A stretch of 64,000 nucleotides of DNA from the NCBI RefSeq assembly GCF_001767395.1, contig NZ_CP017014.1:3170501-3234500 (forward strand). Direction: 5' to 3'. The stretch comes from Rhodococcus sp. WMMA185 (GTDB taxonomy: Bacteria > Actinomycetota > Actinomycetes > Mycobacteriales > Mycobacteriaceae). Positions 1-64,000 of the stretch are shown piece by piece (the first letter of the stretch is position 1; every line of letters starts with the position of its first letter). Under the pieces are notes generated by a model. It saw nothing but the letters and a program-made list of their open reading frames with translations, was not told where the DNA came from and did no database searches. A program made the translations under genes and the position numbers.

Positions 1-1274
1 TCCAGTGCCTCCACGGACGTTCCTGCGACCCGCACCTCCCCGTGGTCCACATCGATGAGCCCGAGAAGGGCTTGCACCGCAGTCGACTTCCCGGATCCGT
101 TCGGTCCGGTCAACACCGACACAGTTCCGGGTTCGAGGACGCCGGTCAAGTCCCGAGGCGCATGGCCGTGTCGGGAACGAATGCCCACCTTCTCGAATTC
201 GATGCGTGCCCCCACTGCCTCGACGATTTCGCTGCCGCCGTCGGAATCGGGCCGGTCGCTGTCGATGACCGCGAAGGCTCTACTCGCCGCGGTCATTCCG
301 TCCTCGGCCGCGTGGAACTGGGTGCCCACCATCCGCAGAGGAAGGTACACCTCGGGCGCGAGGATCAGCGCCACGATCCCCGCTTCGAGCGTCATGTCTC
401 CGTACACCAACCGCAGGCCGATGCTGACCGCAACGAGTGCCACGCACAGGGTCGCCAGCAATTCGAGCACCATCGAGGACAGGAACGCGATCCGCAACGA
501 CGACATCGCTGTACGCCGGTGGGCGTCGCCGAGTTCCCGTATCCGCGTTGCCGGTCCCTGCTCACGGCCGAGTGCGCGAAGTGTCGGTAACCCAGCCAGG
601 AGATCGAGCAACTGCGAAGACAACGCGGTCATTGCAGTCAGGGTCTGTGCGGCCTTCCCCTTGGTGAGCAGGCCGATGAGGATCATGAAGATCGGGATCA
701 GCGGTAGCGTGACGAAGATTATCGCCGCCGACGTCATATCCTGAAAGGCGATGACCACCAACGTTGCCGGGGTGAGCGTGGCCGCGAGTACCAGTGCCGG
801 CAGATAGCCGGTGAGGTACGGCAGCAGGCCGTCGATTCCGCGAGTGAGGACGGTCGCGATCTCGTCACGCCGCGGATCGAGGTCGCGCACCGGCATCCGA
901 GTGGCGACACCGAGCACCTCGCCCCTCAGTTCCGCGACGACACGCGTGGCGGACCGGTGTGCGAACCGGGACTGCAACCACGTGCCGGCCACCCGAACAA
1001 CCACCGCGATCGCGAGGGTCACCAACTCGGCGGACCACCGTCCGAAGTCGGTGGCGCCATCGACAATCACGCCACCGAGCACCCGGCCGATCATGAGCGC
1101 CGACACGATCACCATCGCGACATTGACTACCGAGAGGCCTACCGTGAGAACGAGATACCCACGGGCAGCTGCCGAGTAGCGCCACAGGCGCGGATCGACG
1201 GGGCGCCGGGAGGCACGCTCCGCGCCGGGACTTACCTGTTCCGGTGCGGGAGCGTCGCCTACCTCTGTGGTCAT
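1..1274 (-). CDS. cydD: CydD, ABC exporter subunit for cytochrome bd assembly (3' end outside window)
   Basis: Half-transporter of the CydDC type: an N-terminal membrane domain (helices through roughly the first 300 residues) joined to an ATP-binding domain with Walker A GPNGSGKS just before the window edge. In the family CydDC exports thiols (cysteine, glutathione or similar) needed to mature cytochrome bd oxidase. The ATG at 1274 overlaps the cydB stop as ATGA, so translation is coupled to cydB. The gene runs off the left edge after about 425 codons; Walker B, and any fused or separate CydC, lie outside. Family assignment rests on the ABC architecture plus the position directly behind cydAB. 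Confidence 0.9.
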   Translation of the reverse strand, partial: MTTEVGDAPAPEQVSPGAERASRRPVDPRLWRYSAAARGYLVLTVGLSVVNVAMVIVSALMIGRVLGGVIVDGATDFGRWSAELVTLAIAVVVRVAGTWLQSRFAHRSATRVVAELRGEVLGVATRMPVRDLDPRRDEIATVLTRGIDGLLPYLTGYLPALVLAATLTPATLVVIAFQDMTSAAIIFVTLPLIPIFMILIGLLTKGKAAQTLTAMTALSSQLLDLLAGLPTLRALGREQGPATRIRELGDAHRRTAMSSLRIAFLSSMVLELLATLCVALVAVSIGLRLVYGDMTLEAGIVALILAPEVYLPLRMVGTQFHAAEDGMTAASRAFAVIDSDRPDSDGGSEIVEAVGARIEFEKVGIRSRHGHAPRDLTGVLEPGTVSVLTGPNGSGKSTAVQALLGLIDVDHGEVRVAGTSVEAL

Positions 1275-2308
1275 GTGCGCTTCGACGGGAGCCCGATAGA
1301 CGGCGGGATGTGCTTGGTCGAAATCCTTTGACGGAACACCCAATACGTCCAACCCTGGTAGATCAGCACCACCGGGGTGAGGAATGCCGCGGCCCACGTC
1401 ATCACAGTCAACGTGTAGTGACTCGACGAGGCGTTGTAGATCGTCAGGTTGTAAGCGGCATCGATCGTGGACGGCATGACGTTGGGGAACAACGAACCGA
1501 ACAGCAGGGCAACCGCACCGACGACGGCGACCGACGTGAGCAGGAAGGCCCATCCCTCACGCTCGGCGCGAGTGAACGCGACGACCCCGAGGAGCGCAGC
1601 GGCGGCGGCCAAGACCAGAATCCAGGTCCAGCCCTTGCCGTAGGCCAACTGGGTCCACAACACGAATCCCCCCGCGACCGGGACGGCGGGCACAGCCAAC
1701 CGCGATGCCAGCGTGACAGCATCCGCTCGTACATCGTCCGCCGTCTTCAGGGCCAGGAACACCGCACCGTGCAACGCGAAGACGAGAGCCGTCGTGAGAC
1801 CGCCCAGCAGTGCGTAGGGGTTGAGCAGATCGAGGAAGCTCGAGGTGACCTGCTTGTCGGCGTCGATCTCAACGCCCCGCACGATGTTCGCGAATGCGAC
1901 GCCCCACAGCACGGCGGGCACCCACGAACCGAAGACGATGCCCCAGTCGCAACGTCGTCGCCACGTGTCGTCGTCGATCTTGCCGCGGTACTCGATGGCG
2001 CAGATTCGGACGATCAGCGCAACGAGAATGATCAGCAGTGGTAGGTAGAAGCCCGAGAACAAAGTCGCGTACCACTCGGGGAACGCCGCGAACAACGCGC
2101 CGCCGCCGGTGATGAGCCACACTTCGTTGCCGTCCCACACCGGGCCGATGGTGTTGAGCACCACCCGCCTGCGGGTATCGCCGTTCGGGTCCTTGCGCCT
2201 GCCGAGCAACGGCATCAGCATCCCTACGCCGAAGTCGAACCCCTCGAGCACGAAGTACCCGATGAAGAGCACTGCGATCAGGATGAACCATACTTCTTGA
2301 AGTCCCAT
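1271..2308 (-). CDS. cydB: Cytochrome bd ubiquinol/menaquinol oxidase subunit II
   Basis: 345-residue integral membrane protein beginning MGLQEVWFILIAVLFIGY, with the family segment GPVWDGNEVWLITGGGALF near residues 60-80 and several more hydrophobic helices. It pairs with CydA in the plasma membrane to form the high-affinity quinol oxidase that reduces oxygen to water without proton pumping. The ATG at 2308 is chosen because the longer reading frame upstream lies inside cydA and adds non-CydB sequence. The gene follows cydA after 11 bases and overlaps cydD by 4 bases, so cydABD is one operon. Confidence 0.95.
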   Translation of the reverse strand: MGLQEVWFILIAVLFIGYFVLEGFDFGVGMLMPLLGRRKDPNGDTRRRVVLNTIGPVWDGNEVWLITGGGALFAAFPEWYATLFSGFYLPLLIILVALIVRICAIEYRGKIDDDTWRRRCDWGIVFGSWVPAVLWGVAFANIVRGVEIDADKQVTSSFLDLLNPYALLGGLTTALVFALHGAVFLALKTADDVRADAVTLASRLAVPAVPVAGGFVLWTQLAYGKGWTWILVLAAAAALLGVVAFTRAEREGWAFLLTSVAVVGAVALLFGSLFPNVMPSTIDAAYNLTIYNASSSHYTLTVMTWAAAFLTPVVLIYQGWTYWVFRQRISTKHIPPSIGLPSKRT

Positions 2309-2319
2309 GACCAGCTCCC

Positions 2320-3816
2320 CTAGTACGCGAACGACAATGGTTTGGGCGAATCCGGTTCTTCGGGCTCGTCGTGGTCCTCGCCCGGCGGATGCTCGTCGTG
2401 TTCGAGCGGACCCTCGATCGTGTAGCGACGTATCAGTCCGAACCACACGACAGCCAGCGCCCCGTACACGATCGTGAACGTGATCAGCGAAACCCAAACG
2501 GTCAGCGCCGAGTGATTCGAAACGCCCTGGTCGACTGTCAGCCGGATCATGTCTACGCCGGTCGGGTTGGGTGCCACGACCCACGGTTGACGGCCCATCT
2601 CGGTGAACACCCATCCGGCACTGTTGCCCAAGAAGGGTGTCGGGATCATGAGAATGGACAGCCAGCCGAACCACTTCTTGTCCGGCACTCGCCCGCCGCG
2701 GGTCATCCACAGCCCGACGACGGCGAGCAGTGCCGAGCCGGCCGCCCAGCCGATCATTGCCCGGAAGGTCCAGTAGGTGACGAACAAGTTCGGCTGGTAG
2801 TTGCCGGGTCCGTACGTCTCCTCGTACTGCGCCTGGAGTTCGGTGACGCCTTCGATGGTGGAGTTGAAGTCGCCATCGGCCAGGAAGGAGGTGAGCCCGG
2901 GAATCTTGATGATCTGGGTGATGTTCTCGCAGTTGTTCTGGGTACCCACTGTGAGTATCGAGAAGTCTGCCCCGGTCTCGGTGTGGCAGAGCGATTCCGC
3001 CGACGCCATCTTCATGGGTTGCTGCTCGAACATCAGCTTGGCCTGGATGTCGCCGGTAACGGCCAGCCCGATGCCGGACGCCACCATGACCCAGAGGGCG
3101 AAGATGGTGACCGGACGGAACATCGTCCTTGCGGTCTCTTCATGCTTTTGCGCCTCGACCGGTTCGGCGGCTTCCTTGGACTTGCGCATGCTGCGCACCA
3201 TCCACCAACCGCCGACACCGGCCACGAAGGTGCCTGCGGTGAGGAAGGCACCGGCCACGACGTGCGGGAAGGCTGCGAGCGCAGTGTTGTTGGTGAGCAG
3301 CGCCCAGATGCTGGTGAGTTCAGCGCGCCCGGTCTCGGGGTTGAAATCCGCCCCCACCGGGTGCTGCATGAACGAATTCGCGGTGATGATGAAGTACGCG
3401 GACGCATTCACCCCGATCGCGACCAGCCAGATGGTGGCGAGATGGACCAGTTTGGGCAGCCGGCCCCAGCCGAAGATCCAGAGCCCGAGGAACGTCGATT
3501 CGAGGAAGAAGGCCACGAGGCCCTCGAGAGCGAGCGGAGCGCCGAACACGTCGCCGACGAAGCGCGAGTACTCGCTCCAGTTCATGCCGAACTGGAACTC
3601 CTGCACGATGCCGGTTGCGACACCCAGAGCGAAATTGATCAGGAAGAGTTTCCCGAAGAACTTGGTGAGCCGGTACCAGTGGTCCTTTCCGGTGACCACC
3701 CACATCGTCTGCATGACCGCGATCATCGGGGCGAGCCCGATCGTCAGCGGAACGAGGATGAAGTGATAGACGGTGGTTATGCCGAACTGCCACCGGGAGA
3801 CATCCAAGGCGTCCAT
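2320..3816 (-). CDS. cydA: Cytochrome bd oxidase subunit I
   Basis: 498-residue multi-helix protein starting MDALDVSRWQFGITTVYHF; His18 is in the position of a haem ligand. Later landmarks are FPHVVAGAF and GWVFTEMGRQPW, the latter typical of the haem b558/quinol side of CydA. It carries the haems and the quinol site of cytochrome bd oxidase. A start 10 codons upstream is possible, but the ATG at 3816 has GGAGAA at good spacing and matches the usual family start. First gene of the cyd operon; its upstream region carries a strong palindrome at 3926-3944. Confidence 0.95.
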   Translation of the reverse strand: MDALDVSRWQFGITTVYHFILVPLTIGLAPMIAVMQTMWVVTGKDHWYRLTKFFGKLFLINFALGVATGIVQEFQFGMNWSEYSRFVGDVFGAPLALEGLVAFFLESTFLGLWIFGWGRLPKLVHLATIWLVAIGVNASAYFIITANSFMQHPVGADFNPETGRAELTSIWALLTNNTALAAFPHVVAGAFLTAGTFVAGVGGWWMVRSMRKSKEAAEPVEAQKHEETARTMFRPVTIFALWVMVASGIGLAVTGDIQAKLMFEQQPMKMASAESLCHTETGADFSILTVGTQNNCENITQIIKIPGLTSFLADGDFNSTIEGVTELQAQYEETYGPGNYQPNLFVTYWTFRAMIGWAAGSALLAVVGLWMTRGGRVPDKKWFGWLSILMIPTPFLGNSAGWVFTEMGRQPWVVAPNPTGVDMIRLTVDQGVSNHSALTVWVSLITFTIVYGALAVVWFGLIRRYTIEGPLEHDEHPPGEDHDEPEEPDSPKPLSFAY

Positions 3817-3925
3817 GTCTTCTCCGAAACTAGGCCCGTAGGACAAATTTCAGGGCTGGACGGGGGCTCTGCGCCCGAACCCTGAAGACAACGTGCTGCT
3901 GGGCCATTCTGCACCCGACACGCCG

Positions 3926-3944
3926 CTACTACGAAATGTAGTAG
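3926..3944. promoter_or_regulatory. Palindromic operator candidate upstream of cydA
   Basis: Seven-base perfect arms CTACTAC and GTAGTAG separated by GAAAT, about 110 bases upstream of the cydA start and just past the 3' end of pabC. The arms resemble the TACTACA/TGTAGTA operators of BlaI/CopY-type repressors known in mycobacteria. The regulator is inferred, not shown. Confidence 0.5.
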
Positions 3945-3949
3945 AAGCG

Positions 3950-4822
3950 TCAATCCTCCGTGAATTCGGTACCCCCCGACTCGATAGCCAGGTCGACCAA
4001 TTCGACGATCTCGTCCGCTCGGGGTGCGGGGGGCAGAACCAAGCCGTCGATCTTTCGCACACGGGCGGCAGTCGTGATGCTCGAGATCAGCCACACGCCG
4101 TCCGCTGTGATGAGGTCCGCCGGACTAAGGGCAGCGTATTCGCAACTGAATCCCCTGGCGGACGCCACCTTGTACAGAGCCTGCTGGGTGGTGCCAGGCA
4201 GGATTCCATGCTCGGGAGGTGGTGTGAGGAGAGTCTTCCCACGGGCGATGATCACCGTCGATCGTGGCCCTTCCAACACATTGCCCTCACTGCTGACGAA
4301 GATCACATCATCCGCACCGAACGTGGCCGCGTAGCGCAGAGCTGCCATATTCGTCGCGTAGGACAGAGTCTTCGCGCCGAGTAGTTGCCATGGCGCACTC
4401 GCCGACAAGTCCACCGAGTAGCCACGTGCCAGCGTGAGTACCGAAACCCCGTCTCGCCGCGCTTGAAGGATCCGCTCGGATACCGGCCCGACCGTGACGA
4501 ACGCAGTCTCGGCCCCGCCGGACTCTCGTCCGCGACTGAGCACCAGTCGCATGGCGCCCTCCCGCTCGCTCCCCCACTCCTTCGCAGCCATTCCCACGGC
4601 CCGTCGCCAGTCGCCGCGATCCGGACTGGGCAATCCGAGGGCATGGGCAGATGCCTCGAGTCGATTGAGATGCTGCTCCAACTTGAGTACGCGGCCGCCA
4701 CGCACCAACAGCGTCTCGAAAACCCCGTCCCCACGCACCACTGCCAGATCATCCGCGTGCAGTAGCGGGGCATCGGCGTCTCGCACTTCGTGGTCCAACG
4801 TCACCAGCACTTGATCAGACAT
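3950..4822 (-). CDS. pabC: 4-amino-4-deoxychorismate lyase (class IV PLP aminotransferase fold)
   Basis: 290 residues with the class IV fold. The early segment GDGVFETLLV, Lys151 in LLGAKTLSYATN as the likely PLP lysine, SSEGNVLEG and GILPGTTQQAL are family marks. PabC converts 4-amino-4-deoxychorismate to p-aminobenzoate and pyruvate for folate synthesis, in the cytosol. Branched-chain or D-amino-acid aminotransferases share the fold, so substrate is inferred. It is transcribed away from the folate-binding YgfZ gene at 4865, with only 42 bases between the two starts; the pairing suits a folate link. Confidence 0.8.
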   Translation of the reverse strand: MSDQVLVTLDHEVRDADAPLLHADDLAVVRGDGVFETLLVRGGRVLKLEQHLNRLEASAHALGLPSPDRGDWRRAVGMAAKEWGSEREGAMRLVLSRGRESGGAETAFVTVGPVSERILQARRDGVSVLTLARGYSVDLSASAPWQLLGAKTLSYATNMAALRYAATFGADDVIFVSSEGNVLEGPRSTVIIARGKTLLTPPPEHGILPGTTQQALYKVASARGFSCEYAALSPADLITADGVWLISSITTAARVRKIDGLVLPPAPRADEIVELVDLAIESGGTEFTED

Positions 4823-4864
4823 GCGGCCAGCCTATCGACCAGCACTGCGCCCTAGACTGGATGA

Positions 4865-5986
4865 GTGGTCGACACACTGCCCGTCTCACCCAGTCCACTC
4901 CTCACAACCGCGGGCGCGGTCCCGGCGCCGGAGCACTCCCCCGATGCCGGCGTCGCCTGGCACTACGGCGATCCCCTCGGCGAACAGCGCAAGGCCGAGC
5001 GCTCGGCAGTCGTAGTCGACCGGTCCCACCGGTTCGTCATCGCGATCGGCGGAACCGAACGACTCACATGGCTACACACCATCTCGAGCCAACATGTCTC
5101 CGATCTCCCGGACGGAGCCAGTGCCGAAAATCTCAGCCTCGACGCCAACGGACGCGTCGAACATCACTTCGTGCAAACCGATCTGGACGGCGTCACCTGG
5201 ATCGACACCGAGGCGGAGCGAGGGCCGTCACTGCTCTCGTTCCTGACCAAGATGGTGTTCTGGGCCAAGGCTGAACCCCGCGACGGCAACGAATTGGCTG
5301 TCCTCAGCGTGCTTGGCCCCGAGGCGCCGTCCATCCTTGCCCGAGCCGACGTGAACGCCCCCGCGGAGCCGTATGCCGCCGTGAAAGTTCCAGACGGCGG
5401 CTTCGTCCGGCGCATGCCGTGGCCGGCCGCGGACTCGTTCGACCTCCTCGTTCCACGCGAGCACCTCGGCGACTGGTGGGCGCGACTCACCTCCGCCGGT
5501 GCCGAACCGGCCGGAACGTGGGCGTTCGAGGCACTCCGGGTCGCTGCCGCGCGGCCCCGGATCGGCCTCGATACCGACGACCGGACCATCCCGCACGAGG
5601 TGCGCTGGATCGGCAGCCCCGCCGAACACGGCGCGGTGCACCTCGAGAAGGGTTGCTACCGGGGACAGGAGACGGTGGCTCGAGTTCACAATCTCGGCAA
5701 GCCGCCTCGCCGTCTGGTTCTGCTACACCTCGACGGCAGCGCCGAGGGCAGGCCGGTCCCCGGTGACCCGGTGACGGTGAACGACCGCGCCGTCGGGCGG
5801 ATCGGCACGGTAATCGACCACTACGACCTCGGCCCCATCGCGCTGGCCCTCCTCAAACGCTCCATCCCCATCGACACCGAACTCATTGCCGGACCGTGCG
5901 CCGCCTCTATCGATCCCGACTCGGTGGAAAAGGACGACGGGATACAGGCGGGCCGCGCCGCGATCGATCGGCTGAGGGGCCGATGA
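4865..5986 (+). CDS. ygfZ: YgfZ/GcvT-like folate-binding protein
   Basis: 373 residues, GTG start. The diagnostic YgfZ motif KGCYRGQE is at 262-269 with Cys264 conserved, and the body is GcvT-like. In other bacteria YgfZ (human IBA57) uses folate and helps Fe-S cluster proteins such as MiaB mature. An ATG four bases upstream opens a different frame and is not used. It ends in an ATGA overlap with the MOSC gene, the first link of a three-gene coupled run. Confidence 0.88.
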   Translation: MVDTLPVSPSPLLTTAGAVPAPEHSPDAGVAWHYGDPLGEQRKAERSAVVVDRSHRFVIAIGGTERLTWLHTISSQHVSDLPDGASAENLSLDANGRVEHHFVQTDLDGVTWIDTEAERGPSLLSFLTKMVFWAKAEPRDGNELAVLSVLGPEAPSILARADVNAPAEPYAAVKVPDGGFVRRMPWPAADSFDLLVPREHLGDWWARLTSAGAEPAGTWAFEALRVAAARPRIGLDTDDRTIPHEVRWIGSPAEHGAVHLEKGCYRGQETVARVHNLGKPPRRLVLLHLDGSAEGRPVPGDPVTVNDRAVGRIGTVIDHYDLGPIALALLKRSIPIDTELIAGPCAASIDPDSVEKDDGIQAGRAAIDRLRGR

Positions 5987-6651
5987 ACACCTTCGCCGCG
6001 GCGCACGGAAAGGTGCTCGCCGTCTGCGTCCTGCACCGCGAGCGCGACAGCGGGACCGGGCGGGTACCCCGCACCGCCATCGACAAACGACCCGTCGACG
6101 GTGCTGTGCGTGTGACGGCCCACGGCCTGACCGGCGACTACGTCTGCGACACCAGATCTCACGGCGGCCCTTTCAAGGCCGTCTATGCCTATCTGGAAGC
6201 CGAAGCGCAGCGCTGGGAATCGGAACTCGGGCGCGAGCTTCCCCCGGGCTGGTTCGGCGAGAACCTGCGCCTCGACCAGATCGCCACTACGGATGCTGTC
6301 ATCGGGGAACGCTGGCGAATCGGCACGACCGAACTGGAGGTGACGGGCCCCCGGACGCCGTGCGGCACATTCGGCGTGTGGGCCGGCGAACCGAGATGGG
6401 TCAAGCGCTTCACCCAGCGCGCCGACACGGGCGCATACCTACGGGTGGTGACCGAGGGATCGATCACCGCAGGCGACACCGTCCACCGACTCCACGTGCC
6501 CGCTCACGGTGTCACGGTGCGGGATCTGTTCACCGGCCGAGATCCGGAGAGACTCGTCGGCTTGCTCGAACAGCAGGAGAACCTCTCACCCAGCGTTGCC
6601 GAGAACGCCCGGCGACAGATCGCCGGACTGGAAGAGCAGGTTCCGCAGTGA
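5983..6651 (+). CDS. MOSC domain protein (YiiM-like)
   Basis: 222 residues. The MOSC core includes LTGDYVCDTRSHGGPFKAVY, then PGWFGENL, and GPRTPCGTFGVW with the conserved Cys127. MOSC domains handle sulfur carried on cysteine or molybdenum cofactor; YiiM relatives reduce N-hydroxylated compounds. The ATG at 5983 is chosen because it overlaps the ygfZ stop; a longer in-frame start lies inside ygfZ. It ends in a GTGA overlap with the asparaginase gene. The exact substrate is unknown. Confidence 0.85.
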   Translation: MNTFAAAHGKVLAVCVLHRERDSGTGRVPRTAIDKRPVDGAVRVTAHGLTGDYVCDTRSHGGPFKAVYAYLEAEAQRWESELGRELPPGWFGENLRLDQIATTDAVIGERWRIGTTELEVTGPRTPCGTFGVWAGEPRWVKRFTQRADTGAYLRVVTEGSITAGDTVHRLHVPAHGVTVRDLFTGRDPERLVGLLEQQENLSPSVAENARRQIAGLEEQVPQ

Positions 6652-7601
6652 GCGTCGAACTGGTCGAGGTCGTACGTTCCGGGTTCCGTGAGTGCGTCCA
6701 CCGCGGTTCCGCGGTGATCCTGCGGGCAGACGGCGAGATCGCCCTCAGCCTCGGCGAGGTGCACACGCCCATCTACCCACGATCTTCGAACAAGCCCTGG
6801 CAGGCTGTGACGATGCTGCGGAACGGCTTCGATCCGGCCAGCTCTGAGGAACTCGCGATCGCGACAGCATCCCATGAGGGTGAATCTGATCACATAGAAC
6901 TCGTCGAGCAGCTCCTCGTTCGCCACGGGCTCGACGGCTCTCAGCTCCGATGCCCCTCCGATCTTCCCTCCAACGAGCTCGCCCGCGCCGAGCTGCTGGC
7001 TGCGGGTGAACTCCCCCGACCGGTGTACATGAACTGCTCCGGCAAGCACGCGGCAATGCTCGCGACCTGCATGATCAATGACTGGCCCACCGACAGCTAC
7101 CTCGAGCCGACTCATCCGCTGCAACTCGCGATCGTGGAAACGCTGGGTTCTATCAGCGGCGACGTCGACGTCGAACTAGGAATCGACGGTTGCGGGCTAC
7201 CGATCGTCCCACTGTCGCTGACACATCTCGCTCGAGCATTCGCCCGACTCGTGACCGCAGAAACCGACTCCCCCGAACTCGCCGTCGCCGACGCCATCCG
7301 TGAGCACCCTTACCTCGTGTCGGGAAGCGGCAAGGACGACGCACGACTGATGCCGGCGGTGCCCGGACTGCTTACGAAGGCAGGTGCCGATGGTGTCTAC
7401 GCAGGAGCATTGCCGAACGGTTCGGCCTTTGCGCTGAAGATCGACGATGGTCACGAGCGTGCCCGGTTGCCGCTCGCCACAGCACTTCTGCGCCATATGG
7501 GCGTTCGGTGGACCGAGGATCTGGCGGCTCTCGCATCACAACCCGTGCTCGGCGGCGGCGTCAGGGTGGGCACCGTCTGCGCGATTCCCGGAGTCGTGTG
7601 A
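6648..7601 (+). CDS. Asparaginase, Rhizobium etli type II family
   Basis: 317 residues starting VELVEVVRSGFRECVHRGSAV after a GTG. Family marks are YPRSSNKPWQ, ATASHEGE, MNCSGKHAAML and LGIDGCGLP, all typical of asparaginase_II (PF06089), a fold unrelated to E. coli AnsB. The enzyme should hydrolyse L-asparagine to aspartate and ammonia. The GTG overlaps the MOSC stop by four bases, so it belongs to the same transcription unit. The longer in-frame extension upstream lies inside the MOSC gene and is rejected. Confidence 0.85.
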   Translation: MSVELVEVVRSGFRECVHRGSAVILRADGEIALSLGEVHTPIYPRSSNKPWQAVTMLRNGFDPASSEELAIATASHEGESDHIELVEQLLVRHGLDGSQLRCPSDLPSNELARAELLAAGELPRPVYMNCSGKHAAMLATCMINDWPTDSYLEPTHPLQLAIVETLGSISGDVDVELGIDGCGLPIVPLSLTHLARAFARLVTAETDSPELAVADAIREHPYLVSGSGKDDARLMPAVPGLLTKAGADGVYAGALPNGSAFALKIDDGHERARLPLATALLRHMGVRWTEDLAALASQPVLGGGVRVGTVCAIPGVV

Positions 7602-7780
7602 AAGCTAGGTCACATCACCGGGGTCCGCACGCGGCAGTGAGACCTAACTGACACGCCTTTCGAGTGGGGATGGAGGCGCAAGCGACTTTTCCACGCTAGA
7701 GTGTGGGGCAGGAACATACACACTCAAACGGGGCCGCCAAATTCCCCAGGCCGCCCCGCGAAAGCGCGAGGGGGTCAGCC

Positions 7781-7981
7781 ATGGGCCGCGGCCGGGCTAA
7801 GGCAAAGCAGACCAAGGTTGCACGCGAGCTGAAGTACAGCGTACCGACCACGGATTTTGACAGCCTGCAACGAGAGCTCTCAGGTGGGTCGTCCAACTCG
7901 CATCGGGACGAGGTCTTCGCTGACCAGCGTGCCGACAGGGAGGGTCACTCCCGGGAGGACGACGACGACTGGCGGCGCTGA
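7781..7981 (+). CDS. DUF3073 protein
   Basis: 66-residue basic/acidic small protein MGRGRAKAKQTKVARELKY with an acidic tail (DDDDW). DUF3073 is widespread in actinobacteria, and a homologue sits next to purM in mycobacteria as here; function unknown. The internal ATG at 7781 is chosen because the family begins there. It is convergent with purM across a hairpin terminator. Confidence 0.88.
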   Translation: MGRGRAKAKQTKVARELKYSVPTTDFDSLQRELSGGSSNSHRDEVFADQRADREGHSREDDDDWRR

Positions 7982-7996
7982 AGTTCAAGACACAAC

Positions 7997-8032
7997 GAAA
8001 TGAGGGGGAGCCATTCGGCTCCCCCTCATTTC
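7997..8032. terminator. Bidirectional terminator between DUF3073 gene and purM
   Basis: Perfect 16-bp stem with a 4-base loop (ATTC); the arms carry GAGGGGGAGCC and its complement, with A-rich and T-rich ends on both sides. It lies between convergent genes. Confidence 0.9.
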
Positions 8033-8135
8033 GGGCTACGCATATGCAGGCCTGTGTATCAGCGGCTCGGGGCTACGAACTCCCCTGCGCCGAAGGACAT
8101 TCTCGCTACCTTTGAACCTGGCGAACCCCCGGGGA

Positions 8136-9215
8136 TCAGAACCTCGGGTGGTCGCCGGAAAGAACTGCGCGAGGCGCCGACACATCCTTGGACTTCTTGA
8201 CAGTGCCGAGCGTCCAGCAGTCGATGTGCCGTGCCGTCAAGACAGCCAGCGCGCGATCGACGTCTTCGGGCGCGACGACGGCAACCATGCCGACACCCAT
8301 GTTGAAGGTCTGCTCCATCTCCAGCCGCTCGACCCGGCCGCGCTGCGCAATCATCGTGAAGATCGGGGCGGGACTCCAGGTGCCACGGTCCAGTTCGGCG
8401 ACCAGACCCTTGGGCATGACGCGTGCCAGGTTGCCGGCGAGTCCGCCACCCGTGACGTGGCAGAACGTTCGCACCTCGGTCTCGGCGGCGAGCGCCAGGC
8501 AGTCCTTCGCGTAGATCTTGGTGGGTTCGAGCATCTCCTCACCCAGCGTGCGGCCGAACTCGTCGACATGCGCCGTCAGGCTCATGTGGCCGATCTCGAG
8601 CAGGACCTTACGGGCGAGCGAATAGCCGTTGGAATGCAGTCCCGACGACCCCATGGCGATCACGACGTCACCCGGACGCACGCGATCAGGCCCGAGAACC
8701 TGATCGGCCTCGACGACGCCGACTCCCGTCGCTGAGATGTCATAGTCGCCGTCGGCCATCACACCGGGATGCTCGGCCGTCTCTCCACCGAGCAGCGCGC
8801 AGCCAGCCTGGATGCAACCTTCCGCGATACCGTTGACGAGCTCGGCAACTCGCTCCGGGACAACTCGCCCGACGGCGATGTAGTCCTGAAGGAAGAGCGG
8901 CTCGGCACCGCACACGACGAGATCGTCGACCACCATGGCGACCAGGTCCAGGCCCACGGTGTCGTGCTTGTCCAGCGCCTGCGCTACCGCGAGTTTGGTG
9001 CCCACGCCGTCGGTAGAGGCTGCGAGCAGCGGCTCCTTGTAATCACCCTTGAGCGAGAACAGGCCGGCGAATCCACCGAGACCACCGAGAACCTCGGGCC
9101 GGCTGGCCTTCTTGGCCAGGGGAGCGAAGAGCTCCACCGCCCGGTCGCCTGCGGCGATATCCACTCCTGCATCGGCGTAGGAGGCGCCAGGGCGACTTGT
9201 CGGATCCTCGGTCAT
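8136..9215 (-). CDS. purM: Phosphoribosylformylglycinamidine cyclo-ligase
   Basis: 359 residues. The start segment SYADAGVDIAAGDRAVELF, STDGVGTKL, the ATP-site run VVDDLVVCGAEPLFLQDY and GGGLAGNLARV are PurM marks. It closes the imidazole ring of AIR from FGAM with ATP (step 5). It follows purF on the same strand after a 273-base gap. That gap holds no convincing gene. Confidence 0.96.
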   Translation of the reverse strand: MTEDPTSRPGASYADAGVDIAAGDRAVELFAPLAKKASRPEVLGGLGGFAGLFSLKGDYKEPLLAASTDGVGTKLAVAQALDKHDTVGLDLVAMVVDDLVVCGAEPLFLQDYIAVGRVVPERVAELVNGIAEGCIQAGCALLGGETAEHPGVMADGDYDISATGVGVVEADQVLGPDRVRPGDVVIAMGSSGLHSNGYSLARKVLLEIGHMSLTAHVDEFGRTLGEEMLEPTKIYAKDCLALAAETEVRTFCHVTGGGLAGNLARVMPKGLVAELDRGTWSPAPIFTMIAQRGRVERLEMEQTFNMGVGMVAVVAPEDVDRALAVLTARHIDCWTLGTVKKSKDVSAPRAVLSGDHPRF

Positions 9216-9488
9216 GGGGTTGTTACTCCAGCCTTCTGTTGCTCGTCAAACTGTTGATCGTCAATAGTCTCGTCGGTCGGGCAATCGAGCTGCGATTGCG
9301 CCCTAACGGTACCGGAATCGCCAGACCAATCCCCGCTCGAGGGTGCGGGCCTCGATCAGCGGACAACCGGGAGAAGCACATGCGACCTCCCGTTTCGTGA
9401 TTCCGCGATTGGAACCGACGGGGCGGTACCCCATCAGACGAAGGCCCCGCACCCTCGGCCACCCGAGGACGCCACACCCACAAGAGAT

Positions 9489-11066
9489 CTAGGGCCGACT
9501 GAGGGCACTCGCATTATCGTTCTCACGGGTCGCCGGACTTCCCGCAGCGCTCTCGAGCATTCCTTCGAGAACGTTCTTACCGATCTCCGCAGGAACCGTG
9601 ATGGGGTACTCGCCGTCGAAGCAGGCCGCGCACAATCGCGACTCCGGCTGTTCCGTGGCGGCGATCATGCTGTCGATCGAGATGTAACCGAGGGTGTCCG
9701 CACCGATCGAGCGGCGTACGCCCTCGAGCATCTCCTCGAAGCTGCCGGGCTCTGCACCGCCACTCGCGCCGTTGGCAATCAGCTCGGCCGGCGAGGCAAA
9801 GTCGATGCCGTAGAAACAGGGCCACTTGACCGGCGGCGACGCGATCCGAACATGGATCTCCAAGGCACCGGCCTCCCGGAGCATCCGGATGAGCGCTCGC
9901 TGGGTGTTGCCGCGGACGATGGAGTCGTCCACCACCACTAGGCGCTTGCCGCGAATGACTTCCTTGAGCGGGTTGAGCTTGAGACGGATACCCAGCTGGC
10001 GGATCGTCTGGGACGGCTGAATGAAGGTACGGCCGACGTAGGCGTTCTTCATCAGACCCTGACCGTACGGAATCCCCGACCCCTGCGCGTACCCGACTGC
10101 CGCGGGGGTGCCCGACTCCGGTACCGGGATCACCAGATCGCCGTCGACGGGATTCTCGGCGGCGAGGCGGCGACCGATCTCGACGCGAGTGGAGTGCACA
10201 GACCGTCCGCTGATGACGCTGTCCGGGCGTGCAAGATATACGTACTCGAACACACAGCCCTTCGGCTCAGGGTTCGCGAAACGCGAGGAACGGACACCGT
10301 CCGCGTCGATGGCAAGCAGTTCGCCCGGCTCGATGTCGCGCACGAAAGACGCGCCCACGATGTCGAGCGCAGCCGTCTCGCTCGCCACCACCCAGCCACG
10401 GTCCAGGCGTCCGAGACACAGCGGGCGGATACCGTACGGGTCGCGGGCCGCGTAGAGCGTGTGCTCGTCCATGAACGTGAAACAGTAGGCGCCCCGCAAT
10501 GTGGGCAGCAGCGTCATGGCCGCCTGTTCGATGGTGGTGTCGGCGGCCGCGTGGGCGAGGAGTGCCCCGACCAGATCCGAATCGGACGAGGCGCCACCTG
10601 GGCGCTTGTCGCTCACGAGTCCCGCTTCGCGCGCACGCTGGGCAAGCTCTGCGGTATTGACCAGATTGCCGTTGTGCCCGAGTGCGATGCCGCTACCGGC
10701 GGCTGTGGTCCGGAAGATCGGCTGCGCGTTGTCCCACGTAGAGGAACCGGTAGTCGAGTAGCGGCAATGACCCACCGCGACATGACCGGGCATCGCCGCG
10801 AGGGTCTGCTCGTCGAATACCTGGCTGACCAGGCCGACATCCTTGAAGACCAGCACCTGAGACCCGTCGGCGACGGCGATACCTGCCGCCTCCTGCCCGC
10901 GGTGCTGCAGTGCATAGAGTCCGTAGTAGGTGAGCTTGGCTACATCCTCTCCGGGCGCCCAGACGCCGAACACCCCGCACTCTTCGCGGGGCTCGTTCTC
11001 GTCCTCGTCGGACGGGCTCGAAGAAAGGAGGTTTGGACTATGGACCGACAGATCGGCTCTGGTCAC
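9489..11066 (-). CDS. purF: Amidophosphoribosyltransferase
   Basis: 525 residues with a propeptide ending REE before Cys30 (ECGVFGVW), the nucleophile of the N-terminal glutaminase domain freed by processing. HCRYSTTGSS and HNGNLVN follow, then the PRPP site VVVDDSIVRGNTQRAL and CAACFDGEYP with cysteines of the Bacillus-type Fe-S class. It makes phosphoribosylamine from PRPP and glutamine, the committed purine step. I prefer the GTG at 11066, with AGGGAG upstream; an ATG at 11120 would add 18 residues. Confidence 0.94.
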   Translation of the reverse strand: MTRADLSVHSPNLLSSSPSDEDENEPREECGVFGVWAPGEDVAKLTYYGLYALQHRGQEAAGIAVADGSQVLVFKDVGLVSQVFDEQTLAAMPGHVAVGHCRYSTTGSSTWDNAQPIFRTTAAGSGIALGHNGNLVNTAELAQRAREAGLVSDKRPGGASSDSDLVGALLAHAAADTTIEQAAMTLLPTLRGAYCFTFMDEHTLYAARDPYGIRPLCLGRLDRGWVVASETAALDIVGASFVRDIEPGELLAIDADGVRSSRFANPEPKGCVFEYVYLARPDSVISGRSVHSTRVEIGRRLAAENPVDGDLVIPVPESGTPAAVGYAQGSGIPYGQGLMKNAYVGRTFIQPSQTIRQLGIRLKLNPLKEVIRGKRLVVVDDSIVRGNTQRALIRMLREAGALEIHVRIASPPVKWPCFYGIDFASPAELIANGASGGAEPGSFEEMLEGVRRSIGADTLGYISIDSMIAATEQPESRLCAACFDGEYPITVPAEIGKNVLEGMLESAAGSPATRENDNASALSRP

Positions 11067-11241
11067 CGGGGTGCTCCCTGGGGATGGGCGTGTGGGGGGC
11101 AAGCTCAGTCTACGTGCCATCCGCCGGTGCTTTGACCACGGCGGGGGTCGAGTCGGGCCGACTCGCTAAAGAACGAACAGAAATAGGATAGTTTCGATAC
11201 GGATCGGCAAACCTCGAGCATCAGAGGGGGAGCTTGTTCCA

Positions 11242-12636
11242 ATGAACCACCGCACCGCGGCTCCGACCGCAGCGCAGCGCCTGTTGACCGCTTTCGAGGG
11301 TGTGATGGGCATCCCTCTGCCCGTGCATGTCCGCTGCTGGGATGGCTCCGAGGCGGGGCCTGAATCAAACGTCACGGTCGTCTTCCGCAACCGCCGCGCT
11401 ATCCGTCGGGTGCTGTGGTCACCGAACGAACTCGGCCTGGTCCGGGCGTATGTGGCCGGTGACCTGGAAATCGAGGGCGATGTGTTCCATCTTCTGGCCC
11501 TCCCCGATCTTGTCGGCCGATTGGAAGCTCTCAGCCTGCGCGGAACCGAGCGCCGAACGGTCGTGCGGGCGCTGCCGACGTTCGTCCGCCATGGCGGCCA
11601 CCGAACGATCGCGCGGTCACTGGCGACGTTCGTCCGTCTGGGCGGACTCGGATTGCCACCCCGACCACCGTCGGTCGAGGTGCCCCGGCGGCGCGGTACC
11701 AAGCACAGCAAGGAGCGGGACGCATCGTCGGTCTCACATCACTACGACGTGGGAAACGATTTCTACCGCCTGTTCCTCGGGCCGACGATGGTCTACTCCT
11801 GTGGGTACTGGGACCAGCGACCCGAAGATCCGGACGCGCGCGGGTCCTTGAATGAGGCCCAAATCGACAAGCTGGACCTGGTCTGCCGCAAACTGAGGCT
11901 CGAATCCGGGATGCGACTGCTGGACGTGGGATGCGGCTGGGGTTCGATGGCGATCCACGCCGCGCAGAAGTACAACGTCTCCGTCGTCGGTGTCACCCTC
12001 AGCCACGAACAGGCGCGGTGGGCGCGCTCCCGGGTCGCGGAGGCCGGGCTGTCCGACCAGGTCGAAATACGGGTGCAGGACTATCGCGACGTGACGGACG
12101 GACCGTACGACGTAATCTCGAGCATCGGCATGTCCGAGCACGTCGGCGCATCGGCGCTCCCGGGGTATGCGGAGCAACTGTTCGATCTGTTGCGTCCGCG
12201 GGGACTCCTGCTCAACCACGCCATCGCCTCGGTTCGCTCTCGCGCCGATGCGGGCTACTCGCCGGGACTGATCGAGAACTACATCTTCCCGGACGGCGAG
12301 GTGCTACCACTGAGCAGAACTATCGACGCATTCGAACGGGCAGGGCTCGAGGTGCGCGACACCGAGGCGCTGCGCGAGCACTACGCGCTCACCTTGCGGG
12401 CATGGGTGGACCGACTGCGGGGCTCCTGGGATCACGCGGTCGAGCTCGTCGGCGCGGAAAGGGCGCGTACCTGGTTGCTGTACCTCGCGGCCAGTGCTCT
12501 GGGGTTCGAGGAGAAGGGCCGGCTCACGATCCATCAGGTGCTCGCCGTGCGCCCCTCGGACGACGGCGGGAGCGGATTGCCTCGCACCCGAGCGATGTGG
12601 CTAGGCGCTGACAACGCCCCCAGGAATTGCAGCTAG
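11242..12636 (+). CDS. Cyclopropane-fatty-acyl-phospholipid synthase family SAM methyltransferase
   Basis: 464 residues. An N-terminal SCP2-like segment precedes SVSHHYDVGNDFYRLFLG (about 163-180), SAM motif LLDVGCGWGS (about 226-235) and GMSEHVG, all typical of CFA synthases. These transfer a methylene or methyl from SAM to unsaturated phospholipid acyl chains. Whether it makes cyclopropane or methyl-branched chains (for example tuberculostearic acid) cannot be told here. It reads away from purF, and its stop shares four bases (CTAG) with the stop of the convergent gene at 12633. Confidence 0.85.
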   Translation: MNHRTAAPTAAQRLLTAFEGVMGIPLPVHVRCWDGSEAGPESNVTVVFRNRRAIRRVLWSPNELGLVRAYVAGDLEIEGDVFHLLALPDLVGRLEALSLRGTERRTVVRALPTFVRHGGHRTIARSLATFVRLGGLGLPPRPPSVEVPRRRGTKHSKERDASSVSHHYDVGNDFYRLFLGPTMVYSCGYWDQRPEDPDARGSLNEAQIDKLDLVCRKLRLESGMRLLDVGCGWGSMAIHAAQKYNVSVVGVTLSHEQARWARSRVAEAGLSDQVEIRVQDYRDVTDGPYDVISSIGMSEHVGASALPGYAEQLFDLLRPRGLLLNHAIASVRSRADAGYSPGLIENYIFPDGEVLPLSRTIDAFERAGLEVRDTEALREHYALTLRAWVDRLRGSWDHAVELVGAERARTWLLYLAASALGFEEKGRLTIHQVLAVRPSDDGGSGLPRTRAMWLGADNAPRNCS

Positions 12637-13028
12637 CCGCGCTGGACACGCAGCAGCGGCAGCCAATGGGAAATCTCCCCTGCACGGCTTCCCGACGCCG
12701 TGAGGACACCACCAGCATTCGCGTCATCGAACTCCACAAGCCCGGTCACCAGCAGCAACCACGTCCTCGGATCGGTCTCCACGACGTTGGGCGGGGTGCC
12801 CCGGGTATGCCGCGGACCCTCGATGCACTGCACCGCCACGAACGGGGGAACCCGTACCTCGACGCTCGAACCCGGGGCCACCTGCTCGAGGGTCCGGGCG
12901 CTGAGGCGGACCGCGGCCGCCAACTGCGGGCGCGCAGGCACCTCGTCGGTCTCACCGCGCAACCACGGACCGACCGAGGCGACGGCGGCTCGGAATTCGG
13001 CAGGATCCACGGCACGACGTGACGGCAT
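12633..13028 (-). CDS. Sterol-carrier family protein (Rv0807-like)
   Basis: 131 residues starting MPSRRAVDPAEFRAAVASV, with SVEVRVPPFVAVQCI and PPNVVETDPRTWLLLVTG. This matches the SCP2-like actinobacterial family found beside purF in mycobacteria. The fold usually binds lipids or acts as an accessory domain; the role is unknown. The stop overlaps the convergent CFA-synthase-like stop. Confidence 0.7.
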   Translation of the reverse strand: MPSRRAVDPAEFRAAVASVGPWLRGETDEVPARPQLAAAVRLSARTLEQVAPGSSVEVRVPPFVAVQCIEGPRHTRGTPPNVVETDPRTWLLLVTGLVEFDDANAGGVLTASGSRAGEISHWLPLLRVQRG

Positions 13029-13032
13029 GGGC

Positions 13033-13701
13033 TCAATCTACTGGGCGCGCCTGTACCACTTCGGCTGCGGCGCAGCGTGCCACTTCGGATGCGATCGCGC
13101 CCCCGACGTTGACCGAAAGGTGCAGCAGACCGGGAGCTACGACACTTCCGCTGCGCCGGCGCAGCCAATCGAACGCCCACGCTGAGAGACCGGTGAACAG
13201 CAGTGTCGCGACGATCGAGTCGCCCGCGATCCGGGCCGCACGAACGTGCCACAACCCGAACGTCGTCGCGTGCAGGACGCGGGCCGTCCGCGCCGGCCAA
13301 GCCCGGCCGAGCATCGCCCGCAAGGCGCTGCGGAACACCAGTTCCTCGTGGATCACGGTTCCCACCGGTATCCGGAAACCCACCCAACCGGCGAGATCTG
13401 GGGAGGTCCGCCTCTGCGGAATCCGCTTCCTCAGCGCCGGAACGCTCAGCGCAACCACATATCCGGCAAGCGGGACTGCCGAAGCAGCGGCGCCGTATCT
13501 CAGCCCAGCCGGCACCTTCGAAGCGGACAGCCCGAGTTCGTCGACGCGATACCCTGCCGCGCGTGCGGACGCCACCGCCGCAAGACCGAACGCGCCACCG
13601 GCCGCAGCGCGCCCGGTCGCATCAAGACCCGATCTCGGAAGTACCGCGTTGTTCCACACGATTGTCAGCGCCGCACTCACAACCGAGCCGAATCTGCTCA
13701 C
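13033..13701 (-). CDS. CPBP family intramembrane metalloprotease
   Basis: 222-residue membrane protein with the three CPBP (Abi) motifs in order: HEELVFR (EExxxR), FGLWH (FxxxH) and HLSVN (HxxxN). These glutamate and histidine residues form the metal site of the Rce1-like family, which cleaves substrates in the membrane. The GTG at 13701 overlaps the stop of the upstream gene (GTGA), so the longer reading frame inside that gene is rejected. Substrate unknown. Confidence 0.8.
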   Translation of the reverse strand: MSRFGSVVSAALTIVWNNAVLPRSGLDATGRAAAGGAFGLAAVASARAAGYRVDELGLSASKVPAGLRYGAAASAVPLAGYVVALSVPALRKRIPQRRTSPDLAGWVGFRIPVGTVIHEELVFRSALRAMLGRAWPARTARVLHATTFGLWHVRAARIAGDSIVATLLFTGLSAWAFDWLRRRSGSVVAPGLLHLSVNVGGAIASEVARCAAAEVVQARPVD

Positions 13702-15467
13702 TTCTCCGGACCCTCTGTCCCGGCGATGGATTCGAGAGCCGACCGGACCCGTTCGGTGTCGAGGGCGGTCCATCCCTCCGGTTGCGCGACGGCGATCCAA
13801 CCGTCGAGGACGAGCGTCCCGTAGTTGTGACCGTGACCGTCCGGCACACCAGCCGCATTGGTGAGATCGGCCGACACCTGCCAAAACGTCACGAACGGAA
13901 ACCATTTCATGGACGGTGAACGATCCTGGCCGGGCGGTTCGGTCAGCCAGTCAGGCCGGGTGAACGCGAGGTCCGGCGACCACCACACCACAGGGTCGGA
14001 CGGGAACTGAACGTACAGGATGCGTGGCGAACTCCATTGCTCGGCGTTCTCCAGCATGTCTGCCCGGTTGTCGGCGAACCGCACCACCAGACCTCCCCCG
14101 TACACGGGTTCGATCTCCGTGCTTCCCGGATCCCTGTTCCGAACCAGTTCCCCCCACAACCGGTTCCCGTTGGGAGGCCCCACCCACAGCACGCCGTCGA
14201 CGGTCTGCCGGATATCGGCCAGAGTGCTGAAGGCCCCCTCCCCCGCTTGGGTGCCCAAACTCTCGCCGTAGACCATCAATTTGGGCCGGGTGGCCTCGGG
14301 CTCGAGCAACCAGCGTTCGTGCACCCGGTCGATCAGCATCTTCCCCGCCTCTTCGGCCTTCTCGCGGTCGGCAAGGAAAGAGATCCAACTCGGCAGGAAC
14401 GAGTACTGGCTCGCCACCAGCGCGGTGTCGCCGTTGTGCACCAACTCGATCGCCTGGGCCGCAGTCGGATTGACCCAGCCGGTACCGGTGGTCGGGATGA
14501 CGACGAGAACCTCCCGGTCGAATGCCCCGGTGCGCTCGAGTTCGTCGATGACGATGTCCATTCGCTTTTCGGCGTCCTCGGCCGTATCGAGGCCGGCGTA
14601 GACACGAATCGGATCCTTCGCGGGTGCACCGTTCACCGCGGTGAGTTCGTCGGCATCGAGACCACGGGACACGAAGTTCCGGCCCTCGTAACCGAGTGTG
14701 TCCCAAGGTGCGTACGACTCGGGGCTGCCCGACCGTGCCGAATCGAGCGGTTGTTCGGCACCGTTCCTGGTCGAAGAGTTCTGGAGGCTGAATGCCGCGT
14801 TGGTAGCCGAGTAGACGCCTCGCTTGAGGACGCCGTCGACGAGGAGGAAGAACAACACGGTCACGATCAGAATGCCCACCGTGGTAGCCATCGGGATCGT
14901 GAGACGCCAGCGTCGGATGAGCCATGCCGCGATCCACCGAACCAGTTCACGCAACAGTCGCCATACCGCGACGATCGCGCCACCCACAAGCAAGCTCAGA
15001 CCCCCGGTGCGGATGTACCCGGTGGTCGTGGTCCTCTCGGCGCCCATCAGCGCGGCGAGTTCCCGTTGCCAGGCCGCGGAGTAGGCAAGCATCACAATGG
15101 TCGCGATCCCACAGGCGAGGACAACGATGACCTTCAGCCCAGTCGCCCACGGTTCCGGTGGCGGCCACCAGGATCGCCGCCGAAGGAGGTATCGGCGCAC
15201 AACCCAGCCGATCACCGCTCCGACCGTGTACCCGATAGCCGCGTTGATGCCGCCGATCAGACCCTGGAACAACCAGTCGCGGGGCAGCAGCGATGGCGTC
15301 AGCGACCAGCAGAAGAACAGGGTCGCAAAGGCGATGCCCGTGAAGTCGAGGCGAAGGAATCGCCACATCCGGTCGAGGCGGGGACCCCTGAGGACCGCAG
15401 GATCTACCAGACGCGAGCGCCCCCGCCGCTCGGCATCAGTCTTCTCCAGTGCCCCAGAATCGACCAT
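13698..15467 (-). CDS. Membrane alpha/beta-hydrolase (Abhydrolase_9, Rv1069c-like)
   Basis: 589 residues. The N-terminal third is helical membrane sequence including FFCWSLTPSLLPRDW. The C-terminal domain carries the nucleophile elbow in LMVYGESLGTQAG and TTGTGWVNP. This matches the actinobacterial family with Abhydrolase_9_N plus Abhydrolase_9; no reaction has been firmly assigned that I know of. It is 3 bases from the purL stop and overlaps the CPBP start, so a purL-hydrolase-CPBP unit is likely. Confidence 0.8.
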   Translation of the reverse strand: MVDSGALEKTDAERRGRSRLVDPAVLRGPRLDRMWRFLRLDFTGIAFATLFFCWSLTPSLLPRDWLFQGLIGGINAAIGYTVGAVIGWVVRRYLLRRRSWWPPPEPWATGLKVIVVLACGIATIVMLAYSAAWQRELAALMGAERTTTTGYIRTGGLSLLVGGAIVAVWRLLRELVRWIAAWLIRRWRLTIPMATTVGILIVTVLFFLLVDGVLKRGVYSATNAAFSLQNSSTRNGAEQPLDSARSGSPESYAPWDTLGYEGRNFVSRGLDADELTAVNGAPAKDPIRVYAGLDTAEDAEKRMDIVIDELERTGAFDREVLVVIPTTGTGWVNPTAAQAIELVHNGDTALVASQYSFLPSWISFLADREKAEEAGKMLIDRVHERWLLEPEATRPKLMVYGESLGTQAGEGAFSTLADIRQTVDGVLWVGPPNGNRLWGELVRNRDPGSTEIEPVYGGGLVVRFADNRADMLENAEQWSSPRILYVQFPSDPVVWWSPDLAFTRPDWLTEPPGQDRSPSMKWFPFVTFWQVSADLTNAAGVPDGHGHNYGTLVLDGWIAVAQPEGWTALDTERVRSALESIAGTEGPEK

Positions 15468-15470
15468 TCA

Positions 15471-17747
15471 TCACCCGAACAATGCCGGCAGAGTTCCTTC
15501 GAAGGTCTCGCGCAGTTCCGCCAGCGTCACCGAGAATTGCCCTTGGACCTCGACAGAATCCGACCCTTCGTCGACCACTCCGATGCGCACCCACGGAAGA
15601 CCACGCGCCGTGCACATCCCGGTGAAGCGGGATTCCTCGGTTCGCGGAACTGCGACGAGCGCGCGGCCCGACGACTCCGAGAACAACGTGACAAACGGAT
15701 CCGCGCCGTCGGGAAGCAGTATGCGGCAACCGGTTTCACCGGCGAGAGCTGCCTCGACGACCGCCTGCGCGAGTCCTCCCTCGGCGAGGTCGTGCGCAGC
15801 GGACACCAAGCCGTCGCGGGAAGCGGCAACGAGGATGTCGGCCAGCAGCTGCTCGCGCTCGAGGTCGACCTTCGGCGGGACCCCACCAAGATGCCCGTGC
15901 TCTACCTGCGACCAAATCGACCCGTCGAACTCGTCGTGGGTGTCGCCGAGCAGGATCAGCGTCTCGCCGGGTTCGAGTCCGAGGCCGGTGGGGATGCGCC
16001 GGTGCACGTCGTCGATGACCCCGAGTACTGCCACCACCGGGGTGGGCAGGATCGCGGTCGATCCGGTCTGGTTGTAGAAACTGACGTTGCCGCCGGTGAC
16101 CGGGATACCTAGCTTCGCGCAGCCGTCTGCCAGACCGCGGACGGCCTGCTGGAACTGCCACATCACGCCCGGATCCTCCGGGGAACCGAAGTTGAGGCAG
16201 TTGCTGACGGCTTTGGGGGTGGCCCCGGTGACCGCGACATTGCGGAACGCCTCCGCGAGCGCGAGTTGCGCGCCCGCGTAGGGATCGAGAGCGGTGTAGC
16301 GACCGGACGCATCGGTCGCGAGCGCGATTCCGCGACCGGTCTTTTCGTCGACGCGAATCACACCGGAGTCGGCGTTCTCGGCCAAGACCGTGTTACCGCG
16401 CACGTAGCGGTCGTATTGCTCGGTGATCCATTTGCGGCTACACAGCGCGGGCGAGGCGAGCATCTTCAGCAGAGTTGCCTTCAACTCGGCGGCAGACTCG
16501 GGGCGCTTCAGGCTCGCGGTGGTGTTCGCAACCAGGTCGTCCTGGCTCTCGGGCCGCTGGACCGGCCGCTCGTACACCGGGCCCTCGTGGGCGACGGTGC
16601 GCGGCGGGACATCTACGACGGTCTCGCCGTGCCAGGAGATGGTCAGGCGATCTCCGTCGGTGACCTCGCCGATGACGGTCGCAAGGACGTCCCACTTCTT
16701 GCAGACCTCCATGAACGCGTCGACGTTCTCGGGGGTGACGACGGCGCACATGCGCTCCTGCGACTCGCTCGAGAGGACCTCGGCGGGAGTCACGCCTGTG
16801 GCACGCATCGGAACCTGCTCGAGGTTGATGTGCATGCCACCGTCACCGGCAGCCGCCAACTCGGACGTGGCGCAGGACAGTCCGGCGCCGCCGAGGTCCT
16901 GGATACCGACCACGAGCTTGGCCGAGTACAGATCGAGGCAGCATTCGATGAGGACTTTCTCGGTGAACGGATCACCGACCTGCACGGCTGGGAGTTTCTT
17001 GCGCCCCTGCGACTCGTCGAACGTTTCGGAGGCAAGGACGGAAACACCGCCGATTCCGTCGAGACCGGTGCGGGCACCGAACAGGATGATCTTGTTGCCC
17101 GCTCCCGACGCGAAGGCCAGGTGCAGATCCTCGACCCGCATCGCGCCGGCGCACAGCGCGTTGACCAGTGGGTTGCCCGCGTAGGACTCGTCGAACACCG
17201 TCTCACCGCCGACGTTGGGCAGTCCGAGAGAGTTGCCGTAGCCGCCGATTCCGCGGACCACACCGTCGACGACTCGACGAGTGTCGGGGGCGTCCGCGGC
17301 ACCGAAGCGCAGCTGATCCATGACCGCTATCGGGCGTGCACCCATGGCCATGATGTCCCGGACGATGCCGCCGACACCCGTGGCCGCACCCTGGTAGGGC
17401 TCGACGTACGACGGGTGGTTGTGGCTCTCCACCTTGAAGGTCACCGCCCAGCCGTCACCGATGTCGACCACGCCCGCGTTCTCACCGATCCCGGCGAGCA
17501 TCGACGAGCGCATCTCGTCGGTCGTGGTCTCACCGAAGTACCTCAGGTGCACCTTGGACGACTTGTAGGAGCAGTGCTCACTCCACATCACCGAATACAT
17601 CGCGAGTTCGGCGTCGGTGGGTCGACGACCGAGGATCTCCTTGATGCGGGCGTACTCGTCGTCCTTGAGGCCGAGTTCCTTGAACGGCTGCGCGACGTCA
17701 TCAGTCGCGGCTGCGGCGCTGACGGTATCGACCTGGTGTGCTGACAC
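15471..17747 (-). CDS. purL: Phosphoribosylformylglycinamidine synthase, large subunit
   Basis: 758 residues, the short PurL that works with separate PurS and PurQ (not the 1300-residue fused form). Marks are [48 protein letters not shown] and ISVQDLGGAG-like [14 protein letters not shown]. It converts FGAR to FGAM with ATP and ammonia from PurQ (step 4). purQ and purS lie about 3.4 kb upstream on the same strand, with three unrelated genes between. Confidence 0.96.
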
Positions 17748-17866
17748 TGGAGGTGGAGTCCCTTTCCTGCGGGAGTCGAAACGGCACGCCCTGGCGGCGA
17801 CATGCCGTTCGCCAGTCTATCCGGCGGCCAGTTCCCGCACCGACCGGCCGCGACGACGTCGGCGGG

Positions 17867-19222
17867 TCACTCTTCGTCCGGATAGTCGATCGTCAGAAGC
17901 TTCGCTTCTCCGGTGGTCGCGGGGTCCGGCCGGTTGACCTTGTCGGTCGATGGCTTCTGCAGGCCGTCGAGGTCGGTACGCATGTAGAGCACGTTGTAGC
18001 GGTCCCAGGTGGTGGCCACGAAATATAGGTTCTGCCCGCTCGACCACGGATGCATGAAGCCGCCGTAGAGCGAGGGCACCAGCTGCCCGCTCAGGATGGT
18101 GTCGGTCCCGCTCCACGGCCCCTCGAGGTTGTCGGCCTGCCGGATCACGAGCGAGTTGGTGACGTCGGTGTACATCGCCACGTACTTGCCCAGATAGTCG
18201 TTCCACTGGACACCCAGCTCGCTGACCGGCGATTCGATCACCGGCACCGCGAACTTGAGGTCGGTGGTCCAATCTTCGCCGTCCCAGTACTCGTAGGCGT
18301 TCAGGTCGAGGATCTGCGGACCGGGAACCCGAGCAAGCAACGCGCTCCCCTGACGGCCGGACGAAGTACCGAACTCGTAGACATAGCCGTCCTCACCTTG
18401 AACGAAGGCGCTCTGCTGGAACTGCGAGTTGCCGGGGGTAACTGCCGGCAATCCGGGGATGTCGATGCCCTCGATGTTGGTGCGGATGGTCGCGGGCTCC
18501 AAAACCCAGTTCTCGCCGTTGTCGATCGAGGACGCGATGGCCGAATAGTTGGTGGTCCAGTATCCCGGCTCGCCCCAGGCCCGCACCGACATGAATCGGA
18601 CGTACTGCACGCCGTCCACCGCGATGCCTGCGGTGGGAATGGTCGTGAACTCCACCGGCAGGCCGTCCGCGAAGCCCGGGATGATCTCCTTCGAGTTGTT
18701 GGCCCCGTCCAGCGGTGAACTGTCGATGCGCATGCCATTGGACAGGGTCTTGTCAGAACTGCGGAACAGCACGTTGCTGCGCCAATCGTCTCCGGGGGCA
18801 TCGCAGTCGCCGACGGTGTCACCGAAGGCCATCAGCACGTGGTTGTCTTCTCCGACTATGCCGTTGTCCCACATGATGCCCAAGTCGGTGCCTGAGACGT
18901 TGAAGCGTTTGATGGTGTCGTTCGGGCTGCCCGGACCGGTGACCATCTCGATCGCCTCGGTCCTACCGGTCAGCTGCGGGACGCCGCCGTCGGGCGGGCC
19001 GATGATCCAGGGCATGGCCGCTGCCAGCACGCGGAGGCTACCGCTGGAACCGCTGCTACCGCTGCTGCCGCTGGAACCGAAGCTGCCGCTGGAACTTCCC
19101 GATCCTCCCTGACCACACGGTCCCCCCAGAGCCGGGGCCGCCGCGACCGCTGACGTCGAGAGCAAGAGTGCGACCACGGTCGCAGACAACGTCACCGGCC
19201 AAGACCACTTCACAGGATGCAC
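17867..19222 (-). CDS. Secreted DUF4185 protein
   Basis: About 451 residues. A signal peptide (VHPVKWSWPVTLSATVVALL to AAAPA) is followed by a Gly-Ser tract near residues 35-60 and a beta-propeller-like domain with GEDNHVLMAFGDTVGD, NYSAIASSIDNGENW and GGFMHPWSSGQNLYFVATTW. DUF4185 domains resemble glycoside-hydrolase-like propellers; activity unknown. I chose GTG 19222 because AAAGG lies 9 bases before it and the signal peptide then starts cleanly; a longer start at 19270 is possible. Confidence 0.78.
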   Translation of the reverse strand: MHPVKWSWPVTLSATVVALLLSTSAVAAAPALGGPCGQGGSGSSSGSFGSSGSSGSSGSSGSLRVLAAAMPWIIGPPDGGVPQLTGRTEAIEMVTGPGSPNDTIKRFNVSGTDLGIMWDNGIVGEDNHVLMAFGDTVGDCDAPGDDWRSNVLFRSSDKTLSNGMRIDSSPLDGANNSKEIIPGFADGLPVEFTTIPTAGIAVDGVQYVRFMSVRAWGEPGYWTTNYSAIASSIDNGENWVLEPATIRTNIEGIDIPGLPAVTPGNSQFQQSAFVQGEDGYVYEFGTSSGRQGSALLARVPGPQILDLNAYEYWDGEDWTTDLKFAVPVIESPVSELGVQWNDYLGKYVAMYTDVTNSLVIRQADNLEGPWSGTDTILSGQLVPSLYGGFMHPWSSGQNLYFVATTWDRYNVLYMRTDLDGLQKPSTDKVNRPDPATTGEAKLLTIDYPDEE

Positions 19223-19385
19223 CGACAAGGTCCTTTCGGGATTCGAGACTGCAGACACGGAAGGGAGCAAGGCTCAGCCAACACCAGCAAAGTGTTACTG
19301 GAGTGGTTGTTGTGACAATTGTTATCAACCGTAAATAGCTTCTCGACCGTTGCCGGTCGAGCCGCGTCGCCGACGGGCGGAGATG

Positions 19386-20669
19386 CTAGCCCGTCGGCGT
19401 CAGGAAGGCACCCAGCGCATCGGAATACGCCCGTACGTCACGGGCGCCCATGAATTCTCGCGAGGAGTGCATGCCCAGTTGGGCGGCGCCGACGTCGACG
19501 GTGGACAGTCCCGTCCGCGAGGCCGTGATCGGGCCGATGGTGGATCCGCACGGCAGATCCGCCCGGTGCACGTACCGCTGCAGGGGCACCCCCGCCTGGT
19601 CGCAGGCGAGCGCGAACGCGCCCGCCCCGGCCGCGTCGGTGGCGTACCGCAGGTTCTGGTTGACCTTGAGTACCGGACCCCCGTTGACGGCAATCTGGTG
19701 GGCAGGCTCATGTCGTTCGGGGTAGTTGGGGTGTGTCGCGTGCGCCATGTCTCCTGACGCACACACCGACCCGGCCATGGTCTGCAGAAACTCTTCTCGG
19801 CCGCCGCCACGACCGAGGACGATCCGCTCGAGGACGGTATTCAGCAGATCCGAGAACGCCCCACGATCCGACATACTGCCCACTTCTTCGTGGTCGAACA
19901 GTGCGAGTACCGGAACATGGGTGCCCGGATTCTCGGCCGCTGCCAGCAATGCCAGGGTTCCCGCGTAGCAGGTGCCCTGGTTGTCGAGCCTCGGAGCGCT
20001 CACCAAGTCCTGCTCGGCTCCCACCAAGGCGCTCGGTGCGAGGTCGTGGGTCATCAGTTCCCACCCGAGCACCGAGTCTGGGGAAACCTCCGCCTCACCG
20101 GCCACGAAGTCGATGAATGATCGCCGCTCGGTCCCGACGCCCCACACCGCGTTGAGATGGCGCTGCGGGTCGAGCTGAACGCCCTTGCGATCCTCGGAGA
20201 GGTGGATGGCCAATTGCGGCACCCGCAGGATCGGCTCGTCTATGCGGACCAGCTTCTGTTCCACCCTGTTCCCGGCCCGTACGCTGAGCCGGCCCGAGAT
20301 ACCCAAATCGCGGTCGAGCCACGAGTTGAGCCAGGCGCCACCGTACGGTTCGAGGCCCACCATCTGCCACCCGGCCGACGTCAGGTCCGGATGCTGCTTG
20401 ACGCGCAGGTTCGGGCTGTCGGTATGCCCGCCAACGATTCGGAACGGTGCAGTACGGCCAACCTGGTCGGTGCTCCACGCGATGAGCGATCCGCCGCGCA
20501 CCAGGAAGTAGCGTCCGGGTTCCGCAGGCCAAGAATCCGTCTCACGCAGCTCGGTGAAACCGTTGCCTGCGAGCGACATCGACACCGTCGCACACACATG
20601 GAACGGCGACGGTGACGCGTCGACGAAGGTACACAGTCCCTGGGCGTCAGCCCATGTTGTGGAAGGCAT
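19386..20669 (-). CDS. M18 family aminopeptidase
   Basis: 427 residues. Metal and catalytic motifs are [12 protein letters not shown] (His-Thr-Asp), [27 protein letters not shown] and a C-terminal [13 protein letters not shown]18 enzymes (aspartyl aminopeptidase type) release N-terminal residues, often acidic, using two zinc ions as a large cytosolic assembly. The start ATG at 20669 gives [20 protein letters not shown]; four extra codons upstream are possible. A homologue lies in the same pur neighbourhood of mycobacteria. Confidence 0.92.
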
Positions 20670-20697
20670 GGCGACAATCATGCCTCCACAGGGCTGC

Positions 20698-21051
20698 CTA
20701 CGCCTCCGGACCCGCGATGCAGAACTGGTTGCCTGCCGGATCGGCGAGCGTGACCCAGCGGAAACCGTTCATCTCGTGCTGATCGACCAGGGTGGCGCCA
20801 TCCGAGGTCATCCTGGCCACTTCGCCGTCGAGGTCGTCGGACCCGAGATCGAGATGGACGCGGTTCTTCCCGGGTGTGGGGTTGTCGACCTTCTGGAAGG
20901 CAAGTTTCTGCGGGGATTCAGGAAGACTGACGACGCAGAACCAGCCGTCGTTCTCCTGCTCTACCTTCCCCGCCATCTGCTTGGCCCACCAGGCCGCGAG
21001 AGGCTTGGGATCCGTTGTATCGAAGGTGATCATGCCGAGTGTGATTGCCAT
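20698..21051 (-). CDS. VOC family (glyoxalase-like) protein
   Basis: 117 residues with a single VOC-type repeat pair: [20 protein letters not shown] at the N-terminus and [18 protein letters not shown] at the C-terminus. This fits the actinobacterial glyoxalase-like subfamily (Glyoxalase_6 type). Members bind metals and act on small molecules or provide resistance; no substrate can be named. It is followed closely by the M18 peptidase on the same strand. Confidence 0.8.
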
Positions 21052-21112
21052 GCCTGCACCGTAGAGGTGACCACCGACATGTGTCCGCCGAATTGCGGTC
21101 CACCCGCGCCGA

Positions 21113-21790
21113 TCAGGCGGTGATCACGCTGTCGAGAACGGAGTAGAACATGCCGAGCCCGTCATCGCTGGGACCGGTGAGCGGCTCGGTTGCGTGTTCC
21201 GGGTGCGGCATCAGCCCGACGACGCGTCCGTCGGCCGATGAGATTCCTGCAATACCGCGCTGGGAACCATTCGGGTTGTCGCCGGCGTAGCGGAACACCA
21301 CGCGGCCTTCCCCCTCGAGTTCGTCAAGTACGGACTGCGATGCCTGGTAGCGACCCTCACCCGACTTGAGTGGGATGAGGATCTCGGCGCCCTGCTCGTA
21401 GCGAGAGGTCCACGCCGTGGAGGTCGTCTCCACCTTCAGCCACTCGTCCCGGCAGATGAAGTGCAGGCCCTCGTTGCGAGTAAGGGCACCGGGCAGCAAA
21501 CCGGCTTCACACAGAATCTGAAACCCGTTGCAGATGCCCAGGATTGGCATACCACCCTTCGCCGCCTGGACCACCTTGCCCATTACGGGAGCGAAGCGGG
21601 CGATCGCGCCCGCACGCAAGTAGTCACCGTAGGAGAAGCCACCGGGCACGACAACGGCGTCGACGGCCCTGAGGTCGGCATCGCCGTGCCAGAGGCTCAC
21701 GGCCTCACCGCCTGCGAGGTTCACCGCGCGTGCGGCGTCGACGTCGTCGAGCGTGCCGGGGAATGTGATTACTCCGACGCGGGCGCTCAT
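21113..21790 (-). CDS. purQ: FGAM synthase glutaminase subunit
   Basis: 225 residues, class I glutaminase. [19 protein letters not shown] opens the protein, [12 protein letters not shown] and [20 protein letters not shown] hold the nucleophile Cys, and [10 protein letters not shown] holds the catalytic His. It supplies ammonia to PurL. The ATG at 21790 overlaps the purS stop (ATGA). Confidence 0.96.
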
Positions 21791-22026
21791 GCCTCGACGC
21801 GCCTGACGGTCCAGTCCTCGATCACCGTGTTGGCCAACAGTGCCTCGGCGATCTTCTCGAGCTGAGCATCATCGACGCTGCCGTCGACCTCGAGCTCGAA
21901 TCTCTTGCCCTGACGGACGTCGGACACTCCAGCGAAGCCGAGCCGGGGCAGCGCTCCAGCAATGGCCTGGCCCTGAGGGTCGAGAATCTCGGCCTTGGGC
22001 ATGACTTCGACGACGACACGCGCCAC
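21787..22026 (-). CDS. purS: FGAM synthase PurS subunit
   Basis: 79 residues starting [20 protein letters not shown], with [16 protein letters not shown], typical of PurS, the small bridging subunit of PurSQL. GTG 22026 is chosen because GAGGAGAG lies just upstream and the family begins here; a further 14 residues upstream do not fit. Coupled to purQ by ATGA. Confidence 0.95.
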
Positions 22027-22157
22027 GTGCTCTCCTCGGTAGTTGAACGCGAGCCCAGAGCGGAGCACCGGGCACCCGGAAGTTTACCGGGCTCGCTGAC
22101 TGCACTCCTCATCGGACGAGCGGGACGAGGCATGCATGCAGGCGCATACTCGAATGC

Positions 22158-22805
22158 ATGAGACTGACTCACTTCGGCCACAGTTGTGTTCTCGTCGAGT
22201 TGAACGGATCGACCATTCTCATCGATCCCGGTAATTTCTCTCACGGATTCGAAGGCATCACCGGCCTGGATGCGATCCTTGTGACGCACCAACACGCCGA
22301 TCACGTCGACCAGGAACGGCTACCCGCACTCATCGAGGCGAACCCCGGGGCAGCGCTGTTCTCGGACCCACAGACCGCGGCCCAGCTCGGCGGCAAGTGG
22401 CAGGGAGTGCATGCCGGCGATGAATTCGACGTCGGCAACGTGCATGTCACCGGAACCGGAGGGACACACGCTGTGATCCACCCCGACATCCCGGTGATCG
22501 ACAACACGGCATTCCTGCTCGGAGACGCCGCCAACCCCGCTCAGCTGATGCACCCGGGCGACTCGCTATTCGTCCCCGAACAGAGGGTCGATGTGCTCGC
22601 CCTGCCCGCAGCGGCTCCGTGGATGAAGATGTCCGAGACCATCGACTACCTGCGCGCCGTCGCACCCCGAGTGGCGGTGCCCATTCATCAAGCCATCATC
22701 GCCGACGAGGCCACGGGAATCTTCTACGCCCGCTTCTCAGACATGGCAGCGGACGGGACCGACTTCCGCACCATGCCCGAGGAGTCGAGCATCGAGGTCG
22801 CCTGA
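22158..22805 (+). CDS. MBL-fold metallo-hydrolase (UlaG-like)
   Basis: 215 residues. Metal motif THQHADHVD (HxHxDH) near residue 41, an earlier GHSCVLVE segment, and a final VPIHQAII. The layout fits the UlaG-like/lactonase branch of the metallo-beta-lactamase fold found in actinobacteria. Substrate unknown. It is divergent from purS across 131 bases. Confidence 0.82.
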   Translation: MRLTHFGHSCVLVELNGSTILIDPGNFSHGFEGITGLDAILVTHQHADHVDQERLPALIEANPGAALFSDPQTAAQLGGKWQGVHAGDEFDVGNVHVTGTGGTHAVIHPDIPVIDNTAFLLGDAANPAQLMHPGDSLFVPEQRVDVLALPAAAPWMKMSETIDYLRAVAPRVAVPIHQAIIADEATGIFYARFSDMAADGTDFRTMPEESSIEVA

Positions 22806-22822
22806 TCTCGGGCGGCCGCAAC

Positions 22823-23527
22823 TCATGCCGCGCCGACCCCGGGGTTTCGCGGCTGCCACCGATACACCGTCGGCTGCGCACCGTGGTGGAGGGCGAGGTC
22901 GACGGCATCGAGCAGGGCCTGCCGAGGACCGGAGGAATCCAACTGCTTGGCGGTGATCGCGACGCGCACCACCCCACCGCGCCGGGCGGTCCGGCCCGCC
23001 GCGAGCACGAGCGCCCTACACCACCACGGTTCGGCACGCGATCCGCCACTGATCCTCAGCACGCGCGATCGCACAGTCATCCCGCGCGTGAGGTCGTGGA
23101 TGGCTGTCGTGTCGGCCAGCAACCTGAACCCCACGGACGGTAGTGCCGAGACCGCGCCCGGCGAAGCCACCCAGCGCGGCGGAGCGAACAGCCGCGTGCG
23201 CAGACCGACCTGCTCCATCACGCGATCCGCCGCGAGCAGACGCAGCCGTGCCTCGTGCTCGGGCAGCACCGCGAACTCGGCCCGCCGACGCTTCGTTGCG
23301 GCCTGGTCGTACCCGTGCAAGAGAACGGCGTCACCGGCAGACCTGCGCTCACGAAGCCAATTCTGGGTCGCGAGGTCCTTCACCAGCCGATACTTGTCCT
23401 TCATGCGCGGGGCAACCAGCAGCGACAGCGGCACGCCGCGCGAGTCCAACTCCTCGGCCATCGACGCCGCGAACGAACAAGTCTCATTCCTGATACCTGA
23501 CACCGACACGATCAGCTGCCCGGTCAT
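22823..23527 (-). CDS. DUF2334 polysaccharide-deacetylase-like protein
   Basis: 234 residues from ATG 23527. ELDSRGVPLSLLVAPRMKDKY, GDAVLLHGYDQ and GLRTRLFAPPRW match DUF2334, a deacetylase-like TIM-barrel. A longer frame upstream overlaps the glutathione peroxidase gene and reads as shadow, so it is dropped. Reaction unknown. Confidence 0.7.
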   Translation of the reverse strand: MTGQLIVSVSGIRNETCSFAASMAEELDSRGVPLSLLVAPRMKDKYRLVKDLATQNWLRERRSAGDAVLLHGYDQAATKRRRAEFAVLPEHEARLRLLAADRVMEQVGLRTRLFAPPRWVASPGAVSALPSVGFRLLADTTAIHDLTRGMTVRSRVLRISGGSRAEPWWCRALVLAAGRTARRGGVVRVAITAKQLDSSGPRQALLDAVDLALHHGAQPTVYRWQPRNPGVGAA

Positions 23528-23609
23528 GTTCCCAACTCTCACAGAACGACGTGAACGAGGACCCAACCCAGATGGTCGCCGCGGCAAATTCTGCTCGGCG
23601 GTCGGCCAT

Positions 23610-24104
23610 CTATCGCGGCAAAACGGCCTCGATCGCGGCGATGACCTCCGGAGCATCGGGTTCGGTACGGGGACGGAACCGGTTGACGACCGTGCCGTCG
23701 GGAGCGACGAGGAACTTCTCGAAGTTCCACTGAATGTCTCCCGCCGCACCCTCGCTGTCCGTTGCCTTTGTCAGCTCGACGTACAGCGGATGCCGATTCT
23801 CGCCATTGACCTCGATCTTTTCGAGCAGCGGGAACGTGACCCCGTAACTGGTGGAGCAGAAGGTCGCGATCTCTTCCGGAGTGCCGGGTTCCTGCCCCAT
23901 GAACTGGTTGCACGGCACTCCGACGACGGTCAATCCTCGGTCGGCGTAGTCGGTGGCCAGCTTCTCGAGGCCCTTGTACTGAGGTGTGAGTCCGCACTTC
24001 GATGCGACGTTCACCACGAGCACGGCACGGCCGCCATACTCGCCGAGCGAGGTCGGGGTTCCGCCGAGCGTGTTGATGCCTATTACCTGGAGTGGGGTCG
24101 TCAT
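23610..24104 (-). CDS. Glutathione/thioredoxin peroxidase (cysteine type)
   Basis: 164 residues. The peroxidatic Cys is in VVNVASKCGLTPQYKGL, with the family Gln and Trp in VGVPCNQFMGQEPG and WNFEKFLV. It reduces hydroperoxides; in actinobacteria this family usually draws electrons from thioredoxin rather than glutathione (established for homologues). The ATG at 24104 (MTTPLQVIGI) fits the family start. Confidence 0.92.
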   Translation of the reverse strand: MTTPLQVIGINTLGGTPTSLGEYGGRAVLVVNVASKCGLTPQYKGLEKLATDYADRGLTVVGVPCNQFMGQEPGTPEEIATFCSTSYGVTFPLLEKIEVNGENRHPLYVELTKATDSEGAAGDIQWNFEKFLVAPDGTVVNRFRPRTEPDAPEVIAAIEAVLPR

Positions 24105-24200
24105 GAGAACCAACGTAGCCAACGAACCTCTGCGCGGAACCTCTGCACGCCCGGAGCGTCGAATCAATCGGGCGCGCAGAGGTTTACCCCGGTCGCGTTG

Positions 24201-25586
24201 TCACACCTTCGCGAGCACGCGCTGCTCGCTGCTGGCAGGTAGCTCGACCGCGTGCTGATCGACGACCTCACCGTGTCCGTCGTCGACCATCGTCGCCTCG
24301 TCGAACGGCAGCTTGCCGTCCAGGACGGTACGCACACGCGCGGTGTCTACAGTGTCGGTCCACGAGCCGACGAGAAGGGTGGCAACAGCGTTGCCGGAGA
24401 AGTTCGTGACTGCACGGGCCTCGGACATGAACCGGTCGATACCGACGATGAGGCCAACGCCGTCGAGTAGTTCGGGTCGGTGGCTCTGTAGCCCTCCCGC
24501 GAGCGTGGCAAGACCGGCACCCGTGACTCCGGCGGCACCCTTGGACGCGATGATCATGAACACCAACAACGAGAGCTGTTCTGTGAACTGCAGCGGCTGC
24601 CCCATCGCGTCCGCGATGAAGATCGACGCCATCGTCAGGTAGATCGCGGTGCCGTCGAGATTGAACGAGTAGCCGGTGGGAACGACAACCCCGACAGTGG
24701 TGCGCTCGACGCCGATGTGCTCCATCTTCGCGATCAGCCGGGGCAGGGCCGACTCGGACGAAGACGTGGCGAAGATCAGTAGGTATTCGCGGGCCAGGTA
24801 CTTCACCAGTTTGAAGATCGAGACGCCCGCTACGGCGCGCAGGACCGCTCCGAGCACTCCGAAGACGAAGATCAGGCAAGTCAAGTAGAAACCGAGCATC
24901 AGGGTCGCGAGCTGGACCACGGCGGAAAGGCCGGTCTGTCCGACCACGTTGGCGATCGCACCGAAGGCACCGATCGGCGCCAGCCACAGGATCATCGACA
25001 GGATCTTGAACACGAGCTTCTGGGCATGGCCGACACCCCGCAGGATCGGTTCACCCTGCTTCCCCATTGCCTGCACACCGAAGCCGACGAGCAAGGCGAC
25101 GAACAGTGTCTGAAGGACGCTCCCTGCCGTCAGCGAAGACAGCAGCGAGGTCGGGATGATCGACGAGATGAAATCGATGGTGCCACCGGCGCCGTGAGCC
25201 TTCTCGGCTAGTTGCGCGCCGGATCCGGCGGCATCGGCGCTGATGCTCAGCCCGGAACCGGGCTGAAGCAGGTTTCCCACCAGCAGCCCGATGCCGAGAG
25301 CAACGGTGGACATACCGATGAAGTACGTGAGCGCGAGCCCGCCGACCTTCCCGACCTTGGCTGCAGCCTTCACCGAGCCGACACCCAGCACGATCGTGCA
25401 GAAGATCACCGGGCTGATCATCATCTTGATCAGATCCACGAACATCGTGCCGAGCACGCCGACCGACTTGCCTGCCCCCGGCGCTAGCCAGCCGACGAGG
25501 ATGCCGGCGATGACGGCAACAATGACCCCGATGTACAACCAGTGGGTTCTGTCGTGTCTCTTCGCAGTCCCCGTGGCACTTCTCAT
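24201..25586 (-). CDS. dctA: C4-dicarboxylate/proton or sodium symporter
   Basis: 461-residue DAACS-family permease. It has SSSESALPRLI, then VVPTGYSFNLDGTAIYLTMASIFIA, the substrate/cation segment of DctA-type carriers. It should import succinate, fumarate, malate or related acids. The ATG at 25586 has GGAGGA upstream. It is divergent from a CitA/DcuS-type two-component system, and a candidate CRP site lies between. A glutamate transporter of the same family is an alternative. Confidence 0.88.
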   Translation of the reverse strand: MRSATGTAKRHDRTHWLYIGVIVAVIAGILVGWLAPGAGKSVGVLGTMFVDLIKMMISPVIFCTIVLGVGSVKAAAKVGKVGGLALTYFIGMSTVALGIGLLVGNLLQPGSGLSISADAAGSGAQLAEKAHGAGGTIDFISSIIPTSLLSSLTAGSVLQTLFVALLVGFGVQAMGKQGEPILRGVGHAQKLVFKILSMILWLAPIGAFGAIANVVGQTGLSAVVQLATLMLGFYLTCLIFVFGVLGAVLRAVAGVSIFKLVKYLAREYLLIFATSSSESALPRLIAKMEHIGVERTTVGVVVPTGYSFNLDGTAIYLTMASIFIADAMGQPLQFTEQLSLLVFMIIASKGAAGVTGAGLATLAGGLQSHRPELLDGVGLIVGIDRFMSEARAVTNFSGNAVATLLVGSWTDTVDTARVRTVLDGKLPFDEATMVDDGHGEVVDQHAVELPASSEQRVLAKV

Positions 25587-25632
25587 AGAGTCCTCCTCCA
25601 GTTCGAATGGCAAGCTGATCGGTGAGCCGGGT

Positions 25633-25648
25633 GGTGACCGCGATCACG
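25633..25648. promoter_or_regulatory. CRP/GlxR-like site between dctA and its two-component system
   Basis: GTGA-N6-TCAC within GGTGACCGCGATCACG, 8 of 10 defined positions of TGTGAN6TCACA. It lies about 47 bases upstream of dctA and 70 upstream of the histidine kinase gene. The CRP assignment is inferred. Confidence 0.45.
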
Positions 25649-25717
25649 TCTCGGGGAATCTTGCAGCCGATCGCTCGGCTCGAGAAGTTTGTGTTCATTT
25701 CGTTCAGGAGAACTGCA

Positions 25718-27307
25718 GTGCCCAACCATCCGGCTAGACGGCCCATTAGCGTGGCCGGGCAGCTCTTCCTCCTGCAACTTGTCGTATTGGTACTGGTCAT
25801 CGGGGTGGGGACGGCACTTGCCGTCATAGACCAGCGCCACGAGAACGACGAATCCGCTGAGCGCGCGGTGACCGCCGTCGCCACGACGCTCGCGCTGTCG
25901 AACGGCACCGTCGAAGCCCTGCAGACCCCCGATCCGACTGCGGTCCTGCAGCCCGAGACAGAGCTGATCCGTCTCGCCACGGGCATCGATTTCATCGTGG
26001 TGATGACGCCTGAAGGCGTTCGATATACGCACACCAATCCCGAGATGATCGGCGGAATCTTCTCCGGAAACACCGAACGAGCCCTCGCCGGAGAGACATT
26101 CACCGAGACGTACGCCGGCTCGCTCGGGCCGTCCGTCCGAACGGTTGCGCCAGTCTTCGACGACGGGCGGATCGTCGGCCTCGTCTCCGCGGGAGTCACC
26201 CGCGAGAGGATCGGCCACCAGCTGACCGACAGCCTGCCGACCATCTTCTCCGTCGCCGCGATCGGGCTGGTGATATCAGCGTTCGGAGCCTTCGTTCTGA
26301 GCCGACGCCTGCGCCGTCAGACCCTGGGCATGGCACCCGACGAACTGCGCCGCATGTACGAGCACCACGACGCCGTCCTGCATTCGATCGGTGAGGGCCT
26401 GGTGGTACTCGGCCGCGACACCGGCGATTCCGCTGAAGCCGAAGTCGTAAACGACGAGGCTCGCAGGCTGCTCGACCTCCCCGAAGGCAGGGTACCGGTC
26501 TCCGCTCTCCCTGCTTCGCTGCGGCACCAGCAGGAAGGTGACTCTCGGGACGAAACACATCTGACCGCCGACCGTGTGCTTCTGGTCAGCCGGGAACCGG
26601 TAGAACGGAACGGACACCGCGTCGGTACCGTGCTGACATTGCGTGACCGCACCGAACTGCAAAGCATCATGGGTGAACTCGATTCGGTACGCGGATTCGC
26701 CGAATCGCTCCGGTCGCAAGCTCACGAATCCGCCAACCGACTACACACGATCATCACGATGGTCGAACTGGGCCGCTACGAGGACGCCATCGCGTTCGCG
26801 ACCGAGGATCTGCGGTTGTCGCAGGTTCTGATCGACCGTCTGATGACTGCGGTGCACGAACCCGCGCTCGCCGCACTCCTGCTCGGCAAAGTGGGCGTAG
26901 CCGCCGAACGCGGCGTCGATCTGACCGTCACGGACGACACCGCCCTCGGGCCGGTGACCCGGCTCAGCGCCCGTGAACTCGTCACGCTGGTAGGAAATCT
27001 CGTCGACAACGCGATCGACGCTGCCGGCAGTACGAACTCTCCCGGATCTGACGCCTGGGTGGAAGTGAGTGTTCGAGAGGAGAACTCGATGCTGGTCGTG
27101 CAGGTAGCGGACAGCGGCCCCGGAATTCCCGTCGGCGAACTCGACAAGTATGCCGTGCGGGGCTATTCCACCAAGTCCGGTCCACGCGGGCTGGGACTGG
27201 CACTCGTTGCCCAGGTGGTGGCCCGGCACAACGGAACCCTCCGCACCGAACCGTCGCTCGGATCGATGGTCGTGGTCGAGATTCCCGTCGAGGGAGCGAC
27301 ATTGTGA
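25718..27307 (+). CDS. CitA/DcuS-family sensor histidine kinase
   Basis: 529 residues. TM1 about 14-36, an extracellular PAS-like sensor domain about 37-172, TM2 about 173-196, a cytoplasmic PAS about 205-315, the phospho-acceptor His336 in LRSQAHESANRLHT, and a kinase domain with N-box LVDNAIDA and GPGIP. This architecture belongs to the family sensing citrate or C4-dicarboxylates. GTG 25718 with AGGAG upstream. It is divergent from dctA and coupled (GTGA) to the response regulator, so it likely controls dctA. Confidence 0.92.
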   Translation: MPNHPARRPISVAGQLFLLQLVVLVLVIGVGTALAVIDQRHENDESAERAVTAVATTLALSNGTVEALQTPDPTAVLQPETELIRLATGIDFIVVMTPEGVRYTHTNPEMIGGIFSGNTERALAGETFTETYAGSLGPSVRTVAPVFDDGRIVGLVSAGVTRERIGHQLTDSLPTIFSVAAIGLVISAFGAFVLSRRLRRQTLGMAPDELRRMYEHHDAVLHSIGEGLVVLGRDTGDSAEAEVVNDEARRLLDLPEGRVPVSALPASLRHQQEGDSRDETHLTADRVLLVSREPVERNGHRVGTVLTLRDRTELQSIMGELDSVRGFAESLRSQAHESANRLHTIITMVELGRYEDAIAFATEDLRLSQVLIDRLMTAVHEPALAALLLGKVGVAAERGVDLTVTDDTALGPVTRLSARELVTLVGNLVDNAIDAAGSTNSPGSDAWVEVSVREENSMLVVQVADSGPGIPVGELDKYAVRGYSTKSGPRGLGLALVAQVVARHNGTLRTEPSLGSMVVVEIPVEGATL

Positions 27308-27993
27308 TCCGGGTGATGATCGTCGAAGACGAACCACTGATCGCCCAAGCACATCGCGCCTATATCGAACGAGTACCGGGGTTTTCGGTGCATTCGGTCG
27401 TCCACGACGCAAGAGCGGCCATTCGCACGGTCGCGGCCGCGAGTGTCGGCGACGATCCCATCGACCTCGTCCTCCTCGACATCGGATTGCCGGACGCCAG
27501 TGGACTCGACGTCGCAGCCACACTGAGCGGAATGCGGCCCAGCCCCGACGTCATCGCCGTAACCTCGGCCCGTGACCTCGAGATCGTCCGGACCGCTGTG
27601 GCGCGGGGAGTCGCGCTGTATCTGCTGAAACCGTTCACATTCACGGCGTTTCGCGACAAGCTCGAACGCTACCGAGAATTTCGCAACGCGCTGCCTACTG
27701 GTGGCAACGCGCTGAGCCAACACGATATCGACCGAGCGATTTCCGCCCTCCGCACTTCCGACGAACGCGCGGTGTCGCCCAAAGGTGTAGCACCACAGAC
27801 TCTCGACCACGTGTCGGCATGCATCCGGGATGCGGACGGACCAATGACCGCGGCCGAGACAGCCGCTGCGATCGGGGTTTCTCGGGTCACCGCCTGGCGA
27901 TATCTGGAACGTCTCGCCGACGCCGGCGTCCTCGTCCGGCACACCGAGTATGGCCGCGCGGGCAGGCCGCAGATCCGATACACGATGCGCTGA
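27304..27993 (+). CDS. CitB/DcuR-family response regulator
   Basis: 229 residues. The receiver has acidic residues at 8-10, the phospho-acceptor Asp59 in LVLLDIGLPD and Lys109 in YLLKPF. The C-terminal winged-helix region includes TAAETAAAIGVSRVTAWRYL. GTG start overlaps the kinase stop. The obvious target is the dctA promoter. Confidence 0.92.
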   Translation: MIRVMIVEDEPLIAQAHRAYIERVPGFSVHSVVHDARAAIRTVAAASVGDDPIDLVLLDIGLPDASGLDVAATLSGMRPSPDVIAVTSARDLEIVRTAVARGVALYLLKPFTFTAFRDKLERYREFRNALPTGGNALSQHDIDRAISALRTSDERAVSPKGVAPQTLDHVSACIRDADGPMTAAETAAAIGVSRVTAWRYLERLADAGVLVRHTEYGRAGRPQIRYTMR

Positions 27994-28056
27994 CGTCCGC
28001 ACGCCGGCTAGCGATAGTACGGAATTTCCCCGTCGTAGAGAATCATACGCAGGGGT

Positions 28057-28072
28057 TGTGATCGGTGTCACA
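28057..28072. promoter_or_regulatory. CRP/GlxR consensus site
   Basis: TGTGA-N6-TCACA, a perfect match to the CRP/GlxR consensus of mycolata. It is 63 bases upstream of the small secreted protein start at 28135 and 63 bases after the response regulator stop. Confidence 0.6.
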
Positions 28073-28134
28073 TCGGTGTTCGATTGAAAGGGAGTCACCG
28101 ATGGCTCGAATTCACACCGACAAGGATCTTCGCA

Positions 28135-28311
28135 ATGTCTGCAATGTCCAGGAAAATAGCCACCTCATTCGCCGCAATCGCAATGGCCCTGTCGTTCAGC
28201 ACTCTTGCCACCCCCACGGCCTCGGCCGCGGAGGCCACCCCGGCCGTGGGCTCACTTGCGATCTGTCTCGGGGTGCCTTTGGGATCGCTCTTCGTCGGCT
28301 TCTGCATCTGA
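28135..28311 (+). CDS. Small secreted or membrane peptide
   Basis: 58 residues: a clear signal peptide (MSAMSRKIATSFAAIAMALS to ASA), then a short mature part rich in hydrophobic and Gly residues with two cysteines (GSLAICLGVPLGSLFVGFCI). AAGGA lies 9 bases before the ATG. No family recognised. An overlapping 86-codon frame starts at 28101 with a good ribosome site but reads as arbitrary basic sequence; it could be a leader or a shadow. The CRP site upstream suggests carbon-state control. Confidence 0.5.
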   Translation: MSAMSRKIATSFAAIAMALSFSTLATPTASAAEATPAVGSLAICLGVPLGSLFVGFCI

Positions 28312-28413
28312 AACCGTTGAGACGTCAAGCTATCTCGAGCGGAAGCCGCACGGTGCTGTAGCGCCCATCCAAGCCGATGTCAAACCTTCGGCGCGGGAGC
28401 GCTCGACACCGCG

Positions 28414-30540
28414 TCAGGTGATCCTGTCCAGCACCCAGGCGAACTCGAACGCTACTTCCTTCCATTTCTCGTAGCGTCCGCTGACACCGCCGTGCCCGGC
28501 ACTCATTTCGGTCTTGAGGAGCAGCGGTGCGTCACCAATCTTGGTGGCGCGCAACTTGGCGACCCACTTTGCCGGCTCCACATAGAGCACCCTGGTGTCG
28601 TTGAGGCTGGTGATCGCGAGTATTGCGGGATACCTCTTGGCCTCGACGTTCTCGTAGGGGCTGTACGAGCGCATGTACTCGTATACCTCGGGGTGCTCCA
28701 AGGGATTTCCCCACTCGTCCCACTCGATGACAGTCAGCGGCAGAGACGGGTCCAGAATCGAGGTGAGCGGGTCGACGAACGGCACGTTGGCGAGGATCCC
28801 TGCGAACAGTTCGGGAGCCAGATTCGCCACCGCACCCACCAGCAGGCCACCGGCACTGCCACCGTCGGCAATCATCTGCCGCGCCGTGGTGTGGCCGGTA
28901 TCAATCAAATGTCTTGCACACGAAACGAAGTCGGTGAAAGTGTTCTTCTTCGTGAGCGTCTTGCCGTTCTCGTACCAGTGCCTGCCCATCTCGCCGCCGC
29001 CACGCACGTGAGCGACAACGAACACCACGCCGCGGTCCAGCAGTGACAGTCGCGCGACAGAGAAGGCGGGGTCCATGCTGGCCTCATAGGAGCCGTACCC
29101 GTAGAGGAGCACCGGAGCGGGCGTGTCGGTACCTGTCGACTTCCTCCGAACGATCGACAGCGGGATTCTGGTCCCATCTTCTGCAACTGCCCAATCGCGT
29201 TGCTGCTCATAATTGTTCGCATCGAAGTCACCGAGGACCGGCTGGGACTTTCGCAGCGCGAGTTCACCCGTCGCGGGCACGTAGTCGTACACCTGGCCCG
29301 GGGTGATGAATGACGTGAACCCCATCCGCAGTGTGGGCTGTCGCCATTCGGGATTGGCACCGATCCCGACGCTGAACAGTTCCTCGTCGAATTCGATCTC
29401 CCTCAGTTCGCCGTAGCCGTCTGCGGTGAGCGGCCAGATGGCGAGTCGGGTCAATGCTTCACGTCGGTAACTGAGCACGAGGTGATCGGAGAAGGCATCG
29501 ACCTCTTCCAACCGGACATCAGACCTGTGTGCGATGAGCGTCGTCTGCGATGTCGGGTCGGAGACCGGTGCCTCGGTCAGTACAAAGTTCTCCGCCTTCT
29601 CTCCCTCGATCGAGCCGTTGTGCAGGATCAGGAAGCGATCTTCCTCCGCGACCACCGCGTGCTCGACCACGTATTCGACGCCCTGGCGGCGGGGCAACAA
29701 CACACGGAATTCGCCCTCGGGGTTGGCTGATTCGAGCACCCAGCCTTCAGTGGTGATCTTCGAACCCACCCAGATCATGAGGTACTTCTCGCTTCGAGTG
29801 GACCCCACCGAAACCCAGAACCGCTCGTCCGGTTCGTGGAACACGGAGACGTCGTGACTCCGGTCAGTGCCGAGCGCATGCCGCCACACGGTGTCCGGAC
29901 GCCATGACTCGTCGACGGTCAGATAGAAGACGTGATTGTGGTCGATGGCCCAGGTGACCCCGGGAGCGGTACCGGTGATCTCGTCGGCCAGGAGTTCACC
30001 GGTTTCGAGGTTCTTGAAGCGCAGTGTGTAGCGCTCGTCGCCGACCACGTCCACGGAGTATGCGAGCAGCGTGCCGTCATGGCTGATCGCGAAGGCGCCG
30101 AGGGAGAAGAAGTCGTGGCCCTTCGCCTCTTCGTTGCCGTCGAGCAGGACCTGCTCACCCGGGAGGTCGACACCCGGAGTCAACTCAGGTGGAGTCCAGT
30201 CGTCAGAATTGGCGATCGGAGCCCTGCACTGCACTCCGTACTGCTTGCCCTCGATCGTGCGGGCGAAGTACCACCAGTCGCCCCTCCGAGTGGGCACCGA
30301 CATGTCGGTTTCCAGCGTCCGCGACTTGATCTCCTGGAAGATCTGATCCCGCATCGCTTCCAGGTGGGCGGTCTCCTGCTCGGTGTACGCGTTCTCCGCC
30401 TCGAGATAGGCGATTACTTCGGGATTATCCTTGTCCCGCAACCATTCGTACTCGTCGATGAAGGTGTGCCCGTGATGGACGCGTTCAATGGGAACAGTCT
30501 TTGCGACGGGAGGGGCTAGCTTCGATCCGTGGGCCGTCAT
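28414..30540 (-). CDS. ptrB: Oligopeptidase B, S9A prolyl-oligopeptidase family
   Basis: 708 residues: N-terminal beta-propeller, then a hydrolase domain with VLLYGYGSYEASMDP, the nucleophile serine in ADGGSAGGLLVGAV and a late catalytic His in SAGHGGVSGRYEKW. Cleaves short peptides after basic residues in the cytosol. It lies 3 bases after the purC stop on the same strand, as ptrB follows purC in mycobacteria, so the two are likely co-transcribed. Confidence 0.92.
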   Translation of the reverse strand: MTAHGSKLAPPVAKTVPIERVHHGHTFIDEYEWLRDKDNPEVIAYLEAENAYTEQETAHLEAMRDQIFQEIKSRTLETDMSVPTRRGDWWYFARTIEGKQYGVQCRAPIANSDDWTPPELTPGVDLPGEQVLLDGNEEAKGHDFFSLGAFAISHDGTLLAYSVDVVGDERYTLRFKNLETGELLADEITGTAPGVTWAIDHNHVFYLTVDESWRPDTVWRHALGTDRSHDVSVFHEPDERFWVSVGSTRSEKYLMIWVGSKITTEGWVLESANPEGEFRVLLPRRQGVEYVVEHAVVAEEDRFLILHNGSIEGEKAENFVLTEAPVSDPTSQTTLIAHRSDVRLEEVDAFSDHLVLSYRREALTRLAIWPLTADGYGELREIEFDEELFSVGIGANPEWRQPTLRMGFTSFITPGQVYDYVPATGELALRKSQPVLGDFDANNYEQQRDWAVAEDGTRIPLSIVRRKSTGTDTPAPVLLYGYGSYEASMDPAFSVARLSLLDRGVVFVVAHVRGGGEMGRHWYENGKTLTKKNTFTDFVSCARHLIDTGHTTARQMIADGGSAGGLLVGAVANLAPELFAGILANVPFVDPLTSILDPSLPLTVIEWDEWGNPLEHPEVYEYMRSYSPYENVEAKRYPAILAITSLNDTRVLYVEPAKWVAKLRATKIGDAPLLLKTEMSAGHGGVSGRYEKWKEVAFEFAWVLDRIT

Positions 30541-30543
30541 GCC

Positions 30544-31428
30544 TCAGCCCACCCACTCGTCGAACGACATTCCCGAAATCCGCTCGTAAGCCTCGATGTA
30601 GCGGGCACGTGTCGCCTCCACGATCTCGGTAGGCAGGGGCGGCGGGGGACTGTCCGAGGCGCGGTCCCAGCCGGATTCCGGGCTGGTGAGCCAGTTGCGC
30701 ACGAACTGCTTGTCGAAGCTCGGCTGAACCCTGCCGGCCTCGTACCCTTCGGCCGGCCAGTACCGAGAAGAGTCGGGGGTGAGTACCTCGTCGGCCAGCA
30801 CCAGATTGCCCTCCTGGTCCAGGCCGAACTCGAGCTTGGTGTCGGCGAGAATGATGCCTCGGTCGGCGGCGAAGTTCGAGGCACGGCCATAGACGTCGAG
30901 AGTGTCGTCACGCAGCTTGACGGCCAGATCTTGCCCCACCTTGTCGACAACTGCGGCGAAGGTGATGTTCTCGTCGTGGGCACCGACATCTGCCTTGCTG
31001 GCAGGGGTGAAGATCGGATCCGGGAGCTGGCTGGCCTCGACCAGACCTTCGGGCAATTCGACGCCACACACCGCGCCGGATTCCAGGTAGTCGATCAACC
31101 CGGACCCGGTGAGGTATCCGCGGGCGACACACTCGATCGGAATCATGTCCAGTTTCCGGACGACCAATGCGCGGCCGAGAACGGACTCGGGGATCCGACT
31201 GTCGTCGGGCTCCCCGGCCAGATGGTTGTTGCCGCCGAGGATGCCGAAGAAGAGGACGCTCATCGCGGTGAGCACCCGACCCTTGTCCGGGATAGGCGTA
31301 CTGAGGACGTGGTCGTATGCGGAGATTCGATCGCTCGCAACCAACAGGAGGTGCTCGTCGTCGATCGTGTAGAGGTCGCGGACCTTTCCACCTGTCAGAT
31401 GCGGGTATGAATCGAGTGAGGGGCGCAC
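30544..31428 (-). CDS. purC: SAICAR synthetase
   Basis: 294 residues starting [20 protein letters not shown]. Marks are [44 protein letters not shown] and [10 protein letters not shown]. It joins aspartate to CAIR (step 8). GTG 31428 matches the family start; a longer in-frame start lies within the promoter region. Next gene on the strand is ptrB. Confidence 0.95.
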
Positions 31429-31503
31429 GGTACACCAGCCTATAGCCCGAACCGGCTGTGCCGGGACGGGCACCGATCTGCGCAGGAATACCGCAGACGC
31501 AAA

Positions 31504-31522
31504 TTTAGTTAGCCTTGGAATC
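31504..31522. promoter_or_regulatory. Weak IdeR/DmdR-like sequence upstream of MFS gene
   Basis: The core TTAGTTAGCCTT matches the first half and centre of the 19-bp iron box (TTAGGTTAGGCTAACCTAA); the second half is poor, about 12 of 19 positions by eye. 36 bases before the MFS start. Confidence 0.25.
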
Positions 31523-31557
31523 GAGTTCTGTGAGGTACGCGATGTGACGGGAGCGCC

Positions 31558-33021
31558 ATGCGAACTGTTACAGCCAAGGCTGACGTGGGGTTCCGTTCTG
31601 AACGCGGCCTGATCCTCGCTTCACTGATGCTCGCGATGGCGCTGGTTGCGCTCGATACAACGATCATCTCGACCTCGGTGTACATCATCGCGGGAGACCT
31701 CGGTGGATTCGCGCAGTTCCCATGGCTGTTCTCGATCTATCTGCTGACGCAGGCCATATCGGTGCCGGTCTACGGCAAATTGGCAGACATCTTCGGCCGG
31801 AAACCGATGATGCTGATCGGCATCGCTCTATTCAGCGTGGGTTCCATGCTGTGCGGGCTTGCGTGGAGCATGCCCGCCTTGATCGCGTTCCGAGCACTGC
31901 AGGGCCTGGGCGGTGGGGCCCTGCAACCGATGAGCCTCACCATCGCGGGGGACATCTACACAACCACCGAGCGCCCGAAGGCCCAGGCCTATCTGTCGAG
32001 CGTCTGGGGGATTGCGTCGGTGATCGGTCCCACCGTTGGCGGACTGTTCTCCGAGTACCTGTCGTGGCGGTGGATCTTCTTCGTCAATATTCCGATTTGC
32101 CTGCTCGCGGCCGCGATGTTGATCCGCAACTTCCACGAGAAGCGGGAACGGGTGGACAGGTCGATCGATTACGCCGGTGCGGGCATCCTGGCCGCAGGCA
32201 CCACGCTGCTCATCCTGGGGCTGCTCTCGGGCGGACACGAATGGGCGTGGGGTTCGCCGATCAGCCTCGGGATCTTCACCGCGGGCGGCGGACTCCTGAT
32301 CGTCTTCGCGCTGGTGGAACGCCGGGCTCGTGAGCCGGTACTACCGCTGTGGGTGCTCACCAGGCGCGTCCTCGCAGCAAGCACGCTCGTCTCGCTTCTC
32401 CTCGGCGCAATCGTCCTGGGCCTGACCACTTACATCCCCACCTTCGCTCAAGGAGTGTTCGGGACAAGTGCGGTGGTCGCCGGATTCGCACTCGCCACAC
32501 TGACGATCGGCTGGCCCCTTGTCTCCGGGCAGGCCGGACGCGTGTACCTGCGATACGGCTTCCGCTTGACTGCCACTGCGGGAAGCCTGATCGTCGTGAT
32601 CGGCGCAGGGCTCACCGCGACCCTGTCCCTTCACTCAGCCGTGTGGCAGGCCGCGATCTTCTGCTTCGTCATCGGCTGTGGGATCGGTCTCGTGGCCAGC
32701 CCCACCCTCATCGCCGCGCAGTCGAGCGTCGGGTGGTCGGAACGAGGTGTCGTGACCTCCACCAATATGTTCGGGCGGTCCATCGGCAGCGCTTTGGGGG
32801 TGGCGCTGTTCGGTGCGCTTGTCAACACCAGGCTCGGCGGCGCCGACAACCCCGCTCCCACCGCACTGGCAGAGGCCCTGCATTTGGTGTTCCTGGCCCT
32901 TGTCGTCGCCGCGGTCATGCTCGTTCTCGCCTCTGCGGCCATGCCGAAGTTCGCCCCGAACCCCGACTCGGCGCCGCGCGCGCCGGTGTCGAGAGGTCCG
33001 GTGTCGAGAGGTCCGCGCTGA
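31558..33021 (+). CDS. MFS exporter, DHA2 (EmrB/QacA) family
   Basis: 487 residues with about 14 transmembrane helices. Motif A-like [14 protein letters not shown] follows helix 2, and [19 protein letters not shown] has the motif D1 acidic residue in helix 1. These export drugs, lipids or siderophores using protons. The C-terminus ends in a duplicated VSRGP from a 15-bp tandem repeat. Substrate unknown; a weak iron-box-like site upstream hints at siderophore export only loosely. Confidence 0.88.
32986..33015 (+). repeat. 15-bp tandem repeat in MFS 3' end
   Basis: Two perfect copies of GTGTCGAGAGGTCCG, encoding VSRGP twice just before the stop. The period preserves frame. Confidence 0.9.
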
Positions 33022-33061
33022 CAGGATTCGCATTCACTTGGAGTGACATTGGAGGACAACT

Positions 33062-34093
33062 GTGCCGAACAACCGGGTCGACGTGCTCGTGGCCTCATAC
33101 CTCGAGCCGGCTCTGGTCGAGAAAATTGCCCGCTGCGACTCGCGGGTGCGGGTGACTTATGCGCCCGAATTGCTTCCCCGCCCTCGATGGCGCAGCGATC
33201 ACGTCGGAGTGCCGCGCGAACTGACTGTAGCCGAGCACGACCGATGGACATCGATGCTGCAAACCGCCGAAGTGATGTTCGACTTCGACTGGCGCCACCC
33301 TGACCGGACGCTCGAACAGTCGCCGAAGCTGGAATGGGTTCAAGCGACATCCGCTGGCGTAGGAGAGACGATCGAACGCTTCGGATTGTCATATGCGCCG
33401 CTGACCGTGACAACAGCCTCTGGAGTCCACGCCGATCCACTCGCGGAATTCGCTCTTGCCGGCATCCTGCACTTCACACGGGGATTACCCCACTTGATCA
33501 ACGATCGGCAGAACCGAACCTGGCGCAAGCAGAGCGCTCCGGAACTCGCGGGAAGCCATGCAGTTATTCTCGGCCCCGGGAAGATCGGCACTCGCACAGC
33601 GGAACTGCTCCGTCACTTCTCGGTCACATCTACCGGAGTCGCACGCAACCCACGCACCGACAGCGCTCCCTTCGACATCATGACGACCATAGATCAGTTC
33701 CCAGAACATCTACCCCATGCCGATATCCTCGTCGTCTCCTGCGCGCTCACCGGGTCGACTCGCGGGCTGATCGGGCGCCGGCAACTCGACGCCCTGCCTC
33801 ACGGAGCAGTGGTCGTGAATCTCGGCCGAGGGCCGATCATCGACGAGGATGCTCTCGCGGACGGACTGTCGTCCGGGCGGCTCGGCGGTGCGGTCCTCGA
33901 CGTCACCTCCACCGAACCGCTCGACGACGATTCGCCGCTGTGGACTGCCCAAAACGTCATCCTGAGCCCGCACAGTGCCGCGAACGTACCGTCGGAGAAC
34001 GCGAAGATCGTCGATCTGTTCATCGCGAATCTCGAGCGGCACCTGTCCGGCGACAGGCTGATCAACGAGTTCGACTTCGACGCCGGGTATTGA
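33062..34093 (+). CDS. D-2-hydroxyacid dehydrogenase family protein
   Basis: 343 residues, GTG start. NAD(P)-binding GPGKIGTRTAELL in mid-protein, then VVNLGRGPIIDEDALADGL and LSPHSAAN, matching the 2-hydroxyacid dehydrogenase fold (catalytic Arg, Glu and His loops). It would interconvert 2-keto acids and D-2-hydroxy acids in the cytosol; substrate unknown. A fragment resembling its last codons recurs at about 36389-36413, at the edge of the duplicated ABC cassette. Confidence 0.88.
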   Translation: MPNNRVDVLVASYLEPALVEKIARCDSRVRVTYAPELLPRPRWRSDHVGVPRELTVAEHDRWTSMLQTAEVMFDFDWRHPDRTLEQSPKLEWVQATSAGVGETIERFGLSYAPLTVTTASGVHADPLAEFALAGILHFTRGLPHLINDRQNRTWRKQSAPELAGSHAVILGPGKIGTRTAELLRHFSVTSTGVARNPRTDSAPFDIMTTIDQFPEHLPHADILVVSCALTGSTRGLIGRRQLDALPHGAVVVNLGRGPIIDEDALADGLSSGRLGGAVLDVTSTEPLDDDSPLWTAQNVILSPHSAANVPSENAKIVDLFIANLERHLSGDRLINEFDFDAGY

Positions 34094-34099
34094 ACAGAC

Positions 34100-34915
34100 C
34101 TACCGCGACAGCCTGCCCAGCAAGGCAGACGCGACCGCGATACCGAGCACCGCGGCCACCATGAGCACGCCGAAGTCCAGCCAGTAGTTGGTGGGCTGAC
34201 CGATCAGGAGACCCCGCAGGGCATTCACTTCATAGGTCATCGGGTTCAGGTGGCTGACCACCTGCAGCCAGCCGGGCATGACGTCCACCGGGTACAGCGC
34301 GTTCGACGCGAAGAACAACGGCATGGTGATGGCCTGCCCGACTCCCAGCAGCCGGTCGCGCTTGAGCACCACCCCTGCGATGGCAACCGACAGGCAGGCG
34401 AAGAACGCGGCACCCAGAACAACGGCGACGACGACCGCCAGCAGACGTAGCGGATCCCATGTCATACCGACCCCGAGCAGAGCTGCCACGATCACGACGA
34501 CAACGGCCTGCGACACCGCACGGATGCCTGCCGCGAAGGCTTTGCCCGTCACCAGCGCGGCTCGGGGGGTGGGGGTCACGAGAAGCTTGGTCAGCACCCC
34601 TGTGTCCCGCTCCCAGATGATCTGGATGCCGTAGAAGATGGCGATGAAAAGGCCTGACTGGGCGATGATTCCCGGCGCGAGGTAGTCGAGATACGGCACG
34701 TCGCCGGTTGGAATGGCACGGATGCGGCTGAAGGTTTCACCGAAGATGACGAGCCAGAGGATCGGCTGAATCGTTCGGGTCGTCAGCTCCGATCGGTCAT
34801 GGCGAAGCCTCTGCAGCTCGACCAGGCAGAACGTGGCGATACGTGAGAGCATGCGCGCACTTCGGGTCGATGCGTCAACCCAGACGGTGCGCGACGTTGC
34901 GGGCGATACGGACAT
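34100..34915 (-). CDS. DrrB-type ABC exporter permease, copy 1
   Basis: 271 residues, six-helix ABC-2 permease: RHDRSELTTRTIQPILWLVIFGETFSR, DVPYLDYLAPGIIAQSGLF and FFASNALYPVDVMPGWLQVV. The last two are DrrB/ABC-2 signatures. It should form the membrane half of an exporter for a drug or lipid with the ATPase encoded just upstream, which it overlaps by 41 bases. Paralogous to 36442-37257, same length and nearly identical. Confidence 0.9.
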   Translation of the reverse strand: MSVSPATSRTVWVDASTRSARMLSRIATFCLVELQRLRHDRSELTTRTIQPILWLVIFGETFSRIRAIPTGDVPYLDYLAPGIIAQSGLFIAIFYGIQIIWERDTGVLTKLLVTPTPRAALVTGKAFAAGIRAVSQAVVVVIVAALLGVGMTWDPLRLLAVVVAVVLGAAFFACLSVAIAGVVLKRDRLLGVGQAITMPLFFASNALYPVDVMPGWLQVVSHLNPMTYEVNALRGLLIGQPTNYWLDFGVLMVAAVLGIAVASALLGRLSR

Positions 34916-35732
34916 TGCGGAGCCCTCCCTTCTCGTCTTCGGTGAGGCTGTCGCCGGTGAAGTGGCGGAAGACGTCTTCGAGCGTCGAATCCGCTCCGAG
35001 TTCGGCTACGAGTCCGGCCGGCGAACCCAGGGCCCGCAACTCTCCTCGGTGCATCAGCGCAACGCGATCACACAGCGCCTCGGCTTCTTCCATGTAGTGA
35101 GTGGTGAGCAACACCGTTGCCCGGTACTGGTCCTGCATGTCGGTGACCCGGGCCCACACCGAGTCCCGCGCTACCGGGTCGAGCCCGACCGTCGGTTCGT
35201 CGAGAACCAGCAGTGACGGCCGATTGACCAACGCCTGCGCGAGCTCGAGTCGCCGGACCATGCCGCCCGAGAAACTGGACGCGAGCCGGTCGGCGACGTC
35301 GCCGAGGTCGACCATCTCGAGCACCTCGTTCACCCGGCTTCGCCGCTCCGATCGAGGCACGTCGTACAGGCGCGCGAACCACGAGACATTCTCGCGGGCA
35401 GTCAGGGCTCCTTCGATCGACAACTGTTGCGGCACATACCCGAGTAGCCGGCGTACCGCCATAGACTGTGTACGCAAGTCTTTCCCGAAGACGCGCACCT
35501 GACCATCCTGCAACGGAAGCAGAGTAGCCAGCAGCCTGATTGTCGTCGTCTTTCCCGCCCCGTTGGGACCGAGGAGCCCGAAGCACTCCCCCGCTTCTAT
35601 CTCGAGGCTCAGATTCTTCACCGCCGTGAAGTCGCCGAAGCGGTAGGTCACGTTCGACAACGACAGTGCGTCCTGAGGTGAACCCGAGTGCATCAACTGG
35701 AGTGACCGATTGTCCTGGCTCTGGAACCTCAT
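34875..35732 (-). CDS. DrrA-type ABC exporter ATPase, copy 1
   Basis: 285 residues with Walker A GLLGPNGAGKTTT, Q-loop GYVPQQLSIEGALTA, signature FSGGMVRRLELAQAL, Walker B LLVLDEPTVGLD, H-loop TTHYMEEAEALCD. The daunorubicin-resistance-type C-terminal region follows. The ATG at 35732 has AGGAGG upstream; a longer frame is rejected. Differs from copy 2 mainly at the N-terminus, where copy 2 has 24-bp repeats. Confidence 0.92.
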   Translation of the reverse strand: MRFQSQDNRSLQLMHSGSPQDALSLSNVTYRFGDFTAVKNLSLEIEAGECFGLLGPNGAGKTTTIRLLATLLPLQDGQVRVFGKDLRTQSMAVRRLLGYVPQQLSIEGALTARENVSWFARLYDVPRSERRSRVNEVLEMVDLGDVADRLASSFSGGMVRRLELAQALVNRPSLLVLDEPTVGLDPVARDSVWARVTDMQDQYRATVLLTTHYMEEAEALCDRVALMHRGELRALGSPAGLVAELGADSTLEDVFRHFTGDSLTEDEKGGLRNVRIARNVAHRLG

Positions 35733-35734
35733 AT

Positions 35735-36238
35735 TCCGACCTCCTGTGACATTGATTGCCCGGCGTCGTCCTGTCCGGATACAGCGCGTGGCAATGACGA
35801 GCAATCGCGGGAATGGCAGATTCGATGGCGGCCCGGTCCTCGGGACTCAAATTGGCGGAGGCTGCTTCGACCTCGCCATTTCGGCGGTCACGCCAGTGTC
35901 CTAACTCGCGAACGCGCCGCAGCGGTCAACGCGAGTCTTGCGATCGGACGGTCGTACTCGTCCTGCACACAGGCAGAGACTTTCGACCACGCGAAGGTGC
36001 CGCCAGGCGAGCAACTCTTCGCCGCAATCGGACTGCTGCGGCGGCATGCCCGGCGAAGTGTGGGCCAACGATGGCACGAAACCCCGTTGACTGAATCTCA
36101 CATGGAGTTGGCGCGGCTGCTCCGGCGTCGGCCGGGGATCTCGGTCGCCGATGCGGCAGCAGGTTTGGGTCTCGCGGCGAACACTGTCTCGACGCTTGCG
36201 CGCCAGATCGTCGACGCGGGACTCGTCGAACGCGTCAT
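35735..36238 (-). pseudogene. MarR-family regulator, copy 1, broken by an internal inversion
   Basis: Compared with the intact copy at 38110-38604, the start codon (36238) and upstream region keep their orientation. The block from about 35969 to 36233 is inverted: the + strand there encodes PPGEQLFAAIGLLRRHARR through AANTVSTLARQ to LVER. The C-terminal part is again on the - strand (ARLALTAAARS to LSPEDRAAIESA). A one-base deletion near the C-terminus relative to copy 2 also shifts the frame, and the position of its stop reads CAG. The junctions share only 2-3 bases (GT/AC). Not functional as a single protein. Confidence 0.85.
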
Positions 36239-36441
36239 ACCTCAATATAACTCTGTTTCAGACGAAATTCCCCCCGAAGCCCGACCCGGTGTCGAGCACG
36301 TCGGTTTCAGAGAGTTCAGACGCACAGGATTCGAGTTCGATTGCGAGGGGCCCGAGTTCACGCGGCGGAAGAATCGCCCGGTTAATCGCTGATCAACGAG
36401 ATCGCCTTCGTCTCAGGGAAGTGAACCGCCGCTCGCGAATA

Positions 36442-37257
36442 TTACCGTGACAACCTGCCCAGCAGCGCCGACGCAACCGCGATACCGAGCACGGCCGCCC
36501 CGATCAGCACGCCGAAGTCGAGCCAATAGTTGGTGGGCTGACCGATCAGGAGACCCCGCAGTGCATTCACCTCGTAGCTCAATGGGTTCAAGTGGCTGAC
36601 CACCTGCAGCCAGCCGGGCATGACGTCCACCGGGTACAGCGCATTCGACGCGAAGAACAACGGCATGGTGATGGCCTGCCCGATTCCCATCAGCCGGTCG
36701 CGCTTGAGCACCAAACCCGCGATGGCAACCGACAGGCAGGCGAAGAACGCGGCGCCCAGGACCACGACGACGACCACCGCCAGCAGACGCAACGGATTCC
36801 ATGTCATACCGACCCCGAGCAGAGCTGCCACGATCACGACGACAACGGCCTGCGACACCGCACGGATGCCTGCCGCAAAGGCTTTGCCCGTCACCAGCGC
36901 AGCTCGGGGGGTGGGGGTCACGAGAAGCTTGGTCAGCACCCCCGCATCCCGTTCCCAAATGATCTGGATGCCGTAGAAGATGGCGATGAAAAGAGCTGAC
37001 TGAGCGATGATTCCCGGCGCGAGGTAGTCGAGATAGGGCACGTCGCCGGTTGGAATGGCATGGATGCGGGTGAAGGTTTCACCGAAGATGACGAGCCAGA
37101 GGATCGGCTGAACCGCTCGGGTCATCAGCTCCGATCGGTCATGGCGAAGCCTCTGCAACTCGACCAGACAGAACGTGGCGATACGTGAGAGCATGCGCGC
37201 ACTTCGGGTCGATACGTCAACCCAGACGGTGCGCGACGTTGCGGGAGCTACGGACAC
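36442..37257 (-). CDS. DrrB-type ABC exporter permease, copy 2
   Basis: 271 residues, nearly identical to copy 1, same motifs (FFASNALYPVDVMPGWLQVV). GTG 37257 is chosen by alignment with copy 1; it overlaps the ATPase stop by 41 bases in both copies. Differences from copy 1 are mostly conservative, so both copies look functional. Confidence 0.9.
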   Translation of the reverse strand: MSVAPATSRTVWVDVSTRSARMLSRIATFCLVELQRLRHDRSELMTRAVQPILWLVIFGETFTRIHAIPTGDVPYLDYLAPGIIAQSALFIAIFYGIQIIWERDAGVLTKLLVTPTPRAALVTGKAFAAGIRAVSQAVVVVIVAALLGVGMTWNPLRLLAVVVVVVLGAAFFACLSVAIAGLVLKRDRLMGIGQAITMPLFFASNALYPVDVMPGWLQVVSHLNPLSYEVNALRGLLIGQPTNYWLDFGVLIGAAVLGIAVASALLGRLSR

Positions 37258-38098
37258 TGCGCAACCCTCCCCTCTCTGATTCGATGAGGCTGTCACCGGT
37301 GAAGTGACGGAAGACGTCCTCGAGCGTCGCATCCGGCCCTTGCTCGGCCACGAGTCCGGCCGGCGAACCCAGGGCCCGCAACTCGCCCCGATGCATCAGC
37401 CCAACCCGATCACACAGCGCCTCGGCTTCTTCCATGTAGTGAGTAGTGAGCAGCACCGTCATTCCGTACTGCTTTTGCATCTCGGTGACCCGGGCCCACA
37501 CCGAGTCCCGCGCTACCGGGTCGAGCCCGACCGTCGGTTCATCGAGAACCAGCAATGACGGCCGGTTGACCAACGCCTGCGCGAGTTCCAGACGCCGGAT
37601 CATCCCACCCGAAAAGCTGGCCGCAAGTCGGTCGGCGACGTCGCCAAGGTCCACCATCTCCAGCACCTCGTTCACCCGGCTTCGCCGCTCGGATCGAGGT
37701 ACGTCGTACAGGCGCGCGAACCAGGAGACATTCTCGCGGGCGGTCAGGGCTCCTTCGATCGACAACTGTTGCGGCACATACCCGAGTAGCCGGCGCACCG
37801 CCATGGACTGCGTGCGCACGTCGTACCCGAAGATGCTCACGTCCCCGTCCTGCAACGGAAGCAGAGTAGCCAGCAGCCTGATTGTCGTCGTCTTTCCCGC
37901 CCCGTTGGGACCGAGGAGCCCGAAGCACTCCCCCGCTTCTATCTCGAGGCTCAGATTCTTCACCGCCGTGAAGTCGCCGAAGCGGTAGGTCACGTTCGAC
38001 AGTGTCAGCGCACCGCTCGTCGAAACCGTGCGCGTGGGCTCACGGGAGGCGTTGCCACGCCAGGGAAATGAGGCGTTCCCACGCCGGGGAAATATCAT
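37217..38098 (-). CDS. DrrA-type ABC exporter ATPase, copy 2
   Basis: 293 residues with intact Walker A, Q-loop, signature (FSGGMIRRLELAQAL), Walker B and H-loop. The ATG at 38098 has AGGAGG. The N-terminus contains RRGNASFPWRGNAS, coded by two 24-bp repeats, which copy 1 lacks. Transcribed after the intact marR gene, 12 bases upstream, so MarR probably controls this exporter. Confidence 0.92.
   Translation of the reverse strand: MIFPRRGNASFPWRGNASREPTRTVSTSGALTLSNVTYRFGDFTAVKNLSLEIEAGECFGLLGPNGAGKTTTIRLLATLLPLQDGDVSIFGYDVRTQSMAVRRLLGYVPQQLSIEGALTARENVSWFARLYDVPRSERRSRVNEVLEMVDLGDVADRLAASFSGGMIRRLELAQALVNRPSLLVLDEPTVGLDPVARDSVWARVTEMQKQYGMTVLLTTHYMEEAEALCDRVGLMHRGELRALGSPAGLVAEQGPDATLEDVFRHFTGDSLIESERGGLRSVRSSRNVAHRLG
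38046..38093. repeat. Two 24-bp repeats at ATPase copy 2 start
   Basis: Units 38046-38069 and 38070-38093, 22 of 24 bases identical, each with an internal hairpin GGCGT-N4-ACGCC. They are translated in frame in the ATPase N-terminus. Confidence 0.85.
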
Positions 38099-38109
38099 GT
38101 GCCAACCTC

Positions 38110-38604
38110 CTATGGCAGTGGTTGCGCGGCGTCGTGCCGCTCGGGGTGAAGTGCGCGGGCGAGACGGGTGATCGCGGGAACGGCGGATTCGATAGCGGCC
38201 CGGTCCTGCGGACTCAAACTTGCGAAAGCCGCTTCGACCTCAACATTGCGCCGGTCGCGCCAGTGCTCGACCTGCGAGCGCGCAGAAGTGGTCAGCGCCA
38301 GTCTCGCGACGCGACGGTCATTGGCGTCCGGCTCTCGTTCGACCAACCCGGCTTCGATGAGCTGGCGCACCAGCGTCGAAACGGTGTTCGCCGCGAGGCC
38401 TAGAGCCGACGCCGCCTCGGCGACCGAAGTTCCGGGGTGCCTGCGCAGCAACCGCACCAACTCTGTTTGAGAACCGGTCAACGGAGTTTCCGGCCATGGT
38501 CGTCCCACCCTTCGCCGGGTGTGCCGACGGAGTAACCCGATTGCGTTGAACAGTTGCTCTGCCGGCGGCATCGCCGAGTGGTCGACAGCCTCATTCTGTG
38601 CCAT
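38110..38604 (-). CDS. MarR-family transcriptional regulator (intact copy)
   Basis: 164 residues. Winged helix: TELVRLLRRHPGTSVAEAAS, LGLAANTVSTLVRQLIEAG (recognition helix), EREPDANDRRVARLAL (wing, with the DxRR motif). It lies directly upstream of the ABC ATPase on the same strand and likely represses the operon, with the ligand exported by the pump. A small palindrome upstream overlaps the probable promoter. Confidence 0.88.
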   Translation of the reverse strand: MAQNEAVDHSAMPPAEQLFNAIGLLRRHTRRRVGRPWPETPLTGSQTELVRLLRRHPGTSVAEAASALGLAANTVSTLVRQLIEAGLVEREPDANDRRVARLALTTSARSQVEHWRDRRNVEVEAAFASLSPQDRAAIESAVPAITRLARALHPERHDAAQPLP

Positions 38605-38616
38605 ACCTCAATATAG

Positions 38617-38629
38617 CTCTGCTTCAGAG
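38617..38629. promoter_or_regulatory. MarR operator candidate
   Basis: CTCTG-N3-CAGAG, 13 bases upstream of the marR start, just before a TATATT that could be the -10. The broken copy keeps a weaker version (TCTGAAACAGA) at about 36256. Confidence 0.45.
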
Positions 38630-38696
38630 GTAAATCGATGGCGACTACGCTCGAGAAGGTAATCTCGCTAGTCGATCGCGCCGAAGGGAACAGTCA

Positions 38697-39458
38697 ATGT
38701 GCCTGGTTCTATTCGCCTGGCATACCCGGCCCGATCTGCCCCTGGTGATCGCAGCAAACCGTGACGAGTTCTATGCACGGCCTGCCGAGCCGCTCCAGCG
38801 CTGGGACGAAGGCTTCGTCGCCGGACGCGATCTCCTCGCCGGGGGAACCTGGATGGGCGTCACGGACGACCTCCGATTCGCGGCCGTCACCAACGTTCGC
38901 AACGGCGTGCCCACCGCTGGAGCCCGGTCCCGCGGCACACTGCCCGTGGAGTATCTCCGCGCCCCGACATCGCCGGCCGACTATGCCGCTCGGGTGACTG
39001 CGGTCGGATCCGAATACGGCAGCTTCAACCTTCTCGTCGGCGACCCCGACGAACTGTGGTGGACCACCAATCGGCCGAACGGTCACCGGCAGCGCGTCGA
39101 ACCCGGAATCCACGGATTGTCCAATGCCCAACTCGACACCCCGTGGCCGAAGGTGACCGGTGGTACTCGTGCGTTCGCCACGGCACTCGCCGCCGACGAC
39201 GGTAGCGCCGACCCCGACCTCGAGGCGTACTTCGACGTGCTCACCGATGCCGATCCTGCGCCGTGGGACGACCTACCCGACACAGGTGTCGGCCCGGAAC
39301 TCGAACTCGCACTATCGTCCCGGTTCATCCGCTACGAGGGCTACGGGACACGCGCCTGCACGCTGTTGCGGGTCCGGCCGGACGGCACGTACGACATCAC
39401 CGAGCGCCGCTTCGACGAGAACGGCATGACCGGCGAGACCCGACTCCCGTTCGAGTAG
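38697..39458 (+). CDS. NRDE family protein (TANGO2-like)
   Basis: 253 residues beginning MCLVLFAWHTRPDLPLVIAA with the name-giving NRDE in AANRDEFYARPAEPL. Then GRDLLAGGTWMGV and GTRACTLLRV are conserved. The N-terminal Cys2 may act as an Ntn-type nucleophile. Relatives are linked to haem or membrane trafficking in eukaryotes; the bacterial role is unclear. Convergent with the HIT gene, one base between stops. Confidence 0.88.
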   Translation: MCLVLFAWHTRPDLPLVIAANRDEFYARPAEPLQRWDEGFVAGRDLLAGGTWMGVTDDLRFAAVTNVRNGVPTAGARSRGTLPVEYLRAPTSPADYAARVTAVGSEYGSFNLLVGDPDELWWTTNRPNGHRQRVEPGIHGLSNAQLDTPWPKVTGGTRAFATALAADDGSADPDLEAYFDVLTDADPAPWDDLPDTGVGPELELALSSRFIRYEGYGTRACTLLRVRPDGTYDITERRFDENGMTGETRLPFE

Positions 39459-39459
39459 G

Positions 39460-39876
39460 TCATGTGAGGGACGAACGGATCACTCCCGCCGTCTGATCGA
39501 GTGCAATGCGACTCGGCGAACTCGGCGCTCCGCGTAGCCCGAATCCGTCGCCGGTCGCACGAGGTACGACGTGAAGATGGACGTGAAACACCTCCTGGCC
39601 GGCGGCAACTCCGTCGGCGAGGAAGAGATTGACTCCCTCGGCCCGCATCGACCCGCTCCTCAACGTTGTCGCGATCCGCTGACCCGCAGAGAACACCGCC
39701 GCACCGTCGGCGGGATCGAGATCGGCGAGCCCACTCGCATGCCGCCTCGGGATGACCAGCAAATGCCCGGGCGTCCACGGCCGGATATCCATGAACGCCA
39801 TCACCTGCTCGTCCTGGTACACGACGCTCGACTCGGCCCGGCCCGCGATGATGGCACAGAACACGCAATGGCTCAT
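39460..39876 (-). CDS. HIT-family nucleotide hydrolase/transferase
   Basis: 138 residues. CVFCAIIAGRAESSVVYQDE at the start and the histidine triad HVHLHVVP near residue 100. These act on nucleotide phosphoramidates or dinucleoside polyphosphates. The start Cys-x-x-Cys pair is a common HIT zinc-like feature. Substrate unknown. Confidence 0.9.
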   Translation of the reverse strand: MSHCVFCAIIAGRAESSVVYQDEQVMAFMDIRPWTPGHLLVIPRRHASGLADLDPADGAAVFSAGQRIATTLRSGSMRAEGVNLFLADGVAAGQEVFHVHLHVVPRATGDGFGLRGAPSSPSRIALDQTAGVIRSSLT

Positions 39877-39956
39877 GCTCGACGATGGTATGCGGCGATA
39901 CCCGAGACGACGATTGACGAGGTACCGCGCGTGTGTCGCCAGTGGCTAGCCGCTGG

Positions 39957-40673
39957 TCAGCCCAGAGTCGCCTTCGCGAAGGCCAGCACCTGCGGCCAGG
40001 ACAATTCCCAGGCCGCCTTGTTCACCGCGTTGTCGCGCCGGTTGGGGGCGCTGAACCCGTGCTCGGCGCCGGGATACGCATGCAGGATTGTCGCCCCGCT
40101 CTCGCGCGACTGCAGCGCCGCCTGCAACGCTTCGAACGTTTCGGTCGTCAGGATGTTGTCCGCACCGGCGTGCAGCACCATGGCCGGTGCCGCAATCGTC
40201 GCAGCGAGGGCGACGGAATCGAGCGTGTGATTCGTAGCCGAGTCCCAGATCGACGGGTGGTAGGCAACGACATTCGCCAGCCCGGCGTCACGTGCACCGA
40301 GCAGCAGCGCGAACCGGCCACCCAGGCACCAGCCGATCACGCCTACCCGACGGGCACCGAGGTCGGTACGCGCATAGTCGAGCAACGCACCCATCTCGGA
40401 CAGACACGTTTCGTCGTCGAGCTGTCCCATGAGCTCGAAGAGTCGCTCCTGCGGGGTGTCGTCGAAGCTCGGTCCATGCCACGGATCCCACACCAGGGCG
40501 GTAATCCCTGCTGCCGCAACGTCTGCGGCGAAAGTGCGCACCTGTGCGTCGATCCCGGTGATCATCGGCAGCAGTAGCATGACGCTGTCGCTGCCACCCT
40601 CCGGCTGCGCCAGGTGCGCGGCAAGGTCACCGACCGCGACCATTTGGGTCTCGATTTCGGAATTTGTTGTCAC
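39957..40673 (-). CDS. Dienelactone-hydrolase-family protein
   Basis: 238 residues with an alpha/beta-hydrolase fold. The nucleophile is a cysteine in VGVIGWCLGGRFAL, as in true dienelactone hydrolases; the acid is in HAGADNILT and the His in PGAEHGFSAP. It may open a lactone or ester, but the substrate is unknown. The ATG overlaps the purB stop (ATGA), so it is co-translated with purB. Confidence 0.88.
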   Translation of the reverse strand: MTTNSEIETQMVAVGDLAAHLAQPEGGSDSVMLLLPMITGIDAQVRTFAADVAAAGITALVWDPWHGPSFDDTPQERLFELMGQLDDETCLSEMGALLDYARTDLGARRVGVIGWCLGGRFALLLGARDAGLANVVAYHPSIWDSATNHTLDSVALAATIAAPAMVLHAGADNILTTETFEALQAALQSRESGATILHAYPGAEHGFSAPNRRDNAVNKAAWELSWPQVLAFAKATLG

Positions 40674-42091
40674 AGAATCGCTCCGGGGACGTACCGGGCG
40701 GCATCGGGATTGGCATCGACGAGCTTGCGCACCTCGGCGACCACCGAATCGACCTGCGCACCCGCGGCGCCGACGAACGCGCTCTTGTCCGCGAGTGCCT
40801 CGTCGAGTGCGGCCCGGTCCAGCCCCAGACGCTCGTCGGCGGCGAGCCGGTCGAGCAGATCGGGCTCCCGGCCCTCCTCCCGCATGCCGAGCGCGACGGC
40901 GACGGCGTGCTCCTTGATGACCTCGTGCGCGGTCTCACGGCCCACCCCGGCACGAACGGCCGCCATGAGGACCTTGGTGGTGGCGAGGAACGGCAGGTAG
41001 CGGGCCAGCTCGTTCTCGATGACGGCCGGGTAGGCGCCGAACTCGGCGAGGACGGTCAGGAACGTCTCCATCTGGCCGTCGATCGCGAAGAACGCGTCGG
41101 GCAGCGCGACACGGCGAACGACCGAGCAGAACACGTCGCCTTCGTTCCACTGCGCGCCGGCCAGCTCAGCGGCCATCGAGGCGTAGCCGCGCAGCACCAC
41201 CTGAAGGCCGTTGACTCGCTCGCACGAGCGCGTGTTCATCTTGTGCGGCATCGCCGACGAGCCCACCTGACCAGGCTGGAAGCCCTCGGTGACCAGCTCG
41301 TGGCCGGCCATCAGGCGGATGGTGTGGGCCAGCGAGGACGGCGCGGCACCGACCTGGACCAGCGCGGAGAGCACATCGTGATCGAGCGAGCGCGGGTACA
41401 CCTGGCCGACGCTGGTGAACACGTGCGCGAAGCCGAGATGCTCGGCGACCTTGGCCTCGAGCTGCTCGAGCTTCGCGGCATCACCGCCCAGGAGGTCCAG
41501 CATGTCCTGGGCAGTACCCATCGGCCCCTTGATGCCGCGCAACGGGTAGCGGTCGATGAGCTCACGCAGACGGGTGAGCGCGACCAGCAGTTCGTCGGCG
41601 GCCGACGCGAAACGCTTGCCGAGGGTGGTGGCCTGCGCGGCGACGTTGTGCGAGCGTCCGGCCATCACGATGCCGGTGTACTCGGCGGCCCGCTCGCCCA
41701 GACGGGCAGCGACAGCGACGCCGTGGTCGTACACGTGCTCGAGCGACCGCAGCACCTGCAGCTGCTCGACGTTCTCGGTGAGGTCGCGGCTGGTCATGCC
41801 CTTGTGGACGTGCTCGTGTCCGGCGAGCGCGTTGAATTCCTCGATGCGCGCCTTCACGTCATGGCGCGTGACGCGCTCACGGGCGGCGATGGATTCGAGG
41901 TCCACCGTCTCGAGCACCCGCTCATAGTCGGCGAGCGCCTGGGCAGGCACATCGATCCCGAGTTCGGCCTGGGCACGCAGCACGGCAAGCCACAACTGAC
42001 GTTCGAGGACGATCTTGTGCTCGGGAGACCACAACGAGGTGAGTTCCGGACTGGCATAGCGATTGGCAAGAACATTCGGGATGCGGCTCAC
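40670..42091 (-). CDS. purB: Adenylosuccinate lyase
   Basis: 473 residues starting VSRIPNVLANRYASPELTSL. The signature loop GQVGSSAMPHKMNTRSCE carries the catalytic Ser. It releases fumarate from SAICAR (step 9) and from adenylosuccinate to give AMP. GTG 42091 fits the family start; a longer frame upstream is rejected. A TetR gene sits just upstream on the same strand, as in mycobacteria. Confidence 0.95.
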   Translation of the reverse strand: MSRIPNVLANRYASPELTSLWSPEHKIVLERQLWLAVLRAQAELGIDVPAQALADYERVLETVDLESIAARERVTRHDVKARIEEFNALAGHEHVHKGMTSRDLTENVEQLQVLRSLEHVYDHGVAVAARLGERAAEYTGIVMAGRSHNVAAQATTLGKRFASAADELLVALTRLRELIDRYPLRGIKGPMGTAQDMLDLLGGDAAKLEQLEAKVAEHLGFAHVFTSVGQVYPRSLDHDVLSALVQVGAAPSSLAHTIRLMAGHELVTEGFQPGQVGSSAMPHKMNTRSCERVNGLQVVLRGYASMAAELAGAQWNEGDVFCSVVRRVALPDAFFAIDGQMETFLTVLAEFGAYPAVIENELARYLPFLATTKVLMAAVRAGVGRETAHEVIKEHAVAVALGMREEGREPDLLDRLAADERLGLDRAALDEALADKSAFVGAAGAQVDSVVAEVRKLVDANPDAARYVPGAIL

Positions 42092-42113
42092 GAGTCCCCA
42101 GCTTACGGCGGGC

Positions 42114-42743
42114 CTACGGCTGAGCGCGGCCCGGCTGCTGCACCGCGGGCGCCACCACATCGACGACGTCGAGCAACATCGAGCGGGTCAGCGCGCGCAC
42201 GTCGGAATCGTGCTCGCCAAGAGCCGTCAACAGTGCTCCGTCGACTGCCGCAACGAGACGCCGCATCTGCTCCTGCCGAGCGACCCGTTCGGAGCGGCGC
42301 AGCGCTTCGGTCAGCAGGTCATGGAGTTGCATGCCCAGTCGCGACTGAACCCCACGCAGTTCGGGCCGGCGTGCAGACGCGGTGAAGCGCTCGTACCGCG
42401 AGATCAGTCGTTCGCGGCAGTCCATGCTGATCAGAGCAGGTCCGACGAGAAGATCGAGGAGCAGGTCAACGGTGGACTCGAGCCCGCGGTGACGGTGCGT
42501 GACGTCCTCGACGCGCGAGCGCATGACGGCAAGGTCGCGGTTGCCGTTGTATTCGACAGCCTTCGCGATGAGGTCGTCGAGGGACTCGAAGTAGTAGGTG
42601 GTCGAGGCCAGCGGCAGATCGGCCCTCGAAGCCACCGAGCGGTGCCGAACCGCGTCGAATCCACCCTCGAGCAACAGGTCGGCAGCGGCTTTGACGAGCG
42701 CCTGACGGCGCCGCTCGCCCTTCGGTGTTACCGCTGTAGACAC
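42114..42743 (-). CDS. TetR-family regulator
   Basis: 209 residues, N-terminal HTH with RRQALVKAAADLLLEGGFDA and LPLASTTYYFESLDDLIAKA (the recognition helix and the YYF hinge). The ligand domain is helical. It ends 22 bases before purB and could regulate purB-DLH or a lipid process. Confidence 0.88.
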   Translation of the reverse strand: MSTAVTPKGERRRQALVKAAADLLLEGGFDAVRHRSVASRADLPLASTTYYFESLDDLIAKAVEYNGNRDLAVMRSRVEDVTHRHRGLESTVDLLLDLLVGPALISMDCRERLISRYERFTASARRPELRGVQSRLGMQLHDLLTEALRRSERVARQEQMRRLVAAVDGALLTALGEHDSDVRALTRSMLLDVVDVVAPAVQQPGRAQP

Positions 42744-42841
42744 AGCTCTATCTTCCCAGGCGGGGGCATCGCACCACGGCGGATTCGACCAAGACCGAAA
42801 AGCCCGTGGTCCCGGCCGAAGCTCGAATCAAGCTTCTCGGG

Positions 42842-43255
42842 TCAGCCCGTTCGGCACGACCCGCGGCCGACGTAGAACCGAGCGAGAACCAGCCAGACGA
42901 TGGGTAGGAAGACCAGCGGTGGGACACGGACGGTGACCACCCACAGAACGGCGGCAAGCACAGCCAGCAAGAACACCAGCATCCGCAGTGGTGCCGGATC
43001 CCGACTCGAACGTCGCTGCACATTCGGGGATTCTTCGCCGAAGTGCGGCTTGCTCGGCAGATCCGCGAACAAGACAGAGAGGTCAGCGACGGTCTTGGCG
43101 AGGTACGCCTGGCGAACCCGGGTGTCGAACTCGTCGGTGTCGAGGCGTCCGGCGGCGAAATGCTCGGTGAGAGCGGTCGCAGCTCGTTCCCGCTCCACGG
43201 TCCCGATTCGTATTCCGCCGGGAACTGGTGGCTGTGGATGTCTGATGTCGCTCAT
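42842..43255 (-). CDS. DUF1707 small membrane protein
   Basis: 137 residues: DUF1707 at the N-terminus (IGTVERERAATALTEHFAAG, LDTDEFDTRVRQAYLAKT), a linker, then two hydrophobic helices (MLVFLLAVLAAVLWVV and VFLPIVWLVLARF). Found broadly in actinobacterial membranes; function unknown. Confidence 0.85.
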   Translation of the reverse strand: MSDIRHPQPPVPGGIRIGTVERERAATALTEHFAAGRLDTDEFDTRVRQAYLAKTVADLSVLFADLPSKPHFGEESPNVQRRSSRDPAPLRMLVFLLAVLAAVLWVVTVRVPPLVFLPIVWLVLARFYVGRGSCRTG

Positions 43256-43426
43256 ATCGCCGCCTCGATCCCGGGTTGTAATACTGTAATCATACTCACA
43301 GTGGGGTGATTCTGTGCCTGGTCAACCCGACATTCTGCAACGCCCGCCCGACCCTCGAATCACATTCACCTCCATCGAACAGCGTCGCAGATGCCGCCGC
43401 AAGTGCGGGTGCCGCCGAACTTATCG

Positions 43427-44623
43427 CTACAGCCAGCGACCAAGCCGGACCAACGCCTCACGGATCTCCGCGGTGGCACCGGCGAAAGACATCCGGACCG
43501 TCCGATCGCCCCGGACCGTGTCGAAGTCGATGCCCGGCGCCAACGCCACTCCGGTCTCCTGTAGGAGCCGCGAGCACCACTGTGTCGATGTTGCAGCGGT
43601 CGATGTTGCAGCGGTCGATGTTGCAGTGCTGGTTCCTTCGAGCAGGTGCCCGATGTCGGCGTAGACGTAGAACGCGCCGTCTGCCGGGGCCAGATCGCTG
43701 ATACCCAGTTCCGGCAGGCCAGAAAGCAGAAGTTCACGATTGACGCCGTAGCGTTCGACGTGACCGTCGAGTTCGAACCTCGACTCGGGGGTAAATGCGG
43801 CGATCGCCGCGTACTGCGAGAGGGCGGGCGGGCACACGGTCATGTTCGATGCGAGGCGCTGCAATGCCGGGCGTAGTCCCGATGGCACAAGCATCCATCC
43901 CAGCCTCCAGCCCGTCATCGAGAAATACTTGGAGACCGAACCCACGACAACGGATTCGCGGGACGTCTCCCAAGCGCTGGTCATTACCTGGTCGCCGTAA
44001 CCGATGCCGTGATAAATCTCGTCGGAGATCAGCAGCGTCCCGTGATCGTCGCACCAGCGAGCCAGGGCCGCCAGCTCTTCAGGATCGATCACGGTGCCGG
44101 TCGGGTTGGCAGGGCTTGCGACGATCAGGCCGTCGGGTGGCTCAGGCAAATCCTCGAGCATCGCGACCGTTGGCTGGAATCGGGTGTCGGGACCGCAGTC
44201 GATCTCGATGACCTTGCAACCGAGCGCGGCAAGCGTGTTCCGGTAGCCGGGGTAGCCCGGGCGGGCCATCACTACCGTGTCGCCGACATCGAAGGCGGCG
44301 AGGAACAGCAGCGTGAACCCACCTGACGAACCTGTCGTCACGACCACGTCATCGGCATCGACCTCGATGCCCGACTTCGCGGAGTGGTACTCGGCAATGG
44401 CCTCGCGCAGCGGCGCGATTCCGAACGTCTCGGTGTAGCCGAGCAGCTGCCCGTCAAGCGCCTCGCGCGTCGCTCGCAGAACGGGTTGTGGGGCGGGAGT
44501 GGACGGCTGCCCCGCCGCTAGCGTCAGCACATCGCCGTGCGTGCCTTGCCGCTCGATGGCCGCCTTCCACACGTCCATGACATGAAAGGTCTGAATGTTT
44601 GATCGCTGGGATTCGTGGCGCAC
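43427..44623 (-). CDS. Class I/II PLP aminotransferase
   Basis: 398 residues. PANPTG (substrate site) near 171, SDEIYHGIGY near 200 and the PLP lysine Lys232 in GSVSKYFSMTGWRLGW. Fold type I, similar to actinobacterial aspartate or aromatic aminotransferases; donor and acceptor unknown. A Ser/Thr/Ala tract at 331-347 (TSTATSTAATSTAATST) comes from a 15-bp tandem repeat, inserted near the C-terminal domain. Confidence 0.9.
   Translation of the reverse strand: MRHESQRSNIQTFHVMDVWKAAIERQGTHGDVLTLAAGQPSTPAPQPVLRATREALDGQLLGYTETFGIAPLREAIAEYHSAKSGIEVDADDVVVTTGSSGGFTLLFLAAFDVGDTVVMARPGYPGYRNTLAALGCKVIEIDCGPDTRFQPTVAMLEDLPEPPDGLIVASPANPTGTVIDPEELAALARWCDDHGTLLISDEIYHGIGYGDQVMTSAWETSRESVVVGSVSKYFSMTGWRLGWMLVPSGLRPALQRLASNMTVCPPALSQYAAIAAFTPESRFELDGHVERYGVNRELLLSGLPELGISDLAPADGAFYVYADIGHLLEGTSTATSTAATSTAATSTQWCSRLLQETGVALAPGIDFDTVRGDRTVRMSFAGATAEIREALVRLGRWL
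43584..43628. repeat. 15-bp tandem repeat in aminotransferase gene
   Basis: Three units of GTCGATGTTGCAGCG (third with one change), read on the - strand as part of the Thr/Ser/Ala tract of the aminotransferase. Confidence 0.9.
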
Positions 44624-44742
44624 CCAACGACGCTATCGCGGCTCGCTCACTCGCGGAAACACTATGTCGCGACGACTCGCCCGTTTCTCGATTGCACCTT
44701 CGGGGGCTATCCACAGCGACACCATCAGACCACACTGGAATT

Positions 44743-45579
44743 ATGTTGCCCGCGTCGACCTGGGTACGCATTCTGGTGACGGTTCTCGTGCTGTCACTTG
44801 CGCTGATCGCGGCGCTGTGGGTCTTTCAGCGACGGCTGATCTACTTCCCCGACTCGTCCCCCGTCCCGCCGGCATCGATTGTGCTGCCCGGGGCCGAGGA
44901 CGTTCAGTTGACCACGACCGACGGACTCGAACTCGGCGCCTGGTACGTGCCTCCGATGAACGCCGACCGTGATGCGACCGTGCTGATCGCAAACGGAAAC
45001 GCCGGGAACCGTTCGGACCGGGCTTCATTGGCGGGTGAGCTCGCAGCCGAAGGATTCGCGGTGCTGCTCTTCGACTACCGGGGATACGGCGGAAACCCGG
45101 GACATCCCACCTCGGCGGGACTAGGGCGCGATGCCGAAGCTGCATACCGGTTCCTTGTCGAACGGAAGCAAGTGCCACCGGATCGGATGCTGTACTTCGG
45201 GGAGAGCCTCGGTACCGCGGTAGTGAGCGAACTCGCGCTAGCGCACCCGCCGGCCGGACTGTTGCTCCGGTCGCCACTCACCGATCTCGAATCGCTTGCG
45301 CGAGGGATTTTCTTCGGACTGCCGATCGGATTCCTCCTGTTCGATCGCTTCGCTGTCGCGGAAGCGGTTTCGCAGATCGATGTTCCGACGACGGTCGTGT
45401 ACGGCGGCGCCGATGAGGTTGTGCCGCCCGCGCACAGCATCGCCGTCGCGGAAGCAGCAAACGGGCCCGTCGAAATCGTCAGGATCGACGGCGCCGGACA
45501 CAACGACGCCGTCATGTTCGGCCGCGAGGTCGTCGACGCCGTCAAGTCTCTGGCGGACCGGACTGTCGGGCGGCCGTAG
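44743..45579 (+). CDS. Membrane-anchored alpha/beta-hydrolase (BEM46-like)
   Basis: 278 residues from ATG 44743. One N-terminal helix (about 8-28), YFPDSSPVPP, LFDYRGYGGN, the serine elbow YFGESLGTAV, Asp in VVYGGADEVVPP and His in GAGHNDAV. The ABHD13/BEM46 group includes these features; substrate unknown. An upstream longer frame runs into the aminotransferase and is rejected. Confidence 0.88.
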   Translation: MLPASTWVRILVTVLVLSLALIAALWVFQRRLIYFPDSSPVPPASIVLPGAEDVQLTTTDGLELGAWYVPPMNADRDATVLIANGNAGNRSDRASLAGELAAEGFAVLLFDYRGYGGNPGHPTSAGLGRDAEAAYRFLVERKQVPPDRMLYFGESLGTAVVSELALAHPPAGLLLRSPLTDLESLARGIFFGLPIGFLLFDRFAVAEAVSQIDVPTTVVYGGADEVVPPAHSIAVAEAANGPVEIVRIDGAGHNDAVMFGREVVDAVKSLADRTVGRP

Positions 45580-45753
45580 GGTGCCGTACACCCCCGATTC
45601 ACCGCCGATTTACCTCGAAATCGTGCCCGGCAGCACCGTATTTTCGGGCGTATGGTGAGGGCGGCGGTTATGCCGAGGTAAGCCCGGGGGTCGGCCATAG
45701 TTGGCACAGCCGTTGCCAGGTTCGCAAACCAGACAATCGGGAGCACAACCATC

Positions 45754-46824
45754 ATGAACGACACCGTCGCCGTCGAGAGCCTCCGGCAGTCAGTCAGCGA
45801 CTACTACGGCAAGCAGCTTCAAAGCACCGAAGACCTCCAGACCAGCGCGTGTTGTGACGCAGAGAATGTCCCCGAATGGCTGAAACCGGTCTTGTCCGCC
45901 ATCCACCCGGAAGTGCTCGCCCGCTACTACGGTTGCGGACTGGTGGCCCCGGCCATGCTCGATGGCCGTCGCGTTCTCGATCTCGGCTGTGGAACCGGGC
46001 GTGACGTCTACGCCTTGGCGCAACTTGCAGGCAGCGGAGGCCACGTCACCGGCGTCGACATGACCGATGAGCAGCTCGACGTGGCGCGCGCCCATCAAGA
46101 CTGGCACAGCGAACGTTTCGGCTTCGCCAACACGACCTTCCTGAAGGGGTACATCGAGGAACTCGAGGCCCTTCCACTCGAGCCCGGCAGCTTCGACGTC
46201 ATCGTTTCCAACTGCGTTGTGAACCTCGCCGCCGACAAGGAGGCCGTACTGCGCGGCGTGTTCAGGCTGCTCGAGCCTGGTGGCGAGTTCTACTTCTCGG
46301 ATGTATATGCAGATCGCAGGATCCCCGAAGAGCTCCGCAAGGACGAGGTTCTCTATGGGGAGTGCCTCAGTGGCGCCTTGTACTGGAACGATTTCCTGAC
46401 CCTGGCCAAACGCGCCGGATTCGCCGATCCGCGGCTCGTGACCGATCGTCCGCTCGACATCACCAATGCCGAGGTTGCCTCCAAGACCGGGAACATTCGC
46501 TTCCACTCCGCAACGTACCGGCTGTTCAAACTGGAGAACCTGGAGAGCGCCTGCGAAGACTACGGCCAGGCGGTGGTCTACCGAGGCGGCATAGAAGGAC
46601 AGTCGGACAGCTTCCTACTCGACAAGCACCACGAGATCGAAACCGGCAAGGTATTTCCCGTGTGCGGCAACACCTGGCGCATGCTGTCCGACACACGCTT
46701 CTCCCCGCACTTCGAGTTCCTGGGAGACTTCTCGCGCCACTACGGCATCTTCGCGGGCTGCGGCACGGACGTACCATTCACCCAAGCAGGTTCCGAGGGA
46801 TCTCAGGACAGCTCCTGCTGTTGA
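45754..46824 (+). CDS. ArsM-like SAM methyltransferase
   Basis: 356 residues. SAM motif VLDLGCGTGRD near 74-84. Three cysteines in ArsM positions and contexts: Cys61 (YYGCG), Cys154 (SNCVVNL) and Cys204 (YGECLSGALYW), with a 50-residue spacing between the last two as in CmArsM Cys174-Cys224. Further Cys pairs at 33-34 (ACC) and at the extreme C-terminus (SSCC). Known ArsM enzymes methylate As(III) to volatile or less toxic forms. No ars operon neighbours here; a different thiophilic substrate is possible. Confidence 0.78.
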   Translation: MNDTVAVESLRQSVSDYYGKQLQSTEDLQTSACCDAENVPEWLKPVLSAIHPEVLARYYGCGLVAPAMLDGRRVLDLGCGTGRDVYALAQLAGSGGHVTGVDMTDEQLDVARAHQDWHSERFGFANTTFLKGYIEELEALPLEPGSFDVIVSNCVVNLAADKEAVLRGVFRLLEPGGEFYFSDVYADRRIPEELRKDEVLYGECLSGALYWNDFLTLAKRAGFADPRLVTDRPLDITNAEVASKTGNIRFHSATYRLFKLENLESACEDYGQAVVYRGGIEGQSDSFLLDKHHEIETGKVFPVCGNTWRMLSDTRFSPHFEFLGDFSRHYGIFAGCGTDVPFTQAGSEGSQDSSCC

Positions 46825-46838
46825 GCCGCGGTTCTCCG

Positions 46839-48092
46839 TCAGGGAACAGCGATCCGCCCCTCGACCGCGGCGAGGCCGATGTCTTTGCGGTAGTGGCTTC
46901 CGGGCAGCTTGACGGTGGCGATCTTGTTGTAGGCGTCGTCGCGCGCGGCGGTCAGATCGGGTCCGACCCCGACAACACTGAGGACGCGGCCGCCGGACGA
47001 AACTACTTGATCCTCAACAATTTTCGTACCCGCATGCAGAATCCCGTCGCCATCGGCTCCCGTGACCACGTCGCCCGTGCGCGGCGTCGCCGGGTAGTAC
47101 TCGGCAGCGACGACGACCGTCACCGCGGAGCCGTCATGCCATTCGAGTGGCGCGACCTGATCCAACGTTCCCGTGGCCGCCGCGTTCAGGAGTTCGCCGA
47201 GCGGGCTCTTCAGCAGAGCCAGCACCGCCTGCGTCTCGGGGTCACCGAACCTGCAGTTGAACTCGACCACGGCCGGGCCGTCCTTGCCGATCGCCAGACC
47301 GGCATACAGCAGACCGGTGAACGCACAACCGCGCGCGACGAGCTCGGCAGCGACCGGCTTCACGACGTCGTCGACGATGCGGGCGACGGTCTCGTCGGGC
47401 AGCCACGGCAGCGGCGTGTAGGCGCCCATGCCGCCGGTGTTGGGCCCCGTGTCACCATCGCCGACACGCTTGTGGTCTTGAGCCGGAAGCAGTGGCACCA
47501 CGGTTTCACCGTCGACGACACAGAACAGCGATACCTCGGGTCCGTCGAGGAAGGATTCGAGGAGGACCGGGTGACCGTTCTCGAGCAACTCGGCAGCATG
47601 ATCGCGGGCGGTGTCACGATCGGTGGTGACGACGACGCCCTTGCCCGCGGCCAGGCCGTCGTCCTTGACCACCCAGTTCGGTCCGAAGCGATCCAGGGCC
47701 TCGTCCAGCTTGGCGGGATTGTCGACGATCTCACTGTGCGCGGTTCGGACACCGGCCGCTTCCATGACATCTTTGGCGAACGCCTTGGAACCCTCGATGC
47801 GTGCGGCCCCCGCCGAGGGGCCGAAGCAGGCGATGCCGGCCGAGCGAACGGCGTCGGCGACGCCGAGGACGAGGGGCACCTCGGGGCCGATGACGACGAG
47901 GTCGGCGTCGAGTTTCTTCGCCAGAGATGCCACGGCCTCCCCTGACGCGACATCGACGGGGTGCTGCTCGGCGATCTTGCCGATCCCGGCGTTGCCGGGT
48001 GCACACATCAGGGCAGTGACACTCGGGTCGCGAGAGAGGGCGAGAAGGAGGGCATGTTCACGGGCTCCGGAGCCTATAACGAGTACGCGCAC
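46839..48092 (-). CDS. purD: Phosphoribosylamine-glycine ligase
   Basis: 417 residues, ATP-grasp. [20 protein letters not shown] at the N-terminus, [25 protein letters not shown] and [12 protein letters not shown] are GARS marks. Joins glycine to phosphoribosylamine (step 2). Convergent with the ArsM-like gene and divergent from a HIT gene. Confidence 0.96.
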
Positions 48093-48137
48093 GAGGTCAG
48101 CCTACGGCGCGCCCGTCCGAGCGCATAACCTCACCAC

Positions 48138-48563
48138 ATGGGATCTGTATTCAGTGCCATCATCAACGGAGATCTGCCCGGACGATTCGTGTGGGAGGAC
48201 GACGACGTCGTCGCGTTCCTCACCATCGCGCCCGTCACGCAGGGTCACACCCTGGTCGTGCCGCGCAGGGAGGTGGACCAGTGGCAGGACGTCGACGATG
48301 ACGTGTGGACCAAGGTCATGGATGTCTCCCGGACGATCGGCCGCGCTGTACGCCCCGCATTCGAGGCCCCTCGCGCAGGTTTGCTCATTGCAGGCCTCGA
48401 GGTACCCCATTTACACGTGCACGTCTTCCCTGCCTACGGCCTCGGCGACTTCAACATCAGCAACGCGGATCCGAACCCGTCTCCGGAATCCCTCGACGAG
48501 GCAGCTGACAAGATCAAGGCAAGCCTTCGTGAACTCGGGTACGCCGACACGGTCCCCGTCTGA
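48138..48563 (+). CDS. HIT-family protein (Rv0759c-like)
   Basis: 141 residues. [20 protein letters not shown] at the start and the triad HLHVHVFP near residue 95. Compared with the HIT gene at 39460 it lacks the N-terminal Cys pair (FSAI in place of FCAI). Divergent from purD, as in mycobacteria. Nucleotide substrate unknown. Confidence 0.9.
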
Positions 48564-48676
48564 TCGAAGGCTTCCTTGCCCACTCACCACTCGACGACCT
48601 GACGCACTCGGGCCGGGGTCACGCTCACTTGCCCCGAGCCCCCAGTTGGGTAACATATTGGTCGTCGATACGACAT

Positions 48677-48719
48677 CCGGACGAGCGCACCGTACCCGGC
48701 CAGCGACAAGACGGTGCAC
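48677..48719 (+). ncRNA. Guanidine-III (ykkC-III) riboswitch aptamer
   Basis: The sequence matches the guanidine-III consensus in order: CCGGACGAG, CCGTACCCGG and ACAAGACGG. CCGG at 48677-48680 pairs with CCGG at 48696-48699, and GCACCGT at 48687-48693 pairs perfectly with ACGGTGC at 48711-48717, forming the family's pseudoknot. The Shine-Dalgarno AGGAG at 48720-48724 directly abuts the 3' strand, so ligand binding would set ribosome access to the SugE/Gdx gene. Matching was by eye. Confidence 0.88.
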
Positions 48720-48730
48720 AGGAGCTCGTC

Positions 48731-49045
48731 ATGGCATGGATCGTATTAGTGGTGTCGGGAATCTTGGAGGCCGTCTGGGCCACTGCCCTCGGCCGCTCTG
48801 AAGGATTCTCCAAACTCGGACCCAGCGCCCTCTTCGGTGTTGCGTTGATTCTCAGCATGGCGGGTCTGGCATACGCGATGCGCGATCTTCCCACCGGAAC
48901 CTCCTATGCAGTCTGGGTGGGAATCGGCGCCTCGTTGACCGTTGCCTACGCAATGCTGACGGGTAGCGAGGCCGCATCGCTGGTGAAAGTCCTGCTGATA
49001 GTGGGAATCGTGGGATGCGTCGTCGGCCTGAAGGTTCTGCACTGA
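48731..49045 (+). CDS. sugE: SMR exporter, SugE/Gdx guanidinium subtype
   Basis: 104 residues, four helices, MAWIVLVVSGILEAVWATAL with the essential Glu13. It resembles the SugE branch (GTSYAVWVGIGASLTVAY) rather than EmrE. Gdx proteins export guanidinium ion, and the guanidine-III riboswitch immediately upstream strongly supports this role. A longer in-frame start would lie within the riboswitch and is rejected. It stands alone, with no second SMR subunit. Confidence 0.92.
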   Translation: MAWIVLVVSGILEAVWATALGRSEGFSKLGPSALFGVALILSMAGLAYAMRDLPTGTSYAVWVGIGASLTVAYAMLTGSEAASLVKVLLIVGIVGCVVGLKVLH

Positions 49046-49236
49046 TTCGCAATAGTCGAGGGGTTGTGGCAGGGGCCGGCAAGAAGGTACGTATTTCGCA
49101 TGGCATCCGTTTCGCGTGATACGAACCGTCGTTAAATGCTGGCCCCTGCTGCTGTCCCACTCGAGGGATGTAGTTCCGGCGCGCGAGCCAGCTCGTAAAC
49201 TCTCAGGGCATTTCACCCCTTCGGACTAGGACACCC

Positions 49237-50400
49237 ATGACGTCTGTTCCCGTCGGTGCCGACACACGCATCGAGCGCATCACCCTGCCCGATTCGACCA
49301 CGGCCTGGGAGATCGCCGGCTACGACACTGTTCGGCATCTCCTGGGCGATCAGCGGTTGTCGTTGAACCGGAAACACTCCACCAGTGGCTATACAGGGCT
49401 TTCGTTGCCCCCCGCACTCGATGCGAACCTGCTGAACATGGACCCACCGGAACACACTCGCATCCGAAAACTCGTAGCCGCAGCATTCACCACTCGCAGA
49501 ACCGAAGCACTCGAGCCGCACGTGCGCTCCACGTGCAAGGAACTTCTTGCCGCATTGCCCGGCCAGGCTGACGAGCACGGCGTCGTCGACCTGATCCCGG
49601 CATTCACCAGTGTGATTCCATGTCGGGCAATCGCCGATCTGTTGGGTGTACCTGTAGAAGACACGGAGGACTTCTCTCGCTGGACAACGACATTGGTGAA
49701 CAACGCCACAACTGATCCAGAATCCGTCAAGCAGGCTGCCGGCGCGATCGTCCTCTATCTGATGAAGCTGATTGCCACGAAACGCAACCGGCCCCAGGAC
49801 GATCTGATCAGCGACCTGATTGCCGCACGCGATAACCGCGACGCGTTGACGGATGACGAGTTGCTATCCCTGGCCTTCCTGCTCCTCGGCGCGGGGTACG
49901 AGAATGCCGCGAACCTGCTCACCAACACGTTGCATGCCGTACTCACCTCCGGGGATCTCGCAGCAGAAATCACCGAATCCCTCACCCGCACAGGAACAAT
50001 CAGCGACCCGCTCCGAGAGAACATCATTCGCCTCCACGACGGGGTGAAGCATGCGATACGCCGCTTCCCCACCACCGACATCGAGGTCGGTGACACGGTC
50101 ATCCCCTCCGGCAGCACGATACTTCTGGCCACACGCGAAACCAACGCCGGAGCTCAGCAGCACTTGAGCTTCGGGCACGGTATTCACTACTGCATCGGAG
50201 CATCCCTGGCACGACTCGAGCTCACCACCGCACTCGAAGAGTTCCTCACCACGTACCCGAACGCGCGACTCGCCCCCGACCGGGAGATCAGTTTGCGGCC
50301 GTCCACGCGGGTCCATGCACCCAACGCCTTGCCTACCGTGCTCGGGCTGCCACGCGCGACTTACAGTCCCGCTACCGCCGATTTGGACACACTGCGGTAG
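49237..50400 (+). CDS. Cytochrome P450, non-canonical
   Basis: 387 residues. The haem-thiolate loop SFGHGIHYCIG holds Cys319. LLNMDPPEHTRIRKLVAAAF and the I-helix GAGYENAAN (218-226) are P450-like. The I-helix lacks the usual acid-alcohol threonine (Asn/Ala there). In the K-helix, ENIIR (261-265) puts Asn where the ExxR Glu belongs, and the meander before the haem loop is missing about 20 residues (TRETNAGAQQHLSFG). It may still bind haem; turnover is doubtful. Redox partner and substrate not visible. Confidence 0.8.
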   Translation: MTSVPVGADTRIERITLPDSTTAWEIAGYDTVRHLLGDQRLSLNRKHSTSGYTGLSLPPALDANLLNMDPPEHTRIRKLVAAAFTTRRTEALEPHVRSTCKELLAALPGQADEHGVVDLIPAFTSVIPCRAIADLLGVPVEDTEDFSRWTTTLVNNATTDPESVKQAAGAIVLYLMKLIATKRNRPQDDLISDLIAARDNRDALTDDELLSLAFLLLGAGYENAANLLTNTLHAVLTSGDLAAEITESLTRTGTISDPLRENIIRLHDGVKHAIRRFPTTDIEVGDTVIPSGSTILLATRETNAGAQQHLSFGHGIHYCIGASLARLELTTALEEFLTTYPNARLAPDREISLRPSTRVHAPNALPTVLGLPRATYSPATADLDTLR

Positions 50401-50423
50401 CGGGGTCAGCGTCGGAACTCTCG

Positions 50424-51236
50424 TCAGGTCAACAGGTCGGGCTCCTCGTGGACAAGGCTCTCGTAGATCGGCTGAAAGTTGAGCCACCCCATGTACGGGG
50501 TGCCGAAGTGGTGGCGGGTGTGCCTCGCTGCGTCGGGCGCGACCGGCTTGGGCGGCGTTGCCGATGCCTCGATCAACAGCTGTACCCGGCAGGCGTGCTC
50601 GAGGGCGATGAACCACCAGGCCGCTTCGTCGATGCTGTGCGTTCCGGCCGAGAACAGCCCGTGGTTCTGGTGAACGACGGCTTTGTTGTTGCCGAACTTG
50701 GAACCGACAGCCTTGCCCGCGTCGACTTCGACGACGATCGCGCCGGCTTCTTCCTCGATGACGGTGTGGTGCTCGAAGAAAACGCAGGCATCTTGGGTGT
50801 TCGGCGGTAGCAATCGCCCCATGGCGGCCCAGGCCGCACCGTGAACCGTGTGGGCATGGCACGAAGCCACAATGTCGGGGTTCGCCTCATGTATGGCGGA
50901 GTGCAGGACGAAGCCGGCCCGGTTCGCGGTATGGTCACCTTCCACGACCCTGCCGCCGTGATCGACGAGGATCAGGTTCGACACCTTGACGTGTGAGAAC
51001 GGCACGGCGAAGGGATTCGTCCAGTAGAGATCGGGGTCCTTGGGATCGCGGACCGTGAGGTGACCGCCCGTTCCGTAGCTGAAGCCGAACTTGCCGAAAG
51101 CACGACATGCGGCGGCGAGCCGTTCCTTTCGATGCAGGCGGTCTTCCTCCAGAGACTTAAATGTCGGTAGCTCAGGGAACTTCAGCCCCTGTTGCTGAGG
51201 TTGGTAGATGGATTGGCGCTCCACTGTCTCGGTCAT
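50424..51236 (-). CDS. Class II aldolase/adducin-family protein
   Basis: 270 residues. A metal-binding His pair in SCHAHTVHGAAWAAMG, SYGTGGHLTVRDPKDPDLYW, and VHQNHGLFSAG. Class II aldolases of the fuculose-phosphate type cleave phosphorylated sugars, but adducin-like members often have other roles. The neighbouring PucR regulator (51416) suggests control by a small metabolite. Substrate unknown. Confidence 0.85.
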   Translation of the reverse strand: MTETVERQSIYQPQQQGLKFPELPTFKSLEEDRLHRKERLAAACRAFGKFGFSYGTGGHLTVRDPKDPDLYWTNPFAVPFSHVKVSNLILVDHGGRVVEGDHTANRAGFVLHSAIHEANPDIVASCHAHTVHGAAWAAMGRLLPPNTQDACVFFEHHTVIEEEAGAIVVEVDAGKAVGSKFGNNKAVVHQNHGLFSAGTHSIDEAAWWFIALEHACRVQLLIEASATPPKPVAPDAARHTRHHFGTPYMGWLNFQPIYESLVHEEPDLLT

Positions 51237-51415
51237 GACGTCTCTCCTTTTCGGCCGCTCGATGTCGTGTTCGCAACCTTTCTCGGATGCCTAAAGCCAT
51301 CGTCGGCGCGAGCGTCGGAGCGCACCACCGCACTTTGTCGCGAGATGCGACGGCGACTTTCACGTTTCGTAGAAAGACCCTCGTCGCGCCACTTCTGCGT
51401 CGACTATGAAACCGA

Positions 51416-52660
51416 TCACGAGCGGGTGTACGCGTCAAGCAGTTCCATCGCTTTGAGTCCGAGGTGGAGAACTTGGCGTGCTTCGCCATCGTGAAGGCTC
51501 ATCCCGAGCTGCGTTTCGATCTGGTTCAAGCGGTAGTAGAGCGACGTTCGGTGCAGTCTAAGACCCTGGGCGGTAACAGGTATCGATCCGCCCGATACCA
51601 GGTACAGCGCCAGCGTCTCGCCGAGCACACCGTGCGTGTCGTCCTCGAGAAGCCGGCACAGAGCTGATGGAACTGCCTCTTCGAGATCTTCACGCCGTAG
51701 CCGAAGGAGGACGGAGAACACTCCCAGGTCGGAATACGCCGCCACCGGCCGGAACTGGGGGAGCCACGTTGCGGCCTCGGCGGCCAGTCGCGATCTTCTG
51801 TGCGCCGTGCGTATCATGCTCAGCTGCGTCGGTTCGTCGCACAATCCCATTGTGCAACAGGCGTTCTCGTCAAGAAGTGAACTGACCGAGTCCAGGATGC
51901 GCCTTCCTTGCTCGCGAATGCTCTCCTCACTTGGTGGGTGCTCGGTGACCGCGCATATCGTCACAGTTCCGTCCTGGTACACGTGCGCGAGTCGAGAGCC
52001 CTCTCTCAGCTCCACGTTTGCAATTCCGGCATCGACCTCGAGGCCGACCTCGGCGCCGTAGCGCCCGGGGCTACCGATCTTCATCGTCATCACCACGGCT
52101 TGATCGACGGGACCGCCCATGATGTGGGCCGCCTGCGAGCGAGCCTGCTCTCGCACAGCGTCATGATCGCTGAGAAGGTCGGAGAGGAGTTGGGACCGTT
52201 GCGCCTGGCGTCGCTGCAGGTCCGCTTGGTCTCGATCGAGAATGCCGACCATCGCTCGAGTCGTCTGCATCGCCGCATTCAGTTCGACGTCGGTCAGCCC
52301 GTTCGCGTCCCGATCGATAATCATGAGCAGCGCCAGCAAGGTTCGTCCTTGCCGAATCGGTATCACGAATCGCTGCTCGAAACCCAACGTCGGTGCGGCA
52401 GCAACGGTGCCCGGCTCGCTCCAACTTCTGACCCCGAAGGAGTGGATATGTCGATAGACCTCGGGTAGCGCAACCCGAGCCAGCACGGCCCGAACCCGGG
52501 CCTCGTCCTCGTCGTCGTAGTGAGCGCTCGCGGCAAGAATTCGAATCTCTGGGTCAGTGACCGTGACGGATCGTTGCAGCCGCACCGCCAAGCGATCGAC
52601 CATCTCCTGCAGGTTGTCGGTCCGCAATACCGCACTCCTCGAAGTAGCGCCCCACATCAT
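51416..52660 (-). CDS. PucR/CdaR-family transcriptional regulator
   Basis: About 414 residues from ATG 52660. GAF-like N-terminal half (EMVDRLAVRLQRSVTVTDPE), a middle region, and the C-terminal PucR HTH: VTAQGLRLHRTSLYYRLNQI then LGMSLHDGEARQVLHLGLKA. These regulate purine, sugar-acid or aromatic catabolism. It lies upstream of the aldolase gene on the same strand and probably controls it. A start at 52681 (TTG) is possible. The upstream region contains a 15-bp repeat array. Confidence 0.85.
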   Translation of the reverse strand: MMWGATSRSAVLRTDNLQEMVDRLAVRLQRSVTVTDPEIRILAASAHYDDEDEARVRAVLARVALPEVYRHIHSFGVRSWSEPGTVAAAPTLGFEQRFVIPIRQGRTLLALLMIIDRDANGLTDVELNAAMQTTRAMVGILDRDQADLQRRQAQRSQLLSDLLSDHDAVREQARSQAAHIMGGPVDQAVVMTMKIGSPGRYGAEVGLEVDAGIANVELREGSRLAHVYQDGTVTICAVTEHPPSEESIREQGRRILDSVSSLLDENACCTMGLCDEPTQLSMIRTAHRRSRLAAEAATWLPQFRPVAAYSDLGVFSVLLRLRREDLEEAVPSALCRLLEDDTHGVLGETLALYLVSGGSIPVTAQGLRLHRTSLYYRLNQIETQLGMSLHDGEARQVLHLGLKAMELLDAYTRS

Positions 52661-52683
52661 CTGAGTGCCCGGTTCGAGCAACT

Positions 52684-52757
52684 GTCAATCCCTCAGCGTC
52701 CAATCCCCCAGTGTCCAATCCCCCAGTGTCCAATCCCCCAGCGTCCAATCCCCCAGC
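52684..52757. repeat. 15-bp tandem array upstream of pucR
   Basis: Four units GTCCAATCCCCCAGT/C at 52698-52757 and a degenerate unit before them. It lies 24-97 bases upstream of the PucR start, in its likely promoter or leader, and on the other side before the membrane protein gene. Confidence 0.92.
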
Positions 52758-52947
52758 GTCGAATGACTCGCGGCATCTGCCGAATCTGGATCAACAACAA
52801 ACTGGCTCCGACAACCGGTGGACTTCCGAAGAGCTCCGACCATGTGCTCTCGGGAACGTCGGTGCGACGGGAGCCGACCATCCGGCCTTTCTTGCAACCA
52901 AGATCATCCGACGCTCCGATTTCCCCACGACGCAACAGGACGCATGG

Positions 52948-52953
52948 TTTGAT
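52948..52953 (+). promoter_or_regulatory. Leaderless-type -10 (TTTGAT) before membrane protein gene
   Basis: TTTGAT, then exactly six bases, then ATG at 52960. The same arrangement precedes the lipoprotein genes at 55535 and 57570, within a shared GGATGGTTT-like context (CGCATGGTTT here). Confidence 0.4.
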
Positions 52954-52959
52954 ACGCGC

Positions 52960-53445
52960 ATGACCGGGACTCGAGGGGATCCAGGGAAGAAGCGTCCGAT
53001 CTGGCAGAAGTTGCTGTTCGGTTTGGCGACCGCGTTCGCGGTATTCGCGATCATCGGCTTGATCGTAAGCCCACCCATGGATGACACCGGCGCTTCGGCG
53101 CAGCGGCCCGATTCAACTTCCGATCCCCGCTGCAAACCCGCAGACCCGGCACTCATCGACCTCGTCTCGTCAGGTCTGACAAAGCCCAATCGGAGCTTGA
53201 CCAACGCAACAGTGATCGAAGACGGTGCCCTGACTTTCTTCGGTGCAACAGTTGTCGACAATGCGGGGAGCGTTCAGAGTCGGGCGGATGTGTGGGTGGT
53301 GTTCGAGGGCCAGGTCTACTCGTCGACAGATCGGGCACGCAACGACACCAATTGGCCCAGGGCACGCGAATCTTTGGGTATTCAGACCAGCGACAGCCGC
53401 GTACGGGCGGTCGATGAATGCGTGGAGAACCTCACCGGGAACTGA
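52960..53445 (+). CDS. Single-pass membrane protein with extracytoplasmic domain
   Basis: 161 residues from ATG 52960. Basic N-terminus (MTGTRGDPGKKRPIWQK), one helix (LLFGLATAFAVFAIIGLIVS) and an outer domain with DPRCKPADPALIDLVSSGLT, FFGATVVDN and DVWVVFEGQVYSS, with two Cys that could pair. No family recognised. A longer frame would include the 15-bp repeat array and is rejected. Outer face of the membrane inferred. Confidence 0.6.
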   Translation: MTGTRGDPGKKRPIWQKLLFGLATAFAVFAIIGLIVSPPMDDTGASAQRPDSTSDPRCKPADPALIDLVSSGLTKPNRSLTNATVIEDGALTFFGATVVDNAGSVQSRADVWVVFEGQVYSSTDRARNDTNWPRARESLGIQTSDSRVRAVDECVENLTGN

Positions 53446-53485
53446 CCGTTCAGAGATCTTGGGCGAAAGCCGATTGGCTCACGGG

Positions 53486-53881
53486 TCATCTACCAGCGGC
53501 TTGCTGCGCGATTTGGATTAGATTGCCGCACGTGTCGTCGAAGACGGCGGTAGTTACCGAGCCCATATCGACGGGTTCCTGGGTAAAGTGCACCCCGAGT
53601 CCACGCAGCCGCTGGTACTCGGCTTGCGCGTCGTCCACGGCGAACGAGGTGCACGGTATGCCGTCGGCTACCAGTGCGGTCTTGTATGACTTGGCCGCTG
53701 GGTGGTCGTCGGGTTCGAGTAGGAGTTCGGTGCCATCAGGATCCTCGGGTGACACCACGGTGAGCCAACGGAACTTACCCAGTGGAATGTTGTTCTTCTC
53801 TGTGAATTTGAGGATCTCCGTGTAGAAACGGAGCGCTTTGTCCTGATCGTCAACGAGCACGCTGGTTAGGTTGATTCTCAT
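53486..53881 (-). CDS. VOC family (glyoxalase-like) protein
   Basis: 131 residues: MRINLTSVLVDDQDKALRFY then GTELLLEPDDHPAAK and TTAVFDDTCGNLIQIAQ. VOC-fold; members bind metals and act in resistance or small-molecule turnover. AGAAGGGA precedes the ATG at 53881. It overlaps the 3' end of the ArsR-family gene by 32 bases, so it is probably under that regulator. Confidence 0.85.
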   Translation of the reverse strand: MRINLTSVLVDDQDKALRFYTEILKFTEKNNIPLGKFRWLTVVSPEDPDGTELLLEPDDHPAAKSYKTALVADGIPCTSFAVDDAQAEYQRLRGLGVHFTQEPVDMGSVTTAVFDDTCGNLIQIAQQAAGR

Positions 53882-54209
53882 CGTGGTCCCTTCTGTCGAC
53901 AGTGCCGGCATCGTGGTCGTCATCGATATAGTTGGCCGCGTTCTTGTCAAGCCACCGTTGGACGATCGGTTCGAGCGGCTTGGTGTTGATGTAGTGGAGC
54001 TTGTATCTGCCTTTGCGCATGGTCTTGATCAGTCCGGCGGCTTCCAGGATGCCGAGGTGCTGTGAAATCGCTTGCCTCGTAAGACCAATGCCGTGCTTGG
54101 TTGTCAAACGCGAGCAGATCTCGAAAAGCGTCTGGCCGTTTCGGTCGGTCAACTCGTCGAGGATCGTGCAGCGCGTGGAGTCCGCCAAAGCCTTGAAGAT
54201 GTCCTCCAC
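53850..54209 (-). CDS. ArsR-family winged-helix regulator, probably leaderless
   Basis: 119 residues. VEDIFKALADSTRCTILDEL and LTRQAISQHLGILEAAGLIK (recognition helix). No Cys metal motif of the classical ArsR kind is seen, so the signal is unlikely to be arsenic. Start GTG 54209 is chosen because a promoter sits at exactly the leaderless distance upstream; a TTG at 54227 would lie inside the operator. Co-transcribed with the VOC gene. Confidence 0.85.
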   Translation of the reverse strand: MEDIFKALADSTRCTILDELTDRNGQTLFEICSRLTTKHGIGLTRQAISQHLGILEAAGLIKTMRKGRYKLHYINTKPLEPIVQRWLDKNAANYIDDDHDAGTVDRRDHDENQPNQRAR

Positions 54210-54216
54210 GCCAGAA

Positions 54217-54246
54217 ACGATAGGCAAGAAATTACTTGCCTGTCAA
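54217..54246 (-). promoter_or_regulatory. arsR-type promoter with operator in the spacer
   Basis: On the - strand: TTGACA (-35), an 18-base spacer GGCAAGTAATTTCTTGCC, then TATCGT (-10), and seven bases to GTG. The spacer is itself nearly all palindrome (AGGCAAG-N6-CTTGCCT at 54222-54241). Repressor bound there would block polymerase and the start codon. Strong autoregulation signature. Confidence 0.72.
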
Positions 54247-54464
54247 AACTGAGGCTATGGCTGCGCGCCGTGGACCCTGACTTCCAGCCACCGTGCGGGC
54301 ATTGCGTTCGCACTCCACCTCGTTATCGCCGTCAACAACGAGGTACGTGGCGCAGTGACCGAGTTCGAGGCCTCTCCGAGGATTTCCACCGTTCTTTTCC
54401 GGGGATCTCAGGAAGCGAGCATCGACGTCCATGCCTTGGTTCTTCGTGTGGGCAGAGAATGCAT

Positions 54465-54498
54465 GAGGCCCGGTCTCCCTTCTCGGAAACCGGGCCTC
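54465..54498. terminator. Hairpin left of the island (displaced tRNA-Thr terminator?)
   Basis: Arms GAGGCCCGGT and ACCGGGCCTC, 14-base loop. It lies 27 bases outside the left duplicate of the tRNA 3' end, where the terminator of the tRNA would stand if the island were absent. Confidence 0.6.
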
Positions 54499-54525
54499 AC
54501 CTATAGAACTTCTTCTGCAGGAGCA

Positions 54526-54549
54526 GAGCCCCCTGTCAGGATTGAACTG
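54526..54549. repeat. att-like 24-bp duplicate of tRNA-Thr 3' end
   Basis: Identical to 58440-58463 (starts GAGCCCCCTGTCAGG). The remaining tRNA body is absent here, so this is not a tRNA gene. Confidence 0.85.
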
Positions 54550-54697
54550 TTCTCGACCCCGTGGTGCAGCGGGTAGAAATTCTCTGAACTGGCATTATCA
54601 GGCGCCTGCTGGCGTTGCTTGGCACTGCATGGCTTTCAAGTGTGGGCAAAATGTGGGCAGAGCGGGGCGCGGTGCCGAACCCGCGAACCTATGAGGC

Positions 54698-54797
54698 AAC
54701 GAAACGCCCCACCCCGGGGAGCGGCAACTCCTCGCAACACCCAGCCTGCGGAGCTGCGACGACCAGTTGAAACCGCCTGATGGGGTGGGGCGTTGTT
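54698..54797. other. Structured element A, about 100 nt
   Basis: Outer stem AACGCCCCACCCC/GGGGTGGGGCGTT (54703-54715 with 54782-54794), then GCGG/CCGC, CAACT/AGTTG and TCGCA/TGCGA inner helices. It begins 10 bases after the stop of secreted protein A. A diverged partner exists at 56795-56900 with matching helices. It could be a complex terminator, or a separate RNA or DNA element. Confidence 0.6.
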
Positions 54798-54807
54798 GCG
54801 TAGTGGA

Positions 54808-55302
54808 TCAGCTACCGAGGAGCAAACCCGCCGAACCGAGTGAACCGAACGCGTCAAGTGAGCCCCAGAGGTCGAGCGAGCCGAGCGCGTCGAGTGAGCC
54901 GGTCAGTGCGTTGCCGACCGTGAGCGGGATCGGGTCAGCCGTCGGCTGCGTTGACACGGCCCAGGTTCCCCACCGCTCTTCCGTCTCTACCGTAACGCAA
55001 CTCCAGTGAACCTTGTAATCGCCTGTCGCAACGTTGAACACGGCGAAGTCCTCAGTGGAATCGGGGAAGACCCAATCTTGAGTCCCGTACTGATACCTGG
55101 GTTCGGTGTCGCGTTTCGCGGTCCAATCGCAACTCAAATTGTATGGGGAGTCGTTGACGACGCTCACAGTGATGTTCTTTCCCTCGACGGCTGCCGAAAC
55201 GGTCACGTCCTCGGGGGCGGCGTTGGCCGGTGCCGCGAATAGAGTAGCCAGGAGAGGGGCGGCGACCACTGCCGTCACGGCCGCGCGAACAGATGTCTTC
55301 AA
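54808..55302 (-). CDS. Island secreted protein A
   Basis: 164 residues from TTG 55302, with GAAAGGGAAA upstream. A signal peptide (to ANAAPEDV) precedes a domain with GKNITVSVVNDSPYNLSCDW and GDYKVHWSCVTVETEERWGT, with cysteines that may form disulphides. The tail is a repeat: TGSLDALGSLDLWGSLDAF, then GSLGSAGLLLGS. It is paralogous to the copy at 56911 and divergent from a lipoprotein. Function unknown; the GSL tail may sit at the cell surface. Confidence 0.72.
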   Translation of the reverse strand: MKTSVRAAVTAVVAAPLLATLFAAPANAAPEDVTVSAAVEGKNITVSVVNDSPYNLSCDWTAKRDTEPRYQYGTQDWVFPDSTEDFAVFNVATGDYKVHWSCVTVETEERWGTWAVSTQPTADPIPLTVGNALTGSLDALGSLDLWGSLDAFGSLGSAGLLLGS

Positions 55303-55522
55303 GGTTTCCCTTTCGTCGGTGATGTTATGACTGGCGATGGTGCCACAGATACCGACGGGTCGGGTTGCGGAGGGTCGGTGGGTGCGCACCTCGGAACAGC
55401 GAAACGCCCCACCCTCAAACACCATCGTCGGCGAGCGTGACAACCCTCGAGAAGAACGAGGAACACTACGCACCCCGGATGGAAGCGGGAGGACCGGCGC
55501 GAGGCCGGACCGGACCGGATGG

Positions 55523-55528
55523 TTTGAT
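55523..55528 (+). promoter_or_regulatory. Leaderless-type -10 (TTTGAT) before lipoprotein A
   Basis: TTTGAT, six bases, ATG at 55535, in the context CCGGATGGTTTGAT; same as before 57570. Confidence 0.45.
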
Positions 55529-55534
55529 ACCCGG

Positions 55535-55978
55535 ATGAAACGGACACTTCTCACACTGGTGGCCCCCGCCACACTGCTTCTCGCAGGCTGCTCGTCGGGT
55601 GAGTCCGCCGACATGGCAGCTCCCAGCTCTACGCCGGTCGCAGCGACGACCACCGAGTCGGTGACCGCGACTGTCGATCCGTCGGAGGAGACCACGAGCA
55701 TTTACGAGGTGTCGGAGAATGGCGTGACGACTGCCGTGAACGCGCCGATAACCGCGTCATCGGAGGAACTTGCACAGTGGTGCAGCGAAGCCAAAATGGC
55801 GCTTGAAATGTACGGGTTCGACGACGCGGAATCGTTCCTGGCAATCGCTCAGCTCGAAGTCGAGGATTCGACCGAAAACGTCACCTTCGAGTCGGACGGG
55901 TCGTGGGCAAGCAACACACCATCCGAACAGGCCGGGTTTATCGCATCGGTGAATGCGGCCGCGAACGGCGAATGCTGA
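55535..55978 (+). CDS. Island lipoprotein A
   Basis: 147 residues with a lipobox LLLAGC (Cys19), a Ser/Thr-rich linker, and a C-terminal part (about 85-147) ending with TPSEQAGFIASVNAAANGEC. The latter resembles the end of lipoprotein B (TPDTQASYIEAAQMIERGDC). Anchored to the outer face of the membrane. Start ATG 55535 is the only one giving a signal peptide; no function known. Confidence 0.7.
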   Translation: MKRTLLTLVAPATLLLAGCSSGESADMAAPSSTPVAATTTESVTATVDPSEETTSIYEVSENGVTTAVNAPITASSEELAQWCSEAKMALEMYGFDDAESFLAIAQLEVEDSTENVTFESDGSWASNTPSEQAGFIASVNAAANGEC

Positions 55979-56000
55979 ATACCGATCCCGAGACAACGAA

Positions 56001-56034
56001 ACGTCCCGCCACCTCGGATGAGGTGGCGGGACGT
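56001..56034. terminator. Terminator after lipoprotein A
   Basis: 15-bp perfect stem (ACGTCCCGCCACCTC) with loop GGAT, 22 bases after the stop. Confidence 0.88.
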
Positions 56035-56042
56035 GTGTCATG

Positions 56043-56333
56043 TCAGCGACCTGAGTCGGCCGGTGCTGGTGGAGTCGTGGGGTGCGCCGTTTCCCGCCAG
56101 CCCGCACTGTCGCCGTCGGCGTGAGCGATGGGGTCGTCGATTGCGGCGATCATGGCGTCGGTGAAGCAGAGGGTCAAGTTTGGCGGCCACACGGCGCCTG
56201 CGATGGTGTCAGCCCAATCAAAGGCAAGGGAAGAAGGCCGCCTGTGGGACGCACCATGCCGGCCAGCGTGCTCCACCGACCTTCGGTAGTAGGGAACAGC
56301 ATATGAGTCTGACGGACCCCTCGGTGAATCCAT
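56043..56333 (-). CDS. Doubtful small ORF in island
   Basis: 96 codons. The part FDWADTIAGAVWPPNLTLCF reads like real protein, the rest like composition noise. No ribosome site is obvious. It could be a remnant of a larger gene. Function unknown. Confidence 0.2.
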   Translation of the reverse strand: MDSPRGPSDSYAVPYYRRSVEHAGRHGASHRRPSSLAFDWADTIAGAVWPPNLTLCFTDAMIAAIDDPIAHADGDSAGWRETAHPTTPPAPADSGR

Positions 56334-56482
56334 ATCTCCCTCCGGCGCCGGACATTCAGGCTGACGCCTTGGTCGATCGACGACTGGGCACTCACACTTA
56401 CAAGAATGTTTGGATCGGGGCGACGCAGTTGAACCCCATTAAAATCTCGCCGAAATCTGTCCTCCCGCGCCCGAAATACTAG
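56303..56482 (+). CDS. Doubtful 59-codon ORF in island
   Basis: Starts MSLTDPSVNPYLPPAPDIQA; GGAAC lies upstream. It might be a small or truncated protein. It overlaps the opposite ORF at 56043-56333 by 31 bases. No family recognised. Confidence 0.25.
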   Translation: MSLTDPSVNPYLPPAPDIQADALVDRRLGTHTYKNVWIGATQLNPIKISPKSVLPRPKY

Positions 56483-56794
56483 GGTCCTGACGGTAGGCGC
56501 CTGGTCTAGCCGGTGGTCAGCAGCATCACCGACGGGATACATACAGGCACCGAAACCTGCTGGGATTAAGACAAATTAAAGCAGTCTTACGAGGGGTGCC
56601 ACCCAATCAGGTTGGATTTGTTCACGTACAAATTGGAGCCGACCCGAATTTGAAACGTTTCCACACTTTGCCGGGAAGGTCCGCGCAATCTCAGCGGCGC
56701 AAAGACTTACGAGACGCCCAGACCCGGCACGAACTGCACCTGACCGGATGAGCGCGGTCTGTGCGGGAACTAGCGGCCAGCGGAACTGTAGAGA
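56483..56794. other. Non-coding stretch in island
   Basis: No convincing gene on either strand. It contains AT-richer segments (for example around 56568-56580 and 56600-56630) unlike the surrounding coding DNA. I see nothing identifiable. Confidence 0.5.
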
Positions 56795-56900
56795 CAACGA
56801 AACGCCCCCACCCCGGGGGCGCGTCAACTCGTCGAAAACTCCCAGCCTTCAGGAGTCTCGACGACCAGTTGAAACCGCCTGGTGGGGTGGGGGCGTTGTC
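56795..56900. other. Structured element B, about 100 nt
   Basis: Partner of 54698-54797. The outer stem has one more C:G pair (CGCCCCCACCCC/GGGGTGGGGGCG), the CAACT/AGTTG stem is kept, and the next helix is CGTCGA/TCGACG in place of TCGCA/TGCGA, with a further ACTCC/GGAGT. Differences on one strand are matched on the other. Begins 10 bases after the stop of secreted protein B. Confidence 0.6.
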
Positions 56901-56910
56901 GCGTGGTGGA

Positions 56911-57396
56911 TCAGCTACCGAGGATCGCACCCACCGAACCGTCCCCGTCGAGCGAGCCCCACAGGTCGAGCGAGCCGAGCATCTCGAGTGAGCCGGTTAG
57001 CGCGTTGCCGACGGTGAGCGGGATCGGGTCAGCCGTCGGTTGCGCTCCGAGTACCCAAGTTCCCCACTGCTCGTCCGTCTCTACCGTAAAGCACCTCCAG
57101 TGAACTTTGTAATCGCTGGTGGCGACATCGAACACGACGATGTCCTCGGTGGAATAGGGGTCGACCGAACCGTGGGTCGAATACTGAAACCTGGGTTCCG
57201 CGTCGCGCATCGAGGTGATTTCGCAACCCAGATTGTATGGAGAGCCGTTGACGACGGTCACGGTGATGTTCTTGCCCTCGACGGTCGCCGAAGCAGTCAC
57301 GTCCTCGGGGGCGGCGTTGGCCGGTGCCGCGAATACAGTAGCCAGGAGAGGGGCGGCGACCACTGCCGTCACGGCCGTGCGGACAGATGCCTTCAA
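56911..57396 (-). CDS. Island secreted protein B
   Basis: 161 residues, TTG start with GAAAGGGAAA. Strongly similar to secreted protein A: signal peptide (MKASVRTAVTAVVAAPLLAT), GKNITVTVVNGSPYNLGCEI and a GSL-rich tail (TGSLEMLGSLDLWGSLDGD). Changes are spread along the protein, so duplication is not recent. The function is unknown. Confidence 0.72.
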   Translation of the reverse strand: MKASVRTAVTAVVAAPLLATVFAAPANAAPEDVTASATVEGKNITVTVVNGSPYNLGCEITSMRDAEPRFQYSTHGSVDPYSTEDIVVFDVATSDYKVHWRCFTVETDEQWGTWVLGAQPTADPIPLTVGNALTGSLEMLGSLDLWGSLDGDGSVGAILGS

Positions 57397-57557
57397 GGTT
57401 TCCCTTTCGTCGGTGATGTTGTGACTGGCGATCGTGCCATAGATACCGACAGGTCGGGTTGCAAAGGTCGGTAGACAGTCGGCGAAGCTGAACAGGACAG
57501 GGAGGGTTTGCGCCCCATTTGACGGAGGGCGGATCGAGTTAAGGACCGACCGGATGG

Positions 57558-57563
57558 TTTCAT
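57558..57563 (+). promoter_or_regulatory. Leaderless-type -10 (TTTCAT) before lipoprotein B
   Basis: TTTCAT, six bases, ATG at 57570, in the context CCGGATGGTTTCAT. Confidence 0.45.
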
Positions 57564-57569
57564 ATCCCG

Positions 57570-58382
57570 ATGAAACGCACTATCACCGCAGTCGCCCTAT
57601 CCACCGCCGCGCTGGTGCTCGGGGCGTGCTCCAACTCTGACACAGGCTCATCGAACTCGGTACCGACCGCCGAACTCGGCAAGTCGCAGACCGTCAAGGG
57701 TGACGGCTGGGAAGCAGAGATCACCGTCTCGGACCTGATCACCCGCGAAATGGACTACTACGGCGAGATCAAGCCGGACCACCAGTATCGGGCGGCTGTC
57801 TCCGTCCGATCGATCAGTGGCGAGACTCCTTTGTACTCGAACGCGTTCAAGGCAGTCCTGGTGGATGGCAGATCCATGAACCTGTCGATCGGTGGCGAGT
57901 CGGACGACATCGACACCACAGGCGAGGTGCCGGCCGGGCATGAACGTTCCGGAATGGTTACCTGGACAGGAGAACCCGGCCTCGAGGTCAAGGAAATCTC
58001 CTATCTCGCGGACGGAATGTTCCCAGCCGCCACATGGACTGCTACCGGTCTTCCCGAATCGGCCCCGCCGTCGCGGATGCCGAACCACGACGAAGTCGTC
58101 GCAACGAAGACCCAAACCCCCACCGCCGCGGCAGGAACACCGACCGCACCCTCAGAAACGACATCGGCCGCCACAACGGAGGCGGACGCCGCGCCGTCGT
58201 CGGACGTGAGCCTTGGCCAGGCGTGCGACGAGCTGACTACCGCCATGGGCCAACTTGGAACCGACGATCCCCAGGTCATACTTGAGTTAATGCAGACCAG
58301 CACTAACTGGACGTCCGCGACACCCGACACGCAAGCCTCCTACATCGAGGCGGCACAGATGATCGAGCGCGGCGACTGCTGA
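57570..58382 (+). CDS. Island lipoprotein B, DUF4352-like
   Basis: 270 residues. Lipobox LVLGAC (Cys20). Residues about 30-165 look like an immunoglobulin/telokin-like DUF4352 domain (GDGWEAEITVSDLITREMDY, then HERSGMVTWTGEPG). A Thr/Pro/Ser-rich spacer (about 175-210) follows and the C-terminus (GQACDELTTAMGQLGTDDPQ to ERGDC) resembles lipoprotein A's end. DUF4352 proteins are extracytoplasmic, with no known reaction. It is divergent from secreted protein B. Confidence 0.72.
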   Translation: MKRTITAVALSTAALVLGACSNSDTGSSNSVPTAELGKSQTVKGDGWEAEITVSDLITREMDYYGEIKPDHQYRAAVSVRSISGETPLYSNAFKAVLVDGRSMNLSIGGESDDIDTTGEVPAGHERSGMVTWTGEPGLEVKEISYLADGMFPAATWTATGLPESAPPSRMPNHDEVVATKTQTPTAAAGTPTAPSETTSAATTEADAAPSSDVSLGQACDELTTAMGQLGTDDPQVILELMQTSTNWTSATPDTQASYIEAAQMIERGDC

Positions 58383-58398
58383 CCTCGGAGACGACAAA

Positions 58399-58432
58399 AC
58401 GGCCCGCCGCCTCACACGAGGCGGCGGGCCGT
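58399..58432. terminator. Terminator after lipoprotein B
   Basis: 15-bp perfect stem ACGGCCCGCCGCCTC with loop ACAC, 16 bases after the stop and 8 bases before the tRNA 3' end. Confidence 0.9.
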
Positions 58433-58440
58433 TCCGATGG

Positions 58441-58512
58441 AGCCCCCTGTCAGGATTGAACTGACGACCGCTCGCTTACAAGGCGAGTGCTCTACCACTG
58501 AGCTAAGGAGGC
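58441..58512 (-). tRNA. tRNA-Thr(UGU)
   Basis: 72 bases folding as a cloverleaf: GCCTCCT acceptor paired with AGGGGGC, D-arm GCTC-AGTGGTA-GAGC, anticodon stem CTCGC/GCGAG with loop CTTGTAA (anticodon UGU), T-arm GTCAG-TTCAATC-CTGAC. CCA is not encoded. The 3' end is duplicated at 54526 (island boundary). Confidence 0.95.
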
Positions 58513-58602
58513 GGACGCGCGCCGGGAGGCGAACGTGCGCGCCCATCATATCCATAGCCGAGTCGTCGCCGACGCCCGCCCGTTTTGGATAGCGTTGAAG
58601 CC

Positions 58603-58983
58603 ATGAGTACCTCGGAAATCGCCACCGTCCTCGCCTGGCACGACGCCCTCAACGCCGGTGACATCGACACACTGCTTTCCCTGTCGAGCGATGACATCGA
58701 GCTGGGTGGCCCGACGGGTGCCAGTCAAGGGCTTCCCGCACTGAGAGAGTGGGCATCGACCGCCGGTATCACCTTGACGCCCAGGAGGATGTACTACTAC
58801 AACGGTGTTCTGGTGGTCGAGCAAGAAGCCAGGTCGACCACCGATCCTGCGGAATCACGTATCGTGGCGTCCGCATTTCGTGTCGTCAATGATCAGGTGA
58901 TCTCCACGTTCCGCCATGAGACCCTCGAGCTTGCACTCTCCAGTACCGATCTGACCGAGAAAGACCTCGTCTCTGACTCATAG
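58603..58983 (+). CDS. SnoaL/NTF2-like protein
   Basis: 126 residues starting MSTSEIATVLAWHDALNAGD, with VLAWHDALNAGDIDTLLSLS, and later GLPALREWASTAGITL. A cone-fold NTF2-like protein; it could be an enzyme or a binding protein. It precedes thrE by one base on the same strand. Confidence 0.75.
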   Translation: MSTSEIATVLAWHDALNAGDIDTLLSLSSDDIELGGPTGASQGLPALREWASTAGITLTPRRMYYYNGVLVVEQEARSTTDPAESRIVASAFRVVNDQVISTFRHETLELALSSTDLTEKDLVSDS

Positions 58984-58984
58984 T

Positions 58985-60418
58985 ATGGCCAAACTCACAA
59001 ACTCCTTCCCGCGCGTCACGGGCGACCGGCGCGCCACCGTCGATGTGCTCACCACTGCACCGTCTCCGCTGCAGCCGATCGATCTCACCGACGACGCCGC
59101 GGTTGCCGAAGCACTCGACCTCGCCGTCCGTGTCGGTGAGGTACTTCTCGCATCGGGCACCGGCGCGATGGACACCGCCGAGCAGGTACAGTTCATCGCC
59201 GCCACCTACGGTCTTGCCCAGTGCGATGTAGATGTCACGTTCAACTCCATCGTGCTGTCCGCATATCGCGGTCCGACGCTTCCCCCGGCGAGCACCATGC
59301 GGATCGTGCACTACCGGTCGATGGACTTCACCCGACTCGCGGCCGTCGACCGGCTCACGCGACGGATCCGCCGGGAAGCGATCACTCCGAAGGAGGCGCA
59401 CGAGTCCCTCACCACGGTGACAACTGCGCCGCACCCGTACAACCGGTGGATCGCCACGCTCGCGTGGTCTGGGATGGCTGCGTCGATCTCGGTGTTGGTC
59501 GGTGGCGGCGTGCTGGTCGCGTCAGTTGCCTTCCTCACGACGATGGTGATCTACCGGGTCAACCGCGTCCTCAACCGCATTGGCCTGCCCTTCTTCTTCC
59601 AGCAGGTGGTAGGCGGTCTCGTAGCAGCCGCCCCTGCCGCGACGCTGTACACGTTCCAAGACCAACTTGGTGTGGAAATCAGACCGTCACAGATCATCGC
59701 GGCCGGCGTGGTGGTGCTGCTGTCCGGCCTGTCGATGGTCGGCTCCGTACAGGACGCCATCACCGGAGCACCGATCACTGCGGCGGCCCGGTTTTTCGAG
59801 GTCCTCATGATGACCGGCGGAATCATCGCCGGTGTGGCCATATCGCTGCGCCTGGCCGGCATGTTGGGCTCGACGCTGCCACCCGTCAACGTGGAGGCCA
59901 CGCAACTCGCACGGGTACCCGTCATGGTGCTGTCAGGTGCTTTCGCAGCGATGTTCTACGCGCTGGCCTGCTACGCCGAGAAGCGTGCACTCACAGTCGC
60001 CTGGATCGGAGGCGCCGCCGGCGCCCTGGTCTTCGTGGTGACGCAACAGTTCGGTGTCGGCCCGGTCATCGGGGCCGCTCTTGCCGCGACGGTGGTCGGA
60101 TTCGCCGGCGGCCTGATGGCCCGCCGCGCGCTGACGCCGCCTCTCGTGGTCGCGGTGGCCGGGATCATGCCCCTACTGCCGGGACTGTCCCTGTACAGGG
60201 GCTTGTACTCCCTACTCAACGACCAACTACTGGTCGGACTCAGCGCTTTGCTGTCCGCATTCGGTATCGGCTGCGCACTCGCGGCCGGAGTCTCACTCGG
60301 TGAATGGATCGCGCGGACCTTGCGGAAACCGCGCATGTTGCGTCGCGTAGACGACATCCGTCGACCCGTCTTCAAGACACGCAGACGAAGGCCGCTCGAA
60401 GCTGAAAAGGTGGCCTGA
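58985..60418 (+). CDS. thrE: Threonine/serine exporter (ThrE family)
   Basis: 477 residues. Soluble N-terminal domain (about 1-150: LASGTGAMDTAEQVQFIAAT) and ten or so helices behind. The corynebacterial ThrE exports threonine and serine by the proton gradient. Continuous with the SnoaL gene. Convergent with mbtH across a hairpin. Confidence 0.9.
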   Translation: MAKLTNSFPRVTGDRRATVDVLTTAPSPLQPIDLTDDAAVAEALDLAVRVGEVLLASGTGAMDTAEQVQFIAATYGLAQCDVDVTFNSIVLSAYRGPTLPPASTMRIVHYRSMDFTRLAAVDRLTRRIRREAITPKEAHESLTTVTTAPHPYNRWIATLAWSGMAASISVLVGGGVLVASVAFLTTMVIYRVNRVLNRIGLPFFFQQVVGGLVAAAPAATLYTFQDQLGVEIRPSQIIAAGVVVLLSGLSMVGSVQDAITGAPITAAARFFEVLMMTGGIIAGVAISLRLAGMLGSTLPPVNVEATQLARVPVMVLSGAFAAMFYALACYAEKRALTVAWIGGAAGALVFVVTQQFGVGPVIGAALAATVVGFAGGLMARRALTPPLVVAVAGIMPLLPGLSLYRGLYSLLNDQLLVGLSALLSAFGIGCALAAGVSLGEWIARTLRKPRMLRRVDDIRRPVFKTRRRRPLEAEKVA

Positions 60419-60468
60419 CACAGGCGTCATGCACCGCTACCTCAGGAACCAAGGCCACTAAGAATCCA

Positions 60469-60504
60469 GCGCTGCGCTGCCCGCCTTCGGGCGGCCGGCA
60501 GCGC
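60469..60504. terminator. Terminator between thrE and mbtH
   Basis: Hairpin with GCGCTGC/GCAGCGC outer arms and GCCCGCC-TTCG-GGCGG inner stem; between convergent genes. Confidence 0.8.
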
Positions 60505-60512
60505 CACAAGCC

Positions 60513-60752
60513 TCAGCTATTGTCGACTCTCGATTTCTCGTCGGCCTCCATGGCCTCACGCAGGCTCTTAGGCCTCATATCGGTCCAGTTCTTCTCCACG
60601 TATTCGAGGCATGCCGCCCGGCTTTCTTCCCCGAAAACCACGCGCCAGCCCGCTGGCACCTCAGAGAACGTGGGCCACAGTGAGTGCTGTTCCTCGTCGT
60701 TCACCAGCACGTAAAAGCGGCCTTCTTCGTCATCAAACGGATTGGTGCTCAT
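60513..60752 (-). CDS. mbtH: MbtH-like protein
   Basis: 79 residues with the invariant family residues: [40 protein letters not shown] and [18 protein letters not shown]. MbtH-like proteins bind and activate NRPS adenylation domains. Coupled (ATGA) to the monooxygenase gene; the partner NRPS lies just upstream. Confidence 0.93.
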
Positions 60753-62101
60753 TTCGCCTCGCTTGTCACGTACGTGTCCTGTGCTTTCACAGTAGCAAGG
60801 GCGCCGTCGCGACCACGTCTTCTTACGACAGATGTCACGATCTCTCCTGCTCGCACGGCCACGTTCGACAGGAGCGACGACGTGATTCCGTGCGTCTTCT
60901 CCGTCCCGCCCTGCATGTAGATTCCCGCTGCGACGTCGGGCGAAACCGCCAATCGATAGTCACGACCCACCGCGTATGGCCCGTCGGCTTCTGGCGCCAG
61001 ATCGCCGAGAAGCGGGTCGAGAGGTGCGGGCGCGAACCCGGTGGCCAGGATCAGTGCATCACACGTGAGCGAATCGGTGAGGCCATCGAGCGCGCTGTGC
61101 ACAGCAACATCGATTCCGTCCGACGTTTCCTCGACTGCTACCACCTCAGAGGCACGGCGCATGAACAGACGACGATGCCCGCGCACACGCTCCTGATACT
61201 CGGTCGCGTAGATCTCGTTGATGAGGTCGATGTCGACCACCGAATAGTTGGTGCCTCTGTGTGTATCGAGCAGTCGAAGGCGCTCGTCCTCCGGGGCACC
61301 GTGGAGATCGTCGACGGCCTGAGGGTCGAAGATGCGGTTGGCGTAGGGACTGTCGTCGGCCGGGCTGTAACCGTATCGCGAGAAGACGTTGTGGACTTCG
61401 GCTTCGGGATAGTTGGTGTGCAGGTACTGCACGATCTCCGCGGCACTTTGGCCCGCACCGAGAACGACGAACCGCTGATGTACCGGGGCGGGCATCTCGG
61501 CGACACGATAGAGGAACTGGTGATTGTGGAAGCAGCGCGTCGAGAGATTGGCCCACTCCGGTACTCGCTCCCGAAGGCCCAGACCCATCACCACGTTGCG
61601 CGCGATCACCCTGGCACCTCCGGACGCCCTGACCTCGAGCCGATCGACGACGCCGTCCTCGCCCCGGATTCCGCGCACCGACTCCACCGCTGTGTCGTAG
61701 CGGACGTCGGCTTCAACGTGCCGGGCCGCCCACTTCAGGTAGTCGTTGAACTCGTGCCGCGTGGGGAAGAAGGTTTGGTGATTGACGAAATCGACGAGAC
61801 GGCCCTGCTCGAAGAGGTAGTTGAAGAAGGTGAATGCGCTACGTGGATTGCGGAACGTGACCAGATCCTTGGGGAAGGCGATCTGCATCGTCGCACCGTC
61901 GAGGAGCATGCCGGGATGCCACTCGAATCGGTTCCGTGCCTCGAAGAATTGTGCGCTGATCCGCTCGCCCGGCGCACACGTGGCGTTGTGTTCCTCGATG
62001 GCAATGGCCAGAGCGAGATTCGCGGGCCCGAACCCGACACCCACGATATCTCGCTCTGGAAGATCATCGGTTCCGACAATCTTCGGCGATTCACTCATCA
62101 T
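60749..62101 (-). CDS. L-ornithine/L-lysine N-monooxygenase
   Basis: 450 residues, flavin-dependent. FAD motif GVGFGPAN (21-28), NADPH motif [12 protein letters not shown] in mid-protein, ATG-like LILATGF near the C-terminus, as in PvdA/SidA/IucD. It hydroxylates the side-chain amine to make the hydroxamate of a siderophore. Whether ornithine (likely) or lysine is used cannot be settled. Next to MbtH and an NRPS. Confidence 0.9.
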
Positions 62102-62159
62102 TCGTCATCCGTCCTCGACGCCGTGCCGTACTCGGCCCAGCCACCGTCCGCTCGAAACT

Positions 62160-62178
62160 GTAGCGAAGCCTATCCTTA
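62160..62178. promoter_or_regulatory. IdeR/DmdR-like iron box
   Basis: On the - strand, TAAGGATAGGCTTCGCTAC matches TTAGGTTAGGCTAACCTAA at about 13 of 19, mostly in the first twelve. It lies 59-77 bases upstream of the monooxygenase start, in the gap after the NRPS gene. A second half-box, TTAGGTT, overlaps next to it. Confidence 0.45.
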
Positions 62179-62257
62179 TTTAGGTTCCCGTAACAAGCCG
62201 TAAATCGCTGAACTCAGGCCCCATTGTTCACAGAAATGAGATCTCGGTCACCCCTGA

Positions 62258-64000
62258 TCATCGAATGTTGCCAGTCCACTGAGCGGCCAGGCTCGACATC
62301 TCCGATGCCCAGCAGCGGACCGTCTCGACGTCCAGTACTTCCGAGGAGAACGAGAAGTACGCGTGCACGGGCCCGTCGTCGATCGGTTCGTAGAAACTGA
62401 GCGTCAGATCCACATCCGGAACGCCCACCGGGACCGGCATCAGTGCACCCAATGCGTCCAGATGATCGAGCCTCGCCTGTTCGTGGTGTACGAGCATGAC
62501 CTGCGGGCGCAGCACGGCCGACCCATCTCCCACAGCGTCCACGACATCCGCGAAGGCCACGTCCTGATTGTCGAGCGCATCGAGATTCGATCTGCGGATA
62601 CGCTGCAGCAGCTCTACGGGATCCGGATCGCCGCTCGTATCCGTTCGCAACAGAACGATGTTGAAGAAGCAACCGATCAGCGCGTCGAGTGCTTGCTCGG
62701 AGCGACCCGCAACCAGCGATCCGAGCGGAATATCCGTGCCGGCGCCGTGACGGGTCAGCACGGTCGCGAGAGCGGCCTGCAGCACCATGAACAGACTCGT
62801 TCCGGTATCCCTAGCGAAAGCATCGATCGAAGAATGCAATTCCGAGTCGATCTCGACAGGTATCAACTGCAGAGTCACTTCTGGGGTCCGGGATCCGGAC
62901 CCGCTCGGTGCCGGTAGCTCGAGCCGGGGCGGCATGCCGGCCAATCTCTCCCGCCAGTAGGCGAGCTGGCGGGAATATCGACTGTCCGGATCGTGGGGAT
63001 CGCCGGTCAGCGCCTCATGCCACACGACGTAATCGGGGTACTCGACAGTTAGTGGTTCCCAGTCGGGTTCGTCGCCGCTGGACCGGGAAGCGTACGCGCC
63101 CATCAGATCGCTGAGCAGCGGCACCACCGACCACTCGTCCACCGCAATGTAGTGCATCGCCAGGAGCAGCACCTGCGTGCCGTCCGCAGCGCTGACGAGA
63201 TGAGCCCGTAGCGGTGCCTGTTCGGTGAGGTCCATTGGCTGTTGCGCCAACTCGAAGACCGTCCGGTGTACGTCACCGCCACCGACGTCGACGACTGCGA
63301 GAACAGGGCGAACCGCTTCCCGCGCGACAACGGTATCGCCGAGTTCGGCGTACACAGTGCGCAGTGGTTCGTGCCGGGACGTGACGTCGTCGAGTGCCCG
63401 TGCCAGGATTTCCGGATCAACTGTGCCGCGAATCTGCACCGACAGTGCGTGACTGGCCTGCGCCTCGGCGCCCCCCGCGCGGAATTGCCTCCAGAACCGC
63501 CGTTGCGGTCCGGACAGCGGTAGCGTCTCCGGCCTTGGGCCTGCGGGCACCAGTACCGGCCGGCCGGATCTGGCCGCGCCGGCGACGATCTCGGAGAGTC
63601 CGGCCACAGTGGAACTGTCGAACACGTCCCTGATGGTCAGGTCGACTCCGAACCGCTTGCGAAGGGTTCCAACCAACCTCATCGACGCCATGGAGTTGCC
63701 GCCGAGGTCGAAGAAGTTGTCGTGGATGCCCACTGAGGGCAGGTGCAGGATCTCGGCGAATACCTCCGCTATCTCTTTCTGCTGCGGGGTCTGCGCGGCG
63801 ACGACCCCGGTCAGCGCCGACCAGTCCGGTCGCGGAAGCGCCTTGCGGTCGAGTTTGCCGTTGGGGGTCAGCGGCAGATCGCCGTCGAGAACGACGACCA
63901 CGGTCGGCACCATGTAGTCCGGCAGGCGGTCGGCGGCATGGGCACGCAGTGCCTGTGGATCGACGCGCTCGGCCCGGCCATCGGACACGGTCACGTAGCC
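62258..64000 (-). CDS. Non-ribosomal peptide synthetase, C-terminal part (5' end outside window)
   Basis: 581 codons in the window. Order from the N-side: end of an adenylation domain (LTPNGKLDRKALPRPDW, A10), a carrier domain with DLGGNSMASMR (Ser for phosphopantetheine), and a final condensation domain ending at the stop. That domain has MHYIAVDEW in place of HHxxxDG (second His and Asp kept, first His and Gly lost). No thioesterase, so release is probably through this terminal domain. With the monooxygenase and MbtH it should make a hydroxamate siderophore. Confidence 0.9.
   Translation of the reverse strand, partial: GYVTVSDGRAERVDPQALRAHAADRLPDYMVPTVVVVLDGDLPLTPNGKLDRKALPRPDWSALTGVVAAQTPQQKEIAEVFAEILHLPSVGIHDNFFDLGGNSMASMRLVGTLRKRFGVDLTIRDVFDSSTVAGLSEIVAGAARSGRPVLVPAGPRPETLPLSGPQRRFWRQFRAGGAEAQASHALSVQIRGTVDPEILARALDDVTSRHEPLRTVYAELGDTVVAREAVRPVLAVVDVGGGDVHRTVFELAQQPMDLTEQAPLRAHLVSAADGTQVLLLAMHYIAVDEWSVVPLLSDLMGAYASRSSGDEPDWEPLTVEYPDYVVWHEALTGDPHDPDSRYSRQLAYWRERLAGMPPRLELPAPSGSGSRTPEVTLQLIPVEIDSELHSSIDAFARDTGTSLFMVLQAALATVLTRHGAGTDIPLGSLVAGRSEQALDALIGCFFNIVLLRTDTSGDPDPVELLQRIRRSNLDALDNQDVAFADVVDAVGDGSAVLRPQVMLVHHEQARLDHLDALGALMPVPVGVPDVDLTLSFYEPIDDGPVHAYFSFSSEVLDVETVRCWASEMSSLAAQWTGNIR

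Follow-up and report, generated by a model that had tools for sequence, protein, structure and literature searches.

What does the SMR gene at this locus of Rhodococcus sp. WMMA185 export, and what controls its expression? We analysed a 64,000-nucleotide stretch of DNA around it (hereafter the window; positions 3,170,501 to 3,234,500 of NZ_CP017014.1, forward strand, with coordinates below counted from its first letter), for which a first-pass annotation had proposed a Guanidine-III riboswitch controlling a stand-alone SugE/Gdx exporter. Judged by its sequence, the locus very probably comprises a Gdx exporter gene whose leader contains a Guanidine-III riboswitch, with the assignment of guanidinium as the exported substrate drawn from published work. 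A covariance-model search of the whole window on both strands, the check that the first-pass annotation had named for its match to the Guanidine-III consensus, placed the complete Guanidine-III (ykkC-III) aptamer model (RF01763, model positions 1–67 of 67) at 48656–48720 on the forward strand; its 65.4 bits (E 2.9e-11) clear the gathering score of 36 by a wide margin. The RNA is thus confirmed as a Guanidine-III riboswitch match, and published work on the class suggests guanidine as its ligand. The sole further Rfam match at gathering thresholds on either strand of the window was a tRNA, a permissive RNA-family search of 47900–49300 returned no match besides Guanidine-III, and a whole-genome RF01763 search found one match in the 4.44-Mb genome (E 4.8e-13).

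In the structure line of the covariance alignment, the model opens with a 5' hairpin, GUCGU/ACGAC, formed by 48661–48665 and 48670–48674. The aptamer start proposed earlier, 48677, is where the core begins but leaves out this hairpin (48661–48674). Mapping the pairing scheme of PMC5696562 onto the letters, all on the forward strand, gave a P1 helix of two CCGG strands (48677–48680 with 48696–48699) and, within the covariance match, a P2 helix of GCACCGU (48687–48693) and ACGGUGC (48711–48717). Only standard pairs occur, four in P1 and seven in P2, which bears out the perfect seven-pair pseudoknot helix claimed at the outset. Between P1 and P2 runs the third strand, ACGAGC (48681–48686), which has six bases in the window versus seven (5–11) in the numbering of PMC5696562; the short form is frequent among relatives. 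The crystal structure as described in that source identifies C6, G7 and G17 as the ligand-contacting bases, and all three are kept, as C48682 and G48683 in the third strand and G48692 in the 5' strand of P2. The window RNA therefore shares with the Guanidine-III class (RF01763) its full-length covariance match, the P1/P2 pseudoknot, the ligand-contact bases and a placement directly 5' of an SMR gene.

That gene occupies 48731–49045 on the forward strand and encodes a protein of 104 amino acids, which we class as Gdx-type from profile matches, structural relatives and key residues. The protein matched PF00893 (SMR) at 68.3 bits against a cut-off of 23.7, and a search of the 4.44-Mb genome found no PF00893 gene but this one. 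Its best solved relatives were 6wk5 (E 4.4e-17) and 8vxu (E 1.6e-16), deposited as SMR family proteins, which we take to be Gdx-Clo; EmrE structures ranked behind, at E 3.1e-6 or worse. The alignment to 6wk5 was ungapped across residues 1–102, and this match, the length of 104 residues and five key residues (E13, W16, S42, Y59 and W62) are shared with the Gdx (SugE) guanidinium/H+ antiporters such as Gdx-Clo. According to PMC7695847, W16 is conserved in Gdx and is Gly or Ala in Qac, and the remaining four residues serve binding and transport. The description of the gene as a Gdx-type SMR with Glu13 thus held: E13 was confirmed, and the Gdx-specific W16 and the identity of the closest solved relatives were added to it. 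With the NCBIfam SugE equivalog (NF008512), the protein scored 89 bits, short of the curated cut-off of 126, and by its sequence it is a protein with Gdx traits that nevertheless falls outside the NCBI SugE equivalog.

Reading of the sequence placed a ribosome binding site, AGGAG, at 48720–48724 on the forward strand, beginning two bases past the last P2 pair, and the ATG start codon at 48731–48733, with the gene ending at 49045. The T. fusca example described in PMC5696562 differs in having its ribosome site 16 nt from P2, whereas the 2-base spacing seen here is frequent among the Guanidine-III loci of relatives. Upstream, the gdx frame stays open across the entire aptamer as far as a TTG codon at 48629 (48629–49045); because of the homologues and the ribosome site, we favour ATG 48731 over TTG 48629 as the start. 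The gene is stand-alone, as first described, toward its downstream neighbour, a P450 gene that starts 191 bases past the gdx stop, but a HIT-family gene on the same strand ends only 92 bases 5' of the aptamer. This shared orientation and 92-base gap make a joint transcript conceivable, and gdx may be transcribed together with the HIT-family gene. A search for sigma-70-type promoters found none at the locus, which is of little significance in this organism. We also rejected switching by a transcription terminator: the sole terminator-like site lies inside the gene (48823–48842), and 0.5 such sites are expected by chance.

How common this pairing of RNA and gene is was assessed in 151 genomes of relatives, the strain's own genome included, with Guanidine-III matches counted at E <= 0.001. 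RF01763 was present in 85 of the 151 genomes (86 matches, 83 of them above the cut-off) and PF00893 in 114. We read all 86 loci. A gene was called SMR if its product had 95–112 residues and an [EQ]xxW motif close to position 13, and by this rule an SMR gene followed Guanidine-III in 81; E13, W16, S42, Y59 and W62 were invariant in all 81 riboswitch-linked SMR genes. This gene order agrees with the earlier expectation of an exporter behind the riboswitch, and Guanidine-III is typically partnered with an SMR gene. The other five loci carry two genes encoding 383 and 384 residues (L002 and L020) and three genes for small membrane proteins. At L002 (genome G077) and L020 (genome G091), Guanidine-III precedes ureohydrolase-type genes; in a profile scan, the L002 protein resembled agmatinases, with scores below the curated cut-offs, and a PF00893 search of G091 found no SMR match in that genome. 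The association of Guanidine-III with actinobacterial emrE/speB-type genes was published in 2010 (PMC2864571), and PMC12186494 mentions 237 unique Guanidine-III representatives, chiefly from Actinobacteria. Because the association is frequent in relatives and has been in print since 2010, the window locus is a further instance of something already known, an ordinary case of a bacterial detoxification switch often met in relatives.

For the mode of action, PMC5696562 proposes that ligand binding both stabilizes the fold and makes the ribosome site accessible, a mechanism that it describes as less well established. On modelling grounds, a translational ON switch is the likeliest mechanism here, with the ON direction taken from published work. 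Rising guanidinium would stabilize the aptamer in its pseudoknot and triple-helix fold; the stabilized aptamer would take the strand around ACGAGC (48681–48686) out of pairing with the start region; the withdrawal of this strand would free the ribosome site at 48720–48724; and the Gdx antiporter would then be made, moving guanidinium out of the cell in exchange for protons. When the window leader was folded without pseudoknots, GACGAGC (48680–48686) paired with GCUCGUC (48724–48730, between the ribosome site and the start codon) on the forward strand, with pair probabilities of at least 0.99 and beside an intact P2, yielding a candidate OFF helix. This predicted state leaves the AGGA of the ribosome site in a bulge flanked by two helices, and the bases that precede the ATG are paired. 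When the platform was shuffled 300 times, no shuffled version paired with the aptamer strand to the same degree (p 0.003). Because it occupies C6 and G7, such an OFF helix would compete directly with guanidinium. We regard it as possible, if on balance doubtful, that the ligand-holding strand GACGAGC (aptamer positions 4–9 plus one base) doubles as an anti-start strand, such that guanidinium and repression would vie for the same bases.

The coupling predicted for the window leader varied with the boundaries chosen. Fifteen pairs of ends were tried: with the aptamer set aside, the start region opened more easily in 9 of them and less easily in 6, and the largest easing, about 8–10 kcal/mol, was confined to four pairs (RNAs starting at 48656 or 48677 and ending at 48745 or 48755); the modelled aptamer–start coupling of this leader is therefore dependent on the stretch that is folded. 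Under the set-up used for the whole class, the window leader gave opening costs of 7.9 versus 8.1 kcal/mol, which is no difference and was equalled by 47.5% of shuffles, and its overall stability was unremarkable (z -0.11).

Across the class, the start region carries a recurrent signature. Of the 81 riboswitch-linked SMR genes, 46 have GUC directly 5' of the start codon and 23 have CGUC; 18 of 29 genera show GUC there at least once, and in 14 most leaders carry it. In 20 relatives, GUC preceded 7 of 140 control starts, which were picked by a simple ORF-plus-ribosome-site rule; for the strain's own genome, the count was 3 of 42. When only ATG starts were counted, the figures were 2 of 57 and 1 of 16, respectively. 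GUC was present in 37 of 66 distinct platforms versus 7 of the 140 controls (Fisher 4.9e-16). If the strand around the ligand does double as an anti-start strand, the GUC preceding the start codon in those 46 leaders would belong to the same design. Platform analyses covered 76 of the 81 SMR leaders (those with a platform of at most 30 bases), collapsed to 63 distinct platforms. Setting the aptamer aside lowered the modelled cost of opening the start by a mean of 3.9 kcal/mol versus 1.0 in shuffled platforms (63 distinct, Wilcoxon 1.6e-10), supporting a translational ON switch in the class. The CCGGACGAG strand paired with the platform no more strongly across the class than in shuffles (p 0.18), and the OFF helix modelled for the window is not conserved letter by letter. 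Pairing with the 3' strand of P2 exceeded shuffles (p 3e-8), with a reversed P2 control also scoring (p 2.4e-4); these class p values are too small, because the leaders are akin to each other. Together, the folding models give good support, at the level of the class, for coupling between aptamer and start region. The first-pass view that translational control is likely thus gains from the class as a whole, but in the window leader 9 of 15 stretches pointed in the expected direction. This class-wide view yields a testable pairing between aptamer and start region in a riboswitch with a mechanism that is, according to PMC5696562, less well established.

Other accounts of the locus have to be weighed against a guanidine-responsive exporter gene. 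The RNA match could in principle be a functionless chance hit or a decayed copy, which we rejected on the covariance score: with 65.4 bits, a perfect P2, the ligand-contact bases kept, an intact gene directly 3' and the identical order at 81 of 86 loci, this is extremely improbable. The protein, in turn, could be a Qac-type multidrug pump that chances to follow a guanidine riboswitch, and it does match PF00893 and several NCBIfam qac models. However, the qac models reached at most 43.4 bits against cut-offs of at least 160, the closest solved relatives were 6wk5 and 8vxu, and residue 16 is a Trp rather than the Gly or Ala that PMC7695847 gives for Qac. We rejected a Qac pump on account of Trp16 and consider it very improbable.

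Unlike these readings of what the parts are, a further alternative concerns how the switch acts. The riboswitch might work mainly via mRNA stability, with the guanidine-bound pseudoknot blocking RNase E scanning, so that more mRNA leads to more protein; RNase E protection has been described for Guanidine-III, beside translational control, in the review PMC12186494, citing Richards and Belasco 2021. Nevertheless, two bases separate the ribosome site from P2, and stability control alone would have no need of the coupling between start region and aptamer that is modelled across the class. We consider a mainly stability-based switch unlikely, and control of stability and of translation can operate together. 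In our preferred reading, a translational ON switch ahead of a Gdx exporter gene, the riboswitch indicates what an otherwise anonymous SMR protein is likely to transport. Because its gene is the sole SMR gene found in the genome, guanidinium export is probably its single job here.

Outside the window, we observed a link that is more unexpected than the window locus itself. At 10 actinobacterial loci (L046/L108 in G127, L076/L109 in G144, L086/L110 in G094, L117–L122 and L124), Guanidine-III lies directly before a gene for a membrane protein of about 85 residues from the CBU_0592 family (NF047864), in place of an SMR gene. The riboswitch scored over the Rfam cut-off of 36 at 8 of the 10, with G094 (35.8 bits) and L117 (32.9 bits) under it. 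Three of the 86 loci read above, in G127, G144 and G094, are of this kind and represent three families of the order; their proteins scored 44.0, 43.8 and 52.9 bits, respectively, with NF047864 (cut-off 25), and their riboswitches 57.9, 46.2 and, just below 36, 35.8 bits. The CBU_0592 family was present in only 12 of the 151 genomes. Using the G094 protein as the query against genome contigs returned 15 loci, eight of them actinobacterial, and six of the eight had an above-cut-off Guanidine-III directly 5' (two Hamadaea, Asanoa, Pseudonocardia, Kribbella and an Actinomycetales MAG). The locus of Hamadaea tsunoensis (L117) carried the match at 32.9 bits, and that of Nocardia veterana had no Guanidine-III upstream. 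None of the seven non-actinobacterial loci (Bacteroidota by title) had Guanidine-III at the cut-off, nor did any of 30 CBU_0592 loci from a phylum-wide draw of 396 genomes.

Members of the riboswitch-linked CBU_0592 subgroup have a common WGFLLLEGTWAIVS stretch and three predicted helices, and the protein is perhaps a transporter. We rejected the idea that these genes replace SMR, as PF00893 was absent from only 4 of the 10 genomes and the other 6 had at least one SMR gene. A full-text literature search by the family name CBU_0592 retrieved no paper, although the link may be published under another name. From their gene order, the CBU_0592 proteins are possibly a second guanidine-regulated membrane protein family; this actinobacterial family, to which the searches made assigned no function, is probably under guanidine control.

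Other guanidine-related functions were sought in the genome of the strain itself. Guanidine-I had no match anywhere in it at E <= 0.001, and Guanidine-II had none at the same threshold among the 150 of 1717 candidates that were scored. An agmatinase-type match was present below its cut-off. The genome also contains a full-length urea carboxylase-type gene (G000:C1:2882897-2886481, 1691.9 bits), whose product may act on urea or on guanidine.
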